Assembly: GCA_024400455.1 (NCBI GenBank)
Contig: JAKSMU010000001.1
Coordinates: 248,001-312,000 of the forward strand
Direction: 5' to 3'
DNA length: 64,000 bases
From: Bacteroidales bacterium
GTDB lineage: Bacteria; Bacteroidota; Bacteroidia; Bacteroidales; F082
Shown here: piece after piece, positions 1 through 64,000 of the stretch
Position numbering within the stretch: the first letter of the stretch is position 1
How the letters are laid out: every line of letters begins with the position of its first letter
The notes under the pieces: generated by a model
Told to the model about the DNA's origin: nothing
Seen by the model: only the letters and a program-made list of their open reading frames with translations
The model's database searches: none
Translations under genes and position numbers: made by a program

Positions 1-1
1 C

Positions 2-1540
2 AATGGCTTGACTTTCAATAGCGTTTGGGCTGTCGGTAATTCGGCTCAAGTCGGTATCGAAGATGTTCTTGAACATTTGGATGAGACCTTCGACCCTGAA
101 AAGAGCAGCCGTGTCATCATGCTTTACATGGAAAAGATTTCCAACCCGCAGAAGATGCTGAAGCACGCTCGTTCACTCATCAACAAGGGCTGCAAGATTG
201 CCGCCATCAAGTCGGGTGGTTCTGCTGCCGGTAGCCGTGCTGCAAGTTCGCACACTGGTGCTTTGGCTACATCTGATGTCGCTGTTGATGCTCTGTTCCG
301 CAAGGCTGGTATCGTCCGCTGCCAGAATCGTCAGGAACTGACGACGGTTTGCGCCATTTTCATGCATCCAGAAGTGAAGGGCAAGAATATGGCCGTCATC
401 ACTCACGCTGGTGGTCCTGCCGTCATGCTGACCGATACTTTGTCGAACAATGGTATGGATGTGCCGCACCTCGAAGGTCCGAAGGCTCAGGAATTGTTGG
501 GCAAACTGTTCAACGGTTCTTCAGTCGGTAATCCTATCGATTTCCTCGCTACGGGTACCGCCGAACAGCTCGGTTACATCATCGATGCTTGCGAAAACGA
601 TTTCGACAACATCGACTGCATGTGCGTCATCTTCGGTTCGCCAGGTTTGTTCTCTAACTATGAGGTTTACAAGGTTTTGGACGAAAAGATGAAGACCTGC
701 AAGAAACCTATTTTCCCGATTTTGCCATCCATCATCAATGTGAAGGACGAAATCGCCGACTTCATCCAGAACAAGCATAGAATCAATTTCCCGGAAGAAT
801 GTGTCTTCGGTAACGCACTCTGCAAGATTTACAACACGCCGAAACCGCAGCCAGAAAATCCTGTGATGCCAGAAATCGATGTGAAACGCATCCGTGAAGT
901 CATCGACAGCTGCGAAAACGGTTATATCGACCCTGAAAAGATTGCTCAACTCCTTGATGCAGCAGGCATTGCACAAAAGCAAATCCGTGTTGTTGACAAG
1001 AAGCAGCAGGCCGTCGACTTCGCTAACGAAGTGGGGTATCCGCTCGTGATGAAGGTCGTGGGACCAGTCCACAAGTCAGATGTCGGTGGCGTGACCTTGA
1101 ATGTCCGCAACATCGAAACCGTGGAAAAGGAATTCGACCGTTTGATGGCTATTAAGGACACTTACGCTGTTGAAATGTATCCAATGCTCGATGGTACGGA
1201 AGTTTACATCGGCGCTATCCGCGATGCTAAGTTTGGTCATCAGGTGTTCTTCGGCTTGGGCGGCATCTTCATCGAAGTCTTGAAGGATGTTCAGAGTGCC
1301 ATTGCTCCGGTCTGTGTCGATGAAGCTAAAGATCTCATCACCAAGCTCCGTGGCTACAAGATTTTGCAAGGCGTCCGTGGACAGCAGCCTGTCAATGTCG
1401 ACATTTATGCTGAGCAGGTCGCCCGTGTCAGTGCCCTTGTGATGGCAGCTCCTGAAATTGCCGAAATGGACCTCAACCCATTGCTTGGCAATCCGAAGAA
1501 TGTCGTCGCTGTTGATGCACGCATTAGAATTGAAAAATAA
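2..1540 (+). CDS. Acetate/acyl-CoA ligase (ADP-forming), fused alpha-beta type, 5' end cut by the window
   Basis: This is the downstream part of an ADP-forming acyl-CoA ligase, which turns an acyl-CoA plus ADP and phosphate into the free acid, CoA and ATP, an energy-saving step in fermentation. The frame is open to the window edge, so the N-terminal CoA-binding domain (roughly 180 residues, judged from the usual length near 700) is missing. About 80 residues in, the motif SSHTGAL carries the histidine that is phosphorylated in this family. From about residue 295 to the end lies an ATP-grasp domain with VGPVHKSDVGGV and the closing EMDLNPLL block. Codon use is regular and biased (many GGT, CGT, AAG codons), as in a well-expressed gene. 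The exact acyl substrate cannot be read from sequence. The family call is secure. Confidence 0.93.
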   Translation, partial: NGLTFNSVWAVGNSAQVGIEDVLEHLDETFDPEKSSRVIMLYMEKISNPQKMLKHARSLINKGCKIAAIKSGGSAAGSRAASSHTGALATSDVAVDALFRKAGIVRCQNRQELTTVCAIFMHPEVKGKNMAVITHAGGPAVMLTDTLSNNGMDVPHLEGPKAQELLGKLFNGSSVGNPIDFLATGTAEQLGYIIDACENDFDNIDCMCVIFGSPGLFSNYEVYKVLDEKMKTCKKPIFPILPSIINVKDEIADFIQNKHRINFPEECVFGNALCKIYNTPKPQPENPVMPEIDVKRIREVIDSCENGYIDPEKIAQLLDAAGIAQKQIRVVDKKQQAVDFANEVGYPLVMKVVGPVHKSDVGGVTLNVRNIETVEKEFDRLMAIKDTYAVEMYPMLDGTEVYIGAIRDAKFGHQVFFGLGGIFIEVLKDVQSAIAPVCVDEAKDLITKLRGYKILQGVRGQQPVNVDIYAEQVARVSALVMAAPEIAEMDLNPLLGNPKNVVAVDARIRIEK

Positions 1541-1550
1541 GAGTTAGATT

Positions 1551-1622
1551 GCGAGACTGCGAGGTCACGGGACATCGAGGTGTTGGTGTCTCGAGACCTC
1601 GAAATCTCGCGCTCTCGCAGTC
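1551..1622. repeat. Dense palindromic block between genes
   Basis: Positions 1551-1566 and 1595-1610 form an inverted repeat (14 of 16 bases pair), and GACTGCGAG at 1555-1563 is repeated inverted at 1614-1622. A smaller GACAT/GTGTC arm pair lies inside. There is no clear T-tract, so it is not a classic terminator; a repetitive extragenic palindrome or attenuator is possible. Confidence 0.5.
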
Positions 1623-1636
1623 AAAAAATAACAAAT

Positions 1637-1948
1637 ATGATTACCGAAAAAGCCACCTATTATCTGGTTTATGCCGTTTTGGTTGCTGTCACTTTTTTGG
1701 CTGACCAATGGCTTAAAAAAACTGAAAAAAAGTATCGTACTCTTGGCTATGCCGTTAGTCTTGTGGCCGATTTCGCCATTTTGGGTTATGGCATGTACCT
1801 TTATTTTGTCAAGGGCGAAGACCAGACAGGTTTCATCCTCGGCAGCATCATTTTTGCCGTTTGCGTTTTGTGCCTGTTGGGCCGCTATTGGCAGAACAAG
1901 GAACTTGACAAGCGCAGAAGGCATGACAGCACAACACCAAAAGAATAG
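1637..1948 (+). CDS. Small membrane protein, unknown function
   Basis: A 103-residue protein I do not recognise. I chose the ATG at 1637 because the longer frame runs back into the palindromic block; the chosen start gives MITEKATYYLVYAVLV, a typical start of a membrane protein. Three hydrophobic segments are visible (about residues 8-22, 36-55 and 65-85), followed by a basic tail with KRRR. It ends 6 bases before the next membrane-protein gene, so the two are probably co-transcribed and may work together in the inner membrane. No catalytic motif is visible. Confidence 0.7.
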   Translation: MITEKATYYLVYAVLVAVTFLADQWLKKTEKKYRTLGYAVSLVADFAILGYGMYLYFVKGEDQTGFILGSIIFAVCVLCLLGRYWQNKELDKRRRHDSTTPKE

Positions 1949-1954
1949 TCCATT

Positions 1955-2644
1955 ATGAAAAAATCAGATGTCATTACAATAATAGTGGTTGCCGCTGTTG
2001 TATGCGGTTTTGCTTTTATCCCTGGCGCTTGGAATTGGTTCAACACCACGACCGCCAATCACGGTTTGCTGATGAGTTTCTTTAAGTTTGCCATCCTCGG
2101 CACTTTCGGCGAGATGCTTTCCTTGCGTATTCGCGAAGGCGTTTACATGAAGAAAGGTTTCGGTTTATTGCCGAAACTTTTGATTTGGGGCGTGTTGGGT
2201 GTTGTCATCGCTTCGGCCATGACCATTTTCAAGACGGGAACGGTGGCTTTGCTCGATAAAGGTTTCCATTTTGATGGCAAGGCTGCGGCTTGGTTCGCCG
2301 GTAGTCTGAGCTGGGGCAAGTTCTTTGTCGCCTTGTGTGTCAGCGTGTTGATGAATACCTTGTTTGCTCCTGTTTTTATGACATTCCACAAAATCACTGA
2401 TATTCACATCGCTGAAACAGGGGGCTCTCTGAAGGGTTTCTTCGGCAACAAATTGAAAATGCGTGAAACCATGTCACAGAAAATCAATTGGGACACGCAG
2501 TATGGTTTCATTTTTGCCAAGACCATCCCGCTTTTTTGGTATCCGGCACATACTATAACGTTTTTATTGCCAGGTACTTACCAAGTGCTTTTCGCGGCCT
2601 TCCTCGGCGTTGCTCTTGGCGTGATTCTGAGCATTAAGAAATAA
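1955..2644 (+). CDS. Mpv17/PMP22-like membrane protein
   Basis: A 229-residue integral membrane protein with about five hydrophobic segments. The last 45 residues (PLFWYPAHTITFLLP, then a membrane segment ending GVILS) resemble the Mpv17/PMP22 signature, in which W/P, N/T-F and a closing LS are spaced in the same way; that family otherwise occurs mainly in eukaryotic organelle membranes and has no firmly assigned transport activity. It follows the small membrane gene by 6 bases and precedes the rSAM-linked lipoprotein by 17 bases, so all four plus-strand genes may be one transcript. The family assignment comes from remembered signatures and is only moderately sure; the membrane nature is clear. 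Confidence 0.65.
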   Translation: MKKSDVITIIVVAAVVCGFAFIPGAWNWFNTTTANHGLLMSFFKFAILGTFGEMLSLRIREGVYMKKGFGLLPKLLIWGVLGVVIASAMTIFKTGTVALLDKGFHFDGKAAAWFAGSLSWGKFFVALCVSVLMNTLFAPVFMTFHKITDIHIAETGGSLKGFFGNKLKMRETMSQKINWDTQYGFIFAKTIPLFWYPAHTITFLLPGTYQVLFAAFLGVALGVILSIKK

Positions 2645-2661
2645 CTGTAAAACATACGACT

Positions 2662-3012
2662 ATGGTAATTTACAAATGGTTTCGCGGTCTCTTGAAGGCC
2701 TCCGCTTTGACGACTGTGATGTTCATCATGCAGGCTTGCTATGGCACGCCGCACGATTTCCAGGAAATTCGTGTTGCTGGGAAAATTATCGACAAGACGA
2801 CATTGCAGCCGATACAAGGTGTTGGCGTTCAAGGATATGAAGGTGTTGTCACTGATGAAAACGGTTGCTTCTCATTCTACACGATGGGGTATGGCGATTG
2901 CCAGAATCTCTCTTTCATTGATAGCATCGGACGTTATGAGCCGGTGAATGACACGTTGATTTGTGGTGATCTCACCAATATCACAATTGAAATGACACCT
3001 GTCGCCGAATAA
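2662..3012 (+). CDS. Putative lipoprotein of the rSAM/lipoprotein system
   Basis: A 116-residue lipoprotein. The N-terminus has a hydrophobic stretch followed by the lipobox MQAC, placing the lipidated cysteine at residue 26, with YGTP directly after it. The rest looks like a small beta-sandwich of the carboxypeptidase-regulatory type (VAGKIIDKTTLQPIQG, then VVTDENGCFSF). The gene ends 7 bases before a radical SAM/SPASM gene. This pairing and the CYGTP start match the Bacteroidota two-gene arrangement catalogued as the rSAM/lipoprotein system (TIGR04134 with TIGR04133), in which the lipoprotein is thought to be the substrate of the enzyme. The modification is unknown. Cysteines at about residues 73 and 84 are further possible sites. 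Confidence 0.8.
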   Translation: MVIYKWFRGLLKASALTTVMFIMQACYGTPHDFQEIRVAGKIIDKTTLQPIQGVGVQGYEGVVTDENGCFSFYTMGYGDCQNLSFIDSIGRYEPVNDTLICGDLTNITIEMTPVAE

Positions 3013-3019
3013 AGGTGCT

Positions 3020-4066
3020 ATGCTTCAGGCTTTTCACAACTATTTCCGAAAAAAAGAGACGCAACTGCACGAGCTGAACTATCTTTTTTGGGAATGTACG
3101 CAGCGTTGCAATCTGAACTGCAAGCATTGTGGTTCGGATTGTTTTGTTTCGTCGCGTTATAAGGATATGCCTTTCGGCGATTTTCTGAAGTCCATTTCGC
3201 CTCTGGAAACGGCTTTCAAGCGCAATTCCATTATGGTTGTCATCACTGGGGGCGAACCGACTTTGCGCTCCGATTTGGCCGATTGTGGCCGCGAATTGCG
3301 CAAGCATGGTTTCCTGTGGAGCATTGTGACCAATGGTTTCGCCTACGATGAAGCCATGCATAAGAAACTGATTGATGCAGGATTGTGCAGCATCACGGTC
3401 AGTTTGGATGGCTTGCAGGCAACGCATGACATGTTCCGCCATCGAGAGGGAAGCTTTGAAAAGGCTTTGCAAGCCATTGATTTGATTGCCAATGAAAAGC
3501 GCTTGCCGACATACGATGTGGTGACCTGTGTCAGCAAATTGAATTTCGATGAGTTGGAGGCCTTAAAGAATTTGCTGGTTGAGCATAAGGTTAAGGCATG
3601 GCGCTTGTTTACCATTGCTCCGATTGGTCGAGCATCTGGCAACGATGAATTACAGTTGAGTGACGAACAGTTCACTAAAATGATGGATTTCATTGTAGAA
3701 GTCAGAAAAGAGGGAAAAATTGACATCAAATATAGCTGTGAAGCATATGTTGGCCGGTACGAGCGCAAGGTGCGCGACTGGTTCTATTTTTGCCGTGCAG
3801 GCATCACCATCGGCTCGATCTTGATTGATGGTTCAATTTCGGCCTGTCCTAACATCGACCGCCGTTTTGCGCAAGGCAATATTTATAATGATGATTTCCT
3901 TGATGTTTGGAACAACAGATTCCAACCTTTCCGTGATAGAAAGTGGATGAAAACAGGTCAATGCGCACATTGTAAGGTCTATAAAAATTGTCTTGGTGGA
4001 GCCATGCATCTCCACACCAAGGATTCAGGCGAAATCATGATGTGTCATTTCAACAAAATAAAATGA
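3020..4066 (+). CDS. Radical SAM/SPASM enzyme, rSAM/lipoprotein system
   Basis: A 348-residue radical SAM enzyme. The cluster-binding motif is C30-x3-C34-x2-C37 in the segment ECTQRCNLNCKHCG, followed by the GGEP motif (about residue 76) that contacts SAM. The C-terminal third is a SPASM domain with cysteines in CRAGITIG, SACPNIDRR, QCAHCKVYKNC and MMCHF, which would hold auxiliary iron-sulfur clusters as in peptide-modifying enzymes. The partner is the lipoprotein just upstream, and the two are almost certainly co-translated. The family (TIGR04133 type) is known from Bacteroidota, but its chemistry is not. A stretch of 131 bases with a promoter separates it from the next gene, so the operon probably ends here. 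Confidence 0.87.
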   Translation: MLQAFHNYFRKKETQLHELNYLFWECTQRCNLNCKHCGSDCFVSSRYKDMPFGDFLKSISPLETAFKRNSIMVVITGGEPTLRSDLADCGRELRKHGFLWSIVTNGFAYDEAMHKKLIDAGLCSITVSLDGLQATHDMFRHREGSFEKALQAIDLIANEKRLPTYDVVTCVSKLNFDELEALKNLLVEHKVKAWRLFTIAPIGRASGNDELQLSDEQFTKMMDFIVEVRKEGKIDIKYSCEAYVGRYERKVRDWFYFCRAGITIGSILIDGSISACPNIDRRFAQGNIYNDDFLDVWNNRFQPFRDRKWMKTGQCAHCKVYKNCLGGAMHLHTKDSGEIMMCHFNKIK

Positions 4067-4098
4067 TTATGTTTTTGCAATTCTGAAAGTTTTTTCAA

Positions 4099-4106
4099 TA
4101 CATTTG
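4099..4106 (+). promoter_or_regulatory. Bacteroidota -7 promoter element
   Basis: TACATTTG fits the TAnnTTTG box. It lies 92 bases before the ATG at 4198, giving a leader of about 85 bases. Confidence 0.45.
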
Positions 4107-4197
4107 CATCACGAATCAAGGATTGGCCGTTATTGGTTCTCGTGGTCGGTCCGATGAAATAAGCAGAACCTGTTTAGACCATTAAAAACACTTAATC

Positions 4198-4812
4198 ATG
4201 TCAGAAAAGAAAGTTTTTCCAAAACCAGTGCTAATCATTAGTTTCATTCTCATCCTTTTTGGATGCGTGTGCAGTTGTATTCAACTTTATCATGAATTTT
4301 TCGTTGAGTGCAATGCCCTGCGTCTCATTATGAGTTTGTTATGTTTTGTTGGTTTCGTTATGACCATTCTCTATCAACTTAATATCCTGAAGGATTCAAG
4401 GTTTTTCTATACCAGTTTGATTTTCATTTTTGCATTAACGGTGGCCATTTCAGGTATTGTTTTTTCGGAATTTGCCGATGTCAGATCATCGAAACTTGAT
4501 TCTGTCGTTTTGGGAGTCGTGAGAAGATTGATTCAATTCCTGTCGCTTGTCGTTTTTGCTGCGGTCTTCGTTTTTGATGCTCGTTGCAAGGATTTGAAGA
4601 GCAGGTTCTTCGAGGAAAGTACTGAACACTTAAGCCGTATCCTGTTTTTGGAAATTGCCATCATGCTGATTTATCTTTGCTGCGGCATGATTCCTGCTGG
4701 TTTCAGTTCCATTTGGGGCGTATTTGTCAGTCCATTGCTCTTTGTCGGCGTTTTCATCTGCTACGCTACAAGAATTGCGATGAAGAAGGAAGAAAAGAAA
4801 GAAATACAATAA
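4198..4812 (+). CDS. Membrane protein, unknown function
   Basis: A 204-residue protein with about six hydrophobic segments (starting near residues 10, 40, 72, 105, 143 and 165) and a lysine-rich cytoplasmic tail (MKKEEKKEIQ). I do not recognise the family and see no conserved polar motif inside the membrane segments. It has its own promoter and a strong terminator, so it is probably a single-gene unit. The start is supported by a clear ATG followed by the short charged MSEKK leader. Nothing around it suggests a pathway. Confidence 0.7.
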   Translation: MSEKKVFPKPVLIISFILILFGCVCSCIQLYHEFFVECNALRLIMSLLCFVGFVMTILYQLNILKDSRFFYTSLIFIFALTVAISGIVFSEFADVRSSKLDSVVLGVVRRLIQFLSLVVFAAVFVFDARCKDLKSRFFEESTEHLSRILFLEIAIMLIYLCCGMIPAGFSSIWGVFVSPLLFVGVFICYATRIAMKKEEKKEIQ

Positions 4813-4832
4813 AAACCTCTTTTATATGCACT

Positions 4833-4870
4833 AAAGGCAACGGGGATTTGTCCTCGTTGCCTTTTTTTTT
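4833..4870. terminator. Hairpin terminator, probably bidirectional
   Basis: AAAGGCAACG pairs with CGTTGCCTTT around a TTTG loop, followed by a run of T on the plus strand and A before it. It sits between a plus-strand gene and the end of a minus-strand operon. Confidence 0.85.
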
Positions 4871-4875
4871 GTTGC

Positions 4876-5562
4876 TTATATCCAGCCTTTAATCCTGTAA
4901 TAGGCCAAGGCGCAATATTCTCTGAAGCAGGTGGTTTCCAACTTGAAATAATTCCAAAAAGTGTAGCGCATATTCGTGCTTTCAACATTTGGTATTGTTT
5001 CGTTGCCGTCCAATTTTTGTTTTTTGAGGGATAAGTCGAAATCGACGGTGGCTTCTCGAGCGGAGGCACCTCTGACAGCAGAAAAACCTACTTTGTTAAA
5101 GCATTTGATGGTCCGGCGCATGTTTTCGGGCGAAGTGACCACTAAGATAGGTGTGCTTATTAGATCTGGAAACTGTTCGCGTAATTCTAATACTTGTGAT
5201 CTGGTGTTTGATCCGTCGGTCATGTAAAGGATGCGGTCATGCTCAATTCCTTGGCATGTAAGTGCTTTTGTCATTTCTGCTTGGCAGATGGAGTCTTTTG
5301 GATGCACCAAAACGACAGGAGTCTCATAATGGTTGGCGAATTGTGCGGTATAGTAAAGCCTGATGAGATTGCTTTCAGAAGGCATCCCAGCCCCACCAAG
5401 CATGACAATGTATTTTGGGTAAAATGGCATTTCTGTTTCATTTGGGTCATCACCCAAATGATAGTGCATATAGAAAGGCGCTGGCGTCAGGGCTAGAATG
5501 ATCATCAATAGCAAGATGGCGCCGAGTGTAACGAAAAGATATCTAAGGGTTTTCCTGATCAT
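4876..5562 (-). CDS. YdcF/SanA/ElyC-type protein (DUF218)
   Basis: A 228-residue protein with one N-terminal membrane anchor (about residues 8-28) and a DUF218 domain. The glycine-rich IVMLGGAGM motif, the segment RLYYTAQFANHYETP and the LVVTSPENMRR block (family form VTS-x-H-M-x-R) occur in the family order. Members affect envelope permeability and cell-wall precursor handling in other bacteria, but no reaction is proven. In the family block the histidine is replaced here by glutamate-asparagine (PENMRR). It is the last gene of a minus-strand unit with the flavin-reductase-like lipoprotein (7-base gap), crcB and the uvrA-like gene. Confidence 0.8.
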   Translation of the reverse strand: MIRKTLRYLFVTLGAILLLMIILALTPAPFYMHYHLGDDPNETEMPFYPKYIVMLGGAGMPSESNLIRLYYTAQFANHYETPVVLVHPKDSICQAEMTKALTCQGIEHDRILYMTDGSNTRSQVLELREQFPDLISTPILVVTSPENMRRTIKCFNKVGFSAVRGASAREATVDFDLSLKKQKLDGNETIPNVESTNMRYTFWNYFKLETTCFREYCALAYYRIKGWI

Positions 5563-5569
5563 TTCTGAT

Positions 5570-6199
5570 TTATTGCTTTTCCCAAACGTTCACGATTTCA
5601 CCGATATAAGCATAGTGAATGCCCATGCCTCGGTCGCCGTAGAAGGCTTTTACATCGTCACAAAGCTGGTCCAATTCAAATTGGTGCGCATAGATGATTT
5701 TGCACTCGATGGCGAGATTGGCTTCTTCAAAAATAGGGTTGCCCAATTTGGTGAAGGTTGGGTGAAGGCCTGCCGGAGTAAGTTTGTCGCCTTCGCGGCC
5801 TGAGTGTGAGCCGATGTAAACCAAAGCATCGTGCATCTCTTCAGGAAATGCGGTGACGGTGAAATATTCGTTACGTTGCATGAATTCGTGCGTGTAGCGG
5901 TCGGTGGAAACATAGACTGTGAAAATCGGCTTGTTCCAAAGCACGCCGAGGTCGCCCCATCCGATGGTCATGGCGTTCATGTCGCCTTCCTTGCCGACGG
6001 CGAGCGCCATCCAGTCGTCGCGTAACATACTGACCGTGTTACGGATTTGGTCGGGTTCAATGGCCTTCCAAGTTGCGGAATCGTTGCTCATTTCTGTTTC
6101 AGCTTCAGTAGTTTGAATTGTGTTTTCTTTCTCGTTGCATGATGCCAATCCGAAGAGCATCAGTGCTGCAAAGATACATGATTTGATTGATTTTGCCAT
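5570..6199 (-). CDS. Flavin reductase-like domain lipoprotein
   Basis: A 209-residue lipoprotein. I chose the ATG at 6199, which gives a lysine-containing signal peptide and the lipobox GLASC; a longer frame would extend into crcB. After a short acidic linker the protein matches the FMN-binding flavin reductase-like fold: MNAMTIGWGDLGVLWNKP, then FTVTAFPEE and GSHSGREGDKL are the typical FMN-contact blocks. Enzymes of this fold reduce or carry FMN. An exported, lipid-anchored version suggests a redox role at the envelope, which is inference. It lies 10 bases downstream of crcB. Confidence 0.82.
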   Translation of the reverse strand: MAKSIKSCIFAALMLFGLASCNEKENTIQTTEAETEMSNDSATWKAIEPDQIRNTVSMLRDDWMALAVGKEGDMNAMTIGWGDLGVLWNKPIFTVYVSTDRYTHEFMQRNEYFTVTAFPEEMHDALVYIGSHSGREGDKLTPAGLHPTFTKLGNPIFEEANLAIECKIIYAHQFELDQLCDDVKAFYGDRGMGIHYAYIGEIVNVWEKQ

Positions 6200-6209
6200 G
6201 ATACGATGT

Positions 6210-6581
6210 TTAAATGTGATTTCCGATTTTTGTGCCGACATACATGCCTGCCCAGACGAAAAGCAGACAAAGGACAACAGTGCCTAAAATGTATGCGCCA
6301 GCGTTGAGGTAATTTCCTGAGCGCAGCATTTCCAACGATTGTGCCGAGAAAGTGGAGTAGGTGGTGAAACCGCCGCAAAGCCCGACGGTGAGCATGAGTT
6401 TCCAGTCGCCGCTTGTGCAAGCCGCCATGAAAAGACCGATGAGGAACGACCCGATGCTGTTGACGCTTAGTGTGGCTATCCATGAAGCGCAATGCAAGGC
6501 GTTGCCTGCAAGGGTGGCCAAATAACGCAGTATGCTGCCCGCTGCACCGCCGAGACCTACTATGAGAATGTTTTTGAACAT
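6210..6581 (-). CDS. crcB: Fluoride ion channel CrcB (Fluc)
   Basis: A 123-residue, four-helix membrane protein that lets fluoride leave the cell; it works as a dual-topology dimer. Family signatures are present: GLGGAAGSILRY at the start, the NSIGSFLIG helix with its conserved Asn, and GLCGGFTTYSTFS with the polar track that lines the fluoride path. Length is normal for the family. The gene lies 4 bases downstream of the uvrA-like gene, and I see no fluoride riboswitch ahead of it, so fluoride control through RNA looks unlikely here. Confidence 0.95.
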   Translation of the reverse strand: MFKNILIVGLGGAAGSILRYLATLAGNALHCASWIATLSVNSIGSFLIGLFMAACTSGDWKLMLTVGLCGGFTTYSTFSAQSLEMLRSGNYLNAGAYILGTVVLCLLFVWAGMYVGTKIGNHI

Positions 6582-6585
6582 GATG

Positions 6586-8838
6586 CTATTCTGTTAAATA
6601 TTTCCCCGTTACCGAAATTTCACATTCCGCCATGGTTTTTGGCGTGCCGGTGAAAAGAATCTCGCCGCCCATGTTGCCGCCGCCGGGACCGAGTTCGATG
6701 GCGTAGTCTGCCGACTTCACCATTTCCAGATTGTGCTCGATGAGGAAAATCGTGTTGCCTTTTTCGACCATTTCGTCAAATAGGCGAAGGATGCGGTCGA
6801 TGTCGTTGAGATGAAGGCCATCGGAAGGTTCGTCGAGGATGAAAATCTTGCCTTTGTTGCGCAGGTATGATGCCAGTTTGATACGCTGCAATTCGCCGCC
6901 CGAAAGCGTCGAAAGCGACTGGTTGAGGTGCAGATAACTCAATCCGACTTGCAGCAAAGGCTTCAGCTTTTCGGCTATCACGGTGCCGGCAAACATTTCG
7001 CAAGCTTTCTCGGCCGTGAGGTCCATGACTTGGGCGATGTTCATGCCTTGTACCTTATATTTAAGCACTTCGTTGGAATAGCGCAGGCCGCCGCAGGCTT
7101 CGCAGACTGTCTCGATGGCATCCATGAATGCCATGTCGGATACGATGACGCCTTTGCCTTGGCAGACGGGACAGCCGCCTTTGCCGTTGAAGGAGAACAG
7201 GTCCATTTTCACCTTGTTTTCCTTGGCGAAGACCTTGCGGATGTCGTCGGCGACTTCAAGGTAAGTGGCTGGCGTTGAGCGCAGACTGATGCCGATGTTT
7301 TTCTGACTTATGTAGACAATGTCGTCGGGATTCGGGTAGGCTTTCATGAAACACTCCATGAGCGAACTTTTCCCCGAACCGGCCACGCCGACCACGGCGG
7401 TCATCACGCCGAGAGGCATATCGATGGTGATGTCTTTTAGGTTGTGCAAGTTGGCGTGTTCCAAATGGAACCAGCCGTTTGGTGTCCTGACCTTGTCTTT
7501 CAGTTGCTTGGAAGCGTTTAATCGGGTGCCTGTCAAAGTGTGGCTCCGGAGCAGTTCTTCGTAACTGCCTTCAAAAAGTATCTGACCGCCGGCAGCACCC
7601 GCACCAGGGCCCATGTCGATGATATGGTCGGCAATCTTAATCATGTCCTTGTGGTGCTCGACTAAAATGACCGTGTTGCCGTGCTGTTTCAGTTTCTTGA
7701 CGGAGTTTTGCATGAGCAGAATGTCGTGGTTGTGAAGGCCGACGCTCGGTTCGTCAAGGATATACATGACATCGGAAAGCGATGAGTTGATGTATTTTGC
7801 AATCTTGCAACGTTGCGCTTCGCCACCCGAAAGTGTACCGATGGCGCGGTCGAGGGTGAGGTAGCCCAAACCGATTTCTTCCAACGCGGATAGCCTTTCG
7901 ATGGTGGCGTGCTTGATGTCTTCAGTCAAATGATTATCAATGCTTTCCATCCATATTTTGCAGTCGGCGATGCTCATGGCGGTGACATCGGCAATGTTTT
8001 TTCCGTTGATTTTGCAGGAAAGAATCGTTGGGTTGAGGCGAGTTCCTTTGCAGTCGGGACAAGTACCCATAGTGAGCATCGGGTTGAGTACGGCGGCATG
8101 AAGCAAACCTTCTTCCGAATTGATGATGCTGCGGTACATGCGCGGAATCAGGCCTTCGTATTTGGCGCTTTTCGGCCAGTTTTTCGGCGGGTTTTTCAGC
8201 TTGATTTGCGGCGAATTGAGGAACAAATCCAGTTCTTCAGGTGAATAGTCCTTGATTTTCTTGTCCAAGTCGAAAAGACCGCTGTGGGCGTAACGGATCC
8301 AGCGCCAGCCGCCTTTGCCGAAAGCGATGTAATGGATGGTGTCTTCGTCGTTGAGCGATTTGTCGAAATCGACGAGCTTGTGAATGTCGAGTTCGCGGAT
8401 TTCGCCCAAGCCCGCACAGCGCGGACAGCTGCCCATAGGATGGTTGAACGAAAAGACATCGGAATAGCCGACAAAAGGCTGTCCGACACGCGAAAACAGC
8501 AGTCGCAGCAAGGCATAAATGTCGGTGTAAGTGCCCACCGTCGAGCGTGAATTGGAGGTGGGCTTGCGTTGCTCGATGACGATGGCAATAGGAAGGTTTT
8601 CAATCTTTTCCACATGAGGACGACCATATTTCGGCAGATATTGCTGCGTGAAAGAAGGAAAAGTATCGTTCAGTTCGCGCCTCGATTTTGCCGCTATCGT
8701 GTCCAAAACCAACGACGATTTTCCCGAGCCGGAAACGCCCGTCACGATGGTGATTTGCCTTTTGGGAATTTTCAGCGAAAGGTTTTTCAGATTGTTTTCA
8801 GTCGCGCCTTCAATAAGGATGTAGTCTTCCATGTGCAT
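6586..8838 (-). CDS. UvrA-like ABC ATPase (short UvrA paralogue)
   Basis: A 750-residue protein of the UvrA family of DNA-damage-sensing ATPases. Two ATPase halves are visible, each with Walker A (GVSGSGKSS near residue 35 and GVAGSGKSS near residue 480), LSGGE signatures and Walker B (ILDEPS). Zinc-type cysteines occur as CPRCAGLG, CPDCKG, CPVCQG and CEACGG. True UvrA is about 940 residues, so this is the shorter class, related to UvrA2/DrrC-type proteins, which may lack full UvrB-binding function and in some bacteria protects against DNA-binding drugs. The start could be at 8838 or at the ATG two codons later (8832). A promoter lies just upstream, and crcB follows by 4 bases. Confidence 0.88.
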   Translation of the reverse strand: MHMEDYILIEGATENNLKNLSLKIPKRQITIVTGVSGSGKSSLVLDTIAAKSRRELNDTFPSFTQQYLPKYGRPHVEKIENLPIAIVIEQRKPTSNSRSTVGTYTDIYALLRLLFSRVGQPFVGYSDVFSFNHPMGSCPRCAGLGEIRELDIHKLVDFDKSLNDEDTIHYIAFGKGGWRWIRYAHSGLFDLDKKIKDYSPEELDLFLNSPQIKLKNPPKNWPKSAKYEGLIPRMYRSIINSEEGLLHAAVLNPMLTMGTCPDCKGTRLNPTILSCKINGKNIADVTAMSIADCKIWMESIDNHLTEDIKHATIERLSALEEIGLGYLTLDRAIGTLSGGEAQRCKIAKYINSSLSDVMYILDEPSVGLHNHDILLMQNSVKKLKQHGNTVILVEHHKDMIKIADHIIDMGPGAGAAGGQILFEGSYEELLRSHTLTGTRLNASKQLKDKVRTPNGWFHLEHANLHNLKDITIDMPLGVMTAVVGVAGSGKSSLMECFMKAYPNPDDIVYISQKNIGISLRSTPATYLEVADDIRKVFAKENKVKMDLFSFNGKGGCPVCQGKGVIVSDMAFMDAIETVCEACGGLRYSNEVLKYKVQGMNIAQVMDLTAEKACEMFAGTVIAEKLKPLLQVGLSYLHLNQSLSTLSGGELQRIKLASYLRNKGKIFILDEPSDGLHLNDIDRILRLFDEMVEKGNTIFLIEHNLEMVKSADYAIELGPGGGNMGGEILFTGTPKTMAECEISVTGKYLTE

Positions 8839-8855
8839 TTAATTGAAAAAGTTAG

Positions 8856-8863
8856 CAAAGGTA
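8856..8863 (-). promoter_or_regulatory. -7 promoter element for the uvrA-like operon
   Basis: TACCTTTG on the minus strand, fitting TAnnTTTG, ending 18 bases before the ATG at 8838. It is back to back with a plus-strand box 14 bases away. Confidence 0.65.
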
Positions 8864-8876
8864 GGGATTTATTTCC

Positions 8877-8884
8877 TACTTTTG
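8877..8884 (+). promoter_or_regulatory. -7 promoter element for the steroid-reductase-like operon
   Basis: TACTTTTG, fitting TAnnTTTG, 18 bases before the ATG at 8903. It rules out the longer frame that starts at 8843 upstream of it. Confidence 0.7.
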
Positions 8885-8902
8885 GCAGTTAAATCAATCA
8901 AA

Positions 8903-9670
8903 ATGAGTTTGCAAAGTTTCAATATTTTTCTCATTGTCATGGCTTGTGTGGCCGTGATTGTCTTTGTGGCCTTGTATTTCGTCGATGCAGGTTACGGTAA
9001 GTTTTACAACAAGAAATGGGGACCGGCCATCAACAACAAGGTGGGTTGGGTGCTGATGGAAGCACCGGTTTTCATTGCCATGCTCGTGATGTGGCTTTGT
9101 TCGGATAGAGTAGGTGATTTGACCCGAATCGCTTTCCTTTTCCTTTTTGAATTGCACTATTTCCAACGCTCGTTTGTCTTTCCGTTCCGCATTCGCGGCA
9201 AGAATAAGATGCCACTGTCAATTATCCTTATGGGTGTGGTTTTCAATACCTTGAATGCCTTAATGCAAGGCGGTTGGATATTCTTCATTTCGCCCGATGA
9301 CTATTATGCACCCAATTATCTCTCAACGCCGAAATTCATCATCGGCTTCCTGATTTTCCTAGTGGGTCTGTTCATCAACATTCAGTCGGATGACATTATC
9401 CGCAATCTGCGTAAACCTGGCGACACGAAACACTATCTGCCCAAGGAAGGCATGTTCAAATATGTCACATCGGCGAATTATTTCGGCGAATTTTTGGAGT
9501 GGATTGGCTTTGCCGTGCTGACTTGGTCGTGGTCGGGTGCCGTCTTCGCTTTGTGGACTTTCGCCAATTTGGGACCGCGTGCCGCCCGCATTTACGACAA
9601 ATATAAGGTCGAATTTGGCGATGAATTGGATACGAAGAAAACAAAAAGAATCATACCGTTCATTTATTGA
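8903..9670 (+). CDS. 3-oxo-5-alpha-steroid 4-dehydrogenase (steroid 5-alpha-reductase) family protein
   Basis: A 255-residue polytopic membrane enzyme with about six to seven helices. The C-terminal half follows the steroid 5-alpha-reductase signature closely: NLRKPGDTKHYLP, then MFKYVTSANYFGEFLEWIG, then a tail ending RIIPFIY. The same order (LRKPGDT, YVTAANYFGE, IIPF) is known from human SRD5A1, with the Asn-Tyr-Phe-Gly-Glu region binding NADPH. Such enzymes reduce the 4,5 double bond of 3-oxo-4-ene steroids. The start at 8903 follows the promoter at 8877-8884. The next gene, an Old Yellow Enzyme, starts 6 bases later, and two dehydrogenases follow, which fits stepwise steroid or bile-acid reduction. 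The substrate is inferred from family and context; another lipid enone is possible. Confidence 0.87.
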   Translation: MSLQSFNIFLIVMACVAVIVFVALYFVDAGYGKFYNKKWGPAINNKVGWVLMEAPVFIAMLVMWLCSDRVGDLTRIAFLFLFELHYFQRSFVFPFRIRGKNKMPLSIILMGVVFNTLNALMQGGWIFFISPDDYYAPNYLSTPKFIIGFLIFLVGLFINIQSDDIIRNLRKPGDTKHYLPKEGMFKYVTSANYFGEFLEWIGFAVLTWSWSGAVFALWTFANLGPRAARIYDKYKVEFGDELDTKKTKRIIPFIY

Positions 9671-9676
9671 TAAATC

Positions 9677-10906
9677 ATGGAATCACAAATATTTACCTCA
9701 TGTCAAATCGGACCTATTACCTTGAGAAACAGGGTGATTCGCTCCGCCGCTTTTGAGAATATGGCTTACGGTAACAAGCCTTCTCAGGATTTGTTTAACT
9801 ATCATGTCGCCGTTGCAAAAGGCGGCGTGGGTATGACTACGGTGGCTTACGCTGCTGTGTCGCAGTCGGGCCTGTCGTTCAACGGACAGCTTTGGATGCG
9901 CGAGGAAATCGTTCCCGAACTGAAAAAACTCACCGATGCCGTTCATGCCGAAGGCGCGAAGGCTTCCATCCAGTTGGGACATTGCGGTAACATGACGCAC
10001 CGCGCCACTTGCGGCTGTATGCCGGTCGGCGCTTCGGGCGGCTTCAACCTATATTCGCCGACTTTCGTCAGGAAATTGCGCAAGGATGAAATCTATGCCA
10101 TGGTCAAGGATTTTGGCAAGGCCGTCGATTTGGCGCGTGAAGCGGGTTTCGATTGCGTCGAAATCCATGCCGGACATGGTTATCTCATCAGTCAGTTCCT
10201 GTCGCCTTATACCAATCATCGTCACGATGAATTTGGCGGCAGCCTTGAAAATAGGATGCGTTTCATGCAATTGGTTATCAACGAAGTAATGGTTCACGCC
10301 AAGGATGATATGGCAGTTGTGGCGAAGGTCAACATGCACGATGGCTTCAAGCGTGGCATGCAGCAGGAAGAGTGCATCAAGGTGGCTCAGGAACTGGAGC
10401 GTTTGGGCGTCCATGCCTTGGTCCTTACGGCAGGTTTCGTCAGCAAAGCCCCGATGGAGGTGATGCGTGGTGCCATGCCTTTGAAGACCTTGCGTCATTA
10501 TATGGATATGAAGAAATTCTGGTGGCTGAAAGCTGGTCTGCTTTTCGGTGGGCGCATCATGATTCCGACGGTGCCTTACAGCGAAGGTTATTTCTTGGAA
10601 GATGCCAAAGTTTTCCGCGCCAATCTGAAACTGCCTCTGATTTATGTCGGCGGCTTGATTTCAAAGCAAAAGATGGAAGAAGTGCTTGAGGCAGGTTTCA
10701 CTGGCTTGCAGATGGCGCGTGCCTTGGTGCATGACACCGATTTCGTCAACAAACTGAAATCGGGCGAGATTGAGCGCAGTGGCTGCAAACACTCCAACTA
10801 TTGCATTGGCCGTATGTATACCTTGGAAATGAAGTGTCACCATTGTGTTGAAAATCTGCCGGATAAACTGCAAAAGGAAATCGATCATGCTGAAGAAACG
10901 CTTTAA
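9677..10906 (+). CDS. NADH:flavin oxidoreductase (Old Yellow Enzyme family)
   Basis: A 409-residue FMN-dependent ene-reductase. The TIM-barrel motifs are complete: RSAAFENMA near the N-terminus, IQLGHCGNM, and the active-site block HAGHGYLISQFLSP followed by NHRHDEFGGSLENR. IYVGGL and GLQMARALV mark the phosphate-binding end of the barrel. A cysteine cluster at the C-terminus (CKHSNYC, CHHC) is like that of clostridial-type family members and could bind an iron-sulfur centre, but there is no extra FAD domain. Members reduce activated C=C bonds, including those of 3-oxo-4-ene bile acids and steroids (5-beta-reductases). It overlaps the next gene by 20 bases. The role in steroid reduction is inference from its neighbours. 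Confidence 0.9.
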   Translation: MESQIFTSCQIGPITLRNRVIRSAAFENMAYGNKPSQDLFNYHVAVAKGGVGMTTVAYAAVSQSGLSFNGQLWMREEIVPELKKLTDAVHAEGAKASIQLGHCGNMTHRATCGCMPVGASGGFNLYSPTFVRKLRKDEIYAMVKDFGKAVDLAREAGFDCVEIHAGHGYLISQFLSPYTNHRHDEFGGSLENRMRFMQLVINEVMVHAKDDMAVVAKVNMHDGFKRGMQQEECIKVAQELERLGVHALVLTAGFVSKAPMEVMRGAMPLKTLRHYMDMKKFWWLKAGLLFGGRIMIPTVPYSEGYFLEDAKVFRANLKLPLIYVGGLISKQKMEEVLEAGFTGLQMARALVHDTDFVNKLKSGEIERSGCKHSNYCIGRMYTLEMKCHHCVENLPDKLQKEIDHAEETL

Positions 10907-12299
10907 AAAAATCTTTATCGGATTGCTTGTGTGTTTCATGTCGCTGCAAGGCATGGCGCAGGAAATGCAGTCTAATAATGCGCTTTTGGACAGTGCTTTC
11001 AAGCTGGCCGTCTGGACCATCGATCACAATATTCATGATGGCATGATAGAAGCGGGCGAAGGTTATGGCGGCGAGTGGACGCGCGATTGCGCCATAAATT
11101 GCTGGAACGCTGTGAGTTTGCTTCATCCCGAAGTGGCGGAAAAATCGCTTTGGAGTGTCACCAACGACAGCGCGACGATTGGACACCAGTATTGGGACAA
11201 AATCATTTGGACCATAGGTGCTTACAACCATTATCTAGTGACTGGCGACATGCTTTTCCTGACCAAAGCCTACGATTGCTGCAAGAATACGATGGCGGAA
11301 TTGGAAGCGCAGTGCTTCGATTCGGTTTCGGGCCTGTTCATGGGGCCTGCCGTGTTTCAGGATGGTATTGCTGCTTACGACGAACCCGTTTACGACTCAG
11401 CCAAATGGGACGACAGCTATGTGCTGCATCATCCCAATTCGGCTACGATTAAATGTTTGAGCACGAATGTTTTATATATGGAAGCCTATTGGCTTTTGAC
11501 TAAAATGTCGGAAAAGTTTGGCTTGGCCGATGCTTCGGAATCGTATTATGAATCTGCTCATCGTTTGGAGAATCACATTAGGGAAACGTTTTATCGTCCC
11601 GAGGAACATAAGTTCTACTATCTCATCGACCATTTAGGTCATCCGCACGACTATCAGGAGGGAATGGGTTTGGCTTTTGCTCTGCTGTTCGACCTTTTAG
11701 AACCGGAGGAAGCTGAAGAGATGGTTGGAACTGCTTTTATCACGGAGCATGGCATTGCCAGCGTGAGTCCATCGTTTCCGCGTAACACACCCGACAAGCC
11801 AGGCCGTCACAACCTGATGATTTGGCCTCATGTCAATGCCTTATATGCTTCTGGATGTGCGCATTATGGTTTATTGGAGCCTTTCTATTTTGAGTTGGAA
11901 AACATGGCCGATTTGGCGATGAATCATAGTGGGGGAGACTTTTGTGAAATCTACACCATCGAAGGCGAGCCTTGCGGCGGCTATCAGTGTGGCGCGCTTT
12001 GGGATGTGAAACATCATCAGACTTGGTGCGCTTCGGGTTTTATCCGACTCGTTATCAATCATATCTTTGGCCTTGAGTTTAGGGATTGGGGAATAGAATT
12101 TAATCCGGTCGGCATGGAGGATGGCAGTGAATGCCGGTTGAGTGGCATCCTTTACCGAAACATGAATCTTACATTTGTTGTCAAAGGCCATGGTGAAAAG
12201 ATGAAAAGTTTCAAGATAAATGGCGAAAAAGCACATGATGAGTGTTTGTGGGCTTCGGATTACGAAGGTGATGTCATAGTTGAAATTGAATTGGAATAA
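10887..12299 (+). CDS. Secreted six-hairpin glycosidase-like protein
   Basis: A 470-residue protein with a clear signal peptide (MLKKRFKKIFIGLL to about residue 25, cut after MAQ). The start at 10887 gives this leader; a longer frame lacks it. The body looks like an (alpha/alpha)6 barrel of the type seen in trehalase, GH63 and glucosidase-like families: GGEWTRDCAINCWNA near residue 60, then a WPHVNALYASG block and a C-terminal beta domain. I cannot name the family or substrate. It is odd in position, overlapping the Old Yellow Enzyme gene by 20 bases and ending one base before a dehydrogenase gene, so it is co-translated with cytoplasmic redox enzymes. Removal of a sugar from a steroid or terpenoid conjugate would make sense but is speculation. 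Confidence 0.7.
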   Translation: MLKKRFKKIFIGLLVCFMSLQGMAQEMQSNNALLDSAFKLAVWTIDHNIHDGMIEAGEGYGGEWTRDCAINCWNAVSLLHPEVAEKSLWSVTNDSATIGHQYWDKIIWTIGAYNHYLVTGDMLFLTKAYDCCKNTMAELEAQCFDSVSGLFMGPAVFQDGIAAYDEPVYDSAKWDDSYVLHHPNSATIKCLSTNVLYMEAYWLLTKMSEKFGLADASESYYESAHRLENHIRETFYRPEEHKFYYLIDHLGHPHDYQEGMGLAFALLFDLLEPEEAEEMVGTAFITEHGIASVSPSFPRNTPDKPGRHNLMIWPHVNALYASGCAHYGLLEPFYFELENMADLAMNHSGGDFCEIYTIEGEPCGGYQCGALWDVKHHQTWCASGFIRLVINHIFGLEFRDWGIEFNPVGMEDGSECRLSGILYRNMNLTFVVKGHGEKMKSFKINGEKAHDECLWASDYEGDVIVEIELE

Positions 12300-12300
12300 G

Positions 12301-13116
12301 ATGAATCTTCAAAAAAGAGTCAGTAAATATGCGCAGCAATGCCAGCACACGCCTTGGGCTTTGGTTACGGGCGGCAGTTCGGGCATGGGCTTGCAATATG
12401 CACACCAATTGGCAGAAGCAGGCTGTAACTTGCTGTTGGTGAGCAATCAAGAGAAGGAACTGGAAAAGGTTTCAGTTGAATTGTCATCGCAATATAGCGT
12501 TGATGTCGTGCCACGTTTTCAGGATTTGGCTGCAACTGCAGCTGCCGATGAACTGCTTGCATTTTGCAATGAACGGCAATTGGAAATTGATATTCTCATC
12601 AACAATGCGGGCATGTTTTTCTTTGAGGAACTGACGCGCGAGAATGAAGCAAAGACATTGACAATGTTGCGCTTGCATACCTATACGCCAACGCGCCTTT
12701 GCATACTTTTCGGCAACGAAATGAAGCAACGCGGTCATGGTTTCATCATTGTCGTTTCGTCGATGGCGGCTACATTCCCCATGCCAGGCATCACGGTTTA
12801 TTCGGCCACGAAAGCCTATCTGAAAAGTTTTGGTAAGTCCTTGTATTTCGAAATGCATCCTTACGGCATTGGCGTGACGACGGTTTGTCCCGCTGCCATT
12901 GCCACACCGCTTTATAAACTGAAAGAAAGTTTGCTCAATTTGGGCGTCAAATTGGGCGTGATTGGCACGCCGCAGTGGTTGGTGCGCAAGGCTTTGAAAG
13001 GCATGTTTCGAAAGAAGCGTGTCGTGAAACCAGGTTTTATGAATATCTATCTTCCGCAGATTATCGCATTGTTACCCAAATGGTTAGTGAATCGCTTATG
13101 GAAAAAGTTCAAGTAA
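12301..13116 (+). CDS. Short-chain dehydrogenase/reductase
   Basis: A 271-residue classical SDR. The NAD(P)-binding motif TGGSSGMG lies near residue 25, the NNAG motif near 107, and the catalytic Ser (VVSSMAA) and Tyr-x3-Lys (YSATK) near 160-175. A C-terminal basic segment (FRKKRVVKPG) and a hydrophobic end resemble membrane-associated SDRs such as 17-beta-HSD12 and 3-ketoacyl reductases. The gene starts one base after the glycosidase-like gene stops, and overlaps the second SDR by 19 bases. A 3-hydroxysteroid dehydrogenase role would fit the operon, but SDR substrates cannot be read from sequence. Confidence 0.88.
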   Translation: MNLQKRVSKYAQQCQHTPWALVTGGSSGMGLQYAHQLAEAGCNLLLVSNQEKELEKVSVELSSQYSVDVVPRFQDLAATAAADELLAFCNERQLEIDILINNAGMFFFEELTRENEAKTLTMLRLHTYTPTRLCILFGNEMKQRGHGFIIVVSSMAATFPMPGITVYSATKAYLKSFGKSLYFEMHPYGIGVTTVCPAAIATPLYKLKESLLNLGVKLGVIGTPQWLVRKALKGMFRKKRVVKPGFMNIYLPQIIALLPKWLVNRLWKKFK

Positions 13117-13925
13117 TTGTTACGGGTGCTTCGGGCAGTATCGGTTCGGCTGCGGTTCGTGCTTTGGCGCAACGCGGTTATCGGGTCATCATGGCTTGCC
13201 GCAATGTGGAGAAAGGTGAGAAGATTAAGGCTGAAATCCAAAACTCTTTGCCTGAAGCCGATTTGCAATTGATGCAGGTTGACATGGCTTCACTGAAATC
13301 GGTAAAAAGTTTTGCTGATAGCTTGAAAGATAACGGAATGCAACTTGGTGGCATTTTCAATAATGCTGGCACGATGAACCGTGTTTTCGCTTTGTCGGAA
13401 GATGGTTTTGAAAAGACCGTTGCCGTCAATTACATTGCGCCCTATTTCCTGACGCGCTCTTTGTTGCCTCTTTTTCAGCCTGATGCACACATCGTTAACA
13501 TGGTTTCCTTGACTTGCGGCATGGCGAAACTCGACCGCACTTTCTTTGAGAAAACGAAAAAGGATTTTAGTCAGTTGGGAACGTATGCCGATTCGAAATT
13601 GGCTTTGCTGCTGTTTACACTTGTTTTGTTGCAAAAGACTGGTTTTCATGTCAATATGGCTGACCCTGGCGTGGTGAACAGCAATATGATTAGCCTTGGC
13701 CGCTGGTTTGATCCTTTGGCGGATGCTGTTTTTCGTCCTTTCTGCAAGTCGCCTGAAAAGGGTGCTATTCCACCTGTCAACGCGATGACGAGCGAACTTT
13801 CTGGCAAGTATTTTGTTGGGAAAAAGTGCAAGGATGTACCTGGAAAATTCCTGTCACACCCCGAAATTGAATGGTTATGGAACGAAACGGAAAATTTGTT
13901 GCGAAAAAGAGGTTTCCAACTGTAA
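13098..13925 (+). CDS. Short-chain dehydrogenase/reductase, retinol-dehydrogenase-like
   Basis: A 275-residue SDR with TGASGSIG near residue 9, a CRNVEKGEK segment typical of NADP-type retinol dehydrogenase-like SDRs, FNNAG near residue 85 and TYADSK (catalytic Tyr-x3-Lys) near 166. The ATG at 13098 was chosen because it puts the glycine motif at the normal distance from the N-terminus; earlier codons in this frame lie inside the upstream SDR gene. It overlaps the upstream SDR by 19 bases and the next gene by 55 bases, so translation is probably coupled. Together with the first SDR it could interconvert 3-oxo and 3-hydroxy forms of a steroid-like substrate. Confidence 0.86.
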   Translation: MEKVQVIVTGASGSIGSAAVRALAQRGYRVIMACRNVEKGEKIKAEIQNSLPEADLQLMQVDMASLKSVKSFADSLKDNGMQLGGIFNNAGTMNRVFALSEDGFEKTVAVNYIAPYFLTRSLLPLFQPDAHIVNMVSLTCGMAKLDRTFFEKTKKDFSQLGTYADSKLALLLFTLVLLQKTGFHVNMADPGVVNSNMISLGRWFDPLADAVFRPFCKSPEKGAIPPVNAMTSELSGKYFVGKKCKDVPGKFLSHPEIEWLWNETENLLRKRGFQL

Positions 13926-14851
13926 TCGTATTGTTGCTGTTGGTTTTTCCGACTTTTGCCCAGCGTTACGAAACGGTGCCTTTCGGCGATTTCGAGCAGT
14001 GGACGGTGCGCCACATCACCGAGTCGGCGATTTTGGGCGGCGACACCAAGACTTTGTATATTCCCGCGCCCAACGACACGATTGACGGCAACAAAGTCTA
14101 TGATTACAAGAAAACCATTTGGTCGACATCCAACGCTTACGCAAAAATCATGGGGATTGTCAAGACCAGTACATCGGTTTCGCCTGATAGGGGATCTTCG
14201 GGAAAATGTGCGAAGTTGGCCACTTGTTTTGCCCAGTGCAAGGTCGCGGGACTCATAAATATTAAGGTGTTGGCGTCGGGCTCCATCTATTGGGGTAAGA
14301 TGCTGGAACCCATCACGGGCGTGTCCGACCCGTATGCCTTTATGGATTGGGGCATTCCGTTTACGAAAAAACCGAAAGCTGTAGTGCTTGATTATAAGTC
14401 GGTTGTGCCGAATACGGGCAAACTGACCAAAGGCACGACTTTCCGCACGACGACTTTCGACGGTTACGACCCGGAGGAAATCATGCTGATTTTGCAATAC
14501 CGCTGGGAAGACGAAAAAGGCAACATTCACGCCAAAAGGGTGGGCACGGCCTTTTATCATATCGAAAAGACCTCCAATGGTTGGGTGAAGGATTTGCGGG
14601 TGCCTGTCATTTATGGCGATGCGCGCAAGTCGCCGAATTACAAGCCTTATATGAATTTGGTCTCGAAAGAACGTCCGTTTTTCGCCTTGAACAAAAAAGG
14701 GGAGAAAAAGCCTATTCTTGAAGAATCGTGGGCCGATGCCAATAGCCCTGTCACCCACGCCATTATGATGATTACATCAGGCAGTTGTGGTGCTTTCATC
14801 GGTGCCTTGGACAACGTGCTTTGGGTGGATAATGTGAGGTTGGAGTATTGA
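13871..14851 (+). CDS. Secreted PCMD-like domain protein
   Basis: A 326-residue protein (or 324 if the ATG at 13877 is used) with a basic N-terminus and a signal peptide ending VFPTFAQ. The rest resembles the PCMD (putative carbohydrate metabolism) domain of Bacteroidota outer-surface proteins: a SSGKCAKLAT block, a Gly-rich segment before IPFTKKPKAVVLDYK, a long beta-rich core, and the closing DNVLWVDNVRLEY typical of this jelly-roll. There is no T9SS tail. The long overlap (55 bases) with the dehydrogenase gene ties it to the redox operon. Binding of a glycan or glycoconjugate is a guess from the family. Confidence 0.65.
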   Translation: MVMERNGKFVAKKRFPTVIVLLLLVFPTFAQRYETVPFGDFEQWTVRHITESAILGGDTKTLYIPAPNDTIDGNKVYDYKKTIWSTSNAYAKIMGIVKTSTSVSPDRGSSGKCAKLATCFAQCKVAGLINIKVLASGSIYWGKMLEPITGVSDPYAFMDWGIPFTKKPKAVVLDYKSVVPNTGKLTKGTTFRTTTFDGYDPEEIMLILQYRWEDEKGNIHAKRVGTAFYHIEKTSNGWVKDLRVPVIYGDARKSPNYKPYMNLVSKERPFFALNKKGEKKPILEESWADANSPVTHAIMMITSGSCGAFIGALDNVLWVDNVRLEY

Positions 14852-14923
14852 TTGCTGTTCATTTTTAGTCTATACTTTTCGATATTTTCTTCCTAATTCA
14901 TCCCATCCTTTCGCCTTTTTTCC

Positions 14924-14931
14924 TATTTTTG
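14924..14931 (+). promoter_or_regulatory. -7 promoter element for the DUF5606 gene
   Basis: TATTTTTG, fitting TAnnTTTG, 37 bases before the ATG at 14969. Confidence 0.7.
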
Positions 14932-14968
14932 CACCCGATTTTTTAAACAAACGTAAAACTGAAAAGAC

Positions 14969-15406
14969 ATGGATTTAAGTAAAATCGTTTCAATATCTGG
15001 CAGACCAGGACTTTATATGATTAAGTCACAGGCCATTGGAAGACTTATTGTTGAATCTCTTCTTGACGGCAAATGCACTCCGGCTTTCGCTCGCGACCGC
15101 ATGAGTTCCTTGGAAGAAATCTCCATTTTCTCAGTCGATGAAGACCGCCCGCTGAAGGAAGTCTTTAAGATGATCAATGAAAAAATGGGTGAAAAAGTCG
15201 ATTTCGATTTCAAGAAGGCTTCGAATGACGAACTCAGAGCCAAGTTCCTTGATGTGATGCCTGATTACGATCAGGATGCCGTTTATCCTTCCGACATGAG
15301 AAAAGTGTTTGCCTGGTATCAGATGCTGATGGACAAGAACTTGCTCGATTTCACCGAAGAGGAAAAACCTGCTGAAGAAGCTGCTCCTAAAGAAAAAGCC
15401 GAGTAA
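14969..15406 (+). CDS. DUF5606 family protein
   Basis: A 145-residue soluble protein of the Bacteroidota-specific DUF5606 family. The N-terminal half DLSKIVSISGRPGLY and the later GRLIVESL are the family signature and look like a small beta-barrel; the middle is helical, and the end is an acidic, Ala/Lys/Glu-rich disordered tail. No function is known. It has its own promoter and terminator, so it is a single-gene unit, and codon use (AAG, GAA, CGC) suggests good expression. Confidence 0.85.
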   Translation: MDLSKIVSISGRPGLYMIKSQAIGRLIVESLLDGKCTPAFARDRMSSLEEISIFSVDEDRPLKEVFKMINEKMGEKVDFDFKKASNDELRAKFLDVMPDYDQDAVYPSDMRKVFAWYQMLMDKNLLDFTEEEKPAEEAAPKEKAE

Positions 15407-15433
15407 GATTTGATTCGCTTTCATTAACAAAAA

Positions 15434-15465
15434 AAGATGTTCTCGTTTGGGGACATCTTTTTTTG
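15434..15465 (+). terminator. Hairpin terminator after the DUF5606 gene
   Basis: AAGATGTTC pairs with GGACATCTT around an 8-base loop and runs into a T-tract. Confidence 0.85.
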
Positions 15466-15500
15466 TCATATTCCACTGCGTTTTTTTTTTGATTATTGCT

Positions 15501-15508
15501 TATCTTTG
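15501..15508 (+). promoter_or_regulatory. -7 promoter element for the small membrane gene and possibly pyrK-pyrD
   Basis: TATCTTTG, fitting TAnnTTTG, 25 bases before the ATG at 15534. Confidence 0.7.
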
Positions 15509-15533
15509 TCCCCGAATTTTAATCTGTCAAGCA

Positions 15534-15890
15534 ATGGAAAACGATGAAAAAGAAGACCGCATTGAAAAGATGGTGAAAGAGTCTTCTAAAGGAAGTGCAT
15601 TTTATAGAATAAGATGGATTTTTATTGCATTTTTCAGCATGGCTGTTGTCTGGCCAATTATGGATTTTGTTGAAGGTCGGACGATAGACTGGCGGAGAGC
15701 GATTGGTTTTGTCGTTTTTGGCATCATCTCTCTTCTCGTCTATGCAATCATCGGACGTGTTGTGGAGCGTTCAAAGCGTTATTCATCCCTTGACGAGAAA
15801 GAAAAGGATGAAAAAAAGTGGAAGTTGTTCTGCGGATTTATTGTCGTTTTCTTTGTGACGGTTTTCATTGTTTGCGGTATCTTAGATTGA
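15534..15890 (+). CDS. Small two- to three-helix membrane protein
   Basis: A 118-residue protein I cannot assign. The start at 15534 is set by the promoter at 15501-15508; the longer frame from 15447 begins upstream of it and runs through a terminator. The protein begins with a charged cytoplasmic segment (MENDEKEDRIEKMVKE), has hydrophobic helices near residues 30-45, 55-75 and 95-115, and a very charged loop (DEKEKDEKKWK) between the last two. It lies 16 bases before pyrK and shares its promoter, but nothing links it to pyrimidine synthesis. Confidence 0.7.
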   Translation: MENDEKEDRIEKMVKESSKGSAFYRIRWIFIAFFSMAVVWPIMDFVEGRTIDWRRAIGFVVFGIISLLVYAIIGRVVERSKRYSSLDEKEKDEKKWKLFCGFIVVFFVTVFIVCGILD

Positions 15891-15906
15891 TTTTTCTTTA
15901 GATAAA

Positions 15907-16671
15907 ATGAAACAGATAACAGATTTTAAACTCATTGAGAAACAGGATTATGGCCGCTCTGTCTGGCTGCGTTTTCAGTCGGAGAAGGCACTTCCTGAAA
16001 TTACAGCGGGACAGTTCCTGCAAGTCCGCATTGATGGCTCGCCAAAGACTTATTTGCGTCGCCCGATTTCCATTCACGATGTGAATTCCGAAAGCAATGA
16101 AATTTCGCTTTTGGTGCAGAAAGTGGGAGAGGGAACGCGTCATTTGGCTGATACTAAGTTAGGCGAAATGGTTAATATGGTTTTGCCTTTGGGCAATGGC
16201 TACACCTTGCCGGATGACAAAGATGAAAAGGTCTTGCTGGTAGGCGGCGGCATTGGCATTGCGCCTTTGTTTTATCTTGGCAAAATGTTGAAAAAGAAAG
16301 GTTTAAAACCTGTCTTTCTTTTGGGCGGCAAAACGCAAAATGACTTGATTCGGTTGGAAGAATACCGAAAAATCGGTGAAGTGCTGGTCACGACGGAAGA
16401 TGGTTCACTCGGCGAAAAAGGCTTTGTGACGCAACATTCCGTTTGGAAAAACGAGCGTTTCGACAAGGTTTATGTCTGCGGCCCGAAACCGATGATGAAA
16501 GCCGTTTTCGCGGTGACGAAAGAAAACAGCATTTGGTGCGAGGTCTCGCTTGAAAATATGATGGCTTGCGGTTTGGGTGCTTGCCTGTGCTGCGTCGAAA
16601 AGACGGTTGAAGGCAACACCTGCGTCTGCAAGGAAGGTCCGGTTTTCAATACAAGGAGGTTGTTATGGTAA
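15907..16671 (+). CDS. pyrK: Dihydroorotate dehydrogenase B, electron transfer subunit
   Basis: A 254-residue iron-sulfur flavoprotein that takes electrons from PyrD (dihydroorotate oxidation, the fourth step of UMP synthesis) and passes them to NAD. The FAD site is LRRPISIHD near residue 45, the nucleotide-binding part is [12 protein letters not shown] near residue 117, and the [2Fe-2S] cysteines are in the C-terminal GLGACLCC and CVCKEGPVF. It overlaps pyrD by 7 bases, as expected for subunits made in equal amounts. Confidence 0.95.
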
Positions 16672-17579
16672 ACACAAAGATAGATTTAGGCAAAGGCCTC
16701 GTACTCCGCAATCCCGTGATGACGGCTTCGGGCACTTTCGGCTATGGCGAAGAATACACCGATTTCGTTGATATGGCGCAACTTGGCGGTATTATCGTGA
16801 AAGGCACGACCTTGCATCCGCGCGAAGGCAATCCTTATCCGCGCATGACCGAAACGCCATCGGGCATGTTGAATTGCGTCGGCTTGCAGAATAAGGGCGT
16901 GGAATATTTCATCAACACGATTTATCCGCGCATCAAGGATTTCGATACCAATGTGATTTTGAATTTATCTGGCTCAACCATAGAGGATTATGTGACGGCG
17001 GCTGAGATGATTAATGAGTTGGATAATGTTCCTGCCATCGAGTTGAATGTGTCGTGTCCGAATGTGCGTCAAGGCGGCATGGCTTTTGGCGTGACTTGTT
17101 CGGGCATTTCGCAAGTCGTTACCGAAGTGCGCAAGGCTTATCACAAACATTTGATGGTGAAATTGTCGCCTAATGTGACCAACATCGCTGAGATTGCGCA
17201 GGCAGCTGAAGCCTCTGGCGCTGATTCCGTCTCGCTGATTAACACCTTGTTAGGCATGGCTATTGATGCTGAAAAGCGTAAACCAATCCTTTCCATGGTG
17301 ACGGGCGGCATGTCGGGCGCTTGCGTCAAGCCGGTGGCTTTGCGCTGCGTTTGGCAAGTGTCAAAAGCGGTGAAGATTCCTGTAGTCGGTTTGGGTGGCA
17401 TTTCAAACGCCACCGATGCAGTCGAATTTATGCTGGCAGGCGCATCAGCCATCGAAATCGGAACCGCCAATTTCATTGATCCAGCCATTTCGGCTAAGGT
17501 CGCTGCTGGCATCACTGATTATTGTGAACGCCATGGATTTGAAAAGGCAACAGACCTTGTTGGCGCTTTAGAAGTTTGA
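16665..17579 (+). CDS. pyrD: Dihydroorotate dehydrogenase B, catalytic subunit
   Basis: A 304-residue FMN enzyme (class 1B) that oxidises dihydroorotate to orotate. Motifs in order: [13 protein letters not shown] near residue 16, NCVGLQNKG near residue 66, the active-site loop ELNVSCPNV near residue 128 with the catalytic cysteine, KLSPNVTNI, and the phosphate-binding [17 protein letters not shown] near the end. The cysteine (not serine) and the pyrK partner show that it is the NAD-linked B type. It closes the operon, followed by a terminator shared with the converging murB. Confidence 0.96.
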
Positions 17580-17601
17580 TAATCAATTGTATTGATAAAT
17601 A

Positions 17602-17627
17602 AAAAAGGAGCAGAGATGCTCCTTTTT
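17602..17627. terminator. Bidirectional terminator between pyrD and murB
   Basis: AAAAAGGAGCA and TGCTCCTTTTT form a symmetrical hairpin with A and T tracts on both sides, between converging genes. Confidence 0.88.
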
Positions 17628-17630
17628 AGT

Positions 17631-18644
17631 TTATATGAAATTCACCTCAGGTGAAATCTCAATCCCGAATTTCTCTTTGACGGATTGCATGATTTTTTCC
17701 GCCAATTCAACGATGTCGCAGCCTTTCCCGCCGCCGTAATGCACCAAGACCAAAGCCTGCTTTTCGTAAACCCCGACATGTTCATCGCGCCAACCTTTCC
17801 AACCCGCTTTTTCGATAAGCCATCCCGCCGGGACTTTCACTTTCCCATCTGGCTCGGCATAATGTGGCGCATTGGGATAGGCTTTTTGCAAGGCTTCGAA
17901 TTGCGCTTTCTCAATGACAGGATTCTTGAAGAAACTGCCGGCATTGCCGATTTTCCTGACATCGGGCAATTTGGCATCACGAATGGCGCAGATGGCATCG
18001 TGGAGTTGCTGCAATGTGGGTGTATCTATTTTGTTTTCAGTGAGATAATTTTTGATATTGCCATATTCCAAATTCAGTTGAGCATTGCGTTTCAGGAGAA
18101 AATCAACGGAAACAATGACATATTTCCCTTTCAGTTCCGATTTGAAAATGCTGTTGCGGTAGGCAAACCTGCACTCGTCTTTTTTGAAAACCCGATGTTC
18201 GCCCGTGGCAAGACAAATGGCTTCGCATTGCAAAAAACAGTCTTTCAGCTCTGCACCGTACGCTCCGATATTTTGCACAGGTGCCGCCCCGACCTTGCCC
18301 GGAATATGAGCGAGATTTTCCAATCCGTGAAGATTATTTTCAACGGTAAATTGCACGAAATCAGGCCAATCTTCACCAGCGTATGCACGCACGATGATGC
18401 TGTCCGTTGAATCTGTCAAAAAATCAATTCCTTTGATATTCATATAAACGACCGTTCCGTCAAAATAGTCGTCGCAAAACAGCACGTTGTTTCCTCCGCT
18501 GAGAATCAGATGCCTTTCGGTTTCAAGAATGCCGCTACTAATCAGTTTTTCCAAGTCGGAAATGTTTTGGATTTCAACGAAATGTTTTGCCTTGACATCG
18601 AATCCGAAGCTGTTATATGTCTTTAATGAAAATTGCTCTTGCAT
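17631..18644 (-). CDS. murB: UDP-N-acetylenolpyruvoylglucosamine reductase
   Basis: A 337-residue type I MurB, the NADPH/FAD enzyme that reduces UDP-GlcNAc-enolpyruvate to UDP-MurNAc in the cytoplasm. Motifs: LKTYNSFGFDVKA at the start, ILSGGNNVLF, the FAD block GLENLAHIPGKVGAAPVQNIGAYG, and NAGSFFKNP with the catalytic serine near residue 230; the usual closing EVNFI is present. I chose the ATG at 18644. A start at 18662 would lie upstream of the likely transcription start, since the promoter box is at 18660-18667. Confidence 0.96.
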   Translation of the reverse strand: MQEQFSLKTYNSFGFDVKAKHFVEIQNISDLEKLISSGILETERHLILSGGNNVLFCDDYFDGTVVYMNIKGIDFLTDSTDSIIVRAYAGEDWPDFVQFTVENNLHGLENLAHIPGKVGAAPVQNIGAYGAELKDCFLQCEAICLATGEHRVFKKDECRFAYRNSIFKSELKGKYVIVSVDFLLKRNAQLNLEYGNIKNYLTENKIDTPTLQQLHDAICAIRDAKLPDVRKIGNAGSFFKNPVIEKAQFEALQKAYPNAPHYAEPDGKVKVPAGWLIEKAGWKGWRDEHVGVYEKQALVLVHYGGGKGCDIVELAEKIMQSVKEKFGIEISPEVNFI

Positions 18645-18659
18645 GATGCTTGTTTTGTG

Positions 18660-18667
18660 CAAAGATA
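18660..18667 (-). promoter_or_regulatory. -7 promoter element for murB
   Basis: TATCTTTG on the minus strand, fitting TAnnTTTG, 15 bases before the chosen ATG. It decides the murB start. Confidence 0.72.
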
Positions 18668-18708
18668 GTTTTTTTTGTCCATAGAAAGCCGTTGACCGAT
18701 TATTTAAT

Positions 18709-18716
18709 TAACTTTG
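18709..18716 (+). promoter_or_regulatory. -7 promoter element for the glycosyltransferase pair
   Basis: TAACTTTG, fitting TAnnTTTG. The longest reading frame begins with a TTG inside this box, so the real start must be later (TTG at 18735). Confidence 0.7.
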
Positions 18717-18734
18717 CAATCAAATCTTTCAGTT

Positions 18735-19850
18735 TTGAAACGCGTAATCGTATCGGTAATCAATGATTTGGTGACAGACCAAAGGGTAAACAAGTCTTGC
18801 TTGACATTGCAAAAGGCTGGTTATGAGGTTCTTTTGGTTGGCCGTAAGCAACGTAAAAGTCCGCCTATGGATGAACGCCCGTATGCTTCGCATCGTATGA
18901 AACTGCTGTTTGAAAAAGGACCTTGTTTTTATGCGGAATACAATATCCGTCTTTTCTTTTTCTTGCTGTTTCATCGTGCTAATCTTTTGCTTTCCAATGA
19001 TTTGGATACGGTTTTGCCGAATTTTTTCGTTTCTCGTATGAAAGGCATCAAGATGATTTACGATAGCCATGAATATTTCACTGAAACGCCGGAATTGATT
19101 CATCGTCCCAAAGTGCAGCGTGTTTGGAAACGCATTGAGGAATTTGCCATTCCGAAATTGGATGAAATGATTACGGTTTGCGATTCGATTGCCGATTTGT
19201 TCCACGAAAAATATGGTGTCAAGGTGCATGTCATCCGTAATATTCCGCCGCAAAAAGCATTGCCGCCAAAAGGTGATAAGGCTGATTTGGGGTTGCCGCT
19301 CGACAAACATCTGCTTGTGCTTCAAGGCTCTGGCATCAATATTCAGCGCGGTGCGGAAGAACTGGTTCAAGCCATGCAATATTTGGACGATTGCCATTTG
19401 ATGATTATCGGTGGCGGTGATGTTTTGCCCATTTTGAAACAGATGGCCATAGATTTGAACATTGCTGACCGTGTGCGTTTCTTGCCGCGCATGTCGTATG
19501 CCAACATGATGGCTTATACGCAGAATGCGGAATTGGGTTTCTGTTTGGATAAGGATACCAACTTGAATTACCGTTTCAGCCTGCCCAACAAACTTTTCGA
19601 TTTCATTCAAGCTAGTGTGCCGATTGTTGCATCTCATTTGACTGAAATAGAGAAAATTATCCGAAGATATGATATAGGTTCCTTTATTGAAAATCACGAC
19701 CCGAAAACGATTGCAGCAACCATTCAGGATGCACTTTCCGATGCTGAAAGATATGGAAAATGGAAACAGAATCTGACTGTAGCCGCTCAGGATCTGTGCT
19801 GGGAAAACGAAGAAAAGGCATTGCTCGCAATTTATCAACAGTATGGCTGA
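18735..19850 (+). CDS. Glycosyltransferase, GT4-like (GT-B fold)
   Basis: A 371-residue glycosyltransferase. I chose the TTG at 18735, giving MKRVIVSVINDLVTDQRVNKS, a normal GT-B beginning; the promoter at 18709-18716 rules out anything earlier. N-terminal half: DLDTVLP and IYDSHEYFTETPEL, the nucleotide-sugar lipid-acceptor side. C-terminal half: GSGINIQRGAEEL, IIGGGDVLP and the NKLFDFIQASVPIVAS block in place of the usual E-x7-E motif. It probably adds a sugar in cell-surface or exopolysaccharide synthesis. It overlaps the next glycosyltransferase gene by 8 bases. Confidence 0.82.
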   Translation: MKRVIVSVINDLVTDQRVNKSCLTLQKAGYEVLLVGRKQRKSPPMDERPYASHRMKLLFEKGPCFYAEYNIRLFFFLLFHRANLLLSNDLDTVLPNFFVSRMKGIKMIYDSHEYFTETPELIHRPKVQRVWKRIEEFAIPKLDEMITVCDSIADLFHEKYGVKVHVIRNIPPQKALPPKGDKADLGLPLDKHLLVLQGSGINIQRGAEELVQAMQYLDDCHLMIIGGGDVLPILKQMAIDLNIADRVRFLPRMSYANMMAYTQNAELGFCLDKDTNLNYRFSLPNKLFDFIQASVPIVASHLTEIEKIIRRYDIGSFIENHDPKTIAATIQDALSDAERYGKWKQNLTVAAQDLCWENEEKALLAIYQQYG

Positions 19851-20970
19851 CAAACATTTACATATTATCTCATTTGATGTGCCGTATCCTGCCAACTATG
19901 GCGGTGTCATAGATGTGTTTTACCGCATTAAGGCGCTCACCGACAGCGGAATAAAGGTCCATTTGCATTGTTATGAATATGGCCGCGGGCGGCAAATTGC
20001 TTTGGAAAGGTTGTGTTATGAGGTTTTGTATTACAAACGTGACACTTCGTTTGCCCGCCAGTTGAGTCTTATGCCTTATATCGTCACTTCGCGCAGCTCG
20101 GAGGAATTGGCAAATCAGCTTCAGAAAGACAATTATCCTATTCTTTGCGAAGGCTTGCATACGACAGCCATTTTGAATGACAACCGGCTGAAAGACAGAG
20201 TGATTTTTGTCCGTGCACATAATGTTGAGCATGATTATTACCGCGCTTTGGGTAAATCGGAACACAGCCTTTGGAAAAGGGTTTTTTATTTGGCAGAATC
20301 GGTGAAACTGCGTCATTATGAACCAGTTTTGGCTAAGGCAAAGGGAATTTTCGCCATTGCTCAGCAAGATTTCGACTATTTCTCGAAGCGTTATGGCAAG
20401 ACGATATTGCTGCCTGGATTCAATGCTCAGGATTCGGTTTGTTCGGAGTCGGGTAGGGGCGATTACGTCCTTTATCACGGCAATTTGTCGGTGCGCGAAA
20501 ATGCCGATGCTGCTGAATGGCTGATTGAAAACGTGTTTTCCGAATTGGAAGTTCCGTGCGTAATTGCGGGCTTGAATCCGTCGGAAAAGTTACAGAAACT
20601 GGCATCGGAATATCCAAACATCACTTTGACGGCCAATCCCGATGATGCCGAAATGATCGACTTGTTGCGTCAGGCGCAAATCAATATTTTGGTGACCAAT
20701 CAGCCTACTGGATTGAAACTGAAATTGTTGAATGCCTTGTATAATGGACGTTTCTGCTTGGTCAATTCGGATATGCTGAAAGGAACGGCATTGCAGTCGC
20801 TATGCGTCGTGAAAGATGAACCCGAGGAAATCATTGCTGAAATCAAGCGCTTAATGGACGAGGATTTCACCGAAGACGACATCGAGGAACGCGATGCCAT
20901 GATGAAGCAATTGTATCGGAATGAGGAGAATGCCAATAAATTGATTGCTTGTGTTTTTGGCGCAAAGTGA
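19843..20970 (+). CDS. Glycosyltransferase, GT4-like
   Basis: A 375-residue GT-B protein. It starts with HIISFDVPYPANYGGVIDVF, the acceptor-side loop with Gly-Gly found in GT4 enzymes, then VRAHNVEHDYY, a DFDYFSKRYG segment and the donor-side LPGFNAQD, YHGNLSVREN and QPTGLKLKLLNAL blocks. The last resembles the GxGxK/E nucleotide-sugar phosphate contact region. Sugar and acceptor are unknown. With its upstream partner it forms a two-gene unit without the polymerase or flippase genes expected of a complete capsule locus, so the pair may serve a small glycan or a lipid. Confidence 0.82.
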   Translation: MADKHLHIISFDVPYPANYGGVIDVFYRIKALTDSGIKVHLHCYEYGRGRQIALERLCYEVLYYKRDTSFARQLSLMPYIVTSRSSEELANQLQKDNYPILCEGLHTTAILNDNRLKDRVIFVRAHNVEHDYYRALGKSEHSLWKRVFYLAESVKLRHYEPVLAKAKGIFAIAQQDFDYFSKRYGKTILLPGFNAQDSVCSESGRGDYVLYHGNLSVRENADAAEWLIENVFSELEVPCVIAGLNPSEKLQKLASEYPNITLTANPDDAEMIDLLRQAQINILVTNQPTGLKLKLLNALYNGRFCLVNSDMLKGTALQSLCVVKDEPEEIIAEIKRLMDEDFTEDDIEERDAMMKQLYRNEENANKLIACVFGAK

Positions 20971-21049
20971 TTGCTTAATTCCCGTCGGAAACGGGGACCC
21001 GTAAAGATTTCATTTAAGTTGCATTTTCAGATCTAATTGTTGGATGATG

Positions 21050-21082
21050 TGAGACGTCAAACCATTCGTTTCTTGAGACGTC
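21050..21082. promoter_or_regulatory. Direct repeat TGAGACGTC, possible operator
   Basis: TGAGACGTC occurs at 21050-21058 and again at 21074-21082, 24 bases apart on the same face of the helix, about 50 bases upstream of the promoter box at 21131. GACGTC is itself palindromic. A regulator site for the rhamnosidase-like gene is possible. Confidence 0.35.
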
Positions 21083-21130
21083 TATTCCTCAAACAGACCG
21101 TAAAATGCAATACTGCGTTCAAATAATCCC

Positions 21131-21138
21131 TATTTTTG
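21131..21138 (+). promoter_or_regulatory. -7 promoter element for the rhamnosidase-like gene
   Basis: TATTTTTG, fitting TAnnTTTG, 24 bases before the ATG at 21163. Confidence 0.7.
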
Positions 21139-21162
21139 CGACCAAATCTAATACAATCCACT

Positions 21163-23691
21163 ATGAAAAACCGCTTTTACCATCTGTTTGGAATTTTTAT
21201 TGTCCTCGTGCTGTCTTCTTGTTCAGACTTGAAGGTGTATGACTTGACCTGCGAAGGACTGAAAGAGCCTCTCGGAATCGATTCTGATGTTCCGCATTTC
21301 AGTTGGAAAATAAACTGTGACAAAGCCATGACACAGAACGCATATCAGATTGAGGTGGCTTCTTCCGAATTGGAACTTTTGGCAGGAGAGGCCGATTTGT
21401 GGCAAAGCGGTCGGGTGAAATCAGATGACCAAATCATGGTTCCGTATGACGGTAAACCTTTGGCATCGAGGCAACAATGCTGGTGGCGTGTGAGGGTGTG
21501 GAACGACAGCAAGGCATCGGAATGGAGTGCTCCGCAGAGGTTCGGTGTTGGTATTCTTGACCAGATAAACGGGCGATACATCGGTGCTGCACCAGGAAAG
21601 TCATCACTTTTGAGGAAGAAATTCAATGTGCCGGGCGATTTTTCACAGGCTTTGCTGTATGTGAACAGTTTGGGTTACCACGAAGTATATCTTAACGGAC
21701 AAAAGGTCTCCGATGCCGTTTTGACGCCAGCCGTTTCGCAGCTCAGCAAGCATTCGCTCATAATAACTTACGATGTTTCAAATCTACTGAAAGTAGGCGA
21801 GAACGACTTGGTGCTATGGACCAGCGCGGGATGGTATCGCAAGCATTTCGATGCAGTTTATGACGGTGCGTTGGTGTGTGCCGAATTAGATATCGACGGA
21901 CAAACAGCACTTACAACCGATGAAAACTGGTTGGGATGTGAAAGCGGTTATTGGGATATAGGCACTTGGATTCATGATGACTATACGGGCGAATGTATCA
22001 ACGCGATGCGTGTCCCCAAAACGTTCGTCGGCGAAGTCCTTGACACTTTGCAATGGATGCCGGTTGACACCGTTTCCGTCTCCGTCAAGGCGGTGCAGCA
22101 GATGTGTGAGCCTTGCACCATTCAGGAGACTTTTTCGGCCGTAAGTGTCAAACCATACGGAGAGAACATGTGGATTGCCGATATGGGACGTGTAGTCAAT
22201 GGTTTGGCGGAAATTACGTTGCCTCAGCTTCCAGCAGGTCACGAGACCACTGTTGGCTTTTCAGACACGCGATTTGATGATGGTACGGTCTTCACTTTCC
22301 TGCACAACACGTTCGTTAGTTCGGGTGCGGAAGGTGGCGACACCTTTGCCGACAAGTTTCTTCAGCAAGCCTACCAATATCTCGTGTTTGTGAATCTGCC
22401 TGTCGCTCCAAAACCGGAAGACGTCAAGGTGCATCGGATGCGGACCGACTATTCGAGAAGATCCCATTTCAGCTGCTCCGACCCCGACCTTTGCACTATT
22501 CATGATATGGTGGCCTACACCACCGAGAATCTGGCCTTCAACGGCTATATGGTAGATTGCGGCAGCTTCGAAAAACATGGTTATGGTGGCGATGGCAACG
22601 CTTCAACACTGTCGGTTCAGACCCTTTATGACGTTGCACCGCTCTATTACAACTGGTTACAGGCTTGGAATGATGTCGTTCGGGACGATGGCTCACTTCC
22701 GAATACGGCCCCCAGCACCCATCCGGCAGGAGGCGGACCTTATTGGTGCTCGTTCATCATTCAGGCCCCATGGCGGACTTATATGAGTTATGCTGATGAT
22801 CGTAATCTGGTCAAAGGCTACCCTTACATGCAGCGTTGGCTGGCGTTTGCTGAGCAATCTCTTGACGACGGATTATATTTCAGAAGTGCGGACGGCAAAG
22901 ACTGGGGATTGGGCGACTGGTTGGCGCCGAAGGGTGTGGATGTCAAGGATAGGGAGTCTGTTGATTTGGTCAACAATTGCACGATGAGTCAATGTCTTAA
23001 CGATATGGCGCATATTGCTGGATATCTTGGAATGGTGGACGACAGCATTCACTATGCTGCTCAATTAGACGTGCTGAACCGAAACATCCATCAAAACTTT
23101 TATTACGAAGACGGAACCTATGGCACAGGTTCACAGATTGACATGTCCTTCCCGTTGCTTGTGGGGGCTGTTCCCGATAGTTTGGTGCAGCTGGTTGAAA
23201 ACAATCTGATTGAGCGCACCGCCAAACTGCATGACAACCACATCGCTTGCGGACTGGTCGGCGTTCCCGTGCTGACGGAATGGGCTACGCTTTCTGGCAA
23301 GAGTGATTTCATCTACAAAATGTTAAAACAGACCAACTATCCGGGTTATCTATATATGAAGGCCAACGGAGCCACGGCGGTTTGGGAATCGTGGAACGGA
23401 GAGCGTTCGCGCCTTCACAATTGTTACAATGGAATCGGTAGCTGGTTCTATCAGGCTTTGGGCGGCATTATCCCGACTCAACCTGGTTACAGACGTGTGG
23501 CTATCCAGCCGCAAACTCCAGCAGGGATTGACTGGGTAGATGTCCGTGAAGAAACCCCATACGGGACCTTGAAAGTGTACTGGGAACGCAAAGATAACCG
23601 TAAAGTCATGAAGGTAAGCATCCCCGTTGGCATCATGGCTGACATCCTTGGCAAGACCTATGGGAATGGTGATTATTCGATTGAGTTCTGA
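21163..23691 (+). CDS. Alpha-L-rhamnosidase-like lipoprotein (GH78 type)
   Basis: An 842-residue lipoprotein (signal peptide MKNRFYHLFG to lipobox LSSC) with the GH78 domain order: N-terminal Ig-like domain, a galactose-binding-type domain with SLGYHEVYLNGQKV, an (alpha/alpha)6 catalytic barrel and a C-terminal beta domain. GH78 inverting enzymes release terminal alpha-L-rhamnose. The catalytic region is unusual: at about residue 465 the usual DCPxRxExxGWxGD is DCGSFEKHGYGGD, and the usual NHYAFG block after WESW (about residue 741) is NCYNGIG. The acids are kept, but the rhamnose-binding surroundings differ, so another hexose or a modified rhamnoside may be the substrate. It stands alone, without SusC/SusD genes. 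The start at 21163 follows the promoter. Confidence 0.85.
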   Translation: MKNRFYHLFGIFIVLVLSSCSDLKVYDLTCEGLKEPLGIDSDVPHFSWKINCDKAMTQNAYQIEVASSELELLAGEADLWQSGRVKSDDQIMVPYDGKPLASRQQCWWRVRVWNDSKASEWSAPQRFGVGILDQINGRYIGAAPGKSSLLRKKFNVPGDFSQALLYVNSLGYHEVYLNGQKVSDAVLTPAVSQLSKHSLIITYDVSNLLKVGENDLVLWTSAGWYRKHFDAVYDGALVCAELDIDGQTALTTDENWLGCESGYWDIGTWIHDDYTGECINAMRVPKTFVGEVLDTLQWMPVDTVSVSVKAVQQMCEPCTIQETFSAVSVKPYGENMWIADMGRVVNGLAEITLPQLPAGHETTVGFSDTRFDDGTVFTFLHNTFVSSGAEGGDTFADKFLQQAYQYLVFVNLPVAPKPEDVKVHRMRTDYSRRSHFSCSDPDLCTIHDMVAYTTENLAFNGYMVDCGSFEKHGYGGDGNASTLSVQTLYDVAPLYYNWLQAWNDVVRDDGSLPNTAPSTHPAGGGPYWCSFIIQAPWRTYMSYADDRNLVKGYPYMQRWLAFAEQSLDDGLYFRSADGKDWGLGDWLAPKGVDVKDRESVDLVNNCTMSQCLNDMAHIAGYLGMVDDSIHYAAQLDVLNRNIHQNFYYEDGTYGTGSQIDMSFPLLVGAVPDSLVQLVENNLIERTAKLHDNHIACGLVGVPVLTEWATLSGKSDFIYKMLKQTNYPGYLYMKANGATAVWESWNGERSRLHNCYNGIGSWFYQALGGIIPTQPGYRRVAIQPQTPAGIDWVDVREETPYGTLKVYWERKDNRKVMKVSIPVGIMADILGKTYGNGDYSIEF

Positions 23692-23948
23692 ACTGTCATC
23701 ATAAGGTGCTATAGGCCGTGTTTGCAAAAGTGAATTTTTGAATGGTGAAAAAGGATGAAATGATAATTAAAACACTTTCCGGAAACACTAATAATCGAAT
23801 CTTTTTACCAATGAAATGGATAAGCCCTGGATGGTAAGCTTATTCTAGGAGGCAATTCATATCAGTATTAATCGGTAAACCCGAGTTAACCTAAATCGGG
23901 AAAACACAGGATTTAGCAAAAAAGGGGAGTAAAAAGGGGAGTAAAATT
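23692..23948. other. Gene-free stretch after the rhamnosidase-like gene
   Basis: I see no gene here. It holds AT-rich sequence with an imperfect tandem repeat of AAAGGGGAGTA at about 23925-23946. It is next to the 3' end of the tmRNA gene, a common integration target, but no integrase gene or repeated tmRNA end is present. Confidence 0.5.
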
Positions 23949-23985
23949 CTTTGAAAAAATAAAACTCGCTGAAATTCAGCGAGTT
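23949..23985 (-). terminator. Terminator of the tmRNA gene
   Basis: On the minus strand AACTCGCTGA pairs with TCAGCGAGTT around a 3-base loop, followed by TTTATTTTTT. It lies 15 bases after the tmRNA 3' end. Confidence 0.9.
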
Positions 23986-23999
23986 AAAGTGAATTTTTG

Positions 24000-24396
24000 T
24001 GGAGATGGAGGGAGTCGAACCCTCGTCCAAACAAGGAACCCCCATGCTTTCTACATGCTTATTCCGCCGTTGGTTTTCGTGCTGTGCAAGGGGGAAGACG
24101 CCCTAAACGCAACCTTATCTTCTGAATTTCGCCCCGGCGTCGAAGCGCCGACGGGACTATCCTGAAATTGCTTAGCACCTCGGACTCAGACCGGAATCAG
24201 GAGGGTCCATCTGCGAGATGTTTCGTCCACCCACCTTGTGAGCGGATTAAGCCTTAACTTACTGTGCTTCGGTTAGGCAGCGAAAGCGTAGTTATTTTCG
24301 CCAATTAATTTTTTGCAGTCAAGATTAACGAGCGTCACTGCGAGGCTCGGCATGCTTACATGACAATTCATCTTGCTGTCAAAACCGGTCACCCCC
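24000..24396 (-). ncRNA. ssrA: Transfer-messenger RNA (tmRNA)
   Basis: One-piece tmRNA of about 397 bases that frees stalled ribosomes and tags the unfinished protein. The 5' end GGGGGTG (24396 down) pairs with the 3' end CATCTCC, ending in A at 24000; CCA is not encoded. The T arm GAGGGTTCGACTCCCTC is intact next to the 3' end. The tag frame runs from 24302 to 24273 and reads GENNYAFAA and TAA; adding the alanine charged on tmRNA gives AGENNYAFAA. Most Bacteroidota tags that I know end YALAA, so Phe is a small variation. Pseudoknot-forming GC-rich segments follow the tag. A promoter and a terminator flank it. Confidence 0.96.
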
Positions 24397-24441
24397 AATG
24401 TTTGCCGCTTTGATGAAATGTCTTTCTCAAAGAACAGGGCG

Positions 24442-24449
24442 CAAAAGTA
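24442..24449 (-). promoter_or_regulatory. -7 promoter element for tmRNA
   Basis: TACTTTTG on the minus strand, fitting TAnnTTTG, 46 bases before the mature 5' end. This leaves a leader of about 40 bases to be removed by RNase P. Confidence 0.65.
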
Positions 24450-24511
24450 ATACTTTTTTCCTATATGGAGGTCATGTCGGAATAAAATCTCAAATGTTTA
24501 CATTCAAGCTC

Positions 24512-25675
24512 CTACTGATTCAGCGGATTAGCATACCGCAAAACATCATTTTTCGTGATCTCACTACCACTGAGAATCACTAAGCGTTCCACGATGTTGT
24601 GCAGTTCGCGGATGTTGCCTGTCCACTTGAATTTCTTCAGTTCCTCCAAAGCCTCTTCGGTGAATGTCGGCGTGGCCTTGCCCATATTCTGCGAGATGAT
24701 TTCCACGAAGTTGTTGACCAACAGCGGGATGTCGTCTTTTCTTTCGCGCAATGGCGGCACATGGATAACGATGACGCTCAGGCGGTGATAAAGGTCTTCG
24801 CGGAAGTTGCCTTTCTCGATTTCCTCCTTGAGGTTCTTGTTGGTGGCGGCCAGGATGCGCACGTTGACAGGAATTTCCTTTTCGCCGCCGACGCGTGTAA
24901 TCTTGTTCTCTTGCAAGGCACGCAGCACCTTGGCTTGGGCGGCAAGGCTCATGTCGCCGATTTCGTCCAAGAATAAGGTGCCGCCGTCGGCGAGTTCAAA
25001 ATCGCCTTTGCGGGTCTTGATGGCGGAAGTGAAGGAACCTTTTTCGTGACCGAACAGCTGACTTTCAATCAGTTCTGAAGGAATGGCGGCGCAGTTTACC
25101 TCAATGAAAGGCCCGTAATTGCGACTGCTCAGTTCGTGCAGTTGACGTGCGACAAGTTCCTTGCCCGTACCGTTTTCGCCGGTGATGAGTACGCGGGCGT
25201 TGGTAGGTGCTACTTTCTCGATCATGTCTTTCACATCCATCATGGCGGCTGATTCGCCGACCATCTCGTTCTGCCGTTTCACGGCTCGTTTCAAGGCCTT
25301 GTTTTCGGTGCTGAGGTTCTGCTTGTCTAGAGCATTGCGCAAGGTGATGAGCAGACGGTTCAGATCGGGCGGTTTCTGGATGAAATCGAATGCACCTTTT
25401 TTAATAGCGTCAACAGCCGTGTCGATGGTCCCGTGTCCCGAAATCATGATGACAGGTGTGTCGCATAGCTGCTTGATGGCTTCCAATACCTCGATGCCGT
25501 CCATTTCGGGCATCTTGATGTCGCAGAAAATGGCGTCGTATTCCTGATCTTTCACAAGTTGCAGGGCATCCATGCCGTTGGCCACATCGTCGACTTGGTA
25601 TTTCTCGTTTTCGAGAATGTCGCGCAACACGCGGCGGATGGCGTCTTGGTCGTCTATGATGAGTATTCTTGACAT
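24512..25675 (-). CDS. Sigma-54-type response regulator without a DNA-binding domain
   Basis: A 387-residue NtrC/NtrX-like protein. Residues 1-120 are a receiver domain with phosphorylatable Asp52 (FCDIKMPEMDG), and residues 140-375 are an AAA+ sigma-54 activator domain with Walker A GENGTGKE, Walker B GGTLFLDEIGD and the arginine-finger region FREDLYHRL. The loop that touches sigma-54, normally GAFTGA, reads GSFTSA. The protein stops at LRYANPLNQ, directly after the AAA+ domain, where a Fis-type helix-turn-helix of about 60 residues would be expected. It may act from solution on RpoN-holoenzyme, or have drifted to another role. No sensor kinase is next to it. A promoter lies just upstream. 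Confidence 0.9.
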   Translation of the reverse strand: MSRILIIDDQDAIRRVLRDILENEKYQVDDVANGMDALQLVKDQEYDAIFCDIKMPEMDGIEVLEAIKQLCDTPVIMISGHGTIDTAVDAIKKGAFDFIQKPPDLNRLLITLRNALDKQNLSTENKALKRAVKRQNEMVGESAAMMDVKDMIEKVAPTNARVLITGENGTGKELVARQLHELSSRNYGPFIEVNCAAIPSELIESQLFGHEKGSFTSAIKTRKGDFELADGGTLFLDEIGDMSLAAQAKVLRALQENKITRVGGEKEIPVNVRILAATNKNLKEEIEKGNFREDLYHRLSVIVIHVPPLRERKDDIPLLVNNFVEIISQNMGKATPTFTEEALEELKKFKWTGNIRELHNIVERLVILSGSEITKNDVLRYANPLNQ

Positions 25676-25691
25676 AATTCCGAATTTTGCG

Positions 25692-25699
25692 CAAAGATA
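25692..25699 (-). promoter_or_regulatory. -7 promoter element for the sigma-54-type regulator
   Basis: TATCTTTG on the minus strand, fitting TAnnTTTG, 16 bases before the ATG at 25675. Confidence 0.7.
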
Positions 25700-25733
25700 G
25701 GAAAGTAGTTTTATCTCTCAATCGAAAAATCAG

Positions 25734-25741
25734 TATTTTTG
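25734..25741 (+). promoter_or_regulatory. -7 promoter element for the SUMF1-like gene
   Basis: TATTTTTG, fitting TAnnTTTG, 21 bases before the ATG at 25763. An earlier TTG in the frame lies inside this box and cannot be the start. Confidence 0.7.
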
Positions 25742-25762
25742 TCCTTTCAAAATGACTTTGAT

Positions 25763-26722
25763 ATGAAACGATTCGTGATTTTGGCTGCGGCCATTATGTT
25801 TTCAAGCTTGCTTTTTGCCCAGCAAGATACTTTGCCTGCACCGACTTCCTATAATGTCAACGGCGTGACTTTCAGAATGGTGAAAGTCGAAAAAGGTGAT
25901 TTCTGGATGGGGGCGCAACATCTTGATACTGCCGATTTCAATTACGACAGACTCTCGCAAAGTGATGAAATGCCGGTGCATAATGTTGTCATTAAAGAGG
26001 ACTATTATATCGGTCAAACCGAAGTGACGCAAAAACTTTGGAAGGCCGTGATGGGCAGCAATCCGAGCAAGAAAAGATGCTCGAAACGTCCTGTGGAAAA
26101 CGTGTCATATTACGATATTCAGGAGTTCCTGAAGATTTTGGACAGTCTGACGGGCATGAATTTCCGCCTTCCGACTGAAGCGGAGTGGGAGTATGCAGCG
26201 CGTGGCGGCAAAAATTCGCGCAATTATATTTTTAGTGGCAGTAAGGAGGCTGAGCGCGTGGCTTGGTTTACAGAAAATGCCCGCAAGACGAAGAAAGTTG
26301 GCAAACGAAGCCCCAATGAATTAGGCATTTACGATATGTCGGGCAATGTGTGGGAATGGTGCGATTCGCCCTATCGTTTTTATGATGCCAAACGCAATGC
26401 CAATTTAGGCCGCGATGGACAGATGTATTGCATCCGAGGCGGTGCCTGGCAGTTGCCGAAGACGGCTTGCCGCGTGACTTGGCGTGGCAAACGTATGCCC
26501 GATTCGGGCAATTCATTCGGCGGTTTCCGCTTGTGCCTCGATTCAAAGTATGTCAAGGAGGAAACACCAGAACTAGAAATGATTAAGGCCGCCGATGAAA
26601 CGCAGGAAGCCGTTGAACCGAAAATGTCGAAGAAAGAAAAACGCGAGACGAAAAGAGCAGCGCGTAAGGCTGCAAAGGAAGCAGAAGAAGCACAGGAAAA
26701 CACGGACGAAGGTAAGGAATGA
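25763..26722 (+). CDS. SUMF1/FGE-sulfatase-domain secreted protein
   Basis: A 319-residue exported protein (signal peptide MKRFVILAAAIMF to LLFAQ). The core, about residues 30-260, is the formylglycine-generating-enzyme-like domain: VEKGDFWMGA, the YYIGQTEVTQKLWKAVMG block, PVENVSYYDIQEFL, RLPTEAEWEYAARGG, NVWEWC and the closing GGFRLC. In Bacteroidota most such exported proteins are not sulfatase-activating enzymes; their relatives include structural T9SS-type proteins such as GldK/PorK. The C-terminal tail (about 50 residues) is a charged Lys/Glu/Ala helix. It overlaps the next gene by 4 bases (ATGA), so it is co-translated with the T9SS FG-GAP protein. Confidence 0.85.
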   Translation: MKRFVILAAAIMFSSLLFAQQDTLPAPTSYNVNGVTFRMVKVEKGDFWMGAQHLDTADFNYDRLSQSDEMPVHNVVIKEDYYIGQTEVTQKLWKAVMGSNPSKKRCSKRPVENVSYYDIQEFLKILDSLTGMNFRLPTEAEWEYAARGGKNSRNYIFSGSKEAERVAWFTENARKTKKVGKRSPNELGIYDMSGNVWEWCDSPYRFYDAKRNANLGRDGQMYCIRGGAWQLPKTACRVTWRGKRMPDSGNSFGGFRLCLDSKYVKEETPELEMIKAADETQEAVEPKMSKKEKRETKRAARKAAKEAEEAQENTDEGKE

Positions 26723-28881
26723 AATCCTTTTTCAAAATAGCGTTCTTCATTTTTGTCTTTTTGCCTTTGGTGACATTTGGGCAGCAGGTGCGTGTTGATG
26801 GCATAAAAGCTTTGTCGTTTCCATGGGTTGGTGGTTTGAATGCCTGTCAGTTTGGTTCTGTTGACCTTGATTTTGATGGCAAAAACGATTTAGTGGTTTT
26901 CGACCGCCAAGGCAACCGAATGTCATGTTTTGTAAATCGTGGTGGAATCGGTGAAATCCGTTATGAATTTGACAATCAGTATGCTAAGGCTTTCCCGAAA
27001 ATTGATGACTGGATGATTTTGGCAGATTATGATGGCGATGGCCGCAACGATATTTTCACCTATTCCAAGGGTTGGGCAGGGATTAAGGTTTTTAGGAATG
27101 TCTCCACCGACTCGTTGGCCTTTGAGTTGGTTAAATCGCCCTATTTGACTTCTCTGCAAGGTGCGGGCGAGGTGAACATTATGGCTACCTATGCCGATTA
27201 TCCAGCCATTGTCGATGTGGATGGCGATGGCGATTTGGACATTCTCACCTTCGGCGTTTTGGGCACTTTCATCGAAAAACACCAGAATCTTTCCGTGGAA
27301 AAATACGGCACTCGCGATTCCTTGATTTTTGAACGCAATGATTATTGTTGGGGAAGAGTGGCTGAAAGTGAGGAAGATAACAGAATGTATTTGGACACTT
27401 GCCTCTTCGGAAAAACGATAATGAAAGGACCTTTTCGTCATCGTGGGGCGACGGTTACGGTGCGCGATTTGAATGGTGACGGTCTTCTGGATATGCTCTT
27501 GGGTGATGTCGATTATCCGGGTTTGATTTACCTTCAGAATGGCGGCACTATGGATGCGGCTTTGATGACAAGTCAGGAAAGTCGCTTTCCATCACAACAG
27601 CCTGTAAATCTGTTTTCTATGTCGATGCCGTTTTTCATTGATGTCAATAATGATGGCTTTATGGATATGATCGTCTCGCCTTTCGACCCTAATCCTTTGT
27701 CGACTGAAGGACAAAACAGCATATGGCTATATTTGAATTTCGGAACGAATGAAAATCCTGATTTCCAGTTGTATACAAAGTCATTCTTGCAGGGTGAAAT
27801 GTTGGATTTCGGCACGGGTTCTTATCCTGTTTTTGCCGATATTGATGCTGATGGCTTGACCGATATGCTGGTCGGCACGATAGGCAACATCGATTCCACC
27901 TATTATATTTATGGTTCGTTGCAAACGCATCGCTTGGGGCAAATTGCTTTTTTCAAGAATGTGGGAACAACGAATAACCCTGTTTTCCAACTTTTTGATG
28001 ATGATTTCGGCAACTTGAAATCCATGAAAACGAACGGTTTGGTTCCTACTTTCGGCGATTTGAATAATGACGGAAAACCGGAAATGCTGGTCGGCACATC
28101 GGAAGGTAATATATTGTCTTTTAATGCTGATTTTCATTTGCATGACAATGATTTCCTGCATTATGAAAAGACTTGGTCAGCGCCTTGCCTTTATGATGTT
28201 GACGCTGACGGCATTTTGGATTTAGTGGTTGGTAATGCCAATGGAAAACTGACTTTGTATCAGGGATTTAACGAAGACGGAAATGTCGGTTTTGCTTTTG
28301 TTACCGATGAATGGGGCGGGGTGGATGTGCGCGATTATTCGGCTTCGTATTTCGGTTACAGCGTGCCGTCGTTTTTCAAAAGCGGAACAGAAACCTATCT
28401 TTCCGTCGGCTCGGAACAAGGAAAAATGTTTTTGTATAAGCTGAACAACAGTGGTTTGCCGTTTGAGGAAATTTCCGAAGAATGGCAGCGGTTTGTGCCT
28501 GATTTCGACAATCATTTCGGATTGCGTTGTGCTGCAGCATTGTCTGATTTGAATGATGATGGAAAATTGGAAATGATAGTCGGAAATTATGCTGGAGGCT
28601 TGCAGCTGTTCAATGCGGAAATCGTTGTGAATCAAAGCGTTGAGGAAATGCTAGAGGAAGTGCTGGTTTATCCGAATCCTGCGAAATCCGTTTTGACGAT
28701 TGTCGGAAGAGGAATTGACCAAATCAGGGCTTATGATGTTTTAGGTCGCTGCATGATACAAAAAAATGCCGATTCCGATGAAACGACAATTGAGGTAGAT
28801 GATTTGACTTCGGGGATTTATCTTTTGCAAATGAATTGCAATTCAGGCCAACAAAAATGCCTCAAATTCATCAAGGATTAA
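26719..28881 (+). CDS. FG-GAP/VCBS repeat protein with T9SS type A sorting domain
   Basis: A 720-residue secreted protein. After a signal peptide (to about residue 23) come many FG-GAP/VCBS repeats of the form D-x-D-G-D-x-D-L (for example VDLDFDGKNDLVV, DVDGDGDLDIL, DVNNDGFMDMI, DADGLTDMLVG), which build a calcium-binding beta-propeller. The last 80 residues are a type IX secretion sorting domain: VYPNPAKSVLTI, then AYDVLGR, then DLTSGIYLLQM and a Lys-rich end. It should therefore cross the outer membrane by T9SS and be released or anchored to A-LPS. The partner encoded upstream is the SUMF1-like protein. The function is not known; adhesion is typical of such proteins. Confidence 0.9.
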   Translation: MKSFFKIAFFIFVFLPLVTFGQQVRVDGIKALSFPWVGGLNACQFGSVDLDFDGKNDLVVFDRQGNRMSCFVNRGGIGEIRYEFDNQYAKAFPKIDDWMILADYDGDGRNDIFTYSKGWAGIKVFRNVSTDSLAFELVKSPYLTSLQGAGEVNIMATYADYPAIVDVDGDGDLDILTFGVLGTFIEKHQNLSVEKYGTRDSLIFERNDYCWGRVAESEEDNRMYLDTCLFGKTIMKGPFRHRGATVTVRDLNGDGLLDMLLGDVDYPGLIYLQNGGTMDAALMTSQESRFPSQQPVNLFSMSMPFFIDVNNDGFMDMIVSPFDPNPLSTEGQNSIWLYLNFGTNENPDFQLYTKSFLQGEMLDFGTGSYPVFADIDADGLTDMLVGTIGNIDSTYYIYGSLQTHRLGQIAFFKNVGTTNNPVFQLFDDDFGNLKSMKTNGLVPTFGDLNNDGKPEMLVGTSEGNILSFNADFHLHDNDFLHYEKTWSAPCLYDVDADGILDLVVGNANGKLTLYQGFNEDGNVGFAFVTDEWGGVDVRDYSASYFGYSVPSFFKSGTETYLSVGSEQGKMFLYKLNNSGLPFEEISEEWQRFVPDFDNHFGLRCAAALSDLNDDGKLEMIVGNYAGGLQLFNAEIVVNQSVEEMLEEVLVYPNPAKSVLTIVGRGIDQIRAYDVLGRCMIQKNADSDETTIEVDDLTSGIYLLQMNCNSGQQKCLKFIKD

Positions 28882-29302
28882 GCTTGATTTTCTTCTGTTT
28901 ATAATTGATGACGGCTTTGTGTCTCACTAACAGGTCGCCGCCGATGATGCCGTCGATTTTTGGCAAATGGACTTTTTCATACGATTCGTGGATGTTTTCC
29001 AAATCCAAGGCTACAGCATTGTAATGATGGATTTCCAAGTCGCCCAAATTCAATGTCTCAATGTCGAAAGTTGCGCTTTCCAATTCGTTGCCGCCCACGC
29101 CTGCCGTGATGCCTTCTTTTTTCTCAAATTGCGGATTGTCAATGAAATTGGCGATGTTTTTCGGGTCGAAAACGGAACGCGAAGCGCCTGTGTCAACGAG
29201 GAAGTTGGCTTCCTTACCATTGATTCGACCTTGAATCATGATATGGAAGCCATCTCCTTCGATATCGAGAATCTGTATCGGTATTTCGATGTAACGCCTC
29301 AT
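28871..29302 (-). CDS. Retropepsin-like aspartic protease family protein
   Basis: A 143-residue protein with one aspartic-protease lobe. FLVDTGASRSVFD holds the catalytic Asp in the DTGAS motif (about residues 37-41), and the later IDGIIGGDLL is the family's hydrophobic-Gly block. Single-lobe proteases of this type act as dimers. There is no signal peptide, so it is cytoplasmic. The gene ends inside the converging FG-GAP gene (11-base overlap) and starts 3 bases after the LOG-family gene stops, so these two are one transcript. The substrate is unknown. Confidence 0.82.
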   Translation of the reverse strand: MRRYIEIPIQILDIEGDGFHIMIQGRINGKEANFLVDTGASRSVFDPKNIANFIDNPQFEKKEGITAGVGGNELESATFDIETLNLGDLEIHHYNAVALDLENIHESYEKVHLPKIDGIIGGDLLVRHKAVINYKQKKIKLNP

Positions 29303-29305
29303 TTA

Positions 29306-30022
29306 TTAGAAGTTCGGTTTGAGGGCGTATTTCTCGTAGAATGCCTTGATGATGGCCACGGCTTCTTCCTTGGTGTCGACGAGGTGGAACATGTCGAAAT
29401 CCGATTCGTTGATCATCTTGTGTGAAAGCAGTCGGTCTCTCAGCCACTGAATCAGTCCGCCCCAATATTCTTTTCCGACGAGGACGACGGGAAAGTCGAC
29501 CATCTTATCGGTCTGGATTAAGGTCAAGGCCTCGAAAAGCTCATCCAAGGTGCCGAAGCCGCCAGGCATGGCGATGTAACCTTGTGCGTAGCGCATGAAC
29601 AGGGTCTTGCGGACGAAGAAATAGTTGAAAGCGATTTCCTTGTCAGGGTCGATGTAGATGTTGCCGTGGGGCTCGAAAGGCAGCCTGATGGTGAGGCCGA
29701 CGCTGGTGGCTTTGCCTTGGTTGGCGCCCTTGTTGGCAGCTTCCATGATGCCAGGACCGCCGCCGGTGATGATGCCGAAACCTAATTTGGTGAATTCCTC
29801 GGCGATTTCAGTGGCGAGTTTGTAGTAAGGGTCTTCTGGTTTTGTGCGTGCCGAACCGAAAATGGCCACGCAAGGACCGATGTTTGACAAACGGTCCATG
29901 CCTTCGACAAATTCTGACATGATTTTGAAAACCGACCATGAATCGTGGGTCTTTATGTCGTTCCAGGTTTTTTGCTGGAAACTTTTTTTGATTATTTCTT
30001 CCTCTCTTTTAGTGATAGCCAT
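29306..30022 (-). CDS. LOG family protein (TIGR00730 Rossmann fold)
   Basis: A 238-residue protein of the lysine-decarboxylase-like/LOG family. The two signature motifs are complete: GGGPGIMEAANKGA (about residue 84) and PGGFGTLDELFE (about residue 153). Characterised relatives are cytokinin-activating phosphoribohydrolases or nucleotide 5'-monophosphate nucleosidases that release the base from a nucleoside monophosphate. This one has an N-terminal extension of about 45 residues, as in the larger bacterial type. A promoter lies 25 bases upstream. Confidence 0.88.
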   Translation of the reverse strand: MAITKREEEIIKKSFQQKTWNDIKTHDSWSVFKIMSEFVEGMDRLSNIGPCVAIFGSARTKPEDPYYKLATEIAEEFTKLGFGIITGGGPGIMEAANKGANQGKATSVGLTIRLPFEPHGNIYIDPDKEIAFNYFFVRKTLFMRYAQGYIAMPGGFGTLDELFEALTLIQTDKMVDFPVVLVGKEYWGGLIQWLRDRLLSHKMINESDFDMFHLVDTKEEAVAIIKAFYEKYALKPNF

Positions 30023-30046
30023 GTTACAAATGATTTAATTGTGCTG

Positions 30047-30054
30047 CAAATTTA
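30047..30054 (-). promoter_or_regulatory. -7 promoter element for the LOG-family gene
   Basis: TAAATTTG on the minus strand, fitting TAnnTTTG, 24 bases before the ATG at 30022. Confidence 0.55.
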
Positions 30055-30096
30055 GAAAAAAAAGCACAATTCTGAGTGCCGTTTGTAAAAATGTGG

Positions 30097-30104
30097 TACT
30101 TTTG
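30097..30104 (+). promoter_or_regulatory. -7 promoter element for tRNA-Gly
   Basis: TACTTTTG, fitting TAnnTTTG, ending 9 bases before the mature tRNA 5' end. Confidence 0.7.
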
Positions 30105-30113
30105 CAGCGTAAT

Positions 30114-30186
30114 GCGAATGTAGTTCAGTTGGTAGAACATCAGCTTCCCAAGCTGAGGGTCGCGGGTTCGAGCCCCGTTATTCGCT
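30114..30186 (+). tRNA. tRNA-Gly with anticodon CCC
   Basis: A full cloverleaf can be drawn: acceptor GCGAATG with TATTCGC (one G-T pair), D arm GTTC/GAAC, anticodon stem TCAGC/GCTGA with loop TTCCCAA (anticodon CCC, reading GGG), T arm GCGGG/CCCGT with loop TTCGAGC, discriminator T. CCA is not encoded. It has its own promoter and is followed by a terminator hairpin. Confidence 0.95.
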
Positions 30187-30215
30187 CTTTCATGGGACTT
30201 GATTTTTCAAGGGGG

Positions 30216-30242
30216 ATGCGGCTGAAAGGCCGCATTTTTTTA
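30216..30242 (+). terminator. Terminator after tRNA-Gly
   Basis: ATGCGGC pairs with GCCGCAT around TGAAAG and is followed by seven T. Confidence 0.88.
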
Positions 30243-30264
30243 TCTCAATTTCGATTTTTTCAAT

Positions 30265-30272
30265 TACCTTTG
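30265..30272 (+). promoter_or_regulatory. -7 promoter element for the thioredoxin-like gene
   Basis: TACCTTTG, fitting TAnnTTTG, 34 bases before the ATG at 30307. Confidence 0.68.
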
Positions 30273-30306
30273 CAAATCTAAATCCAAATTACAATAACAT
30301 TGCCGT

Positions 30307-31170
30307 ATGGAAGGTCGTGCAAAAAGCAAAATATTTGTTTTCAGTGTGTTAGCATTGTTTGCTATGTGCTGCCTTTTGCCGAAATTGTCCTTTTCGCAAG
30401 AGAAAAACCTGCCGCAAGTCGATGTCTTTTTTCAGGATTACGATTTCAATGACACGTCTTTGATGCATGCAGAAGCGTTTACTCGAAAATTGGCAGAATA
30501 TGTCTATCAGTTTTATGAAAATGAGGATTTTGGAAATCAGGAAACGGCTTACATTGTCGGTTTGTCGCCCTTGTTCGAGAAGGCCAAATGCAATATGCGG
30601 TTGTATGAGTTTATCTTGGATTTCATGCTGAATGGCTTTGAAAATCTGGAACTTGCATCAGTCACCGATTATCTGCTGAATTTCCCGGCTTTGAATGAAA
30701 ACGAGATTTCGGCTGAGCAAGGCGAGCGTTTGGAACGCATTGCGGAACCTTATCAAAAGGTGAAGGTAGGCGCCTTGACGCCTGATATCGAGGGGATTAA
30801 TTCGGAAGGTGAACCTTATCATTTGTATGATTCTCAAACAAAATATACCCTCGTGGTGTTTTGGGCTACGGGCTGCGAGCATTGCCACGATTTCCTGAAA
30901 CATGTGCGTAAGAAACTCGATTTGAAAAAAGAATATGATCTGGTTACTTTCGCTATTGCAGAAGATGAAGCGGACTGGCGCGATAATTTGAAAGAAATGC
31001 ATATCACGGGACAACATTTCTTTGATGAACAGCGTTGGGGTGGCAAGGCTTTTGAGGATTACCATGTCACCCAAGCCCCGACTGCTTTTCTGATTGATGA
31101 AAACAAAATCATCGTGGCGAAGGTCTATGACTGGAAGGAACTGAAAAATGAGATTAAAAATTTGAAATGA
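30307..31170 (+). CDS. Exported thioredoxin-like (TlpA-type) protein
   Basis: A 287-residue protein with a signal sequence (MEGRAKSKIFVFSV to about residue 30). The N-terminal half is helical and of unknown function (DUF5106/DUF4369-like layouts occur in such proteins). The C-terminal half, from about residue 155, is a thioredoxin fold: PDIEGINSEGEPYHLYD, then VVFWATGCEHCHDFLKHV with the redox CEHC motif, and the cis-Pro segment TQAPTAFLIDE. It should act on thiols or disulfides in the periplasm. It overlaps the GH3/serine-hydrolase gene by 4 bases. Confidence 0.85.
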   Translation: MEGRAKSKIFVFSVLALFAMCCLLPKLSFSQEKNLPQVDVFFQDYDFNDTSLMHAEAFTRKLAEYVYQFYENEDFGNQETAYIVGLSPLFEKAKCNMRLYEFILDFMLNGFENLELASVTDYLLNFPALNENEISAEQGERLERIAEPYQKVKVGALTPDIEGINSEGEPYHLYDSQTKYTLVVFWATGCEHCHDFLKHVRKKLDLKKEYDLVTFAIAEDEADWRDNLKEMHITGQHFFDEQRWGGKAFEDYHVTQAPTAFLIDENKIIVAKVYDWKELKNEIKNLK

Positions 31171-34127
31171 ATATGAAAATAAAGTGCTATTTGTCAATTT
31201 GTTTGGCAGGATTGCTGTCGATGGCCGGCAGCGTTTTCGGACAGAATGCCGAGACCCATTGGGTGGATTCGGTTTACAACAGTTTGACCCTCGAACAACG
31301 TGTCGGTCAGTTGATTTGCATGCGCGCCAATCAGGCGGATAAACCTTATTCGGAGAATGTTGCCAAATACATTCAGCAATATAACATCGGCGGCGTGTGC
31401 TTTTTCCGTTACGACGGTGAAAAGCAAGTCGACCAGGCTAACAAATGGCAAGCCATCGCTCAAACTCCGCTGATGGTCTCCATCGATGCGGAATGGGGCT
31501 TGGCCATGCGTGTGAAGAATACAATCAACTATCCTTACCAAATGACGCTTGGTGCCATTTCGGATAATGATTTGATCTATCAGATGGGACAGCAGGTCGC
31601 CGAACAATGCCAGCGTATGGGAGTTCATGTCAATTTCGCGCCAGTGGTGGATGTCAATTCCAATCCGGCCAACCCGATTATCGGGATGCGCAGTTTCGGT
31701 GAAGACCCGCAGAAAGTAGGGGAGAAAGGGGTGGCTTATGCACTTGGAATGCAGTCGAAAGGCATGATTACCACTATGAAGCATTTCCCGGGCCACGGCA
31801 ATACCGCCACCGATTCGCATATGACTTTGCCTACCGTGACGCGTACCTTGGATGAAGTGCAAAACATCGAATTAGCTCCTTTCAGATACATGATTGAGCA
31901 TGGCGTGAATGGCGCTATGGTCGGCCATCTTTATTTTCCTGCCATTGAGAAGGTTAAGAACACTTCTTCGTCATTGTCTTATGGTGTCGTTACGGAGTTG
32001 CTGAAAAAGGAAATGGGTTTCAAGGGCTTGATTTTTACTGATGGCCTCGACATGAAGGGCGTTTCAGAAACCATTCAATCTAAAGATGTGCCTTACGAGG
32101 CTTTCATGGCTGGCAATGATGTCCTGATTTTGCCCGTCGATGTGCCGTATGCCATCAAATCCATCAAGACGGCGGCTGAGAAAGACCCGACAATAATGGC
32201 ACGAGTGGAGGAAAGCTGCAAAAAAATCCTCACCTATAAATATCGTGCAGGCCTCAATCATTACAAACCTTCGCCTACTGCATTTCTGTTTTCTGATTTG
32301 AAGCGGCAGGAATACAAAGACTTGCGTCAGACGCTTTTCGATAATGCCGTCACGATGCTGAGAAACGAGGATGTCTTTCCGCTTTCAAAAAGCAAAAAGA
32401 TTGCCGTGGTGACTATCGGCAACACGAAAAACGATGTGAACAATGGATTGCTCGACAATGGCTATAAGACAACATCATTTGTATGCACGAAAGATGAAAT
32501 TTCCGCTAAATCTGCCGCTTGGCTTAAACAGCTTGAAACATACGATTTGGTTGTCGTCGACATTGAAAAGACCACGATGTTTGCTGCTTCAAATTACGGC
32601 ATCAATGATGCAACGGTCAACTTCTTCAACCATCTTGTCGCTCAGAATGATGTGGTGCTCAATTTGTTTGCTTGTCCATACGCTTTGGATATGTTCCGTG
32701 TAAACAATAGCGTGAAGGGCATTTTGGTTGGTTACGAAGATGAAGTACCAGCCGTGAATACAGTGGTAGCTGTCATGTCGGGATTGCAGGATGCCAAAGG
32801 CACTTTGCCGGTTTCAACTACAAAATTTGCCTGTGGCGATGGTATAGTCCCTGCCGGACAACCAGCCAAGAAAACCTACGTTCCCGTTCTGAACAAGCCG
32901 TCTGTTGAACCGGAAAATTCGATTCCAAAGACCTTGAAAGCTCCCACTTCAGTGAAAATATCCAAGGAATACGAACAACGCCTTGACCAGGTTGCCAAAT
33001 CGGGCATAACTCAAGGCGCTTATCCGGGGTGTCAAATCGTGGCCATGAAGGATGGCGATGTCATTTATGACAAGTGTTTCGGCACTTTTACATATGATGG
33101 CAGTCACAAAGTGCAACCGTATGATATTTATGACATTGCATCGTGTACGAAGGTCTTTGCCGCGACCTTGGCGATGATGAAACTCTACGAAGATGGCCTC
33201 GTGGATTTGAACAAGACTTTGGCCGATTATTTTCCTTATCTGAAAGGTTCCAATAAGGCTAATTTGAAAATCATAGAACTGATGACGCATCAGGCTGGAT
33301 TGAAGGCGTGGGTGCCGTTCTATAAGTCTACAATTGATAAAAACGGACCGTTGCCCGAGTTCTATTCCACTCATATTGATGATAATCACACTGTTCGTGT
33401 AGCGGAGAATCTTTATCTTGTCAACGACTACGATGAAAAGATCTTCGATTCAGTCATGAATACCAGTTTGGGCAGTAAGAAATACCTTTATAGCGATATG
33501 GGGTTCTATTATATCCCAAGAATCGTGAAACAGGTGACCAACCAGACTATTGAAGAATACTTAAATGAAAAATTCTATGGTCCGATGGGCCTCACTCATA
33601 TCGGTTACAAGCCTTTGAACCGTTTTTCGCGCGAGCAGATTGCTCCGACTGAAAACGATACTATTTTCCGTAAACAGTTGATTTGTGGCGATGTGCACGA
33701 CCAAGTGGCAGCTATGTTTGGCGGAGTTTCGGGGCATGCCGGACTGTTTTCCAATGCCCGCGATATGGCAGCCATTATGCAAATGCTCATCGATGATGGT
33801 TTTTATCATGGAAAACAATACTTGAAACCATCCACGATTAAGTATTTTACAACAGCACCATATACAGCTAATGACAATCGCCGCGGCATTGGTTTCGACA
33901 AACTGCCTTTGGGAAAGAAGGGCAGTGCAACGGCATCGAAATCAGCATCAATGGCAAGTTTCGGACACACGGGTTTCACGGGCACTTTCGCCTGGGCTGA
34001 CCCTGAAAACGATTTGATTATTGTCTTTTTGTCGAACCGAGTCTGTCCTAATGCTGAACCGAACAAACTGGTGAAAACAGGTATCCGCACCCAGTTGCAC
34101 GACATTCTGTATGAGGCTGTGAAATAA
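31167..34127 (+). CDS. GH3 beta-N-acetylglucosaminidase fused to a serine hydrolase (beta-lactamase-like)
   Basis: A 986-residue exported protein with two enzymes. Residues about 30-370 are a glycoside hydrolase family 3 barrel of the NagZ kind: KHFPGHGNTATDSH (near 204), with the His/Asp pair used by NagZ-type enzymes, and FTDGLDMKGVS (near 290) with the nucleophile Asp. A middle GH3 C-terminal-like domain follows. From about residue 600 comes a penicillin-binding/beta-lactamase class C fold: SCTK (near 658), the YSD motif, and HTGFTG near the end in place of KTG. The layout is common in Bacteroidota and is linked to peptidoglycan breakdown or recycling: the first part would cut GlcNAc-MurNAc, the second an amide or ester. 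The signal peptide ends near GSVFGQ. Confidence 0.9.
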   Translation: MNMKIKCYLSICLAGLLSMAGSVFGQNAETHWVDSVYNSLTLEQRVGQLICMRANQADKPYSENVAKYIQQYNIGGVCFFRYDGEKQVDQANKWQAIAQTPLMVSIDAEWGLAMRVKNTINYPYQMTLGAISDNDLIYQMGQQVAEQCQRMGVHVNFAPVVDVNSNPANPIIGMRSFGEDPQKVGEKGVAYALGMQSKGMITTMKHFPGHGNTATDSHMTLPTVTRTLDEVQNIELAPFRYMIEHGVNGAMVGHLYFPAIEKVKNTSSSLSYGVVTELLKKEMGFKGLIFTDGLDMKGVSETIQSKDVPYEAFMAGNDVLILPVDVPYAIKSIKTAAEKDPTIMARVEESCKKILTYKYRAGLNHYKPSPTAFLFSDLKRQEYKDLRQTLFDNAVTMLRNEDVFPLSKSKKIAVVTIGNTKNDVNNGLLDNGYKTTSFVCTKDEISAKSAAWLKQLETYDLVVVDIEKTTMFAASNYGINDATVNFFNHLVAQNDVVLNLFACPYALDMFRVNNSVKGILVGYEDEVPAVNTVVAVMSGLQDAKGTLPVSTTKFACGDGIVPAGQPAKKTYVPVLNKPSVEPENSIPKTLKAPTSVKISKEYEQRLDQVAKSGITQGAYPGCQIVAMKDGDVIYDKCFGTFTYDGSHKVQPYDIYDIASCTKVFAATLAMMKLYEDGLVDLNKTLADYFPYLKGSNKANLKIIELMTHQAGLKAWVPFYKSTIDKNGPLPEFYSTHIDDNHTVRVAENLYLVNDYDEKIFDSVMNTSLGSKKYLYSDMGFYYIPRIVKQVTNQTIEEYLNEKFYGPMGLTHIGYKPLNRFSREQIAPTENDTIFRKQLICGDVHDQVAAMFGGVSGHAGLFSNARDMAAIMQMLIDDGFYHGKQYLKPSTIKYFTTAPYTANDNRRGIGFDKLPLGKKGSATASKSASMASFGHTGFTGTFAWADPENDLIIVFLSNRVCPNAEPNKLVKTGIRTQLHDILYEAVK

Positions 34128-34718
34128 TCAGTTGTCTTCTGCATTCACCGGGAAACGTTGCCACATTTCGTAGTCTTTTCCCAATTGGCTGACATAGTCG
34201 CTCCACATCTTATCGGTAGGTGTGGCAAGCAGTTCTTCTGTGCTAACTTGGCTCACTAACCACGAATTGCGTACCAGTTCGCCAACCAATTGCCCTGATT
34301 CCCAGCCCGAATAGCCGAGGAAGAAACGCACATTGTCCTCATTGGCTATGCCCGTGGCAATCAGCGTGTCGAGAACTTTGTTGTCGCCGCCCCAATAAAG
34401 ACCGTCCATGATTTCACAGGATTCGGGAATGAGGTCGCCCAAGGTGTGCATGAAAAAAATCTGGTCGTCGGCAACAGGACCGCCCAAATAGACGGGAGCA
34501 TCGAAGTCTGGAAAATCGTCAACAATCTGATTGACGCTTACATCCAGTTTCTTGTTGACGATGATGCCGAAAGTGCCGTCGGCTTCGCTGTGGTCGACAA
34601 GCAAGACAACGGAACGGCCAAAGTGGAAGTCGTTCATCAGAGGCTCCGAAATCAGGATGTCGCCTTGTTTCGGGTCTAAGGAATTGCTGCGTATCTGAAA
34701 GCGCTTGTCGAGTTTCAT
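34128..34718 (-). CDS. YqgE/AlgH family protein
   Basis: A 196-residue protein of the AlgH (UPF0301) family. QGDILISEPLMNDFHFGRSVVLLVDH at the start, then GIIVNKKL, PVYLGGPV and the RFFLGYSGWESGQL block are all family signatures. The biochemical role is not settled; in Pseudomonas alginate regulation has been reported. The start codon lies only 4 bases after the promoter box, so the transcript would begin at or just before the ATG (a leaderless mRNA). It is convergent with the GH3 fusion gene, which stops next to it. Confidence 0.93.
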   Translation of the reverse strand: MKLDKRFQIRSNSLDPKQGDILISEPLMNDFHFGRSVVLLVDHSEADGTFGIIVNKKLDVSVNQIVDDFPDFDAPVYLGGPVADDQIFFMHTLGDLIPESCEIMDGLYWGGDNKVLDTLIATGIANEDNVRFFLGYSGWESGQLVGELVRNSWLVSQVSTEELLATPTDKMWSDYVSQLGKDYEMWQRFPVNAEDN

Positions 34719-34722
34719 GCCG

Positions 34723-34730
34723 CAAAGATA
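34723..34730 (-). promoter_or_regulatory. -7 promoter element for the AlgH gene, leaderless geometry
   Basis: TATCTTTG on the minus strand, fitting TAnnTTTG, with only GCCG between it and the ATG. The expected start of transcription falls at 34718-34719. Confidence 0.65.
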
Positions 34731-34763
34731 TGCTTTTTTGTTTGCTGGATGCGAAATGATTAC

Positions 34764-34771
34764 TATTTTTG
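34764..34771 (+). promoter_or_regulatory. -7 promoter element for the murL-murD2-like operon
   Basis: TATTTTTG, fitting TAnnTTTG. A TTG inside the box opens the longest frame, so the true start must be later (TTG at 34790). Confidence 0.68.
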
Positions 34772-34789
34772 CAAATTAAAAGCATTATT

Positions 34790-36133
34790 TTGAAACGTTC
34801 AGACAACCAATATAAATTCGATGCCTTGCGCCAGCAATTTTCTACTTTTACGTTTGAAAGTCAGGAGATTGAATTGAAAGATGGCACATTGCATCTGGCA
34901 TTTTCCTTCAACCTTGACGGAAAATATCATTTCACTCCCACGCTGACCATTCCGGTACGTTCTTTCTATCATTGGGACTTGATTCCGGAGGAACAGTTGC
35001 AGACATTGGCCTTCCATGTCGGCATGATAGAGCTTGTCAGTTATTGGAAAATCGCATGCCCGAAAAAGGTGATGGTCAAGCCGTTTTCCTTGACAGAAGG
35101 CCAAAAGATGTTTTGGAAGAAACTGTATTACAATGGTTTGGGTGAGTTTTTCTATCTCAACACCATCACGTGTTCTGAGACTGATTTCATGACCATCGAA
35201 ACGCCCGGAGGCAAGCCTTTCGCCAAAGTCGATTTACCTTTGCAGGAAAAGGCAATCATTCCCGTAGGCGGCGGCAAGGATTCAGTTGTTACTTTGGAAT
35301 TGCTTCGCAACGAACTGTCCTGCACGCCTTTGATAGTCAATCCGCGTGGCGCGACATTGGGTTGTGTCGAGACTGCTGGCTACGTCGATGGTACTTTTAT
35401 GGTGGTCAACCGCACATTGGACCCCGTCATGCTGCAACTCAACAAGGAAGGTTATCTGAATGGTCACACGCCATTCTCGGCCATGCTGGCTTTCGTGACT
35501 ATATTGCTTGGTTTTGGCAGTGGTAGCCGCTATATTGCCCTCTCCAATGAGTCGAGTGCCAATGAGTCGACGGTGCCTGGTACGAACATCAATCACCAAT
35601 ACAGCAAATCCGTTGAGTTTGAGCGTGATTTCCGTGAATATGTGGCGGAAAACATCAATGCTGACATTCAGTATTTTAGTTTCCTGCGCCCGCTGAGCGA
35701 GATGCAGATTGCTTATTTCTTTGCGCAGTTCGAGGCCTATCACAAGGTCTTCCGCAGTTGCAATGCTGGCAGTAAGACCGATTCGTGGTGTGGCAATTGC
35801 CCGAAATGCCTGTTCACATGGCTGATCCTTTCGCCATTCATTTCGCGTGAAAAGCTGACCGAAATTTTCGGCAAGGATTTGATGGCTGACATGAGTCTAA
35901 GACCAATCTTTGAAGAACTTAATGGGACTTCAGCGGTGAAGCCTTTTGAATGTGTCGGCACGGTGGAAGAGGTGAGGGCTTGCGTCGATGCCATGCAAAA
36001 CTGCGAAGGCACGATTGCTGCCATTTCGCCAAAAGCGGAGACCAACGTGGCGGAAATGCTGAAACGCTATAATGAAGAAAACTTTTTGCCTGACAAAATC
36101 GCTGCAATCTTAAAATCGAAACTCTATGTTTGA
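34790..36133 (+). CDS. murL: UDP-MurNAc-L-Ala-L-Glu epimerase (MurL-like)
   Basis: A 447-residue protein that I assign to the MurL family. MurL, described in Xanthomonas, uses ATP and Mg to turn the L-glutamate of UDP-MurNAc-L-Ala-L-Glu into D-glutamate. Support: a PP-loop-like ATP motif IPVGGGKDSVV (near residue 160), the NESSANEST segment, and a CxxC pair in WCGNCPKCLF. The next gene, overlapping by 8 bases, is a MurD-type ligase whose glutamate-binding motif is non-standard, as expected of MurD2. The start is the TTG at 34790, because earlier codons overlap the promoter. It could instead be an uncharacterised PP-loop protein, but the neighbour argues for MurL. Canonical cells use glutamate racemase instead; none is in this window. 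Confidence 0.78.
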   Translation: MKRSDNQYKFDALRQQFSTFTFESQEIELKDGTLHLAFSFNLDGKYHFTPTLTIPVRSFYHWDLIPEEQLQTLAFHVGMIELVSYWKIACPKKVMVKPFSLTEGQKMFWKKLYYNGLGEFFYLNTITCSETDFMTIETPGGKPFAKVDLPLQEKAIIPVGGGKDSVVTLELLRNELSCTPLIVNPRGATLGCVETAGYVDGTFMVVNRTLDPVMLQLNKEGYLNGHTPFSAMLAFVTILLGFGSGSRYIALSNESSANESTVPGTNINHQYSKSVEFERDFREYVAENINADIQYFSFLRPLSEMQIAYFFAQFEAYHKVFRSCNAGSKTDSWCGNCPKCLFTWLILSPFISREKLTEIFGKDLMADMSLRPIFEELNGTSAVKPFECVGTVEEVRACVDAMQNCEGTIAAISPKAETNVAEMLKRYNEENFLPDKIAAILKSKLYV

Positions 36134-37454
36134 CAGTATTTTAAACAGGTTGCAGGGCAAACGTGTCCTTGTCCTCGGCTTTGGCCGCGAGGGTAAGTCG
36201 ACCTTGCGTTTCTTGCAGAAATATCTTCCTCATAATGAAATCGGTATCGCCGATAAAAATGCAGCCGCTTTTGCTGAATTTCAAAATCTGCAGCCTGATG
36301 AGCCTGTCGAAGCAAGACAATTGCACTTTCATTCCGGCGACGAATATCTGCAAAACATTTACGATTACGACATTGTCATCAAAACACCGGGCATCTCACT
36401 GAAGGATTTCGATGTGAAAGGCATTGAAATCACATCTCAGACAGACTTGTTTTTGGGTGAATTTCATTGCCAGACCATAGGCATCAGCGGAACGAAGGGC
36501 AAGAGCACGACGACGAGTTTGATTTATCATCTGCTGAAATCGGCTGGAAAAGATGCCATTCTCACGGGCAATATCGGTATTCCATGCTTTGATGTGATGG
36601 AGGGTGTAAAGCCTGATTCAATAGTGGTTTACGAACTCTCGGCGCATCAGTTGGAGTATGTTCACAACGGACCGAAAGTCGGTGTGCTGCTGAATGTGTT
36701 TGAGGAACATCTTGATCATTTTGGCACTTTTGAGAGGTATAAAAACGCGAAATTCAATCTCTTGCGTTTCATGCAGGAAAATGATTTTGCCGTCATCCAC
36801 GATAGTTTGCTGGACGATGTGCTGCCCTTGTTTGTTAATCAGGCGGTGTTTTCGACCATGAATTTTGATGTCGATGAAAGCCGTTTGCCCATTTTGGGTG
36901 AACACAACTTGCTGAATGTGAAGGCGGCCTTGTGTGCTTGTTCGGCTTTCGGCATCGATGAGCGGGAACTGATTCCTTATTTATATACGTTCAAGCCTTT
37001 GGAACATCGTTTGGAGCGCGTCGGCACTTTTGGTGGCGTGACTTTCTTTAACGATAGCATTTCCACCATACCGCAGGCGGCTATTGCGGCTTGCAAGACC
37101 TTGAAAAAGGTTGATTTCCTGCTGCTTGGCGGTTTCGACCGCGACATCGATTACACGCCTTTGATTGATTTCCTTTCAGAAGGCATTGTGCCAAATCTGC
37201 TGTTTACGGGCAAAGCCGGCGAACGCATGATGCAGGCTTTGAAGGATAGGGGAGTAGCGGTCGCGCTTGTTCCGTATGCGTCTATGGATGATGCGTTTGC
37301 CTATCTTTCCGCTCATGCAGAATCGGGCGATGTGTGTCTGCTTTCGCCCGCGGCTTCAAGTTACGACCAATACAGGAATTTTGAGGAAAGAGGCCGGAAA
37401 TTCAAGGCTTTGGTGGAACGGTTTGCTTTGTCAAATCAGAAAAAAATTCTTTAA
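36126..37454 (+). CDS. MurD-type ligase, probably the L-glutamate-using MurD2
   Basis: A 442-residue Mur ligase that joins glutamate to UDP-MurNAc-L-alanine in the cytoplasm. N-terminal Rossmann part: VLVLGFGREGKST. Central ATPase: GISGTKGKSTTT (residues 120-130), where ordinary MurD has G-x-NGKST. C-terminal part: HRLERVG, then NDSISTIP near residues 309-316, and FEERGRKF. Ordinary MurD has NDSKATN at the NDSISTIP position, in the region that contacts D-Glu; the lost Lys suggests a different glutamate form. With the overlapping MurL-like gene this points to MurD2, which adds L-Glu before MurL inverts it. If the genome also has a standard murD in the dcw cluster, this would be a second enzyme. 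Confidence 0.82.
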   Translation: MFDSILNRLQGKRVLVLGFGREGKSTLRFLQKYLPHNEIGIADKNAAAFAEFQNLQPDEPVEARQLHFHSGDEYLQNIYDYDIVIKTPGISLKDFDVKGIEITSQTDLFLGEFHCQTIGISGTKGKSTTTSLIYHLLKSAGKDAILTGNIGIPCFDVMEGVKPDSIVVYELSAHQLEYVHNGPKVGVLLNVFEEHLDHFGTFERYKNAKFNLLRFMQENDFAVIHDSLLDDVLPLFVNQAVFSTMNFDVDESRLPILGEHNLLNVKAALCACSAFGIDERELIPYLYTFKPLEHRLERVGTFGGVTFFNDSISTIPQAAIAACKTLKKVDFLLLGGFDRDIDYTPLIDFLSEGIVPNLLFTGKAGERMMQALKDRGVAVALVPYASMDDAFAYLSAHAESGDVCLLSPAASSYDQYRNFEERGRKFKALVERFALSNQKKIL

Positions 37455-37487
37455 TAATCAATTGTTTAATAAATTTAATCTATCAGT

Positions 37488-38603
37488 ATGAAAAAAGGAT
37501 TTTTATCATTGTTCTTTGCCTGTGCTTTAGGTTTGGCAGGCACTTGCGTTCAGGCGCAATCAAGATTCATGGCGCCGTATGACTTTAATGGAGAATTCGC
37601 TCCGACGGGCGTAAATCTTTCGTGGAAATCGTAAGCACCGGTTTCCGTTGTTCCAGAAGACCTTTATTGGGATTTGGAAACCATGGTCGATTGGACGCTT
37701 ATTGATGCCGATGGCGACGATCATTGCTGGATGCACGTTCAGGGTTTGGAATGCCCAAGCGGCTACATCTGCTTGGTTTCGGAATCGAAAGACTGCTATG
37801 GTACTTATGGCGGTATTCCTTATACACCTGATAATTATATTGTTACGAACAAAATCCAGATTTTGGATGGTACGGTTCTTACATTCATGGCTTGCGCTGC
37901 CGATGCCGTGAGTTATGCTGAACATTTTGGTGTCGCTGTCTCTACCGCAGGCAATACCAATGCTGCTGATTTCACAACCATTGCAGAATGGACCGTTGCC
38001 CCCGACAAACTCAACCAAACGCCTTGGAAAGAATACACTGTTGACCTCAGTGCATACGCAGGTCAGGAAGTATATGTTGCTTTCCGCCATTTCGGTTGCA
38101 CCAATCAGTATGCTTTGGCTATTGATGATGTCCGTTTCACATACAATGCCGAACCGAATGACCTCGAAAGTTTCAACCTTTATCGTTCCACAACGGATGG
38201 CGATTATCAGTTGATTGCCAATATCCCAGCCGTTGAATATCAGGCCCATTATGAATATCTTGACAATGTCGAACAAGGTACTTACTACTATCAAGTGACG
38301 GCAGTCTATGCCAGCCAGGGCGAAACGGAACCTGCTTCTACTGTGGTTACAGAGACATCGGTTGCTGAAAATGCTGTCGATGCAAAGGTCTATCCAAATC
38401 CGACCAATGGTCTGCTGAAAGTTGAAGCCCCTAATATGAGACAAATCATTGTGATGAACGCTTTGGGACAGATCGTTTCAACAATTCCTGCTGAAGGTGA
38501 TAATATGGTTGTCGATATGTCGCAAATGGAATCGGGCTTGTACTTGATTCGCATTGAAACGGAAAGTGGGTGCGTGGTGCGCCAAATCAATGTGGTGAAA
38601 TAA
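37488..38603 (+). pseudogene. Cleaved-adhesin-like T9SS protein broken by an in-frame stop
   Basis: The reading frame begins at the ATG at 37488 with a good signal peptide (MKKGFLSLFFACALG to VQAQ) and a fibronectin-type start (PTGVNLSWKS), then meets TAA at 37632-37634 and continues in the same frame to 38603. After the stop comes a cleaved-adhesin domain (WTLIDADGDDHCWMH, then YTVDLSAYAGQEVYVAFRHFG and LAIDDVRF), as found repeated in gingipains and hemagglutinins of Porphyromonas, an Fn3-like domain, and a T9SS type A tail (VYPNPTNGLLKVE, SGLYLIRI). One point change would restore the gene. It is a recent pseudogene, a sequencing error, or a phase-variable/readthrough case. No initiation site with a signal peptide exists after the stop. 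Confidence 0.8.
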
Positions 38604-38628
38604 GAAAAATGTTGTTTTGAGGTATACA

Positions 38629-38660
38629 AAAACAGCCGCCTCCAGGCGGCTGTTTTTTTG
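38629..38660. terminator. Bidirectional terminator between converging genes
   Basis: AACAGCCGCC and GGCGGCTGTT form a 10-bp stem with a TCCA loop, flanked by A and T tracts. Confidence 0.9.
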
Positions 38661-38677
38661 TTTTATGGATAATTGTA

Positions 38678-39616
38678 TTAACCTTTCTTAGGTTTAATGG
38701 TGTTTCCTCCGCTGTTGCTGTTGTTGTTACCGCTGCCAGAGGTGGGCTTTACCGTACCTGTTCCAGAAGTTCCGTTTGGTTTTGGGTTTATAGTGCCAGT
38801 GCTGGAATTGCCGTTGTTTTTAGGTTTGGTTGTTCCTGCAGGCTTTATTTCGCCGCTCTTGCCTGATGCATCGGCCATATCCTTGATGCGGGCTGCACGC
38901 TTGGCGCTATCTGGGTGGGTCGAGAACATTTGTGCTACAGCGCCTTGTGTGCCACTGTTGCCGCTTAGGGTAATGAGTACATTCAAGGCGTTATACATGG
39001 CGTAAGGGTTTACATTGTTGGCAAGGCAGAATTGGAAAGCGGCTTCGTCGGCTTCATATTCCTGCTTGCGCGAATATGCGTTGGAGGCCATCTGCTGGGC
39101 CAGGTCGCCGAGGATGCCTTCCGAGAGGGCGCCTGCAGTTTCGTTCCATGCCGAAATGCCGTAACGGGCGGCAACCATCAAATAGGCTTGACGGTAGGCG
39201 TCGCGGACATCTTTGTTTTTCAAGTGGCCGAGTTCATGACCGATGACGGCAAAGATTTCATCGTCGTCCATCACATCCATCAGGCCAGAATAGACGCGCA
39301 CGCTGCCATCGCCGCTGGCGAAAGCATTGACGGTATTCGACTGATATACTTTGTAATTCACATTCAAATCACCAAGGTTCTTGAACTTCTTCATGATGTT
39401 GGTGAGACGTTGTGTGTACTCGTTTGATGCCGGGAGGACGGTGTTTTCGCCGTCGGTCTGAACCATGTATTCCTGACAAAGTGATGCGACTTGGGCATCG
39501 GTGATGGTGAAAGCCTGAACAGCAGCAGCACCGGCTTGCAAGGCCTTCGTTGAGTTGAGCGAAGCGCAGCTGGTCATCATCATCAAGGCTGCAGCTCCAA
39601 TAATTAACTTTTTCAT
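38678..39616 (-). CDS. M48 family metallopeptidase, lipoprotein
   Basis: A 312-residue lipoprotein protease. The ATG at 39616 gives a signal peptide and the lipobox MTSC; the frame before it lacks a leader and contains the promoter. The zinc motif VIGHELGHLKNKD (near residue 135) and the downstream EYEADEAA, which supplies the third zinc ligand, define an M48 (BepA/LoiP-like) enzyme. FASGDGSVRVYSGLM before the motif is the usual substrate-strand region. The last 60 residues are a Gly/Asn/Ser/Thr/Pro-rich low-complexity tail (repeated GTGTVKP-like units). It probably trims or checks outer-membrane proteins in the periplasm. Confidence 0.9.
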   Translation of the reverse strand: MKKLIIGAAALMMMTSCASLNSTKALQAGAAAVQAFTITDAQVASLCQEYMVQTDGENTVLPASNEYTQRLTNIMKKFKNLGDLNVNYKVYQSNTVNAFASGDGSVRVYSGLMDVMDDDEIFAVIGHELGHLKNKDVRDAYRQAYLMVAARYGISAWNETAGALSEGILGDLAQQMASNAYSRKQEYEADEAAFQFCLANNVNPYAMYNALNVLITLSGNSGTQGAVAQMFSTHPDSAKRAARIKDMADASGKSGEIKPAGTTKPKNNGNSSTGTINPKPNGTSGTGTVKPTSGSGNNNSNSGGNTIKPKKG

Positions 39617-39642
39617 TTTTGATGTGTTTTTGAATATTTGCG

Positions 39643-39650
39643 CAAAATTA
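39643..39650 (-). promoter_or_regulatory. -7 promoter element for the M48 lipoprotein gene
   Basis: TAATTTTG on the minus strand, fitting TAnnTTTG, 26 bases before the ATG at 39616. Confidence 0.6.
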
Positions 39651-39688
39651 TGAAAATTACACGATTGCTGTACTTTTTTTAAAAACAA

Positions 39689-39719
39689 AATGTCGGCCGA
39701 TTTCTAATCGACCGACATT
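39689..39719 (-). terminator. Terminator after the porin-permease unit
   Basis: Stem AATGTCGGTCGAT / ATCGGCCGACATT on the minus strand with one mismatch, then TTGTTTTTAAAAA. Confidence 0.75.
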
Positions 39720-39746
39720 ATTATTTGTCTTCATTAACAGGGAGTA

Positions 39747-40982
39747 TCAAATCAAGGCAAGCAGCACATACAGCCAGTGGGCGGCGATGCCTGCGCAAAG
39801 ACCGCCGATGGTGTGTGCGCCAATGGCTTTGCCGATGAGTTTACGGTAGCCGAGTGAGTCGAGCATGGCGGCGTGTGTCGAAAGGAAACCGCTCCAACAC
39901 ATGCCCATGGCGGTGAACACGGCGATGGCGTTGGTGTTGATGATGCCTTCGGCAATGAAACGTGGCACCAGACCGATGGCTGCGCCAACAGCACCGAGAG
40001 CTGTCATTGGGAAGGAAATCAGGGCGCCGCTTTCGAAGCCAAACAACCATTTGAAAATGAAGTTGATCTTGTCGGCAGCCCATGTGATGACAGGCACACC
40101 TTCGTAGGCAACACCCATATATTGGCCGTTTTCGCCCGAAGGACCGAAGGTCAGCATCATGACGATGGTGGAGATGCAGAGAACGCCCGGAATGATGGCG
40201 ATGCCGATGCCGACACCGTCCTTGCCGCCGTCCAACAGTGAGTTAAGGAAACGCATGAATACGCTGCCTTCGCTCTTGAAGGTGATTTGCTGCTCGTCGC
40301 CGGTTACTTCTGCTACAGGTTCATCGAGTTCTGGGTAAGATTTTAGAGTGAAACGCTGCATCAGTCTAGTGGAGACGATGCTGCCGACGATGGCGCCTGC
40401 CAAACCAATTAAGGCACCTTTGCCGAAACCGAGACCTGTCATAAAGGCGATGACCACGAGGCCCATGCCGAATGCCGTGCCGAAATTGGTCAGCGAAACC
40501 AGCTGGTATTTCTTGAAGTAACGGTTGAAGTTCTTGTCGTGGGCCAAGGTGATGATGGCGGGATTGTCGCTCAAGAAAGTCATCACGGCTCCCAAGGCTG
40601 CAACGCCAGGGAGGTTGTAGAGTGGTTTCATCAGAGGACGGAGCAGATTTTCCAACAGACGCACGACGCCGAATTCGGTGAGCATCTTGCTGATGGCGCC
40701 CATCAGTACGCAAATGGCCATGATGTAGAACACGGTCTCCAGAAGCAGGTGATAGGAAGTCTGCATGAAGGTGTTGAGCATCTTCGGCAAGGTCATCTTG
40801 TAGGCCAGTCCGCCGAAGAAAGCGAAGAAGATAATCAAGAAAACGATAGCTTCGAAGCTTCGTTTTGTCGTGAATTTCAAAGGGTGTTTCACCCATTTCT
40901 CAAAGGTGCCGAAAATTCTCTCTACGACATTGTGATACTCGTGGGTGCTTTTCCGTCTGTTAAAGAATGATAAACGTGGCAT
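39747..40982 (-). CDS. Nucleoside-recognition (Gate) domain membrane protein
   Basis: A 411-residue membrane protein with about nine hydrophobic segments. Two regions (about residues 95-200 and 320-405) resemble the nucleoside-recognition Gate domain found in nucleoside transporters and spore-maturation proteins A/B: LSDNPAIITLAHD and FGMGLVVIAFMTGLG, then AMGMCWSGFLSTHAAMLDSLG. An N-terminal cytoplasmic arm of about 40 residues and a charged loop near 220-240 are extra. The substrate is not known. The gene begins 6 bases after the porin-like gene stops, so an outer-membrane channel and an inner-membrane permease are made together. Confidence 0.75.
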   Translation of the reverse strand: MPRLSFFNRRKSTHEYHNVVERIFGTFEKWVKHPLKFTTKRSFEAIVFLIIFFAFFGGLAYKMTLPKMLNTFMQTSYHLLLETVFYIMAICVLMGAISKMLTEFGVVRLLENLLRPLMKPLYNLPGVAALGAVMTFLSDNPAIITLAHDKNFNRYFKKYQLVSLTNFGTAFGMGLVVIAFMTGLGFGKGALIGLAGAIVGSIVSTRLMQRFTLKSYPELDEPVAEVTGDEQQITFKSEGSVFMRFLNSLLDGGKDGVGIGIAIIPGVLCISTIVMMLTFGPSGENGQYMGVAYEGVPVITWAADKINFIFKWLFGFESGALISFPMTALGAVGAAIGLVPRFIAEGIINTNAIAVFTAMGMCWSGFLSTHAAMLDSLGYRKLIGKAIGAHTIGGLCAGIAAHWLYVLLALI

Positions 40983-40988
40983 ATCTTA

Positions 40989-42002
40989 TTATTGATTGTT
41001 TTTCTTGATGTTCAGCAAGTCGACTTTCCATGTGAGGCCAATGTTGGCTTGGTAGTTGTGTGTGTCGTCGGTGTTGGTGTGTGTGCCGCAGAAGTGAAGA
41101 CGCAAGTTACGGCTGCTCATGGGGTAAAACTCGAAGCCGGCACTTTCAAAATGTACGTCTCCGCCGAGTGGGTTGTAAAGGTCTATGATGTCGTCGCTGT
41201 TGTGGTCGAAACCGCCTTTGGCGAAGATGATCCATTTCTCGCCAATGTTAAGGCCTGCGCCAAGGAGAATGGTGTAATTCTCGGCAAGGAAACGTGTGTT
41301 TTTGCGTGAGGCGCGGTTCTGAAGGTCGAGGCGGATTTCAAAGTCGTTGAAAACGAACTTGTTGCCTAACGAAATGTAGTTGACAAACTGTTTCTCGGTA
41401 TTTTGAAGCATATTGACGGAATAGGCTGTCTTGAAGTGTCCCATGTCGCCGTACCACATCAGGTTGTAGGCGTAGATGCCTTGCAATGACTGACTGATGG
41501 CTGGCGAGTTGGAAAATTGGAACAGCACGTGATTCCGACCATCAGCGTCTTTGTAGTTGGCAGAGATGCCCATCTCGTAACAGCACACGTGGTTCCAGAA
41601 ATCAGTGCCGTAATAGATGTCGATAGGGGCGGCATCGTATTCCCAACCGCCTATGGCAACCACTTGCTTGCCGGCCGATATGAAAAATTCATCGGTCAGG
41701 TGCCAGTTAAGGTATGCCCAATCGGTGCCTTGGAAGAAAGTGTTGGCAAAACTCGAATTGGGTGAGTTGATGCGCTGACGGAGGTGATAGCTGAACTTGT
41801 CGGTTACGTTGCCGTTCAATGTGATTTGCAGGTATTTGCCTTGCAAACCGTGGTCGGAGCTGTTGTTGGCGCAATAATAATCGTAGGTGAAATCGGCGCG
41901 GGTGTCGAGCCTCAAAGTGTTTAAGGTGACGGCTTTGTCCTGCGCAAAGGCATGAATGGCCAGAGCCATGAAAACTGCCGTTAAAATGTGTGTTTTTTTC
42001 AT
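40989..42002 (-). CDS. Outer-membrane porin, OprO/OprP-like
   Basis: A 337-residue outer-membrane beta-barrel. I chose the ATG at 42002, which gives a signal peptide (MKKTHILTAVFMALA to AFAQ); the frame before it contains the promoter at 42020-42027. Alternating hydrophobic and polar residues through the whole chain, segments such as FSYHLRQRINSP, TDEFFISAGKQ and AYLNWHLTD, and the final aromatic strand NIGLTWKVDLLNIKK fit phosphate-selective-porin-type channels of Bacteroidota. The substrate is unclear. It precedes the Gate-domain permease gene by 6 bases. Confidence 0.8.
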   Translation of the reverse strand: MKKTHILTAVFMALAIHAFAQDKAVTLNTLRLDTRADFTYDYYCANNSSDHGLQGKYLQITLNGNVTDKFSYHLRQRINSPNSSFANTFFQGTDWAYLNWHLTDEFFISAGKQVVAIGGWEYDAAPIDIYYGTDFWNHVCCYEMGISANYKDADGRNHVLFQFSNSPAISQSLQGIYAYNLMWYGDMGHFKTAYSVNMLQNTEKQFVNYISLGNKFVFNDFEIRLDLQNRASRKNTRFLAENYTILLGAGLNIGEKWIIFAKGGFDHNSDDIIDLYNPLGGDVHFESAGFEFYPMSSRNLRLHFCGTHTNTDDTHNYQANIGLTWKVDLLNIKKNNQ

Positions 42003-42019
42003 GCTGATAAAATAATCGG

Positions 42020-42027
42020 CAAAAATA
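42020..42027 (-). promoter_or_regulatory. -7 promoter element for the porin-permease unit
   Basis: TATTTTTG on the minus strand, fitting TAnnTTTG, 17 bases before the ATG at 42002. Confidence 0.68.
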
Positions 42028-42059
42028 GGAAATTTAGTGCTGCAAATACGCAAACGACA

Positions 42060-42085
42060 ACAAAAAACGGAGCGGATTGCTCCGT
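42060..42085 (-). terminator. Terminator downstream of hsp20
   Basis: ACGGAGC pairs with GCTCCGT on the minus strand and is followed by TTTTTTG. It is the last of several hairpins in this gap. Confidence 0.7.
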
Positions 42086-42124
42086 TCCGTTGTTTTTCTT
42101 GGTTCTGGTTCTGGTTTTTTTCCA

Positions 42125-42228
42125 AAGCGAAGGGTGTCGCTCGCTGCCGCTTACTTTGCCCTTCGCTTGTGTAGGCTGCCCTTTCAGGGCGGAGGCTTTC
42201 GGATGGTCTTTGAAACGCGATAGCGCTA
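42125..42228. repeat. Cluster of palindromes between hsp20 and the porin gene
   Basis: AAGCGAAGGG (42125-42134) is repeated inverted at 42159-42168; GCCCT/AGGGC forms a small hairpin at 42178-42190; TAGCGCTA (42221-42228) is a perfect palindrome. The gap looks like a repetitive extragenic element rather than a single terminator. Confidence 0.5.
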
Positions 42229-42245
42229 TTCCTAACTCCTCACTT

Positions 42246-42665
42246 TTAGTTCACTTCAATGGTCTGCACGAGTTTTTTCTTTTCTTCCATGGTGACTTTC
42301 GGCAGCATGATTTCTAGGATGCCGTTTTCCACTTTGGCCGTAATCTGCTCGCGGTGAATGTCTTCAGGCAGCATGATGGTCTGACGGAACTGTTCCACCG
42401 AAAACTCGTGGCGCAGGTAGCGTTTGGCTTCGTCTTTGGTTTCGGTCTTGGTTTCCTTTGCCATTTCAACGATGAGGTTGCCTTCGGCGTTGATGGAGAT
42501 TTTCAAGTCATCTTTGGTGAGTCCGGGTACGCTGAACTGTACCTTGTAGTCTTCCTTGCTCTCGATGATGTTCATCTGTGGCGTTGCGTACGAAACATTG
42601 CCCATGTTCATGAGTTCGTTGAACAATGTAGGCATGAAATCCTGTGGTCTTCTGGTTACTAACAT
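42246..42665 (-). CDS. Small heat-shock protein Hsp20
   Basis: A 139-residue small heat-shock protein that holds unfolding proteins in a refoldable state. Residues about 28-130 form the alpha-crystallin domain: PQMNIIESKEDYKVQFSVPG at the start, LIVEMAKE, YLRHEFSVEQFRQTIMLPE, and VENGILEIMLPK, with the conserved Gly-x-Leu. A short N-terminal arm and the C-terminal TIEVN complete the family shape. No TAnnTTTG box is visible upstream; a different, heat- or stress-linked promoter is likely. Confidence 0.94.
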   Translation of the reverse strand: MLVTRRPQDFMPTLFNELMNMGNVSYATPQMNIIESKEDYKVQFSVPGLTKDDLKISINAEGNLIVEMAKETKTETKDEAKRYLRHEFSVEQFRQTIMLPEDIHREQITAKVENGILEIMLPKVTMEEKKKLVQTIEVN

Positions 42666-42901
42666 GATGTTTGGTTTTTTAAATTGTTTAACTGTTTATT
42701 TGTTTGTTGTCTATTGTTTATCGTTCGTTGAGCTTGTCGAAACGATGCCGTTTTTAACGGTTGCCCGTTGGACTTTCGCTCGGACGATTCTGCAATAGTC
42801 AAATCTTGAGCCAAAACAAAAAACAGTATGATTTTGTTTTATGTTATGACAAAATGACATGAAATATTTTGTTGATGCGTTATATAGTGACAAAATGGCA
42901 T
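42666..42901. promoter_or_regulatory. Control region upstream of hsp20
   Basis: It contains two copies of TGACAAAATG-R-CAT (42846-42859 and 42888-42901) and, on the minus strand at 42799-42814, TTGGCTCAAGATTTGA, which has the GG and spacing of a sigma-54 site but GA instead of GC at -12. No standard -7 box was found. Confidence 0.35.
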
Positions 42902-43663
42902 TTATATAAGGATGCCCGCCACTCCAGCAATCTTAGCGCAAATCACGCTGATGTTGTCGGCACCGCCATTGCGGCAAGCCAATTCATAAAGTTCGGTGGC
43001 GGGTTGCTGGCTTTGCGACAGAACGGATTCTATTTCCTCGTCATCGGCCATGTCGGTGAGGCCATCTGAACAAATAAGTAATTGGTCGCCGCCGCGAAGA
43101 CGGTCGGTGATGTCAATTAGGGTTAAGGTCCCCACACAACCGGCTCCAATACAGTTGACAAGCAGTTTGCTGTCGTTAGGGTTGCCTGAAAGACCGCGTT
43201 CCGTTTCGTCGATGGTAAGTTGCCGCAAAGTGCCGTTGCGGAAACGGTAGGTGCGGCTGTCGCCTGCATTCAGTACATATATCTTGCCTTTCAGCCACAC
43301 CACACCCGTTAGCGTGCAACCCATCGGACGAATCTGTCCTTCCTCCGAAGCTTGATTGTTCATGAAACGACTGAATGCCAAAACGCTGTCGCAAATTTCC
43401 TTTTCGAAATCCTTTTCGTTGAAATCATTTGCGGAGAAGAAATCCTTGAGATGTTCGAGCAGCATTTGACTGGCGCGTTCACCATGTTCGTGGCCGCCCA
43501 TGCCATCGGCAAGGAGAAGGTAAAAACAGGAGTCGTCGCCAAACTCAACGGGTAAAACCATATTGTCGTCGCGCAGCAAGATGCCGCTTACCGAAACCAT
43601 GTCTTCGTTGTTGTCGCGTCGCAAGCCTTTGCCGCTGATGGCTTCTATTTCTAACTTCGTCAT
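42902..43663 (-). CDS. PP2C-type Ser/Thr protein phosphatase
   Basis: A 253-residue metal-dependent phosphatase (PP2C/PppA type). Metal-binding motifs: RRDNNEDMV (near residue 15), LADGMGGHEHG (near 51), LLICSDGLTDM (near 193) and GGADNISV (near 235). It would remove phosphate from proteins phosphorylated by the membrane kinase encoded four genes upstream in the same operon. It overlaps the FHA/zinc-ribbon gene by 4 bases (ATGA) and is the last gene of the operon. No signal peptide: cytoplasmic. Confidence 0.93.
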   Translation of the reverse strand: MTKLEIEAISGKGLRRDNNEDMVSVSGILLRDDNMVLPVEFGDDSCFYLLLADGMGGHEHGERASQMLLEHLKDFFSANDFNEKDFEKEICDSVLAFSRFMNNQASEEGQIRPMGCTLTGVVWLKGKIYVLNAGDSRTYRFRNGTLRQLTIDETERGLSGNPNDSKLLVNCIGAGCVGTLTLIDITDRLRGGDQLLICSDGLTDMADDEEIESVLSQSQQPATELYELACRNGGADNISVICAKIAGVAGILI

Positions 43664-44157
43664 TTCAGTATAAGATGTGTGGTTGCAATTTTCAGATTAT
43701 CACCAATATGCAGGTCAACCCAAGTGTTGGGCGTCAGCTTCACGCCGTTGACGAAAGTCCCGTTGTGGCTGCCCAAATCGCGGATTTGCCATTGTCCGTC
43801 AAGGCAACGCAGCTCACCATGAGTGCCTGAAATGTAGATGGAACTGCCAAATTCGGGATAGATTCCCGTGGTGCGGCCAAAGATGCCTTCTTTCAATTTC
43901 AGGTTAAAGCCATCGCCCGCCATGGTCATTTCATGTGCCGGATTTGCAGTTTGTTGTTCTTTTGGCTCAGGCTTAGGTTCAGTCCCGCCAGTATTGAAAA
44001 ATGCTTCAGCCGAAATCAAGTCGGCACCGCAAGCCGGGCATTCCGTTCCTCTTTTCGGCTGGCCACATTCGGGGCAAAAATGCAGTTCCTTGCCGCATTG
44101 GTCGCAGTAGCGGCTATCATCGTCAATGATTGCTTTGCAAAACGGACACTTCATCAC
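43660..44157 (-). CDS. Zinc-ribbon and FHA domain protein
   Basis: A 165-residue adaptor. The first 45 residues hold zinc-ribbon cysteines in the order CPFC, CDQC, CPEC, CPAC. After a Pro/Glu linker comes a forkhead-associated (FHA) domain, about residues 85-165: GIFGRTTG with the Arg that contacts phosphothreonine, SGTHGELR (Ser and His of the binding loop) and DLGSHNGTFVNG. FHA domains read phosphothreonine, so it should dock to the kinase or to its substrates. It overlaps both neighbours by 4 bases. Confidence 0.93.
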   Translation of the reverse strand: MMKCPFCKAIIDDDSRYCDQCGKELHFCPECGQPKRGTECPACGADLISAEAFFNTGGTEPKPEPKEQQTANPAHEMTMAGDGFNLKLKEGIFGRTTGIYPEFGSSIYISGTHGELRCLDGQWQIRDLGSHNGTFVNGVKLTPNTWVDLHIGDNLKIATTHLILK

Positions 44158-46640
44158 ATTATCTCCTTTATTTTAATGTTATTGATATCAGCAGCAGTGA
44201 AGGTCATCAAGGCATCGTCGTCGAGCGAATCGTCGAAAGCCGTGCGTTTCGAGAGGTTTTTGACGGCCTTGTCCAAGGCTTTGCGGACAGTGCGGCCATT
44301 GCCGAAATTCCTGTCGCGCGAGGCATAGACCCGCACAAACAAATCGTGAATGGCAACTGCGGCATCCTCAGCGATGATGTATTCCTTCTTTGTGGCCATC
44401 GAAACGAAAATCTTTTCCAAGTCGTCAACATCGTAATCTTCAAAGATGATGGTTTCGTCGAACCGCGATTTGAGGCCTGAGTTCTGGTTGAGAAATTCAT
44501 TCATCTCGCGCGTGTAACCAGCGGCAATGCAGACAAACTTGCCTTTGTGGTTTTCGAGCAGCGGCACCAAGGTATTGATGCACTCCGGACCATAGTCGCC
44601 AGCGCCGCCAGAGCAAAGCGAATAAGCCTCATCAATGAAGAGCACGCCGCCCATGGCTTTCATCACCACTTCCTTGGTTTTCAGTGCTGTTTCGCCCACA
44701 AAATGCGACACAAGGTCGTCGCGGGTCACTTCATAGACATCAGCAGTAGGGATGACGCCCAACGAGCAGAGAATCTTGCCCATCAGTCGGGCCACGGTGG
44801 TCTTGCCCGTACCTGGATTGCCCAAAAACAGGTAATGGCTCAATGTGATTTTAGGTGTACGGTTCTTGCGTTGCGCCAACTGCTGTTCGCGCCGAATGGT
44901 GACGGCCAGGTCGTTCAGACTTTCCTTGACACTTTCCAAACCCACCAAGGCATCGAGTTCTTTCATCACCTCTTTTATATCAAATGAATTACGCGCGCTT
45001 TCACCCGCAATATCGTAGTAGGTCAACAATTTGCCTTCCTGTGCAACCTCAGCATCGCTCATCGTGCGCAATCTGATGCCGCGTCTTTCGATGGCGGCAT
45101 CAAGGAAATTACGCACATCGCGGGCGTTGCCAAAGGTCTCGCTGCGGCGGTTATACATATTTTCGAATTCGATGTGCATCTTCTCGTCGGCCTCGTTGCT
45201 GAAAGTAAAGCCGCGTTTTTGGGTCATGCTTCTGAAAATCAGTTCCAGCTCGGAGGCGTTATAATCGGGGAAGGCAATCTGTTTCTTGAAACGCGAAGGC
45301 AGACCCGGATTCATTTTCAGGAATTCCTTCATCTCATCACGATAACCGGCGGCAATACACACGAACTCACCTTTCCTGTTTTCCAAAATCGGGACCAACT
45401 TGTCGATTCCGGCCTTGCCAAACTGTCCGTCGTTGAGGCCGTAGGCTTCGTCGATGAAAAGCACGCCGCCCATGGCGCGATCGATGGCTTCCTGGATGTT
45501 GCGTTCAGTACCACCCACCACATCGGAAATCAAGTCCTTGCCCGCCACTTCGACATACTGGCCTTTTGGAAGAACGCCCAAGGCTCCGAGAATGTCGGCA
45601 AAGATGCGCGCGATGGTCGTCTTTCCCGTTCCGGGATTGCCCGAAAACACATAGTGGTCGCTGATGCGCAACTTGGCATCGGGACCGCTTTCGCGTTGGG
45701 TTTCCCTGATATTGTCAATGATTTTATGAATCTCGTCTTTCACACTTTGCAGACCGATGAAGTCATCAAGTTCCTTCCAAATCTCGGCTTCGGTGCGCGG
45801 AACGAATATTTCGCCTTTAATATCTTGTTCGTCAACTTGTTGACTTCCTCTGCTCAAGGCACTTATCGCTAATTCTTCAGCCTTGGCATCGGCCAAATGG
45901 CCATTGCTTTCGGTGCCTTCGCCCTTGCGCAAAAGCCATTCGAAATGCGACTGTAGCTTTTTGGCCGCTTCGGGTGACAGAGTCAACTTGTATTTTTCCT
46001 TCAACGAAAGGGCGCAGATTTGCGTCAAGGCCTTTTCGTCGAAAGGCTTCAAGGCAAAACGAAACTCAAACAGGGAAGCCGCATCGGGGTTGCTGGAAAG
46101 AAACTCCTCCAAGCCACGACTCAAACCGGTCATGAAAACGAAAGGCATTTTGCCGGCGTGGTTGCGCATACGCGAAAACAAGCGGTCTAGGTCGTTCACA
46201 TCGTTGGCATCGCCATTAGGCAGAAGTTTCTGCACATTGGTCAGCACCAGAACGCCCTCCTTGACTTCGTCGAGATGCTCATCAAACTTGTCCATCCAAA
46301 TCTTGAAATCGGCAGCATCAACGACTTTAGGCTTCGGCTGACTCACCATGCCCGCCTTGAGCAAGATTTCGAAAAGCCTATCGACCATGAAACGTTTGCC
46401 CGTTCCGGCCTTGCCTAAAATGACGGCATCCATCTGGATATGCACATTGGCGCCATTTTTCTTGAGTTGCGAAGCGACATTGGCCCTGTCCTTGAACTTT
46501 TCTATCTCGCCAAACAAATCATCTTTGGCAAAAAACTCCTTAAACATCTGTTTCGCTGATGTTTGGAAGGCTTCGCCACAGTGTTTGCAGAACTTGGCTT
46601 CATCGCGGTTTGGCGTATGGCAATGTTCACATGTTCTCAT
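44154..46640 (-). CDS. Three-module AAA+ ATPase with N-terminal zinc ribbon (CbbX/SpoVK-like)
   Basis: An 828-residue ATPase. Residues 4-21 form a zinc ribbon (CEHC, CKHC). Three P-loop modules follow: a divergent one with LGKAGTGKR (residues 75-83) and a Walker-B-like VLVLTNV; a second with SGNPGTGKTT (333-342), VLFIDEAYG and a GNARDVR sensor; and a third with LGNPGTGKTT (606-615), VLFIDEAYS and GNGRTVR. Modules two and three are of the CbbX/SpoVK type, which form hexamers that remodel protein complexes. The first module lacks normal Walker B acids and is probably a scaffold. It overlaps its neighbours by 4 bases on each side. The partner to be remodelled is unknown. Confidence 0.92.
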   Translation of the reverse strand: MRTCEHCHTPNRDEAKFCKHCGEAFQTSAKQMFKEFFAKDDLFGEIEKFKDRANVASQLKKNGANVHIQMDAVILGKAGTGKRFMVDRLFEILLKAGMVSQPKPKVVDAADFKIWMDKFDEHLDEVKEGVLVLTNVQKLLPNGDANDVNDLDRLFSRMRNHAGKMPFVFMTGLSRGLEEFLSSNPDAASLFEFRFALKPFDEKALTQICALSLKEKYKLTLSPEAAKKLQSHFEWLLRKGEGTESNGHLADAKAEELAISALSRGSQQVDEQDIKGEIFVPRTEAEIWKELDDFIGLQSVKDEIHKIIDNIRETQRESGPDAKLRISDHYVFSGNPGTGKTTIARIFADILGALGVLPKGQYVEVAGKDLISDVVGGTERNIQEAIDRAMGGVLFIDEAYGLNDGQFGKAGIDKLVPILENRKGEFVCIAAGYRDEMKEFLKMNPGLPSRFKKQIAFPDYNASELELIFRSMTQKRGFTFSNEADEKMHIEFENMYNRRSETFGNARDVRNFLDAAIERRGIRLRTMSDAEVAQEGKLLTYYDIAGESARNSFDIKEVMKELDALVGLESVKESLNDLAVTIRREQQLAQRKNRTPKITLSHYLFLGNPGTGKTTVARLMGKILCSLGVIPTADVYEVTRDDLVSHFVGETALKTKEVVMKAMGGVLFIDEAYSLCSGGAGDYGPECINTLVPLLENHKGKFVCIAAGYTREMNEFLNQNSGLKSRFDETIIFEDYDVDDLEKIFVSMATKKEYIIAEDAAVAIHDLFVRVYASRDRNFGNGRTVRKALDKAVKNLSKRTAFDDSLDDDALMTFTAADINNIKIKEIM

Positions 46641-49225
46641 TTTTCCAGTTCTCCTACATTTATCGAATCATTAACGATGGTCGTCTCGGTCTCACCTTTT
46701 ATTTTCGGTGTGTCATTGGGCAGTAAAAGACTCAAAGCACCTAATATCAACACGACACCAATGAAAATGCCGACCCACTTCCATCGGTCTTGCAAGTCGA
46801 GTTTCCAATATTCTATCGATTTGCCATCAACGACACCATTGAGCGAGGAATCAAAATGTTTCTCGTCGTTGAAAGCGAAGTACAAAGGTTCAAGCGTAAG
46901 TTCCTCAAAACCAGGATTCGCTACGGACTTTGCGTCTCGCACAAACGGACTGAAATCAAAAAGCGTCTTGATACTGAAAAACACAATGGCTGCCAAGACG
47001 ACCAAACCATAAATCCAGACAATATACTGACCTAAAAACTTAATCAACAGCAAGATGACGGCTGATGTAATGCCACCCACAATAATCGGCAGGAGACAAC
47101 CGTCGCTATCAAAAATGAAAAACGAGACAACAGCCGCCACCGCTCCTAAAATGTAGAATGCGCTTTTGAATTTAATGGCATCCGTACTGACAGTAGGGGA
47201 GGCGATAAGACTTTGAATGATGACTATGAGCAGGAAAACAGCCAATAAAAGAGCCGAACCGGCCAACACCTTTTGGATGACGCTACGCGCCCAGTTGCGC
47301 TTGATCTTGCTCTTGGCATTGTCCGAAACGGATTGAGCCTCGGTGCGTGCTTCGATGAACCTCTCGAAGTTTTCGTTGTCAGTATCGGCCATACCTAAGG
47401 CTTGCACATATTGCTCCAAAAGTTTCTCGTAGGCATATTTCGGTTTAAAGTCGGCATTGGGGTTTTCTTGATATTGCACTGCGAGCCAACCGCGCAAGCC
47501 CTTGTCGTTCTGCAAGTCGTATTTCAGTTCCTTTTTCGGAGCTTTCAGGAAATCATCGAGATTCTTCAGCACTTGGCCTGTACGCGAAAGACGATATTCC
47601 GGCGTTGCGCCATAGCCGACGATGGCTTTCATTATCGCCACCTGGTCCTTATAGTTTCTGTCTTTCGGACCGGCTTTTTTCTCATCGTCTTTTGAAGGAG
47701 TAACGCAGTAACCGAACCATTTGCGCTGTTTCGCAAAACGATTTCCCTTGTGGTCGAAAAACCAAGGCAGATAGTCGGCATCGCCACCATTCTGGAAACT
47801 CCAAACGATGTTGTAAGCCAACTCAGGACCATAAATCTTTTCAGCTTTCGCCCCGTCGAAATCGCTCAAAAGCGCATCGTCATCGGCGTTGTTCTTCGTG
47901 AAATAGAGATAATACACCTTGTTGAGCAAGCGCCCGATGGCTTCACCGGTCATGGCATAGTCGGGATGCTTGACATCGCAGCAAAGGTTAAGGTCGTAGA
48001 AAGGATTCAGCGTGTGGATGGCAGCCAAAAAGCCCATGGCTTCGTCGTCGGGATAGTCCTCTTCGACAATCTTTTCGATTTCGACTTGCAATTCAGGGCA
48101 ATACTCAAGCCACTTGCTGATTTTGCCGCTATAAAGGAATTTCTTAGCCAAATCGGCATCTTCAACCATGAAAGCAGCCAGTTCTTCGGGCGTGTGCGCA
48201 ATTTGGTTTTTGCTACTGTTATATATGATATTGAGACCTTTTGCCTTGGTCTCGTCGTAAATCTCAACTTTCTTTCCTTTGACGAAATCCTGAATCTGTT
48301 TCAAGCCCCAACGATGGACTGGATCGCGTGTCAACAGTCCACGCGTGATGGTAAACAGGGGTTCGGGCATGTCGGTAGGCACCACGATGCCATCGTGGGC
48401 TTTCTGCATGGCCATCAGTGTTTCCTTGGCGCGGAAAGCCGATTCGCCATACCAAAGGCTGAGAATGGTCATGCCCAAGGAGTAGAAATCGGCGGCGGGG
48501 GTCAGGTTGCAGTAGGTCTTGTTGTCGATAATAACCGTGCTGGCAGGGTCATAGACTTCAGGCGCGGCATAAATGGGAGTCCGGCTCTGCAAAGTCTGCA
48601 CCTTGCCGTGGTCGAGGATATCGGCAATGCCGAAATCGCAAAGCAGGCAGTCCCAAGTCGATTCGTTGTTAACCAATATGTTGGCTGGTTTCACATCCTT
48701 GTGAATGAAACCCAAGCGGTGACATTGGTCGAGCGCCATGGCCGTCTTCAAAGCGATTTTCATGATGGCGTCCTTGTTGCCTTTCAGGTTGAAATCGCTC
48801 ACTGCCCCTTTCGGACAATGTTGCATCAGTTCGAAGCAACGCTGCTCGCCCTGAAAGTCCATGGTGCCAAAATCGTAGAGGTCGATGAGGTAGCCTTTGC
48901 CGCACAACTGCTTCACCAAAGGAAGGACGGATGCGTTGAAAGTGTAGCCTTCCTTATAGATTTTCAGCACTTTGCCATCATCTCTTACAATGATGTCGGC
49001 TTGCGACCCACAGTGCAAAGTGTCACCTTGCGGGGGCGTCGCCGTGCCCTGTGGAGCAGTAGCAGTAGACTGCGGAGCCGTTGCTGTGCCTTGTGGAGCC
49101 GTAGCCGTTCCTTGAGGTGCTGTTGCGGTACCTTGTGGAACTGTAGCGGTATCTTGTGGAGCCGTTGCCGTTCCTTGCGGAGGCTGCTTCTTTGCGCTTT
49201 TCAATCGTTCGGAAAGGTCTGACAT
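46637..49225 (-). CDS. Membrane Ser/Thr protein kinase with N-terminal heptad-like repeats
   Basis: An 862-residue protein kinase. Residues 15-68 are a Pro/Gln/Thr/Ala repeat (seven APQGTAT units). The kinase domain covers about 70-325: VLKIYKEG with the ATP-site lysine, catalytic loop HKDVKPAN (175-182), CDFGIA (196-201) and the YAAPE block. Next come about 270 residues with no domain I recognise, then four to five membrane helices near the C-terminus (starting about 660) and a closing lumenal/cytoplasmic segment. It has the full set of kinase residues, so it should be active. It probably phosphorylates the FHA or AAA+ partners. It overlaps the AAA+ gene by 4 bases. Confidence 0.92.
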   Translation of the reverse strand: MSDLSERLKSAKKQPPQGTATAPQDTATVPQGTATAPQGTATAPQGTATAPQSTATAPQGTATPPQGDTLHCGSQADIIVRDDGKVLKIYKEGYTFNASVLPLVKQLCGKGYLIDLYDFGTMDFQGEQRCFELMQHCPKGAVSDFNLKGNKDAIMKIALKTAMALDQCHRLGFIHKDVKPANILVNNESTWDCLLCDFGIADILDHGKVQTLQSRTPIYAAPEVYDPASTVIIDNKTYCNLTPAADFYSLGMTILSLWYGESAFRAKETLMAMQKAHDGIVVPTDMPEPLFTITRGLLTRDPVHRWGLKQIQDFVKGKKVEIYDETKAKGLNIIYNSSKNQIAHTPEELAAFMVEDADLAKKFLYSGKISKWLEYCPELQVEIEKIVEEDYPDDEAMGFLAAIHTLNPFYDLNLCCDVKHPDYAMTGEAIGRLLNKVYYLYFTKNNADDDALLSDFDGAKAEKIYGPELAYNIVWSFQNGGDADYLPWFFDHKGNRFAKQRKWFGYCVTPSKDDEKKAGPKDRNYKDQVAIMKAIVGYGATPEYRLSRTGQVLKNLDDFLKAPKKELKYDLQNDKGLRGWLAVQYQENPNADFKPKYAYEKLLEQYVQALGMADTDNENFERFIEARTEAQSVSDNAKSKIKRNWARSVIQKVLAGSALLLAVFLLIVIIQSLIASPTVSTDAIKFKSAFYILGAVAAVVSFFIFDSDGCLLPIIVGGITSAVILLLIKFLGQYIVWIYGLVVLAAIVFFSIKTLFDFSPFVRDAKSVANPGFEELTLEPLYFAFNDEKHFDSSLNGVVDGKSIEYWKLDLQDRWKWVGIFIGVVLILGALSLLLPNDTPKIKGETETTIVNDSINVGELEK
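49019..49183 (-). repeat. Seven-unit heptapeptide repeat inside the kinase gene
   Basis: A 21-base unit coding APQGTAT (with D, S, V or P variants) is repeated seven times. Synonymous codon changes between units show that the array is not freshly expanded. It makes a flexible, Thr-rich linker with possible phosphorylation sites. Confidence 0.85.
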
Positions 49226-49228
49226 AAT

Positions 49229-50035
49229 TTAGTCCTCATATTTATATTCCTTAGTGGTTTCCACCACATCCTTGTCAACAATGATGGTTTCGTACTGCCA
49301 GGTTCCGCCGCGCCATGGTTCGCAGCATTCGCTGGGCTGATTGTGGAAACAACCGCAATAGTTGCACACCCATCCTGTCCTAACTTTTTCTTCAGTATGG
49401 ATATGTACCTTGCGGGTAGTTTCGATGGCAACCTTGCGGGCCGAATAATAGTTGTATTGCTCTTGTGGCGTGCTGCCAGCGGGAGGTAGCATTTCGTCAA
49501 AAAGCTGGTTGATGTCTTTTACAACTTGCTGATATTCCGCTATGACTTGCTCTGCATCGAATGTCTCGGCTTGCTGGCCGAGGAGTTCCAGTAAACGCTG
49601 TTCGGCTTCGGTGACCTGAACCTGTTGTTTTTCGAGCATGGCCTCCAGTTCGGCAGCACGGTCGATAAGGGCCGCCACCTGTTGCACTTTCGGGTCTTGC
49701 TTGGCTTTTTCGATGGCGCGTTGGGCGGCCTTGGTGAGGGCTGTGTTGCAATGGCGGCAATAGGAACGCACATTCAAAGTGCCGCAATTGGGACATTTTA
49801 TGCCATTGGCGGGCATGCCGCATTCCTCGCATACGCTTTCGCCTGGTTCCATGGGTGCACCGCAAAATGTACAGTAGTCAACAAGTTTCTTTCCGCAATG
49901 CGGACAAAACTCGGCCGTCTTGTCGATTTCGGCACCGCAATGCGGGCATTTTCGAAGGTCGGACGGATGTTGTTCATCTTTAGTCTTATGCTGGACTTGC
50001 TGCTGTGTGCGTGTTTGCGTTCTCTGGATGTCCAT
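49229..50035 (-). CDS. Double zinc-ribbon protein with coiled-coil
   Basis: A 268-residue protein. I chose the ATG at 50035 (MDIQRTQTRTQ), because the longer start adds an unrelated hydrophobic stretch. Zinc-ribbon cysteine pairs follow in series between about residues 29 and 95: CPHC, CPHC, CTFC, CEEC, CPNC, CRHC. Then comes a helical, Gln/Glu-rich coiled-coil region (about 100-195), and a last zinc site with CNYC and CCEPW near the C-terminus. It has the same zinc-ribbon style as the FHA and AAA+ proteins of this operon, so it may be a scaffold that binds them. It starts 127 bases after the M48/TerB gene, with hairpins in between. Confidence 0.85.
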   Translation of the reverse strand: MDIQRTQTRTQQQVQHKTKDEQHPSDLRKCPHCGAEIDKTAEFCPHCGKKLVDYCTFCGAPMEPGESVCEECGMPANGIKCPNCGTLNVRSYCRHCNTALTKAAQRAIEKAKQDPKVQQVAALIDRAAELEAMLEKQQVQVTEAEQRLLELLGQQAETFDAEQVIAEYQQVVKDINQLFDEMLPPAGSTPQEQYNYYSARKVAIETTRKVHIHTEEKVRTGWVCNYCGCFHNQPSECCEPWRGGTWQYETIIVDKDVVETTKEYKYED

Positions 50036-50083
50036 AATCTGAAAAAGGTTCAAAAGTATAATAATTCTCTTACACATGATGAG

Positions 50084-50125
50084 ATTCCCGCCTGCGCGGG
50101 AATGACGGCCTCAAAAAAGGCCGTC
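50084..50125. repeat. Two adjacent hairpins (REP-like) inside the operon
   Basis: ATTCCCGC-CTGC-GCGGGAAT (50084-50103) is followed at once by GACGGCC-TCAAAAAA-GGCCGTC (50104-50125). The first sequence resembles repetitive extragenic palindromes known in many bacteria. Placed between co-directional genes, the hairpins could stop part of the transcription or protect the upstream mRNA. Confidence 0.65.
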
Positions 50126-50162
50126 TATGAGCCGAAGAGTTCAAATCAACCATCACCAAAGT

Positions 50163-51455
50163 TTAGCTAATGGAACTGATGGATGGAATGAAGTTTTGGC
50201 GGATGCCAGCGGTGAGGAAACTGAATATCACTTCATCGCTGAAACCAAAGGCCTGATGCCCGATTTGGAACATGAGGTCGAGTTCCTTTTGGTCGAACTT
50301 GTGGTCGGTCACCGTCAGGTTAACGATATAACTGAACAAGTCGGCTTTCATGTCGGGATTGATGTCCAGGATTCTTTGCACGCTTTCGTTGAAAATCTTG
50401 TAGCAGTCGCCTTGCCTGACTTGTTCCAAAATCGACATCGGGAACATGTAATAACTCGACATGGAAAGCAAGATGTGCTCGATTTCTTCCTGCGTGACCT
50501 GCCCATCGGCATTGGCCATGATGAGACCCGCCGAAGCCATGAAATACACCATGTAGTCTTCAATTTCCTCAGTGTTGAGCCGTGCTATGGCATCGATGAG
50601 CACATTCATGCCATCGTTGAGTTCCTTTTCGGTACGCGCATTGGCAAACAAGTTGAGGGCCTCAATGCGGATAGGGCTGACGGGATGCGTATAGCCATCG
50701 TTGAGGCTCAAGCCCTTACCGTTGATATAATGTCCCAAAATGTTTCTGTTTTCCTCGATGAACGCAGGTATGTTGACGTCCATCTTATCTAGTTTCAGTC
50801 CCGACTTCAGTTTGAATTCGGAAGAGATGCAGGCGTCAAGGTCCTTCACGGCGAGATAGCCATAGCGATCGGCGAAGAGTTCGCTCATCTGTTTCCACAA
50901 GAAGAACTTGAAGCGCAAAGGCAAAGGCAGATTGGGCATTCCGGTTTGCGGATCCGGCGGAAACACAAAGTTGATGATGTCTTTCAGGAACATGTTTTCG
51001 TCGGCAAGATGGCCCAGCTCGTGACCCACCACCGAGCAGAGTTCCTTTTCGCTCATCACGTCAATCAAAGCCGAGTTGATTTGTACGATGTAAGGGCTGT
51101 CGGGGTCGATGGATGTATAGCAATAAGCTCCCGCATTGAGCGAGGAACTGCTGACGACAAAGAAATCGACGGGATGCTCGAAATTCAGCGCTTCCTTCAC
51201 GCCTTCAAGCAATTTATAAAGATGCGGCGTGACGCTTTCGCTCACCTTCAGGCTTTCACCTTCCATCTTGATACGTAAATGGCGGTCGTCCATCTTGTCG
51301 GCACCAATGCGTTTCATAAGATCGTAGACCACATCGCCCTGAAGCGCTTGGTAAAGCTGCTCGGTGAGTTGGCGGTAACGTGGTATTTCAGGCAACAGCA
51401 GGTTCTGTTTCTTCTGCTGCATCCGGGCTTTGTATTCTGCTGCGTTCATAGGCAT
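50163..51455 (-). CDS. M48 metallopeptidase with a TerB-like C-terminal domain
   Basis: A 430-residue protein without a signal peptide. The first 290 residues form an M48-type peptidase: INSALIDVMSEKELCSVVGHELGHLAD (zinc motif HELGH, residues 145-149) and the later ELFADRYG for the third ligand. About residues 300-430 form a helical TerB-like domain: YFMASAGLIMANADGQVTQEEI and VTDHKFDQKELDLM, which have the acidic D-G-x-h-x-x-x-E pattern of metal-sensing TerB. A cytoplasmic M48 with TerB is unusual; most M48 enzymes of this phylum are exported. In this operon it could be the effector that is released by kinase/phosphatase signalling. Confidence 0.88.
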   Translation of the reverse strand: MPMNAAEYKARMQQKKQNLLLPEIPRYRQLTEQLYQALQGDVVYDLMKRIGADKMDDRHLRIKMEGESLKVSESVTPHLYKLLEGVKEALNFEHPVDFFVVSSSSLNAGAYCYTSIDPDSPYIVQINSALIDVMSEKELCSVVGHELGHLADENMFLKDIINFVFPPDPQTGMPNLPLPLRFKFFLWKQMSELFADRYGYLAVKDLDACISSEFKLKSGLKLDKMDVNIPAFIEENRNILGHYINGKGLSLNDGYTHPVSPIRIEALNLFANARTEKELNDGMNVLIDAIARLNTEEIEDYMVYFMASAGLIMANADGQVTQEEIEHILLSMSSYYMFPMSILEQVRQGDCYKIFNESVQRILDINPDMKADLFSYIVNLTVTDHKFDQKELDLMFQIGHQAFGFSDEVIFSFLTAGIRQNFIPSISSIS

Positions 51456-51463
51456 GATATATT

Positions 51464-51685
51464 CTATTTATTAAAACTTTCCATCTCTTCAAATAAAGCG
51501 ACTGGTCCCAAATGCCAAAGTTTGGTTTCTTCTTTTTCAAGCCGCTTGTAAAGTTCGGAGTGATAAAAATGGCGAAGAGCATCAAGAGCTGTACCACCGT
51601 AAAAATCCTGATAAATGCCCGAAACCAAGGCTGCCTTGCCTGGCAAAAGCAAGTAAAGATTCTCATTTGTGATTTCTACATTCAT
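51464..51685 (-). CDS. Small protein of the DUF3791/DUF3990 cassette
   Basis: A 73-residue protein that I do not recognise by itself. It starts MNVEITNENLYLLLPGK and is helical, with EEMESF at the end. It overlaps the DUF3990 gene by 4 bases (ATGA) and ends 8 bases before the M48/TerB gene. The third small gene of such cassettes in Bacteroidota and Firmicutes has a similar size. It could be an antitoxin- or immunity-like partner of the DUF3990 protein. Confidence 0.6.
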   Translation of the reverse strand: MNVEITNENLYLLLPGKAALVSGIYQDFYGGTALDALRHFYHSELYKRLEKEETKLWHLGPVALFEEMESFNK

Positions 51686-52164
51686 AATTCAACCTCCTTT
51701 GCTTCAACAAAATTAAGTGTCGACAATGATTCTTCAGTATGAAAAAGCATTTGGTCAATCAATAGGTAGGTCTTCAATTCCTGAATCAAGGTTGCTTTGC
51801 TTATCAAACCTGCTTCATAAAGAGCAAACTGAGCGTAAACCTTATCGTTTGCCACAGGACCGAAAACAATATCATAATCATGCTGAAAGTTGGGCTCAGT
51901 ACGGTTTTTCATAACGAAATCGACCCATTGCTCGTTTGGTTCGTTGAAACGCAACACTTTCAAGGTCTTAAAAGCCGCTTCGTCAAACTCATATTTATTA
52001 ACGAATCCTGAAGATTTCTGTTCCGCTGACTTTCGCTTCACCCATTGCAAAGCCTGTTCAAATGATGTTGTCGTATAGAAACCACTACCATAATCCAACG
52101 TCCTTGAAGGTTGCAACAAAACAGGTTTTTCAACCCTAACCAAACTGCCGTGATAAAGTATCAT
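51682..52164 (-). CDS. DUF3990 family protein (ADP-ribosyltransferase-like fold)
   Basis: A 160-residue protein. The ATG at 52164 gives MILYHGSLVRVEKPVLL, the normal DUF3990 start, and overlaps the DUF3791 gene by 4 bases. LDYGSGFYTTTSFEQALQWV is the second family block; together with YHGS it resembles the NAD-binding arrangement of ADP-ribosyltransferases, and Pfam places the family in that clan as I remember it. A polar PNFQHDYDIVFGPVAND segment near residue 115 follows. Function is not established; an ADP-ribosylating toxin or modifier of a host-operon protein is possible. The cassette looks more AT-rich than the flanking genes. Confidence 0.8.
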   Translation of the reverse strand: MILYHGSLVRVEKPVLLQPSRTLDYGSGFYTTTSFEQALQWVKRKSAEQKSSGFVNKYEFDEAAFKTLKVLRFNEPNEQWVDFVMKNRTEPNFQHDYDIVFGPVANDKVYAQFALYEAGLISKATLIQELKTYLLIDQMLFHTEESLSTLNFVEAKEVEL

Positions 52165-52376
52165 AATGAATGCTTGTTGAGATATTCTTTCATTTCTTCC
52201 AAAAGCCATTGCTGACTTTGAGTGTGAAGTGTTTCGTAGTTATTCGACAGATAATCAAGCAATCCCGTGTTGTCAAATAATGCCATTACTTCTTCACCTC
52301 CAAGCCCGGTGGAGTGCTTGTACTGTTCAATGCAGAACGACACAAAGTAAATGCTATCCAAATCAGTTTTTCCCAT
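52161..52376 (-). CDS. DUF3791 family protein
   Basis: A 71-residue helical protein of the DUF3791 family, recognisable by FVSFCIEQYKH near the start and YLSNNYETLHTQSQQW, then EEMKEYL. The family occurs next to DUF3990 in many gut bacteria, which supports the call. I chose the ATG at 52376 (MGKTDLDSI); another at 52400 would overlap the upstream gene by 10 bases. It overlaps DUF3990 by 4 bases. A likely role is as partner or inhibitor of the DUF3990 protein, but this is inference. Confidence 0.78.
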   Translation of the reverse strand: MGKTDLDSIYFVSFCIEQYKHSTGLGGEEVMALFDNTGLLDYLSNNYETLHTQSQQWLLEEMKEYLNKHSL

Positions 52377-52390
52377 GTTCAAGTTCTTTC

Positions 52391-54547
52391 TTAGCTCCAT
52401 GCATCAAATCTGCCATCGTCGTCGTAATTATCGTCGTCGAGACAAATGTTTGCGATGGTGGCTCCCAAGGCTTCAATAACGCGACGCAAAGCGTTGATGT
52501 CGTAGAAACTCATCGGCTTGTAGCTTGCATCTTCGAGGGTGAGAATCATGTCGCCGGCCACGGGACCTGGATAGACCTTACGACCAATCGCGTTCTGCGG
52601 CAAGCCTTTCATCAAGCCTTTGCTGTCGAGCCAACCGGTGACATTTTCCTCGTAACCCGCCTTGTGACCGATGTCGTAGAGGCCGGGCATACGGAGCGCA
52701 TCAAGATGGTCGGCACCGATGAATGCAGGAATTTCGTCCCACTCATAAACGTCAAACTCAATGATGTCGGCTGTGGCATCAGGGTGGATGATGGCGATGA
52801 GCGGAACGCCTTCGTCGATAAGGTCGCCGTCCGGTTGCCCGTCATCTTCTTCTGCTGGCGCAATATTCTCATACAAAGGCAGATAGTATTTCTCGATTTC
52901 GTCCTTGAAATCATCGAGTTGTCCATTCTGATAAGCTTCAATGACATCTTCCAAACGGCTTTCGTCGCCATTGCGATAGGCGCAGAGCAGGCAGAAGGCT
53001 CGGAAATTCTCGTCCGCAGCAACAGGGCAATGGCCTTCGTCAATCATCGTAGCCATCATGCTGTAGCAGTTCGAACTGAAGTAAGCAGCTCCAAGGTTGA
53101 ACCATTTCCAGGCCTCTTCGTCGTTTTCCTCGAAACCGAAGTTGCCGAAATAATAGTTCTTGCCCATTATCCAAGGTGCTATGTTGTCGCCCAATTGATA
53201 ACCTTTCTCCAAGTCGGCCTTGATTTGTTCCGTCTTCTTGGCTTGATTTCTTGTGTTGAGCCTGTCATATTCTTCCTCGGTGATGTCGCCGCGCATGGTA
53301 TAGCAGAAAGCATCGTTATGCTGGATGCCAATCTCAACATATTTTTCGAGCACCTCTTTCTCGGTCAAATTGCCTTCCTCGTCATAGCACATCATCATGA
53401 TGAGATTGCTCATCGATTCGTAATAACCTAAGCTGATTGCTTGAATATAGGCATCTTCAGCCTTTTCAATGTCGCCCAATTCCTGATAGGCACGGCCCAA
53501 CAAATCGTAATATTCAGGTTCAAATTCAAAGATATCCTTTTCGTCATCGCCTGTGGCATCTTTCAGAATATTGGAAACAAAGTCGAGTATATATTTCGGG
53601 TCAGCCTCATAGTCATTCAAGCCATACAGGATGTCCTTTGCCTTCTGATAGAACGCCTTAACGCTGCCCTTTTCGATGGCATCTTCGCGGAGCTTGAGGT
53701 ATGTCTGATTATCGACTTGCCCAAGGAGACTGACATGTTTTTGATTGTTGGTTTGCTTTACACGGCCATCGCGGAAAAACAAGGACAAGGCAAAGATTGC
53801 GTCACCAATGCCTTTGTCGGCAGCGGCAACGAAAAGGTCGTAGGCTTGCTTCATCGAGTCTTCATCGGGTTGAACCAGTTGGTGATAGCGGCCCAAGGCA
53901 TATTTCGCAATGGCATAGCCCTCATCGGAGAGTTTCTTCATCTCGGCGACTTGCTTGTCGGTGAGCATGTACATAGGATACACGCCACGAACGATACGCA
54001 AGAAGAGACGGCGAGCCGTTTCATCAGCCAACGCCGCATAGAACAACTGGTCGAAAGCCCCCGACATATCGTTATCCATAAGGCATTGGGCTGCTTTATT
54101 GAGGCGGATGTTCAGTTCCTTTCGGAACTCTTCTTCTGTCATTTCGCCATTATCAGCCGTGCCTTCGGGTTCGCTTTCCCGAATCTCCTTCATGAGGTCG
54201 TCGTAGATGATATCGACAGCCTGCTTGCCATCATAGCCGAATTTTTCGCAGATATGCTCGGCAAGACTCCTTTTCTGCTTGTCGATGACGCCATCGGAAA
54301 ACATCATGGAAACGAGATTTTTCATGTAATCCACCTTGTCTTCGTCAGACTTCGGAATCTCGATGACGAGGTTGTCGCTGTCTATAAAGCATTGGTCGAG
54401 TTCGGCTTGCGTAAGGCCAAATTCTTTGGCTACTAGAAGAATATAATCATGCTCGTTTTGCGTAAGCTGACCGTCGAGGCGCGCCATGCTGATGAGGTTA
54501 GCAACATGAGCCAGTTGCGCCCGTTTCGTTGGATTGAAGAGTGCCAT
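52391..54547 (-). CDS. TerB-like and Sel1-like repeat protein
   Basis: A 718-residue cytoplasmic protein, first gene of the operon. Residues about 1-125 are TerB-like helices (LISMARLDGQLTQNEHDYIL and MFSDGVIDKQKRSLAEHI have the acidic D-G-x-I/L-x-x-x-E pattern). The middle, about 180-560, has Sel1/TPR-type repeats, such as AYDLFVAAADKGIGDAIFAL and LGRAYQELGDIEKAEDAYIQA, which bind protein partners. The last 130 residues form a beta-rich domain I do not recognise (VPLIAIIHPDA to PGPVAGDMILTLED) and end in an acidic tail (DDDNYDDDGRFDAWS). Its promoter lies about 44 bases upstream. Confidence 0.8.
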   Translation of the reverse strand: MALFNPTKRAQLAHVANLISMARLDGQLTQNEHDYILLVAKEFGLTQAELDQCFIDSDNLVIEIPKSDEDKVDYMKNLVSMMFSDGVIDKQKRSLAEHICEKFGYDGKQAVDIIYDDLMKEIRESEPEGTADNGEMTEEEFRKELNIRLNKAAQCLMDNDMSGAFDQLFYAALADETARRLFLRIVRGVYPMYMLTDKQVAEMKKLSDEGYAIAKYALGRYHQLVQPDEDSMKQAYDLFVAAADKGIGDAIFALSLFFRDGRVKQTNNQKHVSLLGQVDNQTYLKLREDAIEKGSVKAFYQKAKDILYGLNDYEADPKYILDFVSNILKDATGDDEKDIFEFEPEYYDLLGRAYQELGDIEKAEDAYIQAISLGYYESMSNLIMMMCYDEEGNLTEKEVLEKYVEIGIQHNDAFCYTMRGDITEEEYDRLNTRNQAKKTEQIKADLEKGYQLGDNIAPWIMGKNYYFGNFGFEENDEEAWKWFNLGAAYFSSNCYSMMATMIDEGHCPVAADENFRAFCLLCAYRNGDESRLEDVIEAYQNGQLDDFKDEIEKYYLPLYENIAPAEEDDGQPDGDLIDEGVPLIAIIHPDATADIIEFDVYEWDEIPAFIGADHLDALRMPGLYDIGHKAGYEENVTGWLDSKGLMKGLPQNAIGRKVYPGPVAGDMILTLEDASYKPMSFYDINALRRVIEALGATIANICLDDDNYDDDGRFDAWS

Positions 54548-54590
54548 ATTCGTTATTTTTACCTTTGACTTGAAAATATGATTTATGCGG

Positions 54591-54598
54591 CAAAGATA
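54591..54598 (-). promoter_or_regulatory. -7 promoter element for the TerB/kinase/AAA+ operon
   Basis: TATCTTTG on the minus strand, fitting TAnnTTTG, 43 bases before the ATG at 54547. It probably drives all genes down to 42902. Confidence 0.7.
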
Positions 54599-54696
54599 GT
54601 CACATTATTTATTTTTCAAAATCATTTTATGTAATATTTCAATTGATTTTGGAATTCCGATGTGTAATATTCTTTCACTTGCTCTTTGAAAAACCG

Positions 54697-54704
54697 TATC
54701 TTTG
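54697..54704 (+). promoter_or_regulatory. -7 promoter element for the MFS gene
   Basis: TATCTTTG, fitting TAnnTTTG, 19 bases before the ATG at 54724; it excludes an earlier start at 54643. Confidence 0.72.
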
Positions 54705-54723
54705 CACGTTTTTTCAAGTCATC

Positions 54724-55917
54724 ATGGAAGAGAAGCTTTTTAATAAGAATTATATTTGCCTTTGTGCGGCTAACTTTCTGTTTTTCTTTTCTTTTTATTT
54801 GCTTTTGCCGGTGCTGCCTTTCTTCATTCAGCAGAACTTCCAAGCTAGCAATTCGGTGGTTGGTGCGGTCATTTCGTGCTACACCTTGGCAACTTTGTGC
54901 GTGCGTCCGTTCTCGGGCTACATGATGGATGCCTTCAAGCGCAAACCGCTCTATCTGCTTGCCTTGTCGGTGTTTACGGCTGTTTTCTGCGGCTATCTTT
55001 TCGCTTCCACCATTACCATACTTATTATAGTGCGTATCTTGCACGGATTGTCGTTCGGCTTGACCTCGGTAGGCGGCAACACTTTGGTGATTGATGTTGT
55101 GCCGTCGGCCAGAAGGGGAGAGGGCATTGGCTATTTCGGCGTGGCCAATAACATTGCCATGGCGGTCGGCCCAATGACGGGACTGTTCGTTTACGAGAAA
55201 TACAGTTTCAATGTCATTTTCTTCGGCTGCATGGCTTGCAGTCTCTTGGCGGCTTTGTTTGCCTCGCGTATTGAGACGAAGTTCCGTCCGCCCGTAAAGC
55301 GCCCGCCCTTGTCGTTCGACCGTTTCATTCTTATTAAAGGCTTGCTTGCTGGCGTCTCGTTCATGCTTCTGGCTTTTGCTTACGGACAGATTTCCAACTA
55401 TATAGCTCTCTATGCCAAAGAAATGAACCTTGCCATCAGCAGTGGCTTGTTCTTTACCGTTTATGCGGTCGGACTCATCGCTTCGCGTTTGTTCTCGGGC
55501 CGCATGGTCGACAAGGGCAAGGTGTCTTTTACCATCGGATTAGGCCTCGCTATCGTGGTGCTCGCCATGCTGGGCTTGGCTTTGTGCCACTATGTCAACG
55601 ACTTGAATGCGAAATTTACTCCTGTGGCATTCCTTTCGATTGCCATGCTTTGCGGTATGGGGTTCGGCACTTGTTTCCCGGCTTTCAATGCTTTGTTTAT
55701 CAATCTGGCGCCCAATAGCCAAAGGGGAACTGCAACCTCCACCTATCTGACTTCCTGGGATTTAGGACTTGGCAATGGCATCTTTTCGGGTGGTGCCATT
55801 TCCGAGCATTTCTCGTTCAGTGCGGCTTATCTGGTGGCCGATGTTATGGTCGTTGTCGCCTTGGTGTTCTTCATCGTAATTGTTGCGCCACATTATGAGC
55901 GAAATAAGGTGAGGTAA
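54724..55917 (+). CDS. Major facilitator superfamily transporter
   Basis: A 397-residue, 12-helix inner-membrane transporter. The start MEEKLFNKNYICL lies 19 bases after the promoter. Family marks: RPFSGYMMDAFKRKPLY (the loop 2-3 motif G-x-x-x-D-x-x-x-R/K), then GLTSVGGNTLVIDVVPSARRGEGIGYFG, and the repeat of the loop motif in the second half (SRLFSGRMVDKGK). This resembles drug- or sugar-efflux types of the DHA group, but no substrate can be read. It converges with an EamA gene 2 bases away. Confidence 0.9.
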   Translation: MEEKLFNKNYICLCAANFLFFFSFYLLLPVLPFFIQQNFQASNSVVGAVISCYTLATLCVRPFSGYMMDAFKRKPLYLLALSVFTAVFCGYLFASTITILIIVRILHGLSFGLTSVGGNTLVIDVVPSARRGEGIGYFGVANNIAMAVGPMTGLFVYEKYSFNVIFFGCMACSLLAALFASRIETKFRPPVKRPPLSFDRFILIKGLLAGVSFMLLAFAYGQISNYIALYAKEMNLAISSGLFFTVYAVGLIASRLFSGRMVDKGKVSFTIGLGLAIVVLAMLGLALCHYVNDLNAKFTPVAFLSIAMLCGMGFGTCFPAFNALFINLAPNSQRGTATSTYLTSWDLGLGNGIFSGGAISEHFSFSAAYLVADVMVVVALVFFIVIVAPHYERNKVR

Positions 55918-55919
55918 AG

Positions 55920-56804
55920 TCACACTGTCTCTTCCTTTTGAGGCTTTCTCACCTCGCTCCAAGTCTGCAAGGCTACCGATAGGATAATCAGCGCAATGCC
56001 GCAATAAAATGCTACATTCAGTTCCTTGTATTCCTTGAAGATGAACATGGAAAGGATGATGCTGTAGACGGGTTCCAGATTATAGGTCAGGTTGACGGTG
56101 AAAGCAGCAATTTTTTGCAGGACAATGATCTGCAGCAGGCATAATCCGATGGTGCAAATAATGACCATAAATGAAAGATAAGCCAGGTCTAATCCGCTTG
56201 GAATGAGCTTGCCTATTGGGATGAAAATCTGATAGATAGGGAGCAAAACCGACAATCCGATGAGGCCGCCTGTCATTTCCCAAAACAGCATGTTTTTGGC
56301 TTCGTAGTTTTTACCAACTCTTTGGTTGGCGATAGCGAAAAAGGCATATAAAGCCGAGGAGACGATGCCCAAACAAATGCCCAAGCGGTAGCGTGCATCG
56401 AACTGGAAGATGAGGTAGATGCCTAATAGCGTGAGCAGACTGAAAAGGAACTCGCGCGCCGAAAACCTGTGCCTGTTGATGATAGGCTCGAACAGGGCCG
56501 TGAAGAACCCCACCAGCGAGAAGCAGACTACGCCAATGGAAACATTGGATGACTTGATGCTGGCATAGAAGAAAACCCAATGCAGGCAAAGCAACATGCC
56601 GACGCCACCCATTTGCAGCTTGTCGTGGAAATCGCTCTTTTTGAATTGTTTGGTGATGAGCAAAAAGACCAGCATAAGCAATCCGGCAAAGGCCATGCGA
56701 TACCAGACCAACACGGCGGAATCGAGGCTGATGAGACGTCCCAAAACGCCAGTGAATCCGGCGATAAAGACCGATAGATGCAGCAGCAGGTAGTCTTTTT
56801 TCAT
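55920..56804 (-). CDS. EamA/DMT family transporter
   Basis: A 294-residue protein with ten predicted helices in two EamA repeats; the first repeat has FTGVLGRLISLDSAVLVWYRM, the second NLEPVYSIILSMFIFKE, the typical end-of-repeat Glu-Pro. Such transporters export metabolites or amino acids; the substrate is unknown. The start at 56804 overlaps the stop of the methyltransferase gene in a TGATG arrangement, so the two are translationally coupled. Confidence 0.88.
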   Translation of the reverse strand: MKKDYLLLHLSVFIAGFTGVLGRLISLDSAVLVWYRMAFAGLLMLVFLLITKQFKKSDFHDKLQMGGVGMLLCLHWVFFYASIKSSNVSIGVVCFSLVGFFTALFEPIINRHRFSAREFLFSLLTLLGIYLIFQFDARYRLGICLGIVSSALYAFFAIANQRVGKNYEAKNMLFWEMTGGLIGLSVLLPIYQIFIPIGKLIPSGLDLAYLSFMVIICTIGLCLLQIIVLQKIAAFTVNLTYNLEPVYSIILSMFIFKEYKELNVAFYCGIALIILSVALQTWSEVRKPQKEETV

Positions 56805-57574
56805 CACTTGCACCGTCTTTGCCGAATGGCTTCAAAAGTGACAATGGCCGTGGTAACGGACACATTCAGCGAGTCGGCGATGCCGTTCATCGGGATGATG
56901 ATGTTCTGGTCGGCGGCTTCCACCCAGGCGTCGGAGATGCCCGTGGCTTCGGTGCCCATCACGATGGCTGATGCGCTGCGGAAATCGGCATCTAGGTAAT
57001 CGATGGAGGCTTTAAGATAGGTGCAGTAAATCTTAATGTGGTTGCTTTTCAGCCAGCTGATACATTCCTCCGTTGAACAGGCATATACGGGAACGCTGAA
57101 CATGCAGCCTATGCTGGCACGGATGGCATTAGGGTTGAAGATGTCGGTCTGTGGGTCGGCCACGATGACGGCATCGACGCCGGCGGCATCGGCAGTGCGC
57201 ATGATAGCGCCTAAGTTGCCCGGTTTTTCGACGGTTTCCAGCACGATGACTAAGGCATTGTCTTTCGGCTTGAACTCGTTTAGGCTCTTGTATTTAGGCC
57301 TTGCCAAAGCCAGCAGTCCATCGCTGCCTTCGCGGTAGGCAATCTTGTCGAAAACCTCTTCTGAGACTTCTTCCGTCCAGTTGGCGGTGATGCTTAACGG
57401 CTCACGTAAAAGGGTAGGGCAGACATAGAGCTGGTCAATCTCGAAACCGCATTTCTGGGCGCGTTCAATTTCGCGTTGCCCTTCAATGATGATGAGGTTT
57501 TGCTCGCGGCGCTCGGAGGCTTTCTGCAGTTTGACGATGTTTTTTATCTTAGGATTGGTCTTGCTGGTAATCAT
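56804..57574 (-). CDS. TrmH-family (SpoU) RNA 2'-O-methyltransferase
   Basis: A 256-residue methyltransferase that adds a methyl group to a ribose in rRNA or tRNA from SAM. Motif 1 EKPGNLGAIMRTADAAG (near residue 120), motif 2 IVMGTEATGIS (near 200) and motif 3 IIPMNGIADSLNVSVTTAI (near 226) form the SPOUT knot. An N-terminal L30e-like substrate-binding part (KIKNIVKLQKASERR, then IIIEGQREIERA) is present. The exact RNA target cannot be told. It lies between two EamA genes, 11 bases from the one upstream. Confidence 0.92.
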   Translation of the reverse strand: MITSKTNPKIKNIVKLQKASERREQNLIIIEGQREIERAQKCGFEIDQLYVCPTLLREPLSITANWTEEVSEEVFDKIAYREGSDGLLALARPKYKSLNEFKPKDNALVIVLETVEKPGNLGAIMRTADAAGVDAVIVADPQTDIFNPNAIRASIGCMFSVPVYACSTEECISWLKSNHIKIYCTYLKASIDYLDADFRSASAIVMGTEATGISDAWVEAADQNIIIPMNGIADSLNVSVTTAIVTFEAIRQRRCK

Positions 57575-57585
57575 GCTGATGTTCT

Positions 57586-58503
57586 TTATTCTGTGGTTTT
57601 TTCTTTTGATAATCTTGCCTGTCTCAGGTCTTTAAGTTGTGAAAGCACGAGACCGAAAACGACAAGGACGATGCCGATGATTTTCTGTGGTGTCAGGCTT
57701 TCGTGAATGATGAAATAGCTGAAAATGGCGGTGAACACGGGGATCAGGTTGTTGTAGACATTGGCTTTCGATGCGCCTAACTTGCTGTAGGCGAATGCCC
57801 ACAAGGCATAGGCGATGGCGCTGCAAAACACGCCCAAACAGACTACGGGGACGATGTATTCCTTTGCATTGCCGAAATTCGACGGTTCAAAGTGCTCCAT
57901 TACCAAAACCAGCGGAATGAAATATATCATGCCGATGATATTCTGCATCCAAGTGATGGTCAGTGGCTTATAGAGTCGTGTCAGTTTGATGAGCGAGATG
58001 GAATAGCCTACAGCAACGATGACAGCTCCCGAGAGGAAAAGGATGCCTTTGGGCGAAGCCGTGAAAACCATGTTCTTGTTGAGCAGCATGGTGACGACAC
58101 CGGCAAAGGAAACGAAAAGTCCGACGATGTTCATGGGCGTAAGCCGCTCTTTCAGAAAGATGGCCGCACCGATTGGCGTTACCAAAGGAATCATGGCGAC
58201 GATGGCTGATCCGATGATGGGAGAAGTGTTCTTCAGTCCGTAGCCTTCGAAGATGAAATACAGGAAAGGCTCGAAAAGTGCGGCCAAGGCAAACAATCCC
58301 AGATGCTCTTTCTTGATTTTCTCGTTCAGACGGAATGTGAAAAGTATGGCCGTGAAAAAGATTGTGGCAACGACTAAACGCAGGAAAATGGTTGCGGTAG
58401 GATTCAGGTTCTCATAGACTTGTGTCGACCAGATGAACGATAATCCCCAGATTATCATGGCGATAACGCCGGCGATATGTGTCAAAAAGTTGTTTTCTTT
58501 CAT
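57586..58503 (-). CDS. EamA/DMT family transporter
   Basis: A 305-residue, ten-helix EamA protein, not a close copy of the one at 55920. Repeat one: GLSFIWSTQVYENLNPTATIFLR and IPLVTPIGAAIFLKE; repeat two: YNNLIPVFTAIFSYFIIHE. A metabolite exporter is likely. Its ATG is only 4 bases from the promoter box, so its mRNA may be leaderless. It is the first gene of a three-gene unit. Confidence 0.9.
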   Translation of the reverse strand: MKENNFLTHIAGVIAMIIWGLSFIWSTQVYENLNPTATIFLRLVVATIFFTAILFTFRLNEKIKKEHLGLFALAALFEPFLYFIFEGYGLKNTSPIIGSAIVAMIPLVTPIGAAIFLKERLTPMNIVGLFVSFAGVVTMLLNKNMVFTASPKGILFLSGAVIVAVGYSISLIKLTRLYKPLTITWMQNIIGMIYFIPLVLVMEHFEPSNFGNAKEYIVPVVCLGVFCSAIAYALWAFAYSKLGASKANVYNNLIPVFTAIFSYFIIHESLTPQKIIGIVLVVFGLVLSQLKDLRQARLSKEKTTE

Positions 58504-58507
58504 GGCG

Positions 58508-58515
58508 CAAAGGTA
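58508..58515 (-). promoter_or_regulatory. -7 promoter element for the EamA-methyltransferase unit, leaderless geometry
   Basis: TACCTTTG on the minus strand, fitting TAnnTTTG, separated from the ATG at 58503 by only four bases (GGCG read on the plus strand). Confidence 0.65.
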
Positions 58516-58544
58516 CTGATTTTGCCTTGACGATTGACTTTATA

Positions 58545-58573
58545 ATAAAAAAAAGTGACCCAATCGGGTCACC
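58545..58573 (-). terminator. Terminator after the collagen-like lipoprotein gene
   Basis: GGTGACCCGATTGGGTCAC on the minus strand forms an 8-bp stem and is followed by a long T run. Confidence 0.88.
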
Positions 58574-58600
58574 TTATTCTGGTTTGATTTCAATTGTATG

Positions 58601-59119
58601 TTAGTCAGCAAGTTGGAAAGCTTTCTTGACGGCTTCGTAGTTGCTGTAGTCGATGTCCTGACGACTGTTGTAGAGGTTGGCAGCAATGACTACAATCTTG
58701 AACTGATGGTCATCTGGGCGATAGCCGTCGTAGAAGTCATTTTCAGTCCAGAAAATGCTGACACCGCCTTGATAAGAGGAAACTTCCAGTGAGGATGAAT
58801 AGAAATATTCTACATTGTCATCTCCGAATTGTGAATAATAGAAAGTCATTGGGAGTTGGCGCCAGGTGTTGCCTTCGCTCATGTAGACCAAAACGGCCCC
58901 GTAATTGTGAATGTCCATGTTGATGGCTGCATAATCGATGTCGACGCGCCATGAGGTGTTGTCCCATGTCCAGTCGTTTGAGCGGACGGTCAGTGTGGAT
59001 GATGCCACGTTGGCGTTACCTTGTGGGCCGACAGGACCTTCAGGACCCATTGGGCCTCTGCATGAACCGAAAAACATTGTGGCAATGATTGCCATGCAAA
59101 TAAGTGTTAATTTCTTCAT
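58601..59119 (-). CDS. Lipoprotein with a short collagen-like repeat
   Basis: A 172-residue lipoprotein (signal peptide to the lipobox FFGSC). Right after the lipidated Cys stand four Gly-Pro triplets (GPMGPEGPVGPQG), a miniature collagen-like stalk that may form a trimer. The rest is a beta-rich domain with many Tyr, Trp and Asn (RVDIDYAAINMDIHNYGAV, FKIVVIAANL) that I do not recognise. It has its own terminator and no partner gene. Similar small lipoproteins are common in Bacteroidota. Confidence 0.78.
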   Translation of the reverse strand: MKKLTLICMAIIATMFFGSCRGPMGPEGPVGPQGNANVASSTLTVRSNDWTWDNTSWRVDIDYAAINMDIHNYGAVLVYMSEGNTWRQLPMTFYYSQFGDDNVEYFYSSSLEVSSYQGGVSIFWTENDFYDGYRPDDHQFKIVVIAANLYNSRQDIDYSNYEAVKKAFQLAD

Positions 59120-59202
59120 TTCTCTAAGTATTTAATTGTTTATAACTCTATTTTGATTTGTCCTATACAAAAACCTTGCCGAAATGTGAGCGTTGGAAAT
59201 GA

Positions 59203-60159
59203 TTATGCGCTGATAATCGAATAGGTGATGAAAGCAACATAGCCTAACAGCATGAGCGATCCTTCCACTCTTGAAAGCTTGTGCTTGCCTTTGCCTGTCA
59301 AAACGAAAAGCAGCATCAGGGCGTTTGCGCCAAAAAGAATGAACAGCTGGTTGTTCATTTGCGCTTTAAATTCAAGCGGCATAATCAAGGAACTGATGCC
59401 CAAAACGATGAAAATGTTCAGAATGTTGGATCCTACTACGTTTCCGATGGCTATGTCGGAGTTTTTCTTTGTGGCGGCAACGACGGAAGTAATCAGTTCG
59501 GGCAAAGAAGTGGCGGTGGCTACAATCGTCAGACCTATCATTGATTCGTCCATGCCCCACGAACGGGCCAGTTCCTGAGCGTTGCGCGAAACGAGTTCTC
59601 CGCCTAAATAAAGGCAACCGATGCCGGCGAAAAGCAAAAGCAAGGTCTTCCCCCATGGCAACGGAATCTGCTCGATGTCAGCATCTCCTGTGGGTGATTC
59701 GCTTTTCTTCATCGTCATGTAGAGATAGACGGCAGCGAGCAGAAGCAAAACGATGCCTTCAATCCAATTGACTGTTTTTGAGTGCCCGATGAAAAAATCG
59801 TTGGCCATCAAGGTCAAGGCGAGCGTGGCGATGAAACCTGTCGGAATGTCGCGTTTTATGGAAATGTTGTTCACGTCGATAGGGTAAATCATGGCGCTGA
59901 CACCGAGAATAAGCAGGATGTTCATCGTGTTGCTGCCGATGATGTTGCCGATGGCCAGGCCCGAACTGCCTTTGGCGCACGAAAAGATGTTGACGATGAG
60001 TTCGGGCAGCGAGGTGCCGAAAGCCACAATCGTCAGACCTATTATTAAAGGTGAGAGTTTTGCGCGTATGCCGACACTCGTGGCACCGTCGACGAGCCAA
60101 TTCGCACCCATGATAAGGGCTACGAAACCTACAATGAGAAGTGTGAATGTGAGTAACAT
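59203..60159 (-). CDS. Calcium/sodium antiporter (YrbG-like CaCA family)
   Basis: A 318-residue membrane protein with ten helices in two inverted halves. Each half carries the CaCA ion-binding repeat: GLTIVAFGTSLPELIVN (near residue 46) and GLTIVATATSLPELITS (near 206), and a GNIIGSN / GNVVGSN block. These residues coordinate Na and Ca in the exchanger family. It lies 3 bases downstream of the yggS-like gene and is probably co-transcribed with it. Confidence 0.94.
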   Translation of the reverse strand: MLLTFTLLIVGFVALIMGANWLVDGATSVGIRAKLSPLIIGLTIVAFGTSLPELIVNIFSCAKGSSGLAIGNIIGSNTMNILLILGVSAMIYPIDVNNISIKRDIPTGFIATLALTLMANDFFIGHSKTVNWIEGIVLLLLAAVYLYMTMKKSESPTGDADIEQIPLPWGKTLLLLFAGIGCLYLGGELVSRNAQELARSWGMDESMIGLTIVATATSLPELITSVVAATKKNSDIAIGNVVGSNILNIFIVLGISSLIMPLEFKAQMNNQLFILFGANALMLLFVLTGKGKHKLSRVEGSLMLLGYVAFITYSIISA

Positions 60160-60162
60160 AGC

Positions 60163-60834
60163 TTAGACATTGTAATTCCTAGCGCCGAAAATCTTGCTGC
60201 CGACACGGACCAAGGTGGCTCCTTCTTCGATGGCAATGGGGTAGTCGTCGGACATGCCCATCGAGATTTCCTTGAATTGCGGTTGACCTGCGAAATGGTT
60301 CTGTTTTAGCGCATCGAATATCGTTTTCAGCTGATGAAATTCCTTGTGGATTTCGGTTTCGTCGTCGGTGAAAGTAGCCATGCCCATCACGCCGCAAATG
60401 CGCACGTTTTCCATTTGCATGAAGGCTTCGGAATTCAGCAAGGCTTCGGCTTCTTCCAGATTGAGCCCGAATTTGGTCTCCTCGTTGGCGATGTGAAACT
60501 GCAAAAGGCAATCCACAACGCGGTCGTGTTTTTTCGCTTCCTTGTTGACGGCTTCCAGAAGGTTTTCGGAATCAATGGAATGGATCAGCGAGACAAAAGG
60601 AATGATGTATTTTATTTTGTTGGTCTGCAAATGTCCGATGAAATGCCATTGGATGTCATTGGGCAAAACTTCATGCTTGTCGCGCATTTCCAAAGCGTGG
60701 TTTTCGCCGAAAATGCGTTGCCCTTCATCGTATGCCTCCTGTAAGTCGCTGACGGGCTTTGTCTTGGAGACGGCTACCAAAGTGACATGGTTCGGAATGG
60801 TTGATTGTATTTGTCTTAGGTTTTCTTTTATCAT
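60163..60834 (-). CDS. YggS family PLP-binding protein
   Basis: A 223-residue PLP protein of the YggS/PLPBP family, involved in vitamin B6 and amino-acid balance rather than in racemisation. VAVSKTKP contains the PLP lysine (near residue 25); GENHALEMRDK, WHFIGHLQTNKIKY, FGLNLEEAEAL and MSDDYPIAIEEGATLVRVGSKIFG follow in family order. The ATG at 60834 gives the normal MIKENLRQIQ beginning and follows a promoter at 60857-60864; an earlier start would run into that promoter. Confidence 0.94.
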   Translation of the reverse strand: MIKENLRQIQSTIPNHVTLVAVSKTKPVSDLQEAYDEGQRIFGENHALEMRDKHEVLPNDIQWHFIGHLQTNKIKYIIPFVSLIHSIDSENLLEAVNKEAKKHDRVVDCLLQFHIANEETKFGLNLEEAEALLNSEAFMQMENVRICGVMGMATFTDDETEIHKEFHQLKTIFDALKQNHFAGQPQFKEISMGMSDDYPIAIEEGATLVRVGSKIFGARNYNV

Positions 60835-60856
60835 GATTGATAAGCAATATTCCGTG

Positions 60857-60864
60857 CAAAAATA
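60857..60864 (-). promoter_or_regulatory. -7 promoter element for the yggS-like gene
   Basis: TATTTTTG on the minus strand, fitting TAnnTTTG, 22 bases before the ATG at 60834. Confidence 0.65.
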
Positions 60865-60908
60865 GGAATGATTTTCGTAATAATGACGAAGAGCATCGTT
60901 TATTTTTG

Positions 60909-60916
60909 TACTTTTG
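60909..60916 (+). promoter_or_regulatory. -7 promoter element for the secreted unknown gene
   Basis: TACTTTTG, fitting TAnnTTTG, 23 bases before the ATG at 60940; a second box TATTTTTG stands just upstream at 60901-60908. Confidence 0.65.
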
Positions 60917-60939
60917 CACAAATCAAATTATCATAACCG

Positions 60940-61791
60940 ATGAAAAAGTTCATGTTAATGCTGATGATGAGCATCAGCGGGTTCGTTTGGGGACAAACGG
61001 CAGATTATGCGCAGGAATTTTGCTTGCAGCCGGGAGAGACTGCTTCGTGGCGCCCTTTTACGGAATGTAAGGAACTGCGTTTCAGTACAACAGGTTCGAA
61101 TGTGGCAAGAGCCATGCCTAAACCTGATGGCCGTGTGACCATTACTGCTTTGGGCTGCGGAACAGCTTATATCACGGCCAGATGTGGCGAAGAATCTGAA
61201 AAAGTGAAAGTCATCGTTGCGGAAATCAAGCCGGAAGATACGATGAAATTCAGTTTTGAACGTCCAGTGGCAAAGCCATTCACGGGCACTTACAAGTTCA
61301 ATCCGCCAACCGACCATTTCTTCATCAGTTATTCCGACCCGATGGGAAAATCGACGGAGACCCGCGTCAAAATCGGTGACGAGGAATCGTACCACGATGG
61401 AAAGGGCGTCGATTGTTATTGGAATGTGAAGACGGGCGAGAATTTCCATTATGATCTCGATAAAGGCTGGCAGCCGGATGTGAAGTTTGATTTCGAACCT
61501 TTGTCGCCTGATTTCTTTCCGCTGAACGCTTTTGCTATCGAAGTTCCTGCCGACTCCATCGCCAATTGTTTCATTGGCGAAGAAAACTATCTCGGTGTCA
61601 ATTGCTGGGTGTTCTTTACGCAGAAAACCGATGGAAGCATCGTGAAATTTTGGGTCGACCCGGCCAATGGCTGTACGCTGAAACGCCAGGTGAACAACGA
61701 TGAACCGTGCATTGTGAAGATGTATACGCTCAACTATACCAAGTGGGAGTTTGGCCCACGCAAAAAGTCACGTAAAGATATTACGCGCTAA
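60940..61791 (+). CDS. Secreted protein, unknown function
   Basis: A 283-residue exported protein (signal peptide MKKFMLMLMMSIS to VWGQ). The first part (about residues 25-95) is like a short Ig/BIG-type domain: LQPGETASWRPF, then GCGTAYITARCGEESEKVKVIV, where the last looks like a bacterial Ig-like strand. The second part (about 100-275) is beta-rich with many aromatic residues and the segment NCWVFFTQKTDGSIVKFWVDP, and resembles LolA/outer-membrane carrier-like folds, but I cannot assign it. The C-terminus is basic (RKKSRKDITR). It has its own promoter and precedes gcvT. Confidence 0.72.
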   Translation: MKKFMLMLMMSISGFVWGQTADYAQEFCLQPGETASWRPFTECKELRFSTTGSNVARAMPKPDGRVTITALGCGTAYITARCGEESEKVKVIVAEIKPEDTMKFSFERPVAKPFTGTYKFNPPTDHFFISYSDPMGKSTETRVKIGDEESYHDGKGVDCYWNVKTGENFHYDLDKGWQPDVKFDFEPLSPDFFPLNAFAIEVPADSIANCFIGEENYLGVNCWVFFTQKTDGSIVKFWVDPANGCTLKRQVNNDEPCIVKMYTLNYTKWEFGPRKKSRKDITR

Positions 61792-61802
61792 ATGAAATTT
61801 CA

Positions 61803-61810
61803 TATCTTTG
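61803..61810 (+). promoter_or_regulatory. -7 promoter element for gcvT
   Basis: TATCTTTG, fitting TAnnTTTG, 37 bases before the ATG at 61848. Confidence 0.72.
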
Positions 61811-61847
61811 CAAGTCGAATTTAAGTAACACATAATACATAATTCAA

Positions 61848-62963
61848 ATGGAAAACAACGAATTAAAAAAGACTCCTTACAACCAGATTCACCACGACTT
61901 GGGTGCCAAGATGGCTGAATTTGCTGGTTATGACATGCCTATTCAATACTCAGGCTTGGTTGAAGAACACAACAATGTCCGCAACAATGTCGGCGTGTTC
62001 GATGTTTCTCACATGGGTGAATTCCGTGCAAAAGGCCCTATGGCTAAGCAGTTTATGCAATATTGCACAGTGAATGATGTTGCTGCTTTGGAAGATGGTA
62101 AGGTGCAATACACCTGCCTGCCAAACGGTAAAGGTGGCATCGTTGATGACATGCTGGTCTACCGCATCGCTGACGACCATTATTTCATGGTTCCGAATGC
62201 TGCCAACATCGACAAGGACTGGAATTGGATGAGCCAGATCGCTGCCAAGTTCGGTATGAAGCTCGGTGAAGACTTCCAGAACGAAAGCGAAGAATGGGCA
62301 CAGCTCGCCGTTCAGGGACCTAACGCTCTGAAAGCTATGCAGAAGCTCACAAGCGCCAATGTGGTTGACATGGAATATTATACTTTCCAAATCATCACTT
62401 TCGCTGGCATTGAAAACGTGATTTTCTCGACAACAGGTTACACTGGTGCTGGTGGTTGCGAAATTTACATTCCGGTTGCTCATGCAATCGAAGTGTGGAA
62501 TGCTGTTTTTGAGGCTGGTAAGGAATTCGGCATCATGCCTGCTGGCTTGGGTTGCCGCGATACCCTCCGTCTTGAAAAGGGTTTCTGCCTCTATGGTCAC
62601 GAAATCGACGACACCATCAGCCCAATCGAAGCTGGTTTGGGTTGGATTACCAAATTTGTTGATGGCAACGACTTCATCAACCGTGAAATCTTTGCTGCTC
62701 AGAAAGCTAACGGCGTGAGCCAGAAGATTGTCGGTTTTGAAATGATCGACCGCGGTATTCCTCGCAATGGTTACGAAGTATGCGATGCCGAAGGTAATGT
62801 CATCGGTATGGTCCGTTCAGGCAGCCCTTCACCTTCAACAGGCAAGAACATCGGCACAGCTTTGGTTTGCAAGGCTTTCAGCAAGAAAAATACTGAAATC
62901 TACATCAAGGTCCGCAACAAGCTTCTCAAGGCTGTCGTGGTCAAGATGCCTTTCTTAGCATAA
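61848..62963 (+). CDS. gcvT: Aminomethyltransferase (glycine cleavage T protein)
   Basis: A 371-residue T protein of the glycine cleavage system; it transfers the aminomethyl carbon from lipoyl-H protein to tetrahydrofolate, releasing ammonia. FAGYDMPIQYSGLVEEHNNVRNN and VFDVSHMGEF start the folate-binding domain (the Asp of DVSHM is catalytic); IVDDMLVYR, YTGAGGCEIY and GLGCRDTLRLEKGFCLYGHEID follow, and VRSGSPSPSTGKNIG marks the C-terminal barrel. Codon use is strongly biased, so expression is probably high. No gcvH or gcvP is next to it, but the gene has its own promoter and terminator. Confidence 0.97.
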   Translation: MENNELKKTPYNQIHHDLGAKMAEFAGYDMPIQYSGLVEEHNNVRNNVGVFDVSHMGEFRAKGPMAKQFMQYCTVNDVAALEDGKVQYTCLPNGKGGIVDDMLVYRIADDHYFMVPNAANIDKDWNWMSQIAAKFGMKLGEDFQNESEEWAQLAVQGPNALKAMQKLTSANVVDMEYYTFQIITFAGIENVIFSTTGYTGAGGCEIYIPVAHAIEVWNAVFEAGKEFGIMPAGLGCRDTLRLEKGFCLYGHEIDDTISPIEAGLGWITKFVDGNDFINREIFAAQKANGVSQKIVGFEMIDRGIPRNGYEVCDAEGNVIGMVRSGSPSPSTGKNIGTALVCKAFSKKNTEIYIKVRNKLLKAVVVKMPFLA

Positions 62964-62988
62964 GTTTTTTCATCATATTGTTTTTTGG

Positions 62989-63020
62989 GGACCTGATTGC
63001 TAGCAATCGGGTCCTTTTTT
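62989..63020 (+). terminator. Terminator of gcvT
   Basis: GGACCTGATTGC pairs with GCAATCGGGTCC around TA, then a run of T. Confidence 0.9.
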
Positions 63021-63094
63021 TGTTTTGTTACTTGCTGTTCTGCCAATATTTCCGATATTTGCGGAGGCATAATTGTTGATGTCTCACTTTCGAT

Positions 63095-63817
63095 ATGGAA
63101 GACAATACCGAGAAAAAAAAGTTTGCAGCCAGTTTGTTTGTGCCGGCTAGTTTCGTTGTCCTGATGTGGATAGTGAAGCTAATGGAGTTGGCCTTTGGCG
63201 TGGATTTGGGCGTGTATGGATTGCGTCCTCACATGCTCAAGGGTTTGTATGGCATCATCACGATGCCTTTCCTGCATGGAAGTTGGGAACATCTGATGAC
63301 CAATAGCATCCCGGTGTTGGTTTTGGGGACGGCCTTGTACTATTGTTATAGGGACATTGCGACAAAAGTCTTTGCTCTGTCATTCGTTATCAGCGGTTTG
63401 CTGACATGGTGCATTGCGTCGAGGGGCGTTCATGTCGGAGCCAGTGCCTTGATTTATGCCTTGAATCTGTTTCTCATTACCAGCGGTTTGATTCGCCGCA
63501 ATGCAAAACTGATTGCCATTTCTTTGATTATGGTTTTCCTTTATGGCAGTTTCATTTGGGGCATGATTCCGGTTTTCGCAAAACCGATGAACATCTCCTG
63601 GGAAGGTCATTTGGCAGGTTTCATCACGGGTGTTTTTCTGGCTTTCGTCTATCGTCACCAAGGACCTCAGAAAGAGGAATTCAAGTGGGAGGATGAAGAT
63701 GAGAGCGAAGATGAAGACGATGATGACGGCGAAGGCGAGAACGGCGAAAAACCTTATTGGGATGTGCCCCAACCCGATATGAAGGATTTGACGGTCAGAT
63801 ACCGTTTTCGGCATTGA
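63095..63817 (+). CDS. Rhomboid family intramembrane serine protease
   Basis: A 240-residue membrane protease with about six helices. The active site is complete: HGSWEHLMTN (His66, Asn70), VGASALIY (Ser117 in G-x-S) and WEGHLAGFITG (His172). It would cut membrane-anchored proteins inside the bilayer. A long acidic tail (EDEDESEDEDDDDGEGE) at the C-terminal end is unusual and may tie it to basic partners. The 3' end overlaps the converging gene by 23 bases. No good -7 box was found; GATATTTG at 63054-63061 differs in one position. Confidence 0.93.
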   Translation: MEDNTEKKKFAASLFVPASFVVLMWIVKLMELAFGVDLGVYGLRPHMLKGLYGIITMPFLHGSWEHLMTNSIPVLVLGTALYYCYRDIATKVFALSFVISGLLTWCIASRGVHVGASALIYALNLFLITSGLIRRNAKLIAISLIMVFLYGSFIWGMIPVFAKPMNISWEGHLAGFITGVFLAFVYRHQGPQKEEFKWEDEDESEDEDDDDGEGENGEKPYWDVPQPDMKDLTVRYRFRH

Positions 63818-64000
63818 ACTGCTCTCGTACGGCTCTAATAGTTTGGGTGGCAATTGATTTCATTCCTTCCGTATTAGGGTGTCTCCATTCCTTGCTGATA
63901 TCGAATAAATCTACATAATGCACTTGGTAATGAGCAGCGACGGTGTGAAACGAATCAACGATTTCGGCCCCGAGTTCCATGTCGATTAAAAAATAGATGG
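63795..64000 (-). CDS. Probable SGNH/GDSL hydrolase, 5' part beyond the window
   Basis: The frame is open to the window edge (codons for IYFLID precede the first internal ATG), so only about 68 C-terminal residues are seen. The segment VHYVDLFDISKEWRHPNTEGMKSIA resembles the last block of SGNH hydrolases, where D-x-x-H-P-N carries the catalytic Asp and His; here the Asp position reads Glu (EWRHPN). It could be an esterase of polysaccharide or lipid acyl groups. The match is short, so the call is tentative. It overlaps the rhomboid gene end by 23 bases. Confidence 0.5.
   Translation of the reverse strand, partial: IYFLIDMELGAEIVDSFHTVAAHYQVHYVDLFDISKEWRHPNTEGMKSIATQTIRAVREQFNAENGI

Follow-up and report, generated by a model that had tools for sequence, protein, structure and literature searches.

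A putative MurL–MurD2 route to peptidoglycan D-glutamate in a Bacteroidales bacterium, and an orphan MurD C-terminal domain beside ftsW

How does a Bacteroidales bacterium obtain the D-glutamate of its peptidoglycan when a gene for a PP-loop protein overlaps with one for an atypical MurD-like ligase? The first-pass annotation of the window (the whole 64,000-nucleotide stretch of DNA analysed), made from the sequence alone, proposed that the two genes encode a MurL–MurD2 pair, as known from Xanthomonas and some actinobacteria, and that the organism could either dispense with glutamate racemase (MurI) or have both routes. The biochemistry of MurL and MurD2 has been described (PMC8788868, PMC5808125); reviews report that MurL has no known domains, requires ATP and releases AMP, and place it in Gamma- and Alphaproteobacteria and Actinobacteria; they also mention distant orthologs in cyanobacteria, a fungus and an amoeba. 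Bacteroidota are not named in those reviews, as far as the open-access literature goes.

The available evidence is that the murL-murD2 operon is very likely (probability about 0.9) the only de novo route to D-Glu in the peptidoglycan of this organism, the activities of both enzymes being inferred. MurD2 would add L-Glu to the wall precursor, which MurL would then epimerise to the D form; these reactions, including the use of L-Glu over D-Glu, are assigned by analogy with the characterised Xanthomonas and actinobacterial enzymes.

Results

The operon and the pairing of its genes

The open reading frames, their coordinates and the motifs GTKGKST and NDSISTIP given in the first-pass annotation all held, as did the 8-base overlap of the two genes (ATGTTTGA), which places the murD2 start inside the end of murL.

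34790..36133, forward strand: predicted MurL-type epimerase gene, 447 residues, TTG start (supported by the NF041275 match, an AlphaFold model and the occurrence of TTG in relatives)
36126..37454, forward strand: murD2, predicted L-Glu-adding MurD-type ligase, 442 residues (TIGR01087, E 3.5e-93; Glu/Arg/Ile at the specificity positions)

Of the 137 MurL loci drawn from related genomes, 136 have MurD2 beside MurL or fused to it; given this, and the match of the window protein to the NCBIfam MurL model (E = 1.2e-77), the pairing is not due to chance. In 10 of the 137 loci, from at least two families, MurL and MurD2 form a single protein of 885-996 residues (L023, L025, L035, L037, L117, L124, L227, L230, L231 and L288). 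The predicted fusion structure has two well-folded units joined by an unstructured linker (residues 453-477); the relative placement of the domains is not fixed by the model (pTM 0.57).

Some further features of these loci were observed. The TTG start of murL, at 34790, recurs in 22 of the 24 genus relatives that are readable there, and it is possible that such a rare start keeps expression low. Two of the fusions (L035, L230) have in-frame inserts, encoding PEPVEGP and SLSKG-like peptides, that look like the translation of a mobile palindromic repeat. In two genomes of family f69 (G103 and G326) MurD2-like frames and MurL lie on separate contigs, which may mean that the two genes are not linked in that genus. 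Elsewhere in the window, at 31167-34127, is a gene of 986 codons that appears, judged only by eye, to encode a family 3 glycoside hydrolase part and, after it, a part resembling a serine beta-lactamase.

Specificity residues of MurD2

The ligase scores as a MurD (TIGR01087, 313 bits, cut-off 212), and is like canonical MurD, e.g. that of E. coli, in fold, P-loop ligase chemistry and most catalytic residues. It differs, however, at three positions linked to substrate chirality. In Xanthomonas oryzae MurD2, the preference for L- versus D-Glu is set by Glu197 and Arg358, which correspond to Asp182 and Lys348 of the E. coli enzyme, and substitution of Lys319 by Thr in E. coli MurD also admits L-Glu (PMC8788868). 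Alignment with E. coli MurD (L301) places Glu, Arg and Ile at the D182, K348 and K319 positions of the window ligase. The readable MurD2s counted below come from the 137 MurL loci, and alignment positions count the first Met (published number + 1).

36489..36509, forward strand: GTKGKST, ATP-binding P-loop of MurD2, with Lys in place of Asn
36705..36707, forward strand: Glu at the E. coli MurD D182 position, in 134/134 readable MurD2s (published determinant E197, PMC8788868)
37050..37073, forward strand: NDSISTIP motif, Ile at the E. coli MurD K319 position, in 132/132 readable MurD2s
37140..37142, forward strand: Arg at the E. coli MurD K348 position, in 132/132 readable MurD2s (published determinant R358, PMC8788868)

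All 61 ordinary MurDs from Bacteroidales have Asp, Lys and Lys at the D182, K348 and K319 positions. The P-loop Lys is likewise constant (136/136 MurD2s), Asn being present in 49/49 and 9/9 ordinary MurDs.

It could be argued that the ligase is an ordinary D-Glu-using MurD and that the PP-loop protein is an unusual racemase producing free D-Glu. Such an arrangement would likewise account for the mutual exclusion with MurI described below, and the ligase does exceed the TIGR01087 cut-off. We consider it very unlikely, however, since no readable MurD2 retains any of the three chirality-linked residues, which ordinary Bacteroidales MurDs keep as Asp/Lys/Lys, and Xanthomonas MurL showed no racemase activity with free Glu (PMC8788868). 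The family match and the gene pairing, along with the specificity residues and a distribution complementary to that of MurI, together make it very likely that the window genes are a MurL–MurD2 pair, as the first-pass annotation had claimed, with activity still inferred.

The family and predicted fold of MurL

The possibility that the PP-loop protein groups with an unrelated family, which would have refuted that assignment, is not borne out, because it matches the NCBIfam MurL model NF041275 over model positions 4-394 of 447. The score (261 bits) falls below the model cut-off of 700 bits, which was set for Xanthomonadales. Two groups of residues are invariant in an alignment of 38 MurLs.

35261..35284, forward strand: PP-loop motif PVGGGKDS (ATP pyrophosphatase loop), G167-S172 invariant; PP-loop enzymes are also the fold neighbours
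35759..35809, forward strand: four cysteines, C331, C341, C344 and C347, a probable metal site

The AlphaFold model of MurL, built from the 38 sequences, is confident (pLDDT 89.9, pTM 0.89). Its nearest solved folds are QatC (VIA Z 18.7 over 326 residues, rmsd 3.9), QueC (VIA Z 13.4) and Cap9 (VIA Z 12.5), followed by other PP-loop enzymes. The predicted structure of MurL shares the PP-loop domain fold of QueC/QatC; the likeness, which extends to the PP-loop itself and to the cysteine cluster, which we take to resemble the QueC zinc site, is no proof of function. By contrast with this structural similarity, sequence identity to these ATP pyrophosphatases is only 9-16%, with no sequence match at a useful E-value, and both substrate and outcome differ. 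The QueC family PF06508 matches 9 of the 38 MurLs, weakly (best E 0.012); a PDB sequence search with MurL returned nothing beyond a short PP-loop match, Foldseek used by itself gave the model no hit with E below 0.001, and PADLOC returned nothing for MurL. A PP-loop fold would be compatible with the conversion of a carboxylate into an activated adenylate, a step that is inferred.

Distribution of MurL and MurI

The home genome (2.9 Mb, 75 contigs, 99.6% complete) encodes MurC, MurE and MurF. Searches of it gave no match to MurI, no second full-length MurD, and no D-amino-acid transaminase above cut-off, the sole weak match to the latter reading as a branched-chain aminotransferase. It remains possible that murI sits in the missing part of the 75-contig assembly, though it is absent from every genus relative examined. 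The proposal that the organism could do without glutamate racemase is therefore supported by the genome search.

Among 295 Bacteroidales genomes with a completeness of 90% or more, MurL was found in 95 and MurI in 187 (186 above cut-off and one split match), both in none and neither in 13. As the genomes are related, any chance value for this exclusion is only a rough guide. Eight of the 13 genomes without MurL and MurI above cut-off have a full MurD. The alternative raised in the first-pass annotation, i.e. MurI with MurD operating beside MurL with MurD2, finds some support in the retention of an intact full-length MurD by half of the MurL genomes; against it, no MurI occurs here or in any of the 95 MurL genomes, and the only other MurD of the home genome is a C-terminal domain. 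We regard the coexistence of two routes as very unlikely.

A survey of 392 genomes from across the phylum gave MurL in the home genome only, two 20-bit matches being set aside. Of the best 80 matches in named genomes, almost all carry the label Bacteroidales, Bacteroidia or Bacteroidetes; few are from cultured organisms, and many are from ruminants. Compared with the MurD2–MurL pathway of X. oryzae, Micromonospora and Salinispora (Feng et al. 2017, via PMC8788868), the Bacteroidales version has the same enzyme pair, encoded by neighbouring genes, the same Glu and Arg, and no MurI. It differs in that it has diverged (261 bits with the Xanthomonadales model), that the two enzymes are fused in some loci, and that it is associated with the retention of MurD or of the MurD C-terminal domain. 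The pathway is very likely one of a known kind, now in a new and widespread setting that includes gene fusions.

An orphan MurD C-terminal domain

The gene order in E. coli is mraY, murD, ftsW. In the home genome the gap between mraY and ftsW is occupied by a MurD remnant, which the first-pass annotation did not include, the remnant being on another contig.

L009:8416-8982, home contig C7 (outside the window), reverse strand: orphan MurD C-terminal domain, 188 residues, mraY-ftsW gap, intact frame

Unlike canonical MurD, the orphan has neither an N-terminal nor an ATP-binding domain: it matches only PF02875 (the C-terminal domain), with no match to the ATP-binding middle domain PF08245, and aligns to TIGR01087 at positions 278-440 (118 bits, under the cut-off). 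The 95 MurL genomes comprise 40 with an orphan, 49 with a full MurD and 6 that are unresolved. The listed rows for 83 MurI genomes all have a full-length MurD and none has an orphan (weaker rows are unlisted, so this is not exhaustive). The 62 orphans collected are in the mraY-ftsW position wherever both neighbours are readable, immediately preceding ftsW and frequently overlapping with it by a few codons. An apparent orphan in G136 proved to be a contig end and was removed, and a 548-residue MurD-like match in G109 was left out because mraY and ftsW were not found beside it. A further genome, G050 (98% complete), has a very diverged orphan (in locus L220:1-4601), with no MurL, MurI, full MurD or MurD2 found; the missing enzymes of its D-Glu route may fall in an assembly gap.

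The orphan is under purifying selection across the whole domain. None of the 62 contains a stop codon, length is steady at ~170-199 residues from the ATG, and dN/dS (0.03-0.18 in 12 close pairs) is similar to that of the neighbouring ftsW (0.02-0.13). D317, W327, H301 and R302 are kept in >80% of orphans. In those of the home genus, the D-Glu-binding Lys348 and Thr321 are mostly lost (Thr to Glu in 23/25) and Asp317 and the fold core are kept. The orphan persists throughout one genus despite low identity. That the orphan is a decaying pseudogene nearing loss might be suggested by several branches on which orphans change faster than the C-terminal domain of full MurDs; the absence of stops, stable length, ftsW-like dN/dS and genus-wide retention make this very unlikely.

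The evidence is that truncation occurred repeatedly, because the orphan/full label requires 14 changes on the C-domain tree (12 on a thinned set) and a single orphan clade is rejected on the thinned set (p-AU 0.0003). Both states occur within each of ten family codes. Fifty of the 62 orphans begin with an ATG at a column holding Met in 57 of 61 full MurDs. The 18 bases 5' of this conserved internal ATG in full murD are 47% A, versus 30% before other internal ATGs, and A at -3 aids initiation in Bacteroidota (PMC6847099). As an internal-start signal the A-rich stretch is no more than suggestive, since the encoded residues also favour A.

Decay of the full MurDs in MurL genomes was considered and rejected, since their catalytic residues are intact (49/49) and the domain rate ratio is unchanged (1.32 in MurL versus 1.37 in MurI genomes, p 0.30). 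Because these enzymes keep catalysis and change no faster outside the C-terminal domain, truncation is not the endpoint of a visible decay. The full MurDs may use salvaged D-Glu, or some D-Glu may enter in another way; both possibilities are inferred.

Discussion

The recurrence of truncation, together with the Met start shared with full MurDs, indicates a ligase-independent role for the orphan C-terminal domain, a conclusion towards which we lean in the absence of functional data. Our preferred reading, held by a modest margin and without binding data in Bacteroidales, is that the domain is a scaffold or regulator in a MraY-FtsW-MurG complex, a role that MurD would already have had, possibly as a C-terminal isoform made from the internal ATG. 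Consistent with this proposal, independent truncations recur to the same domain, its start coincides with the conserved Met preceded by the A-rich stretch, and Mur ligases are reported to bind FtsW, FtsQ and FtsZ in Mycobacterium tuberculosis (PMC3605390) and MreB, MraY and MurG in other species (PMC4929429). Against it, the A-richness is confounded by the encoded amino acids, and the full MurDs of MurL genomes have retained catalysis.

The main rival is that the orphan is not a working protein but a leader enabling translational coupling into ftsW, directly 5' of which it lies, often with overlap. This appears unlikely, since a leader needs no specific fold, whereas selection acts on the whole domain and D317, W327, H301 and R302 are kept. 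The scaffold reading can be extended in a bolder form, for and against which we see similar odds: the MurD C-terminal domain may have a second, ligase-independent job, perhaps as a separate internal-start product in ordinary Bacteroidales, and the gain of MurD2–MurL may have freed murD to be cut back several times to that domain.

The results place a rare peptidoglycan route, with its reactions inferred, in a major gut order, in about one-third of the genomes sampled, with MurI in none of those. This bears on drugs directed against MurI, MurD or MurD2, and also on annotation, because MurD2 ligases score as MurD. The predicted PP-loop fold offers a structural starting point from which to test how MurL would invert a peptide glutamate. 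A recurrent single-domain MurD is, to our knowledge, not previously described; as a natural experiment, the remnant suggests that a classic enzyme may have a non-catalytic job, and which part of it may do so.
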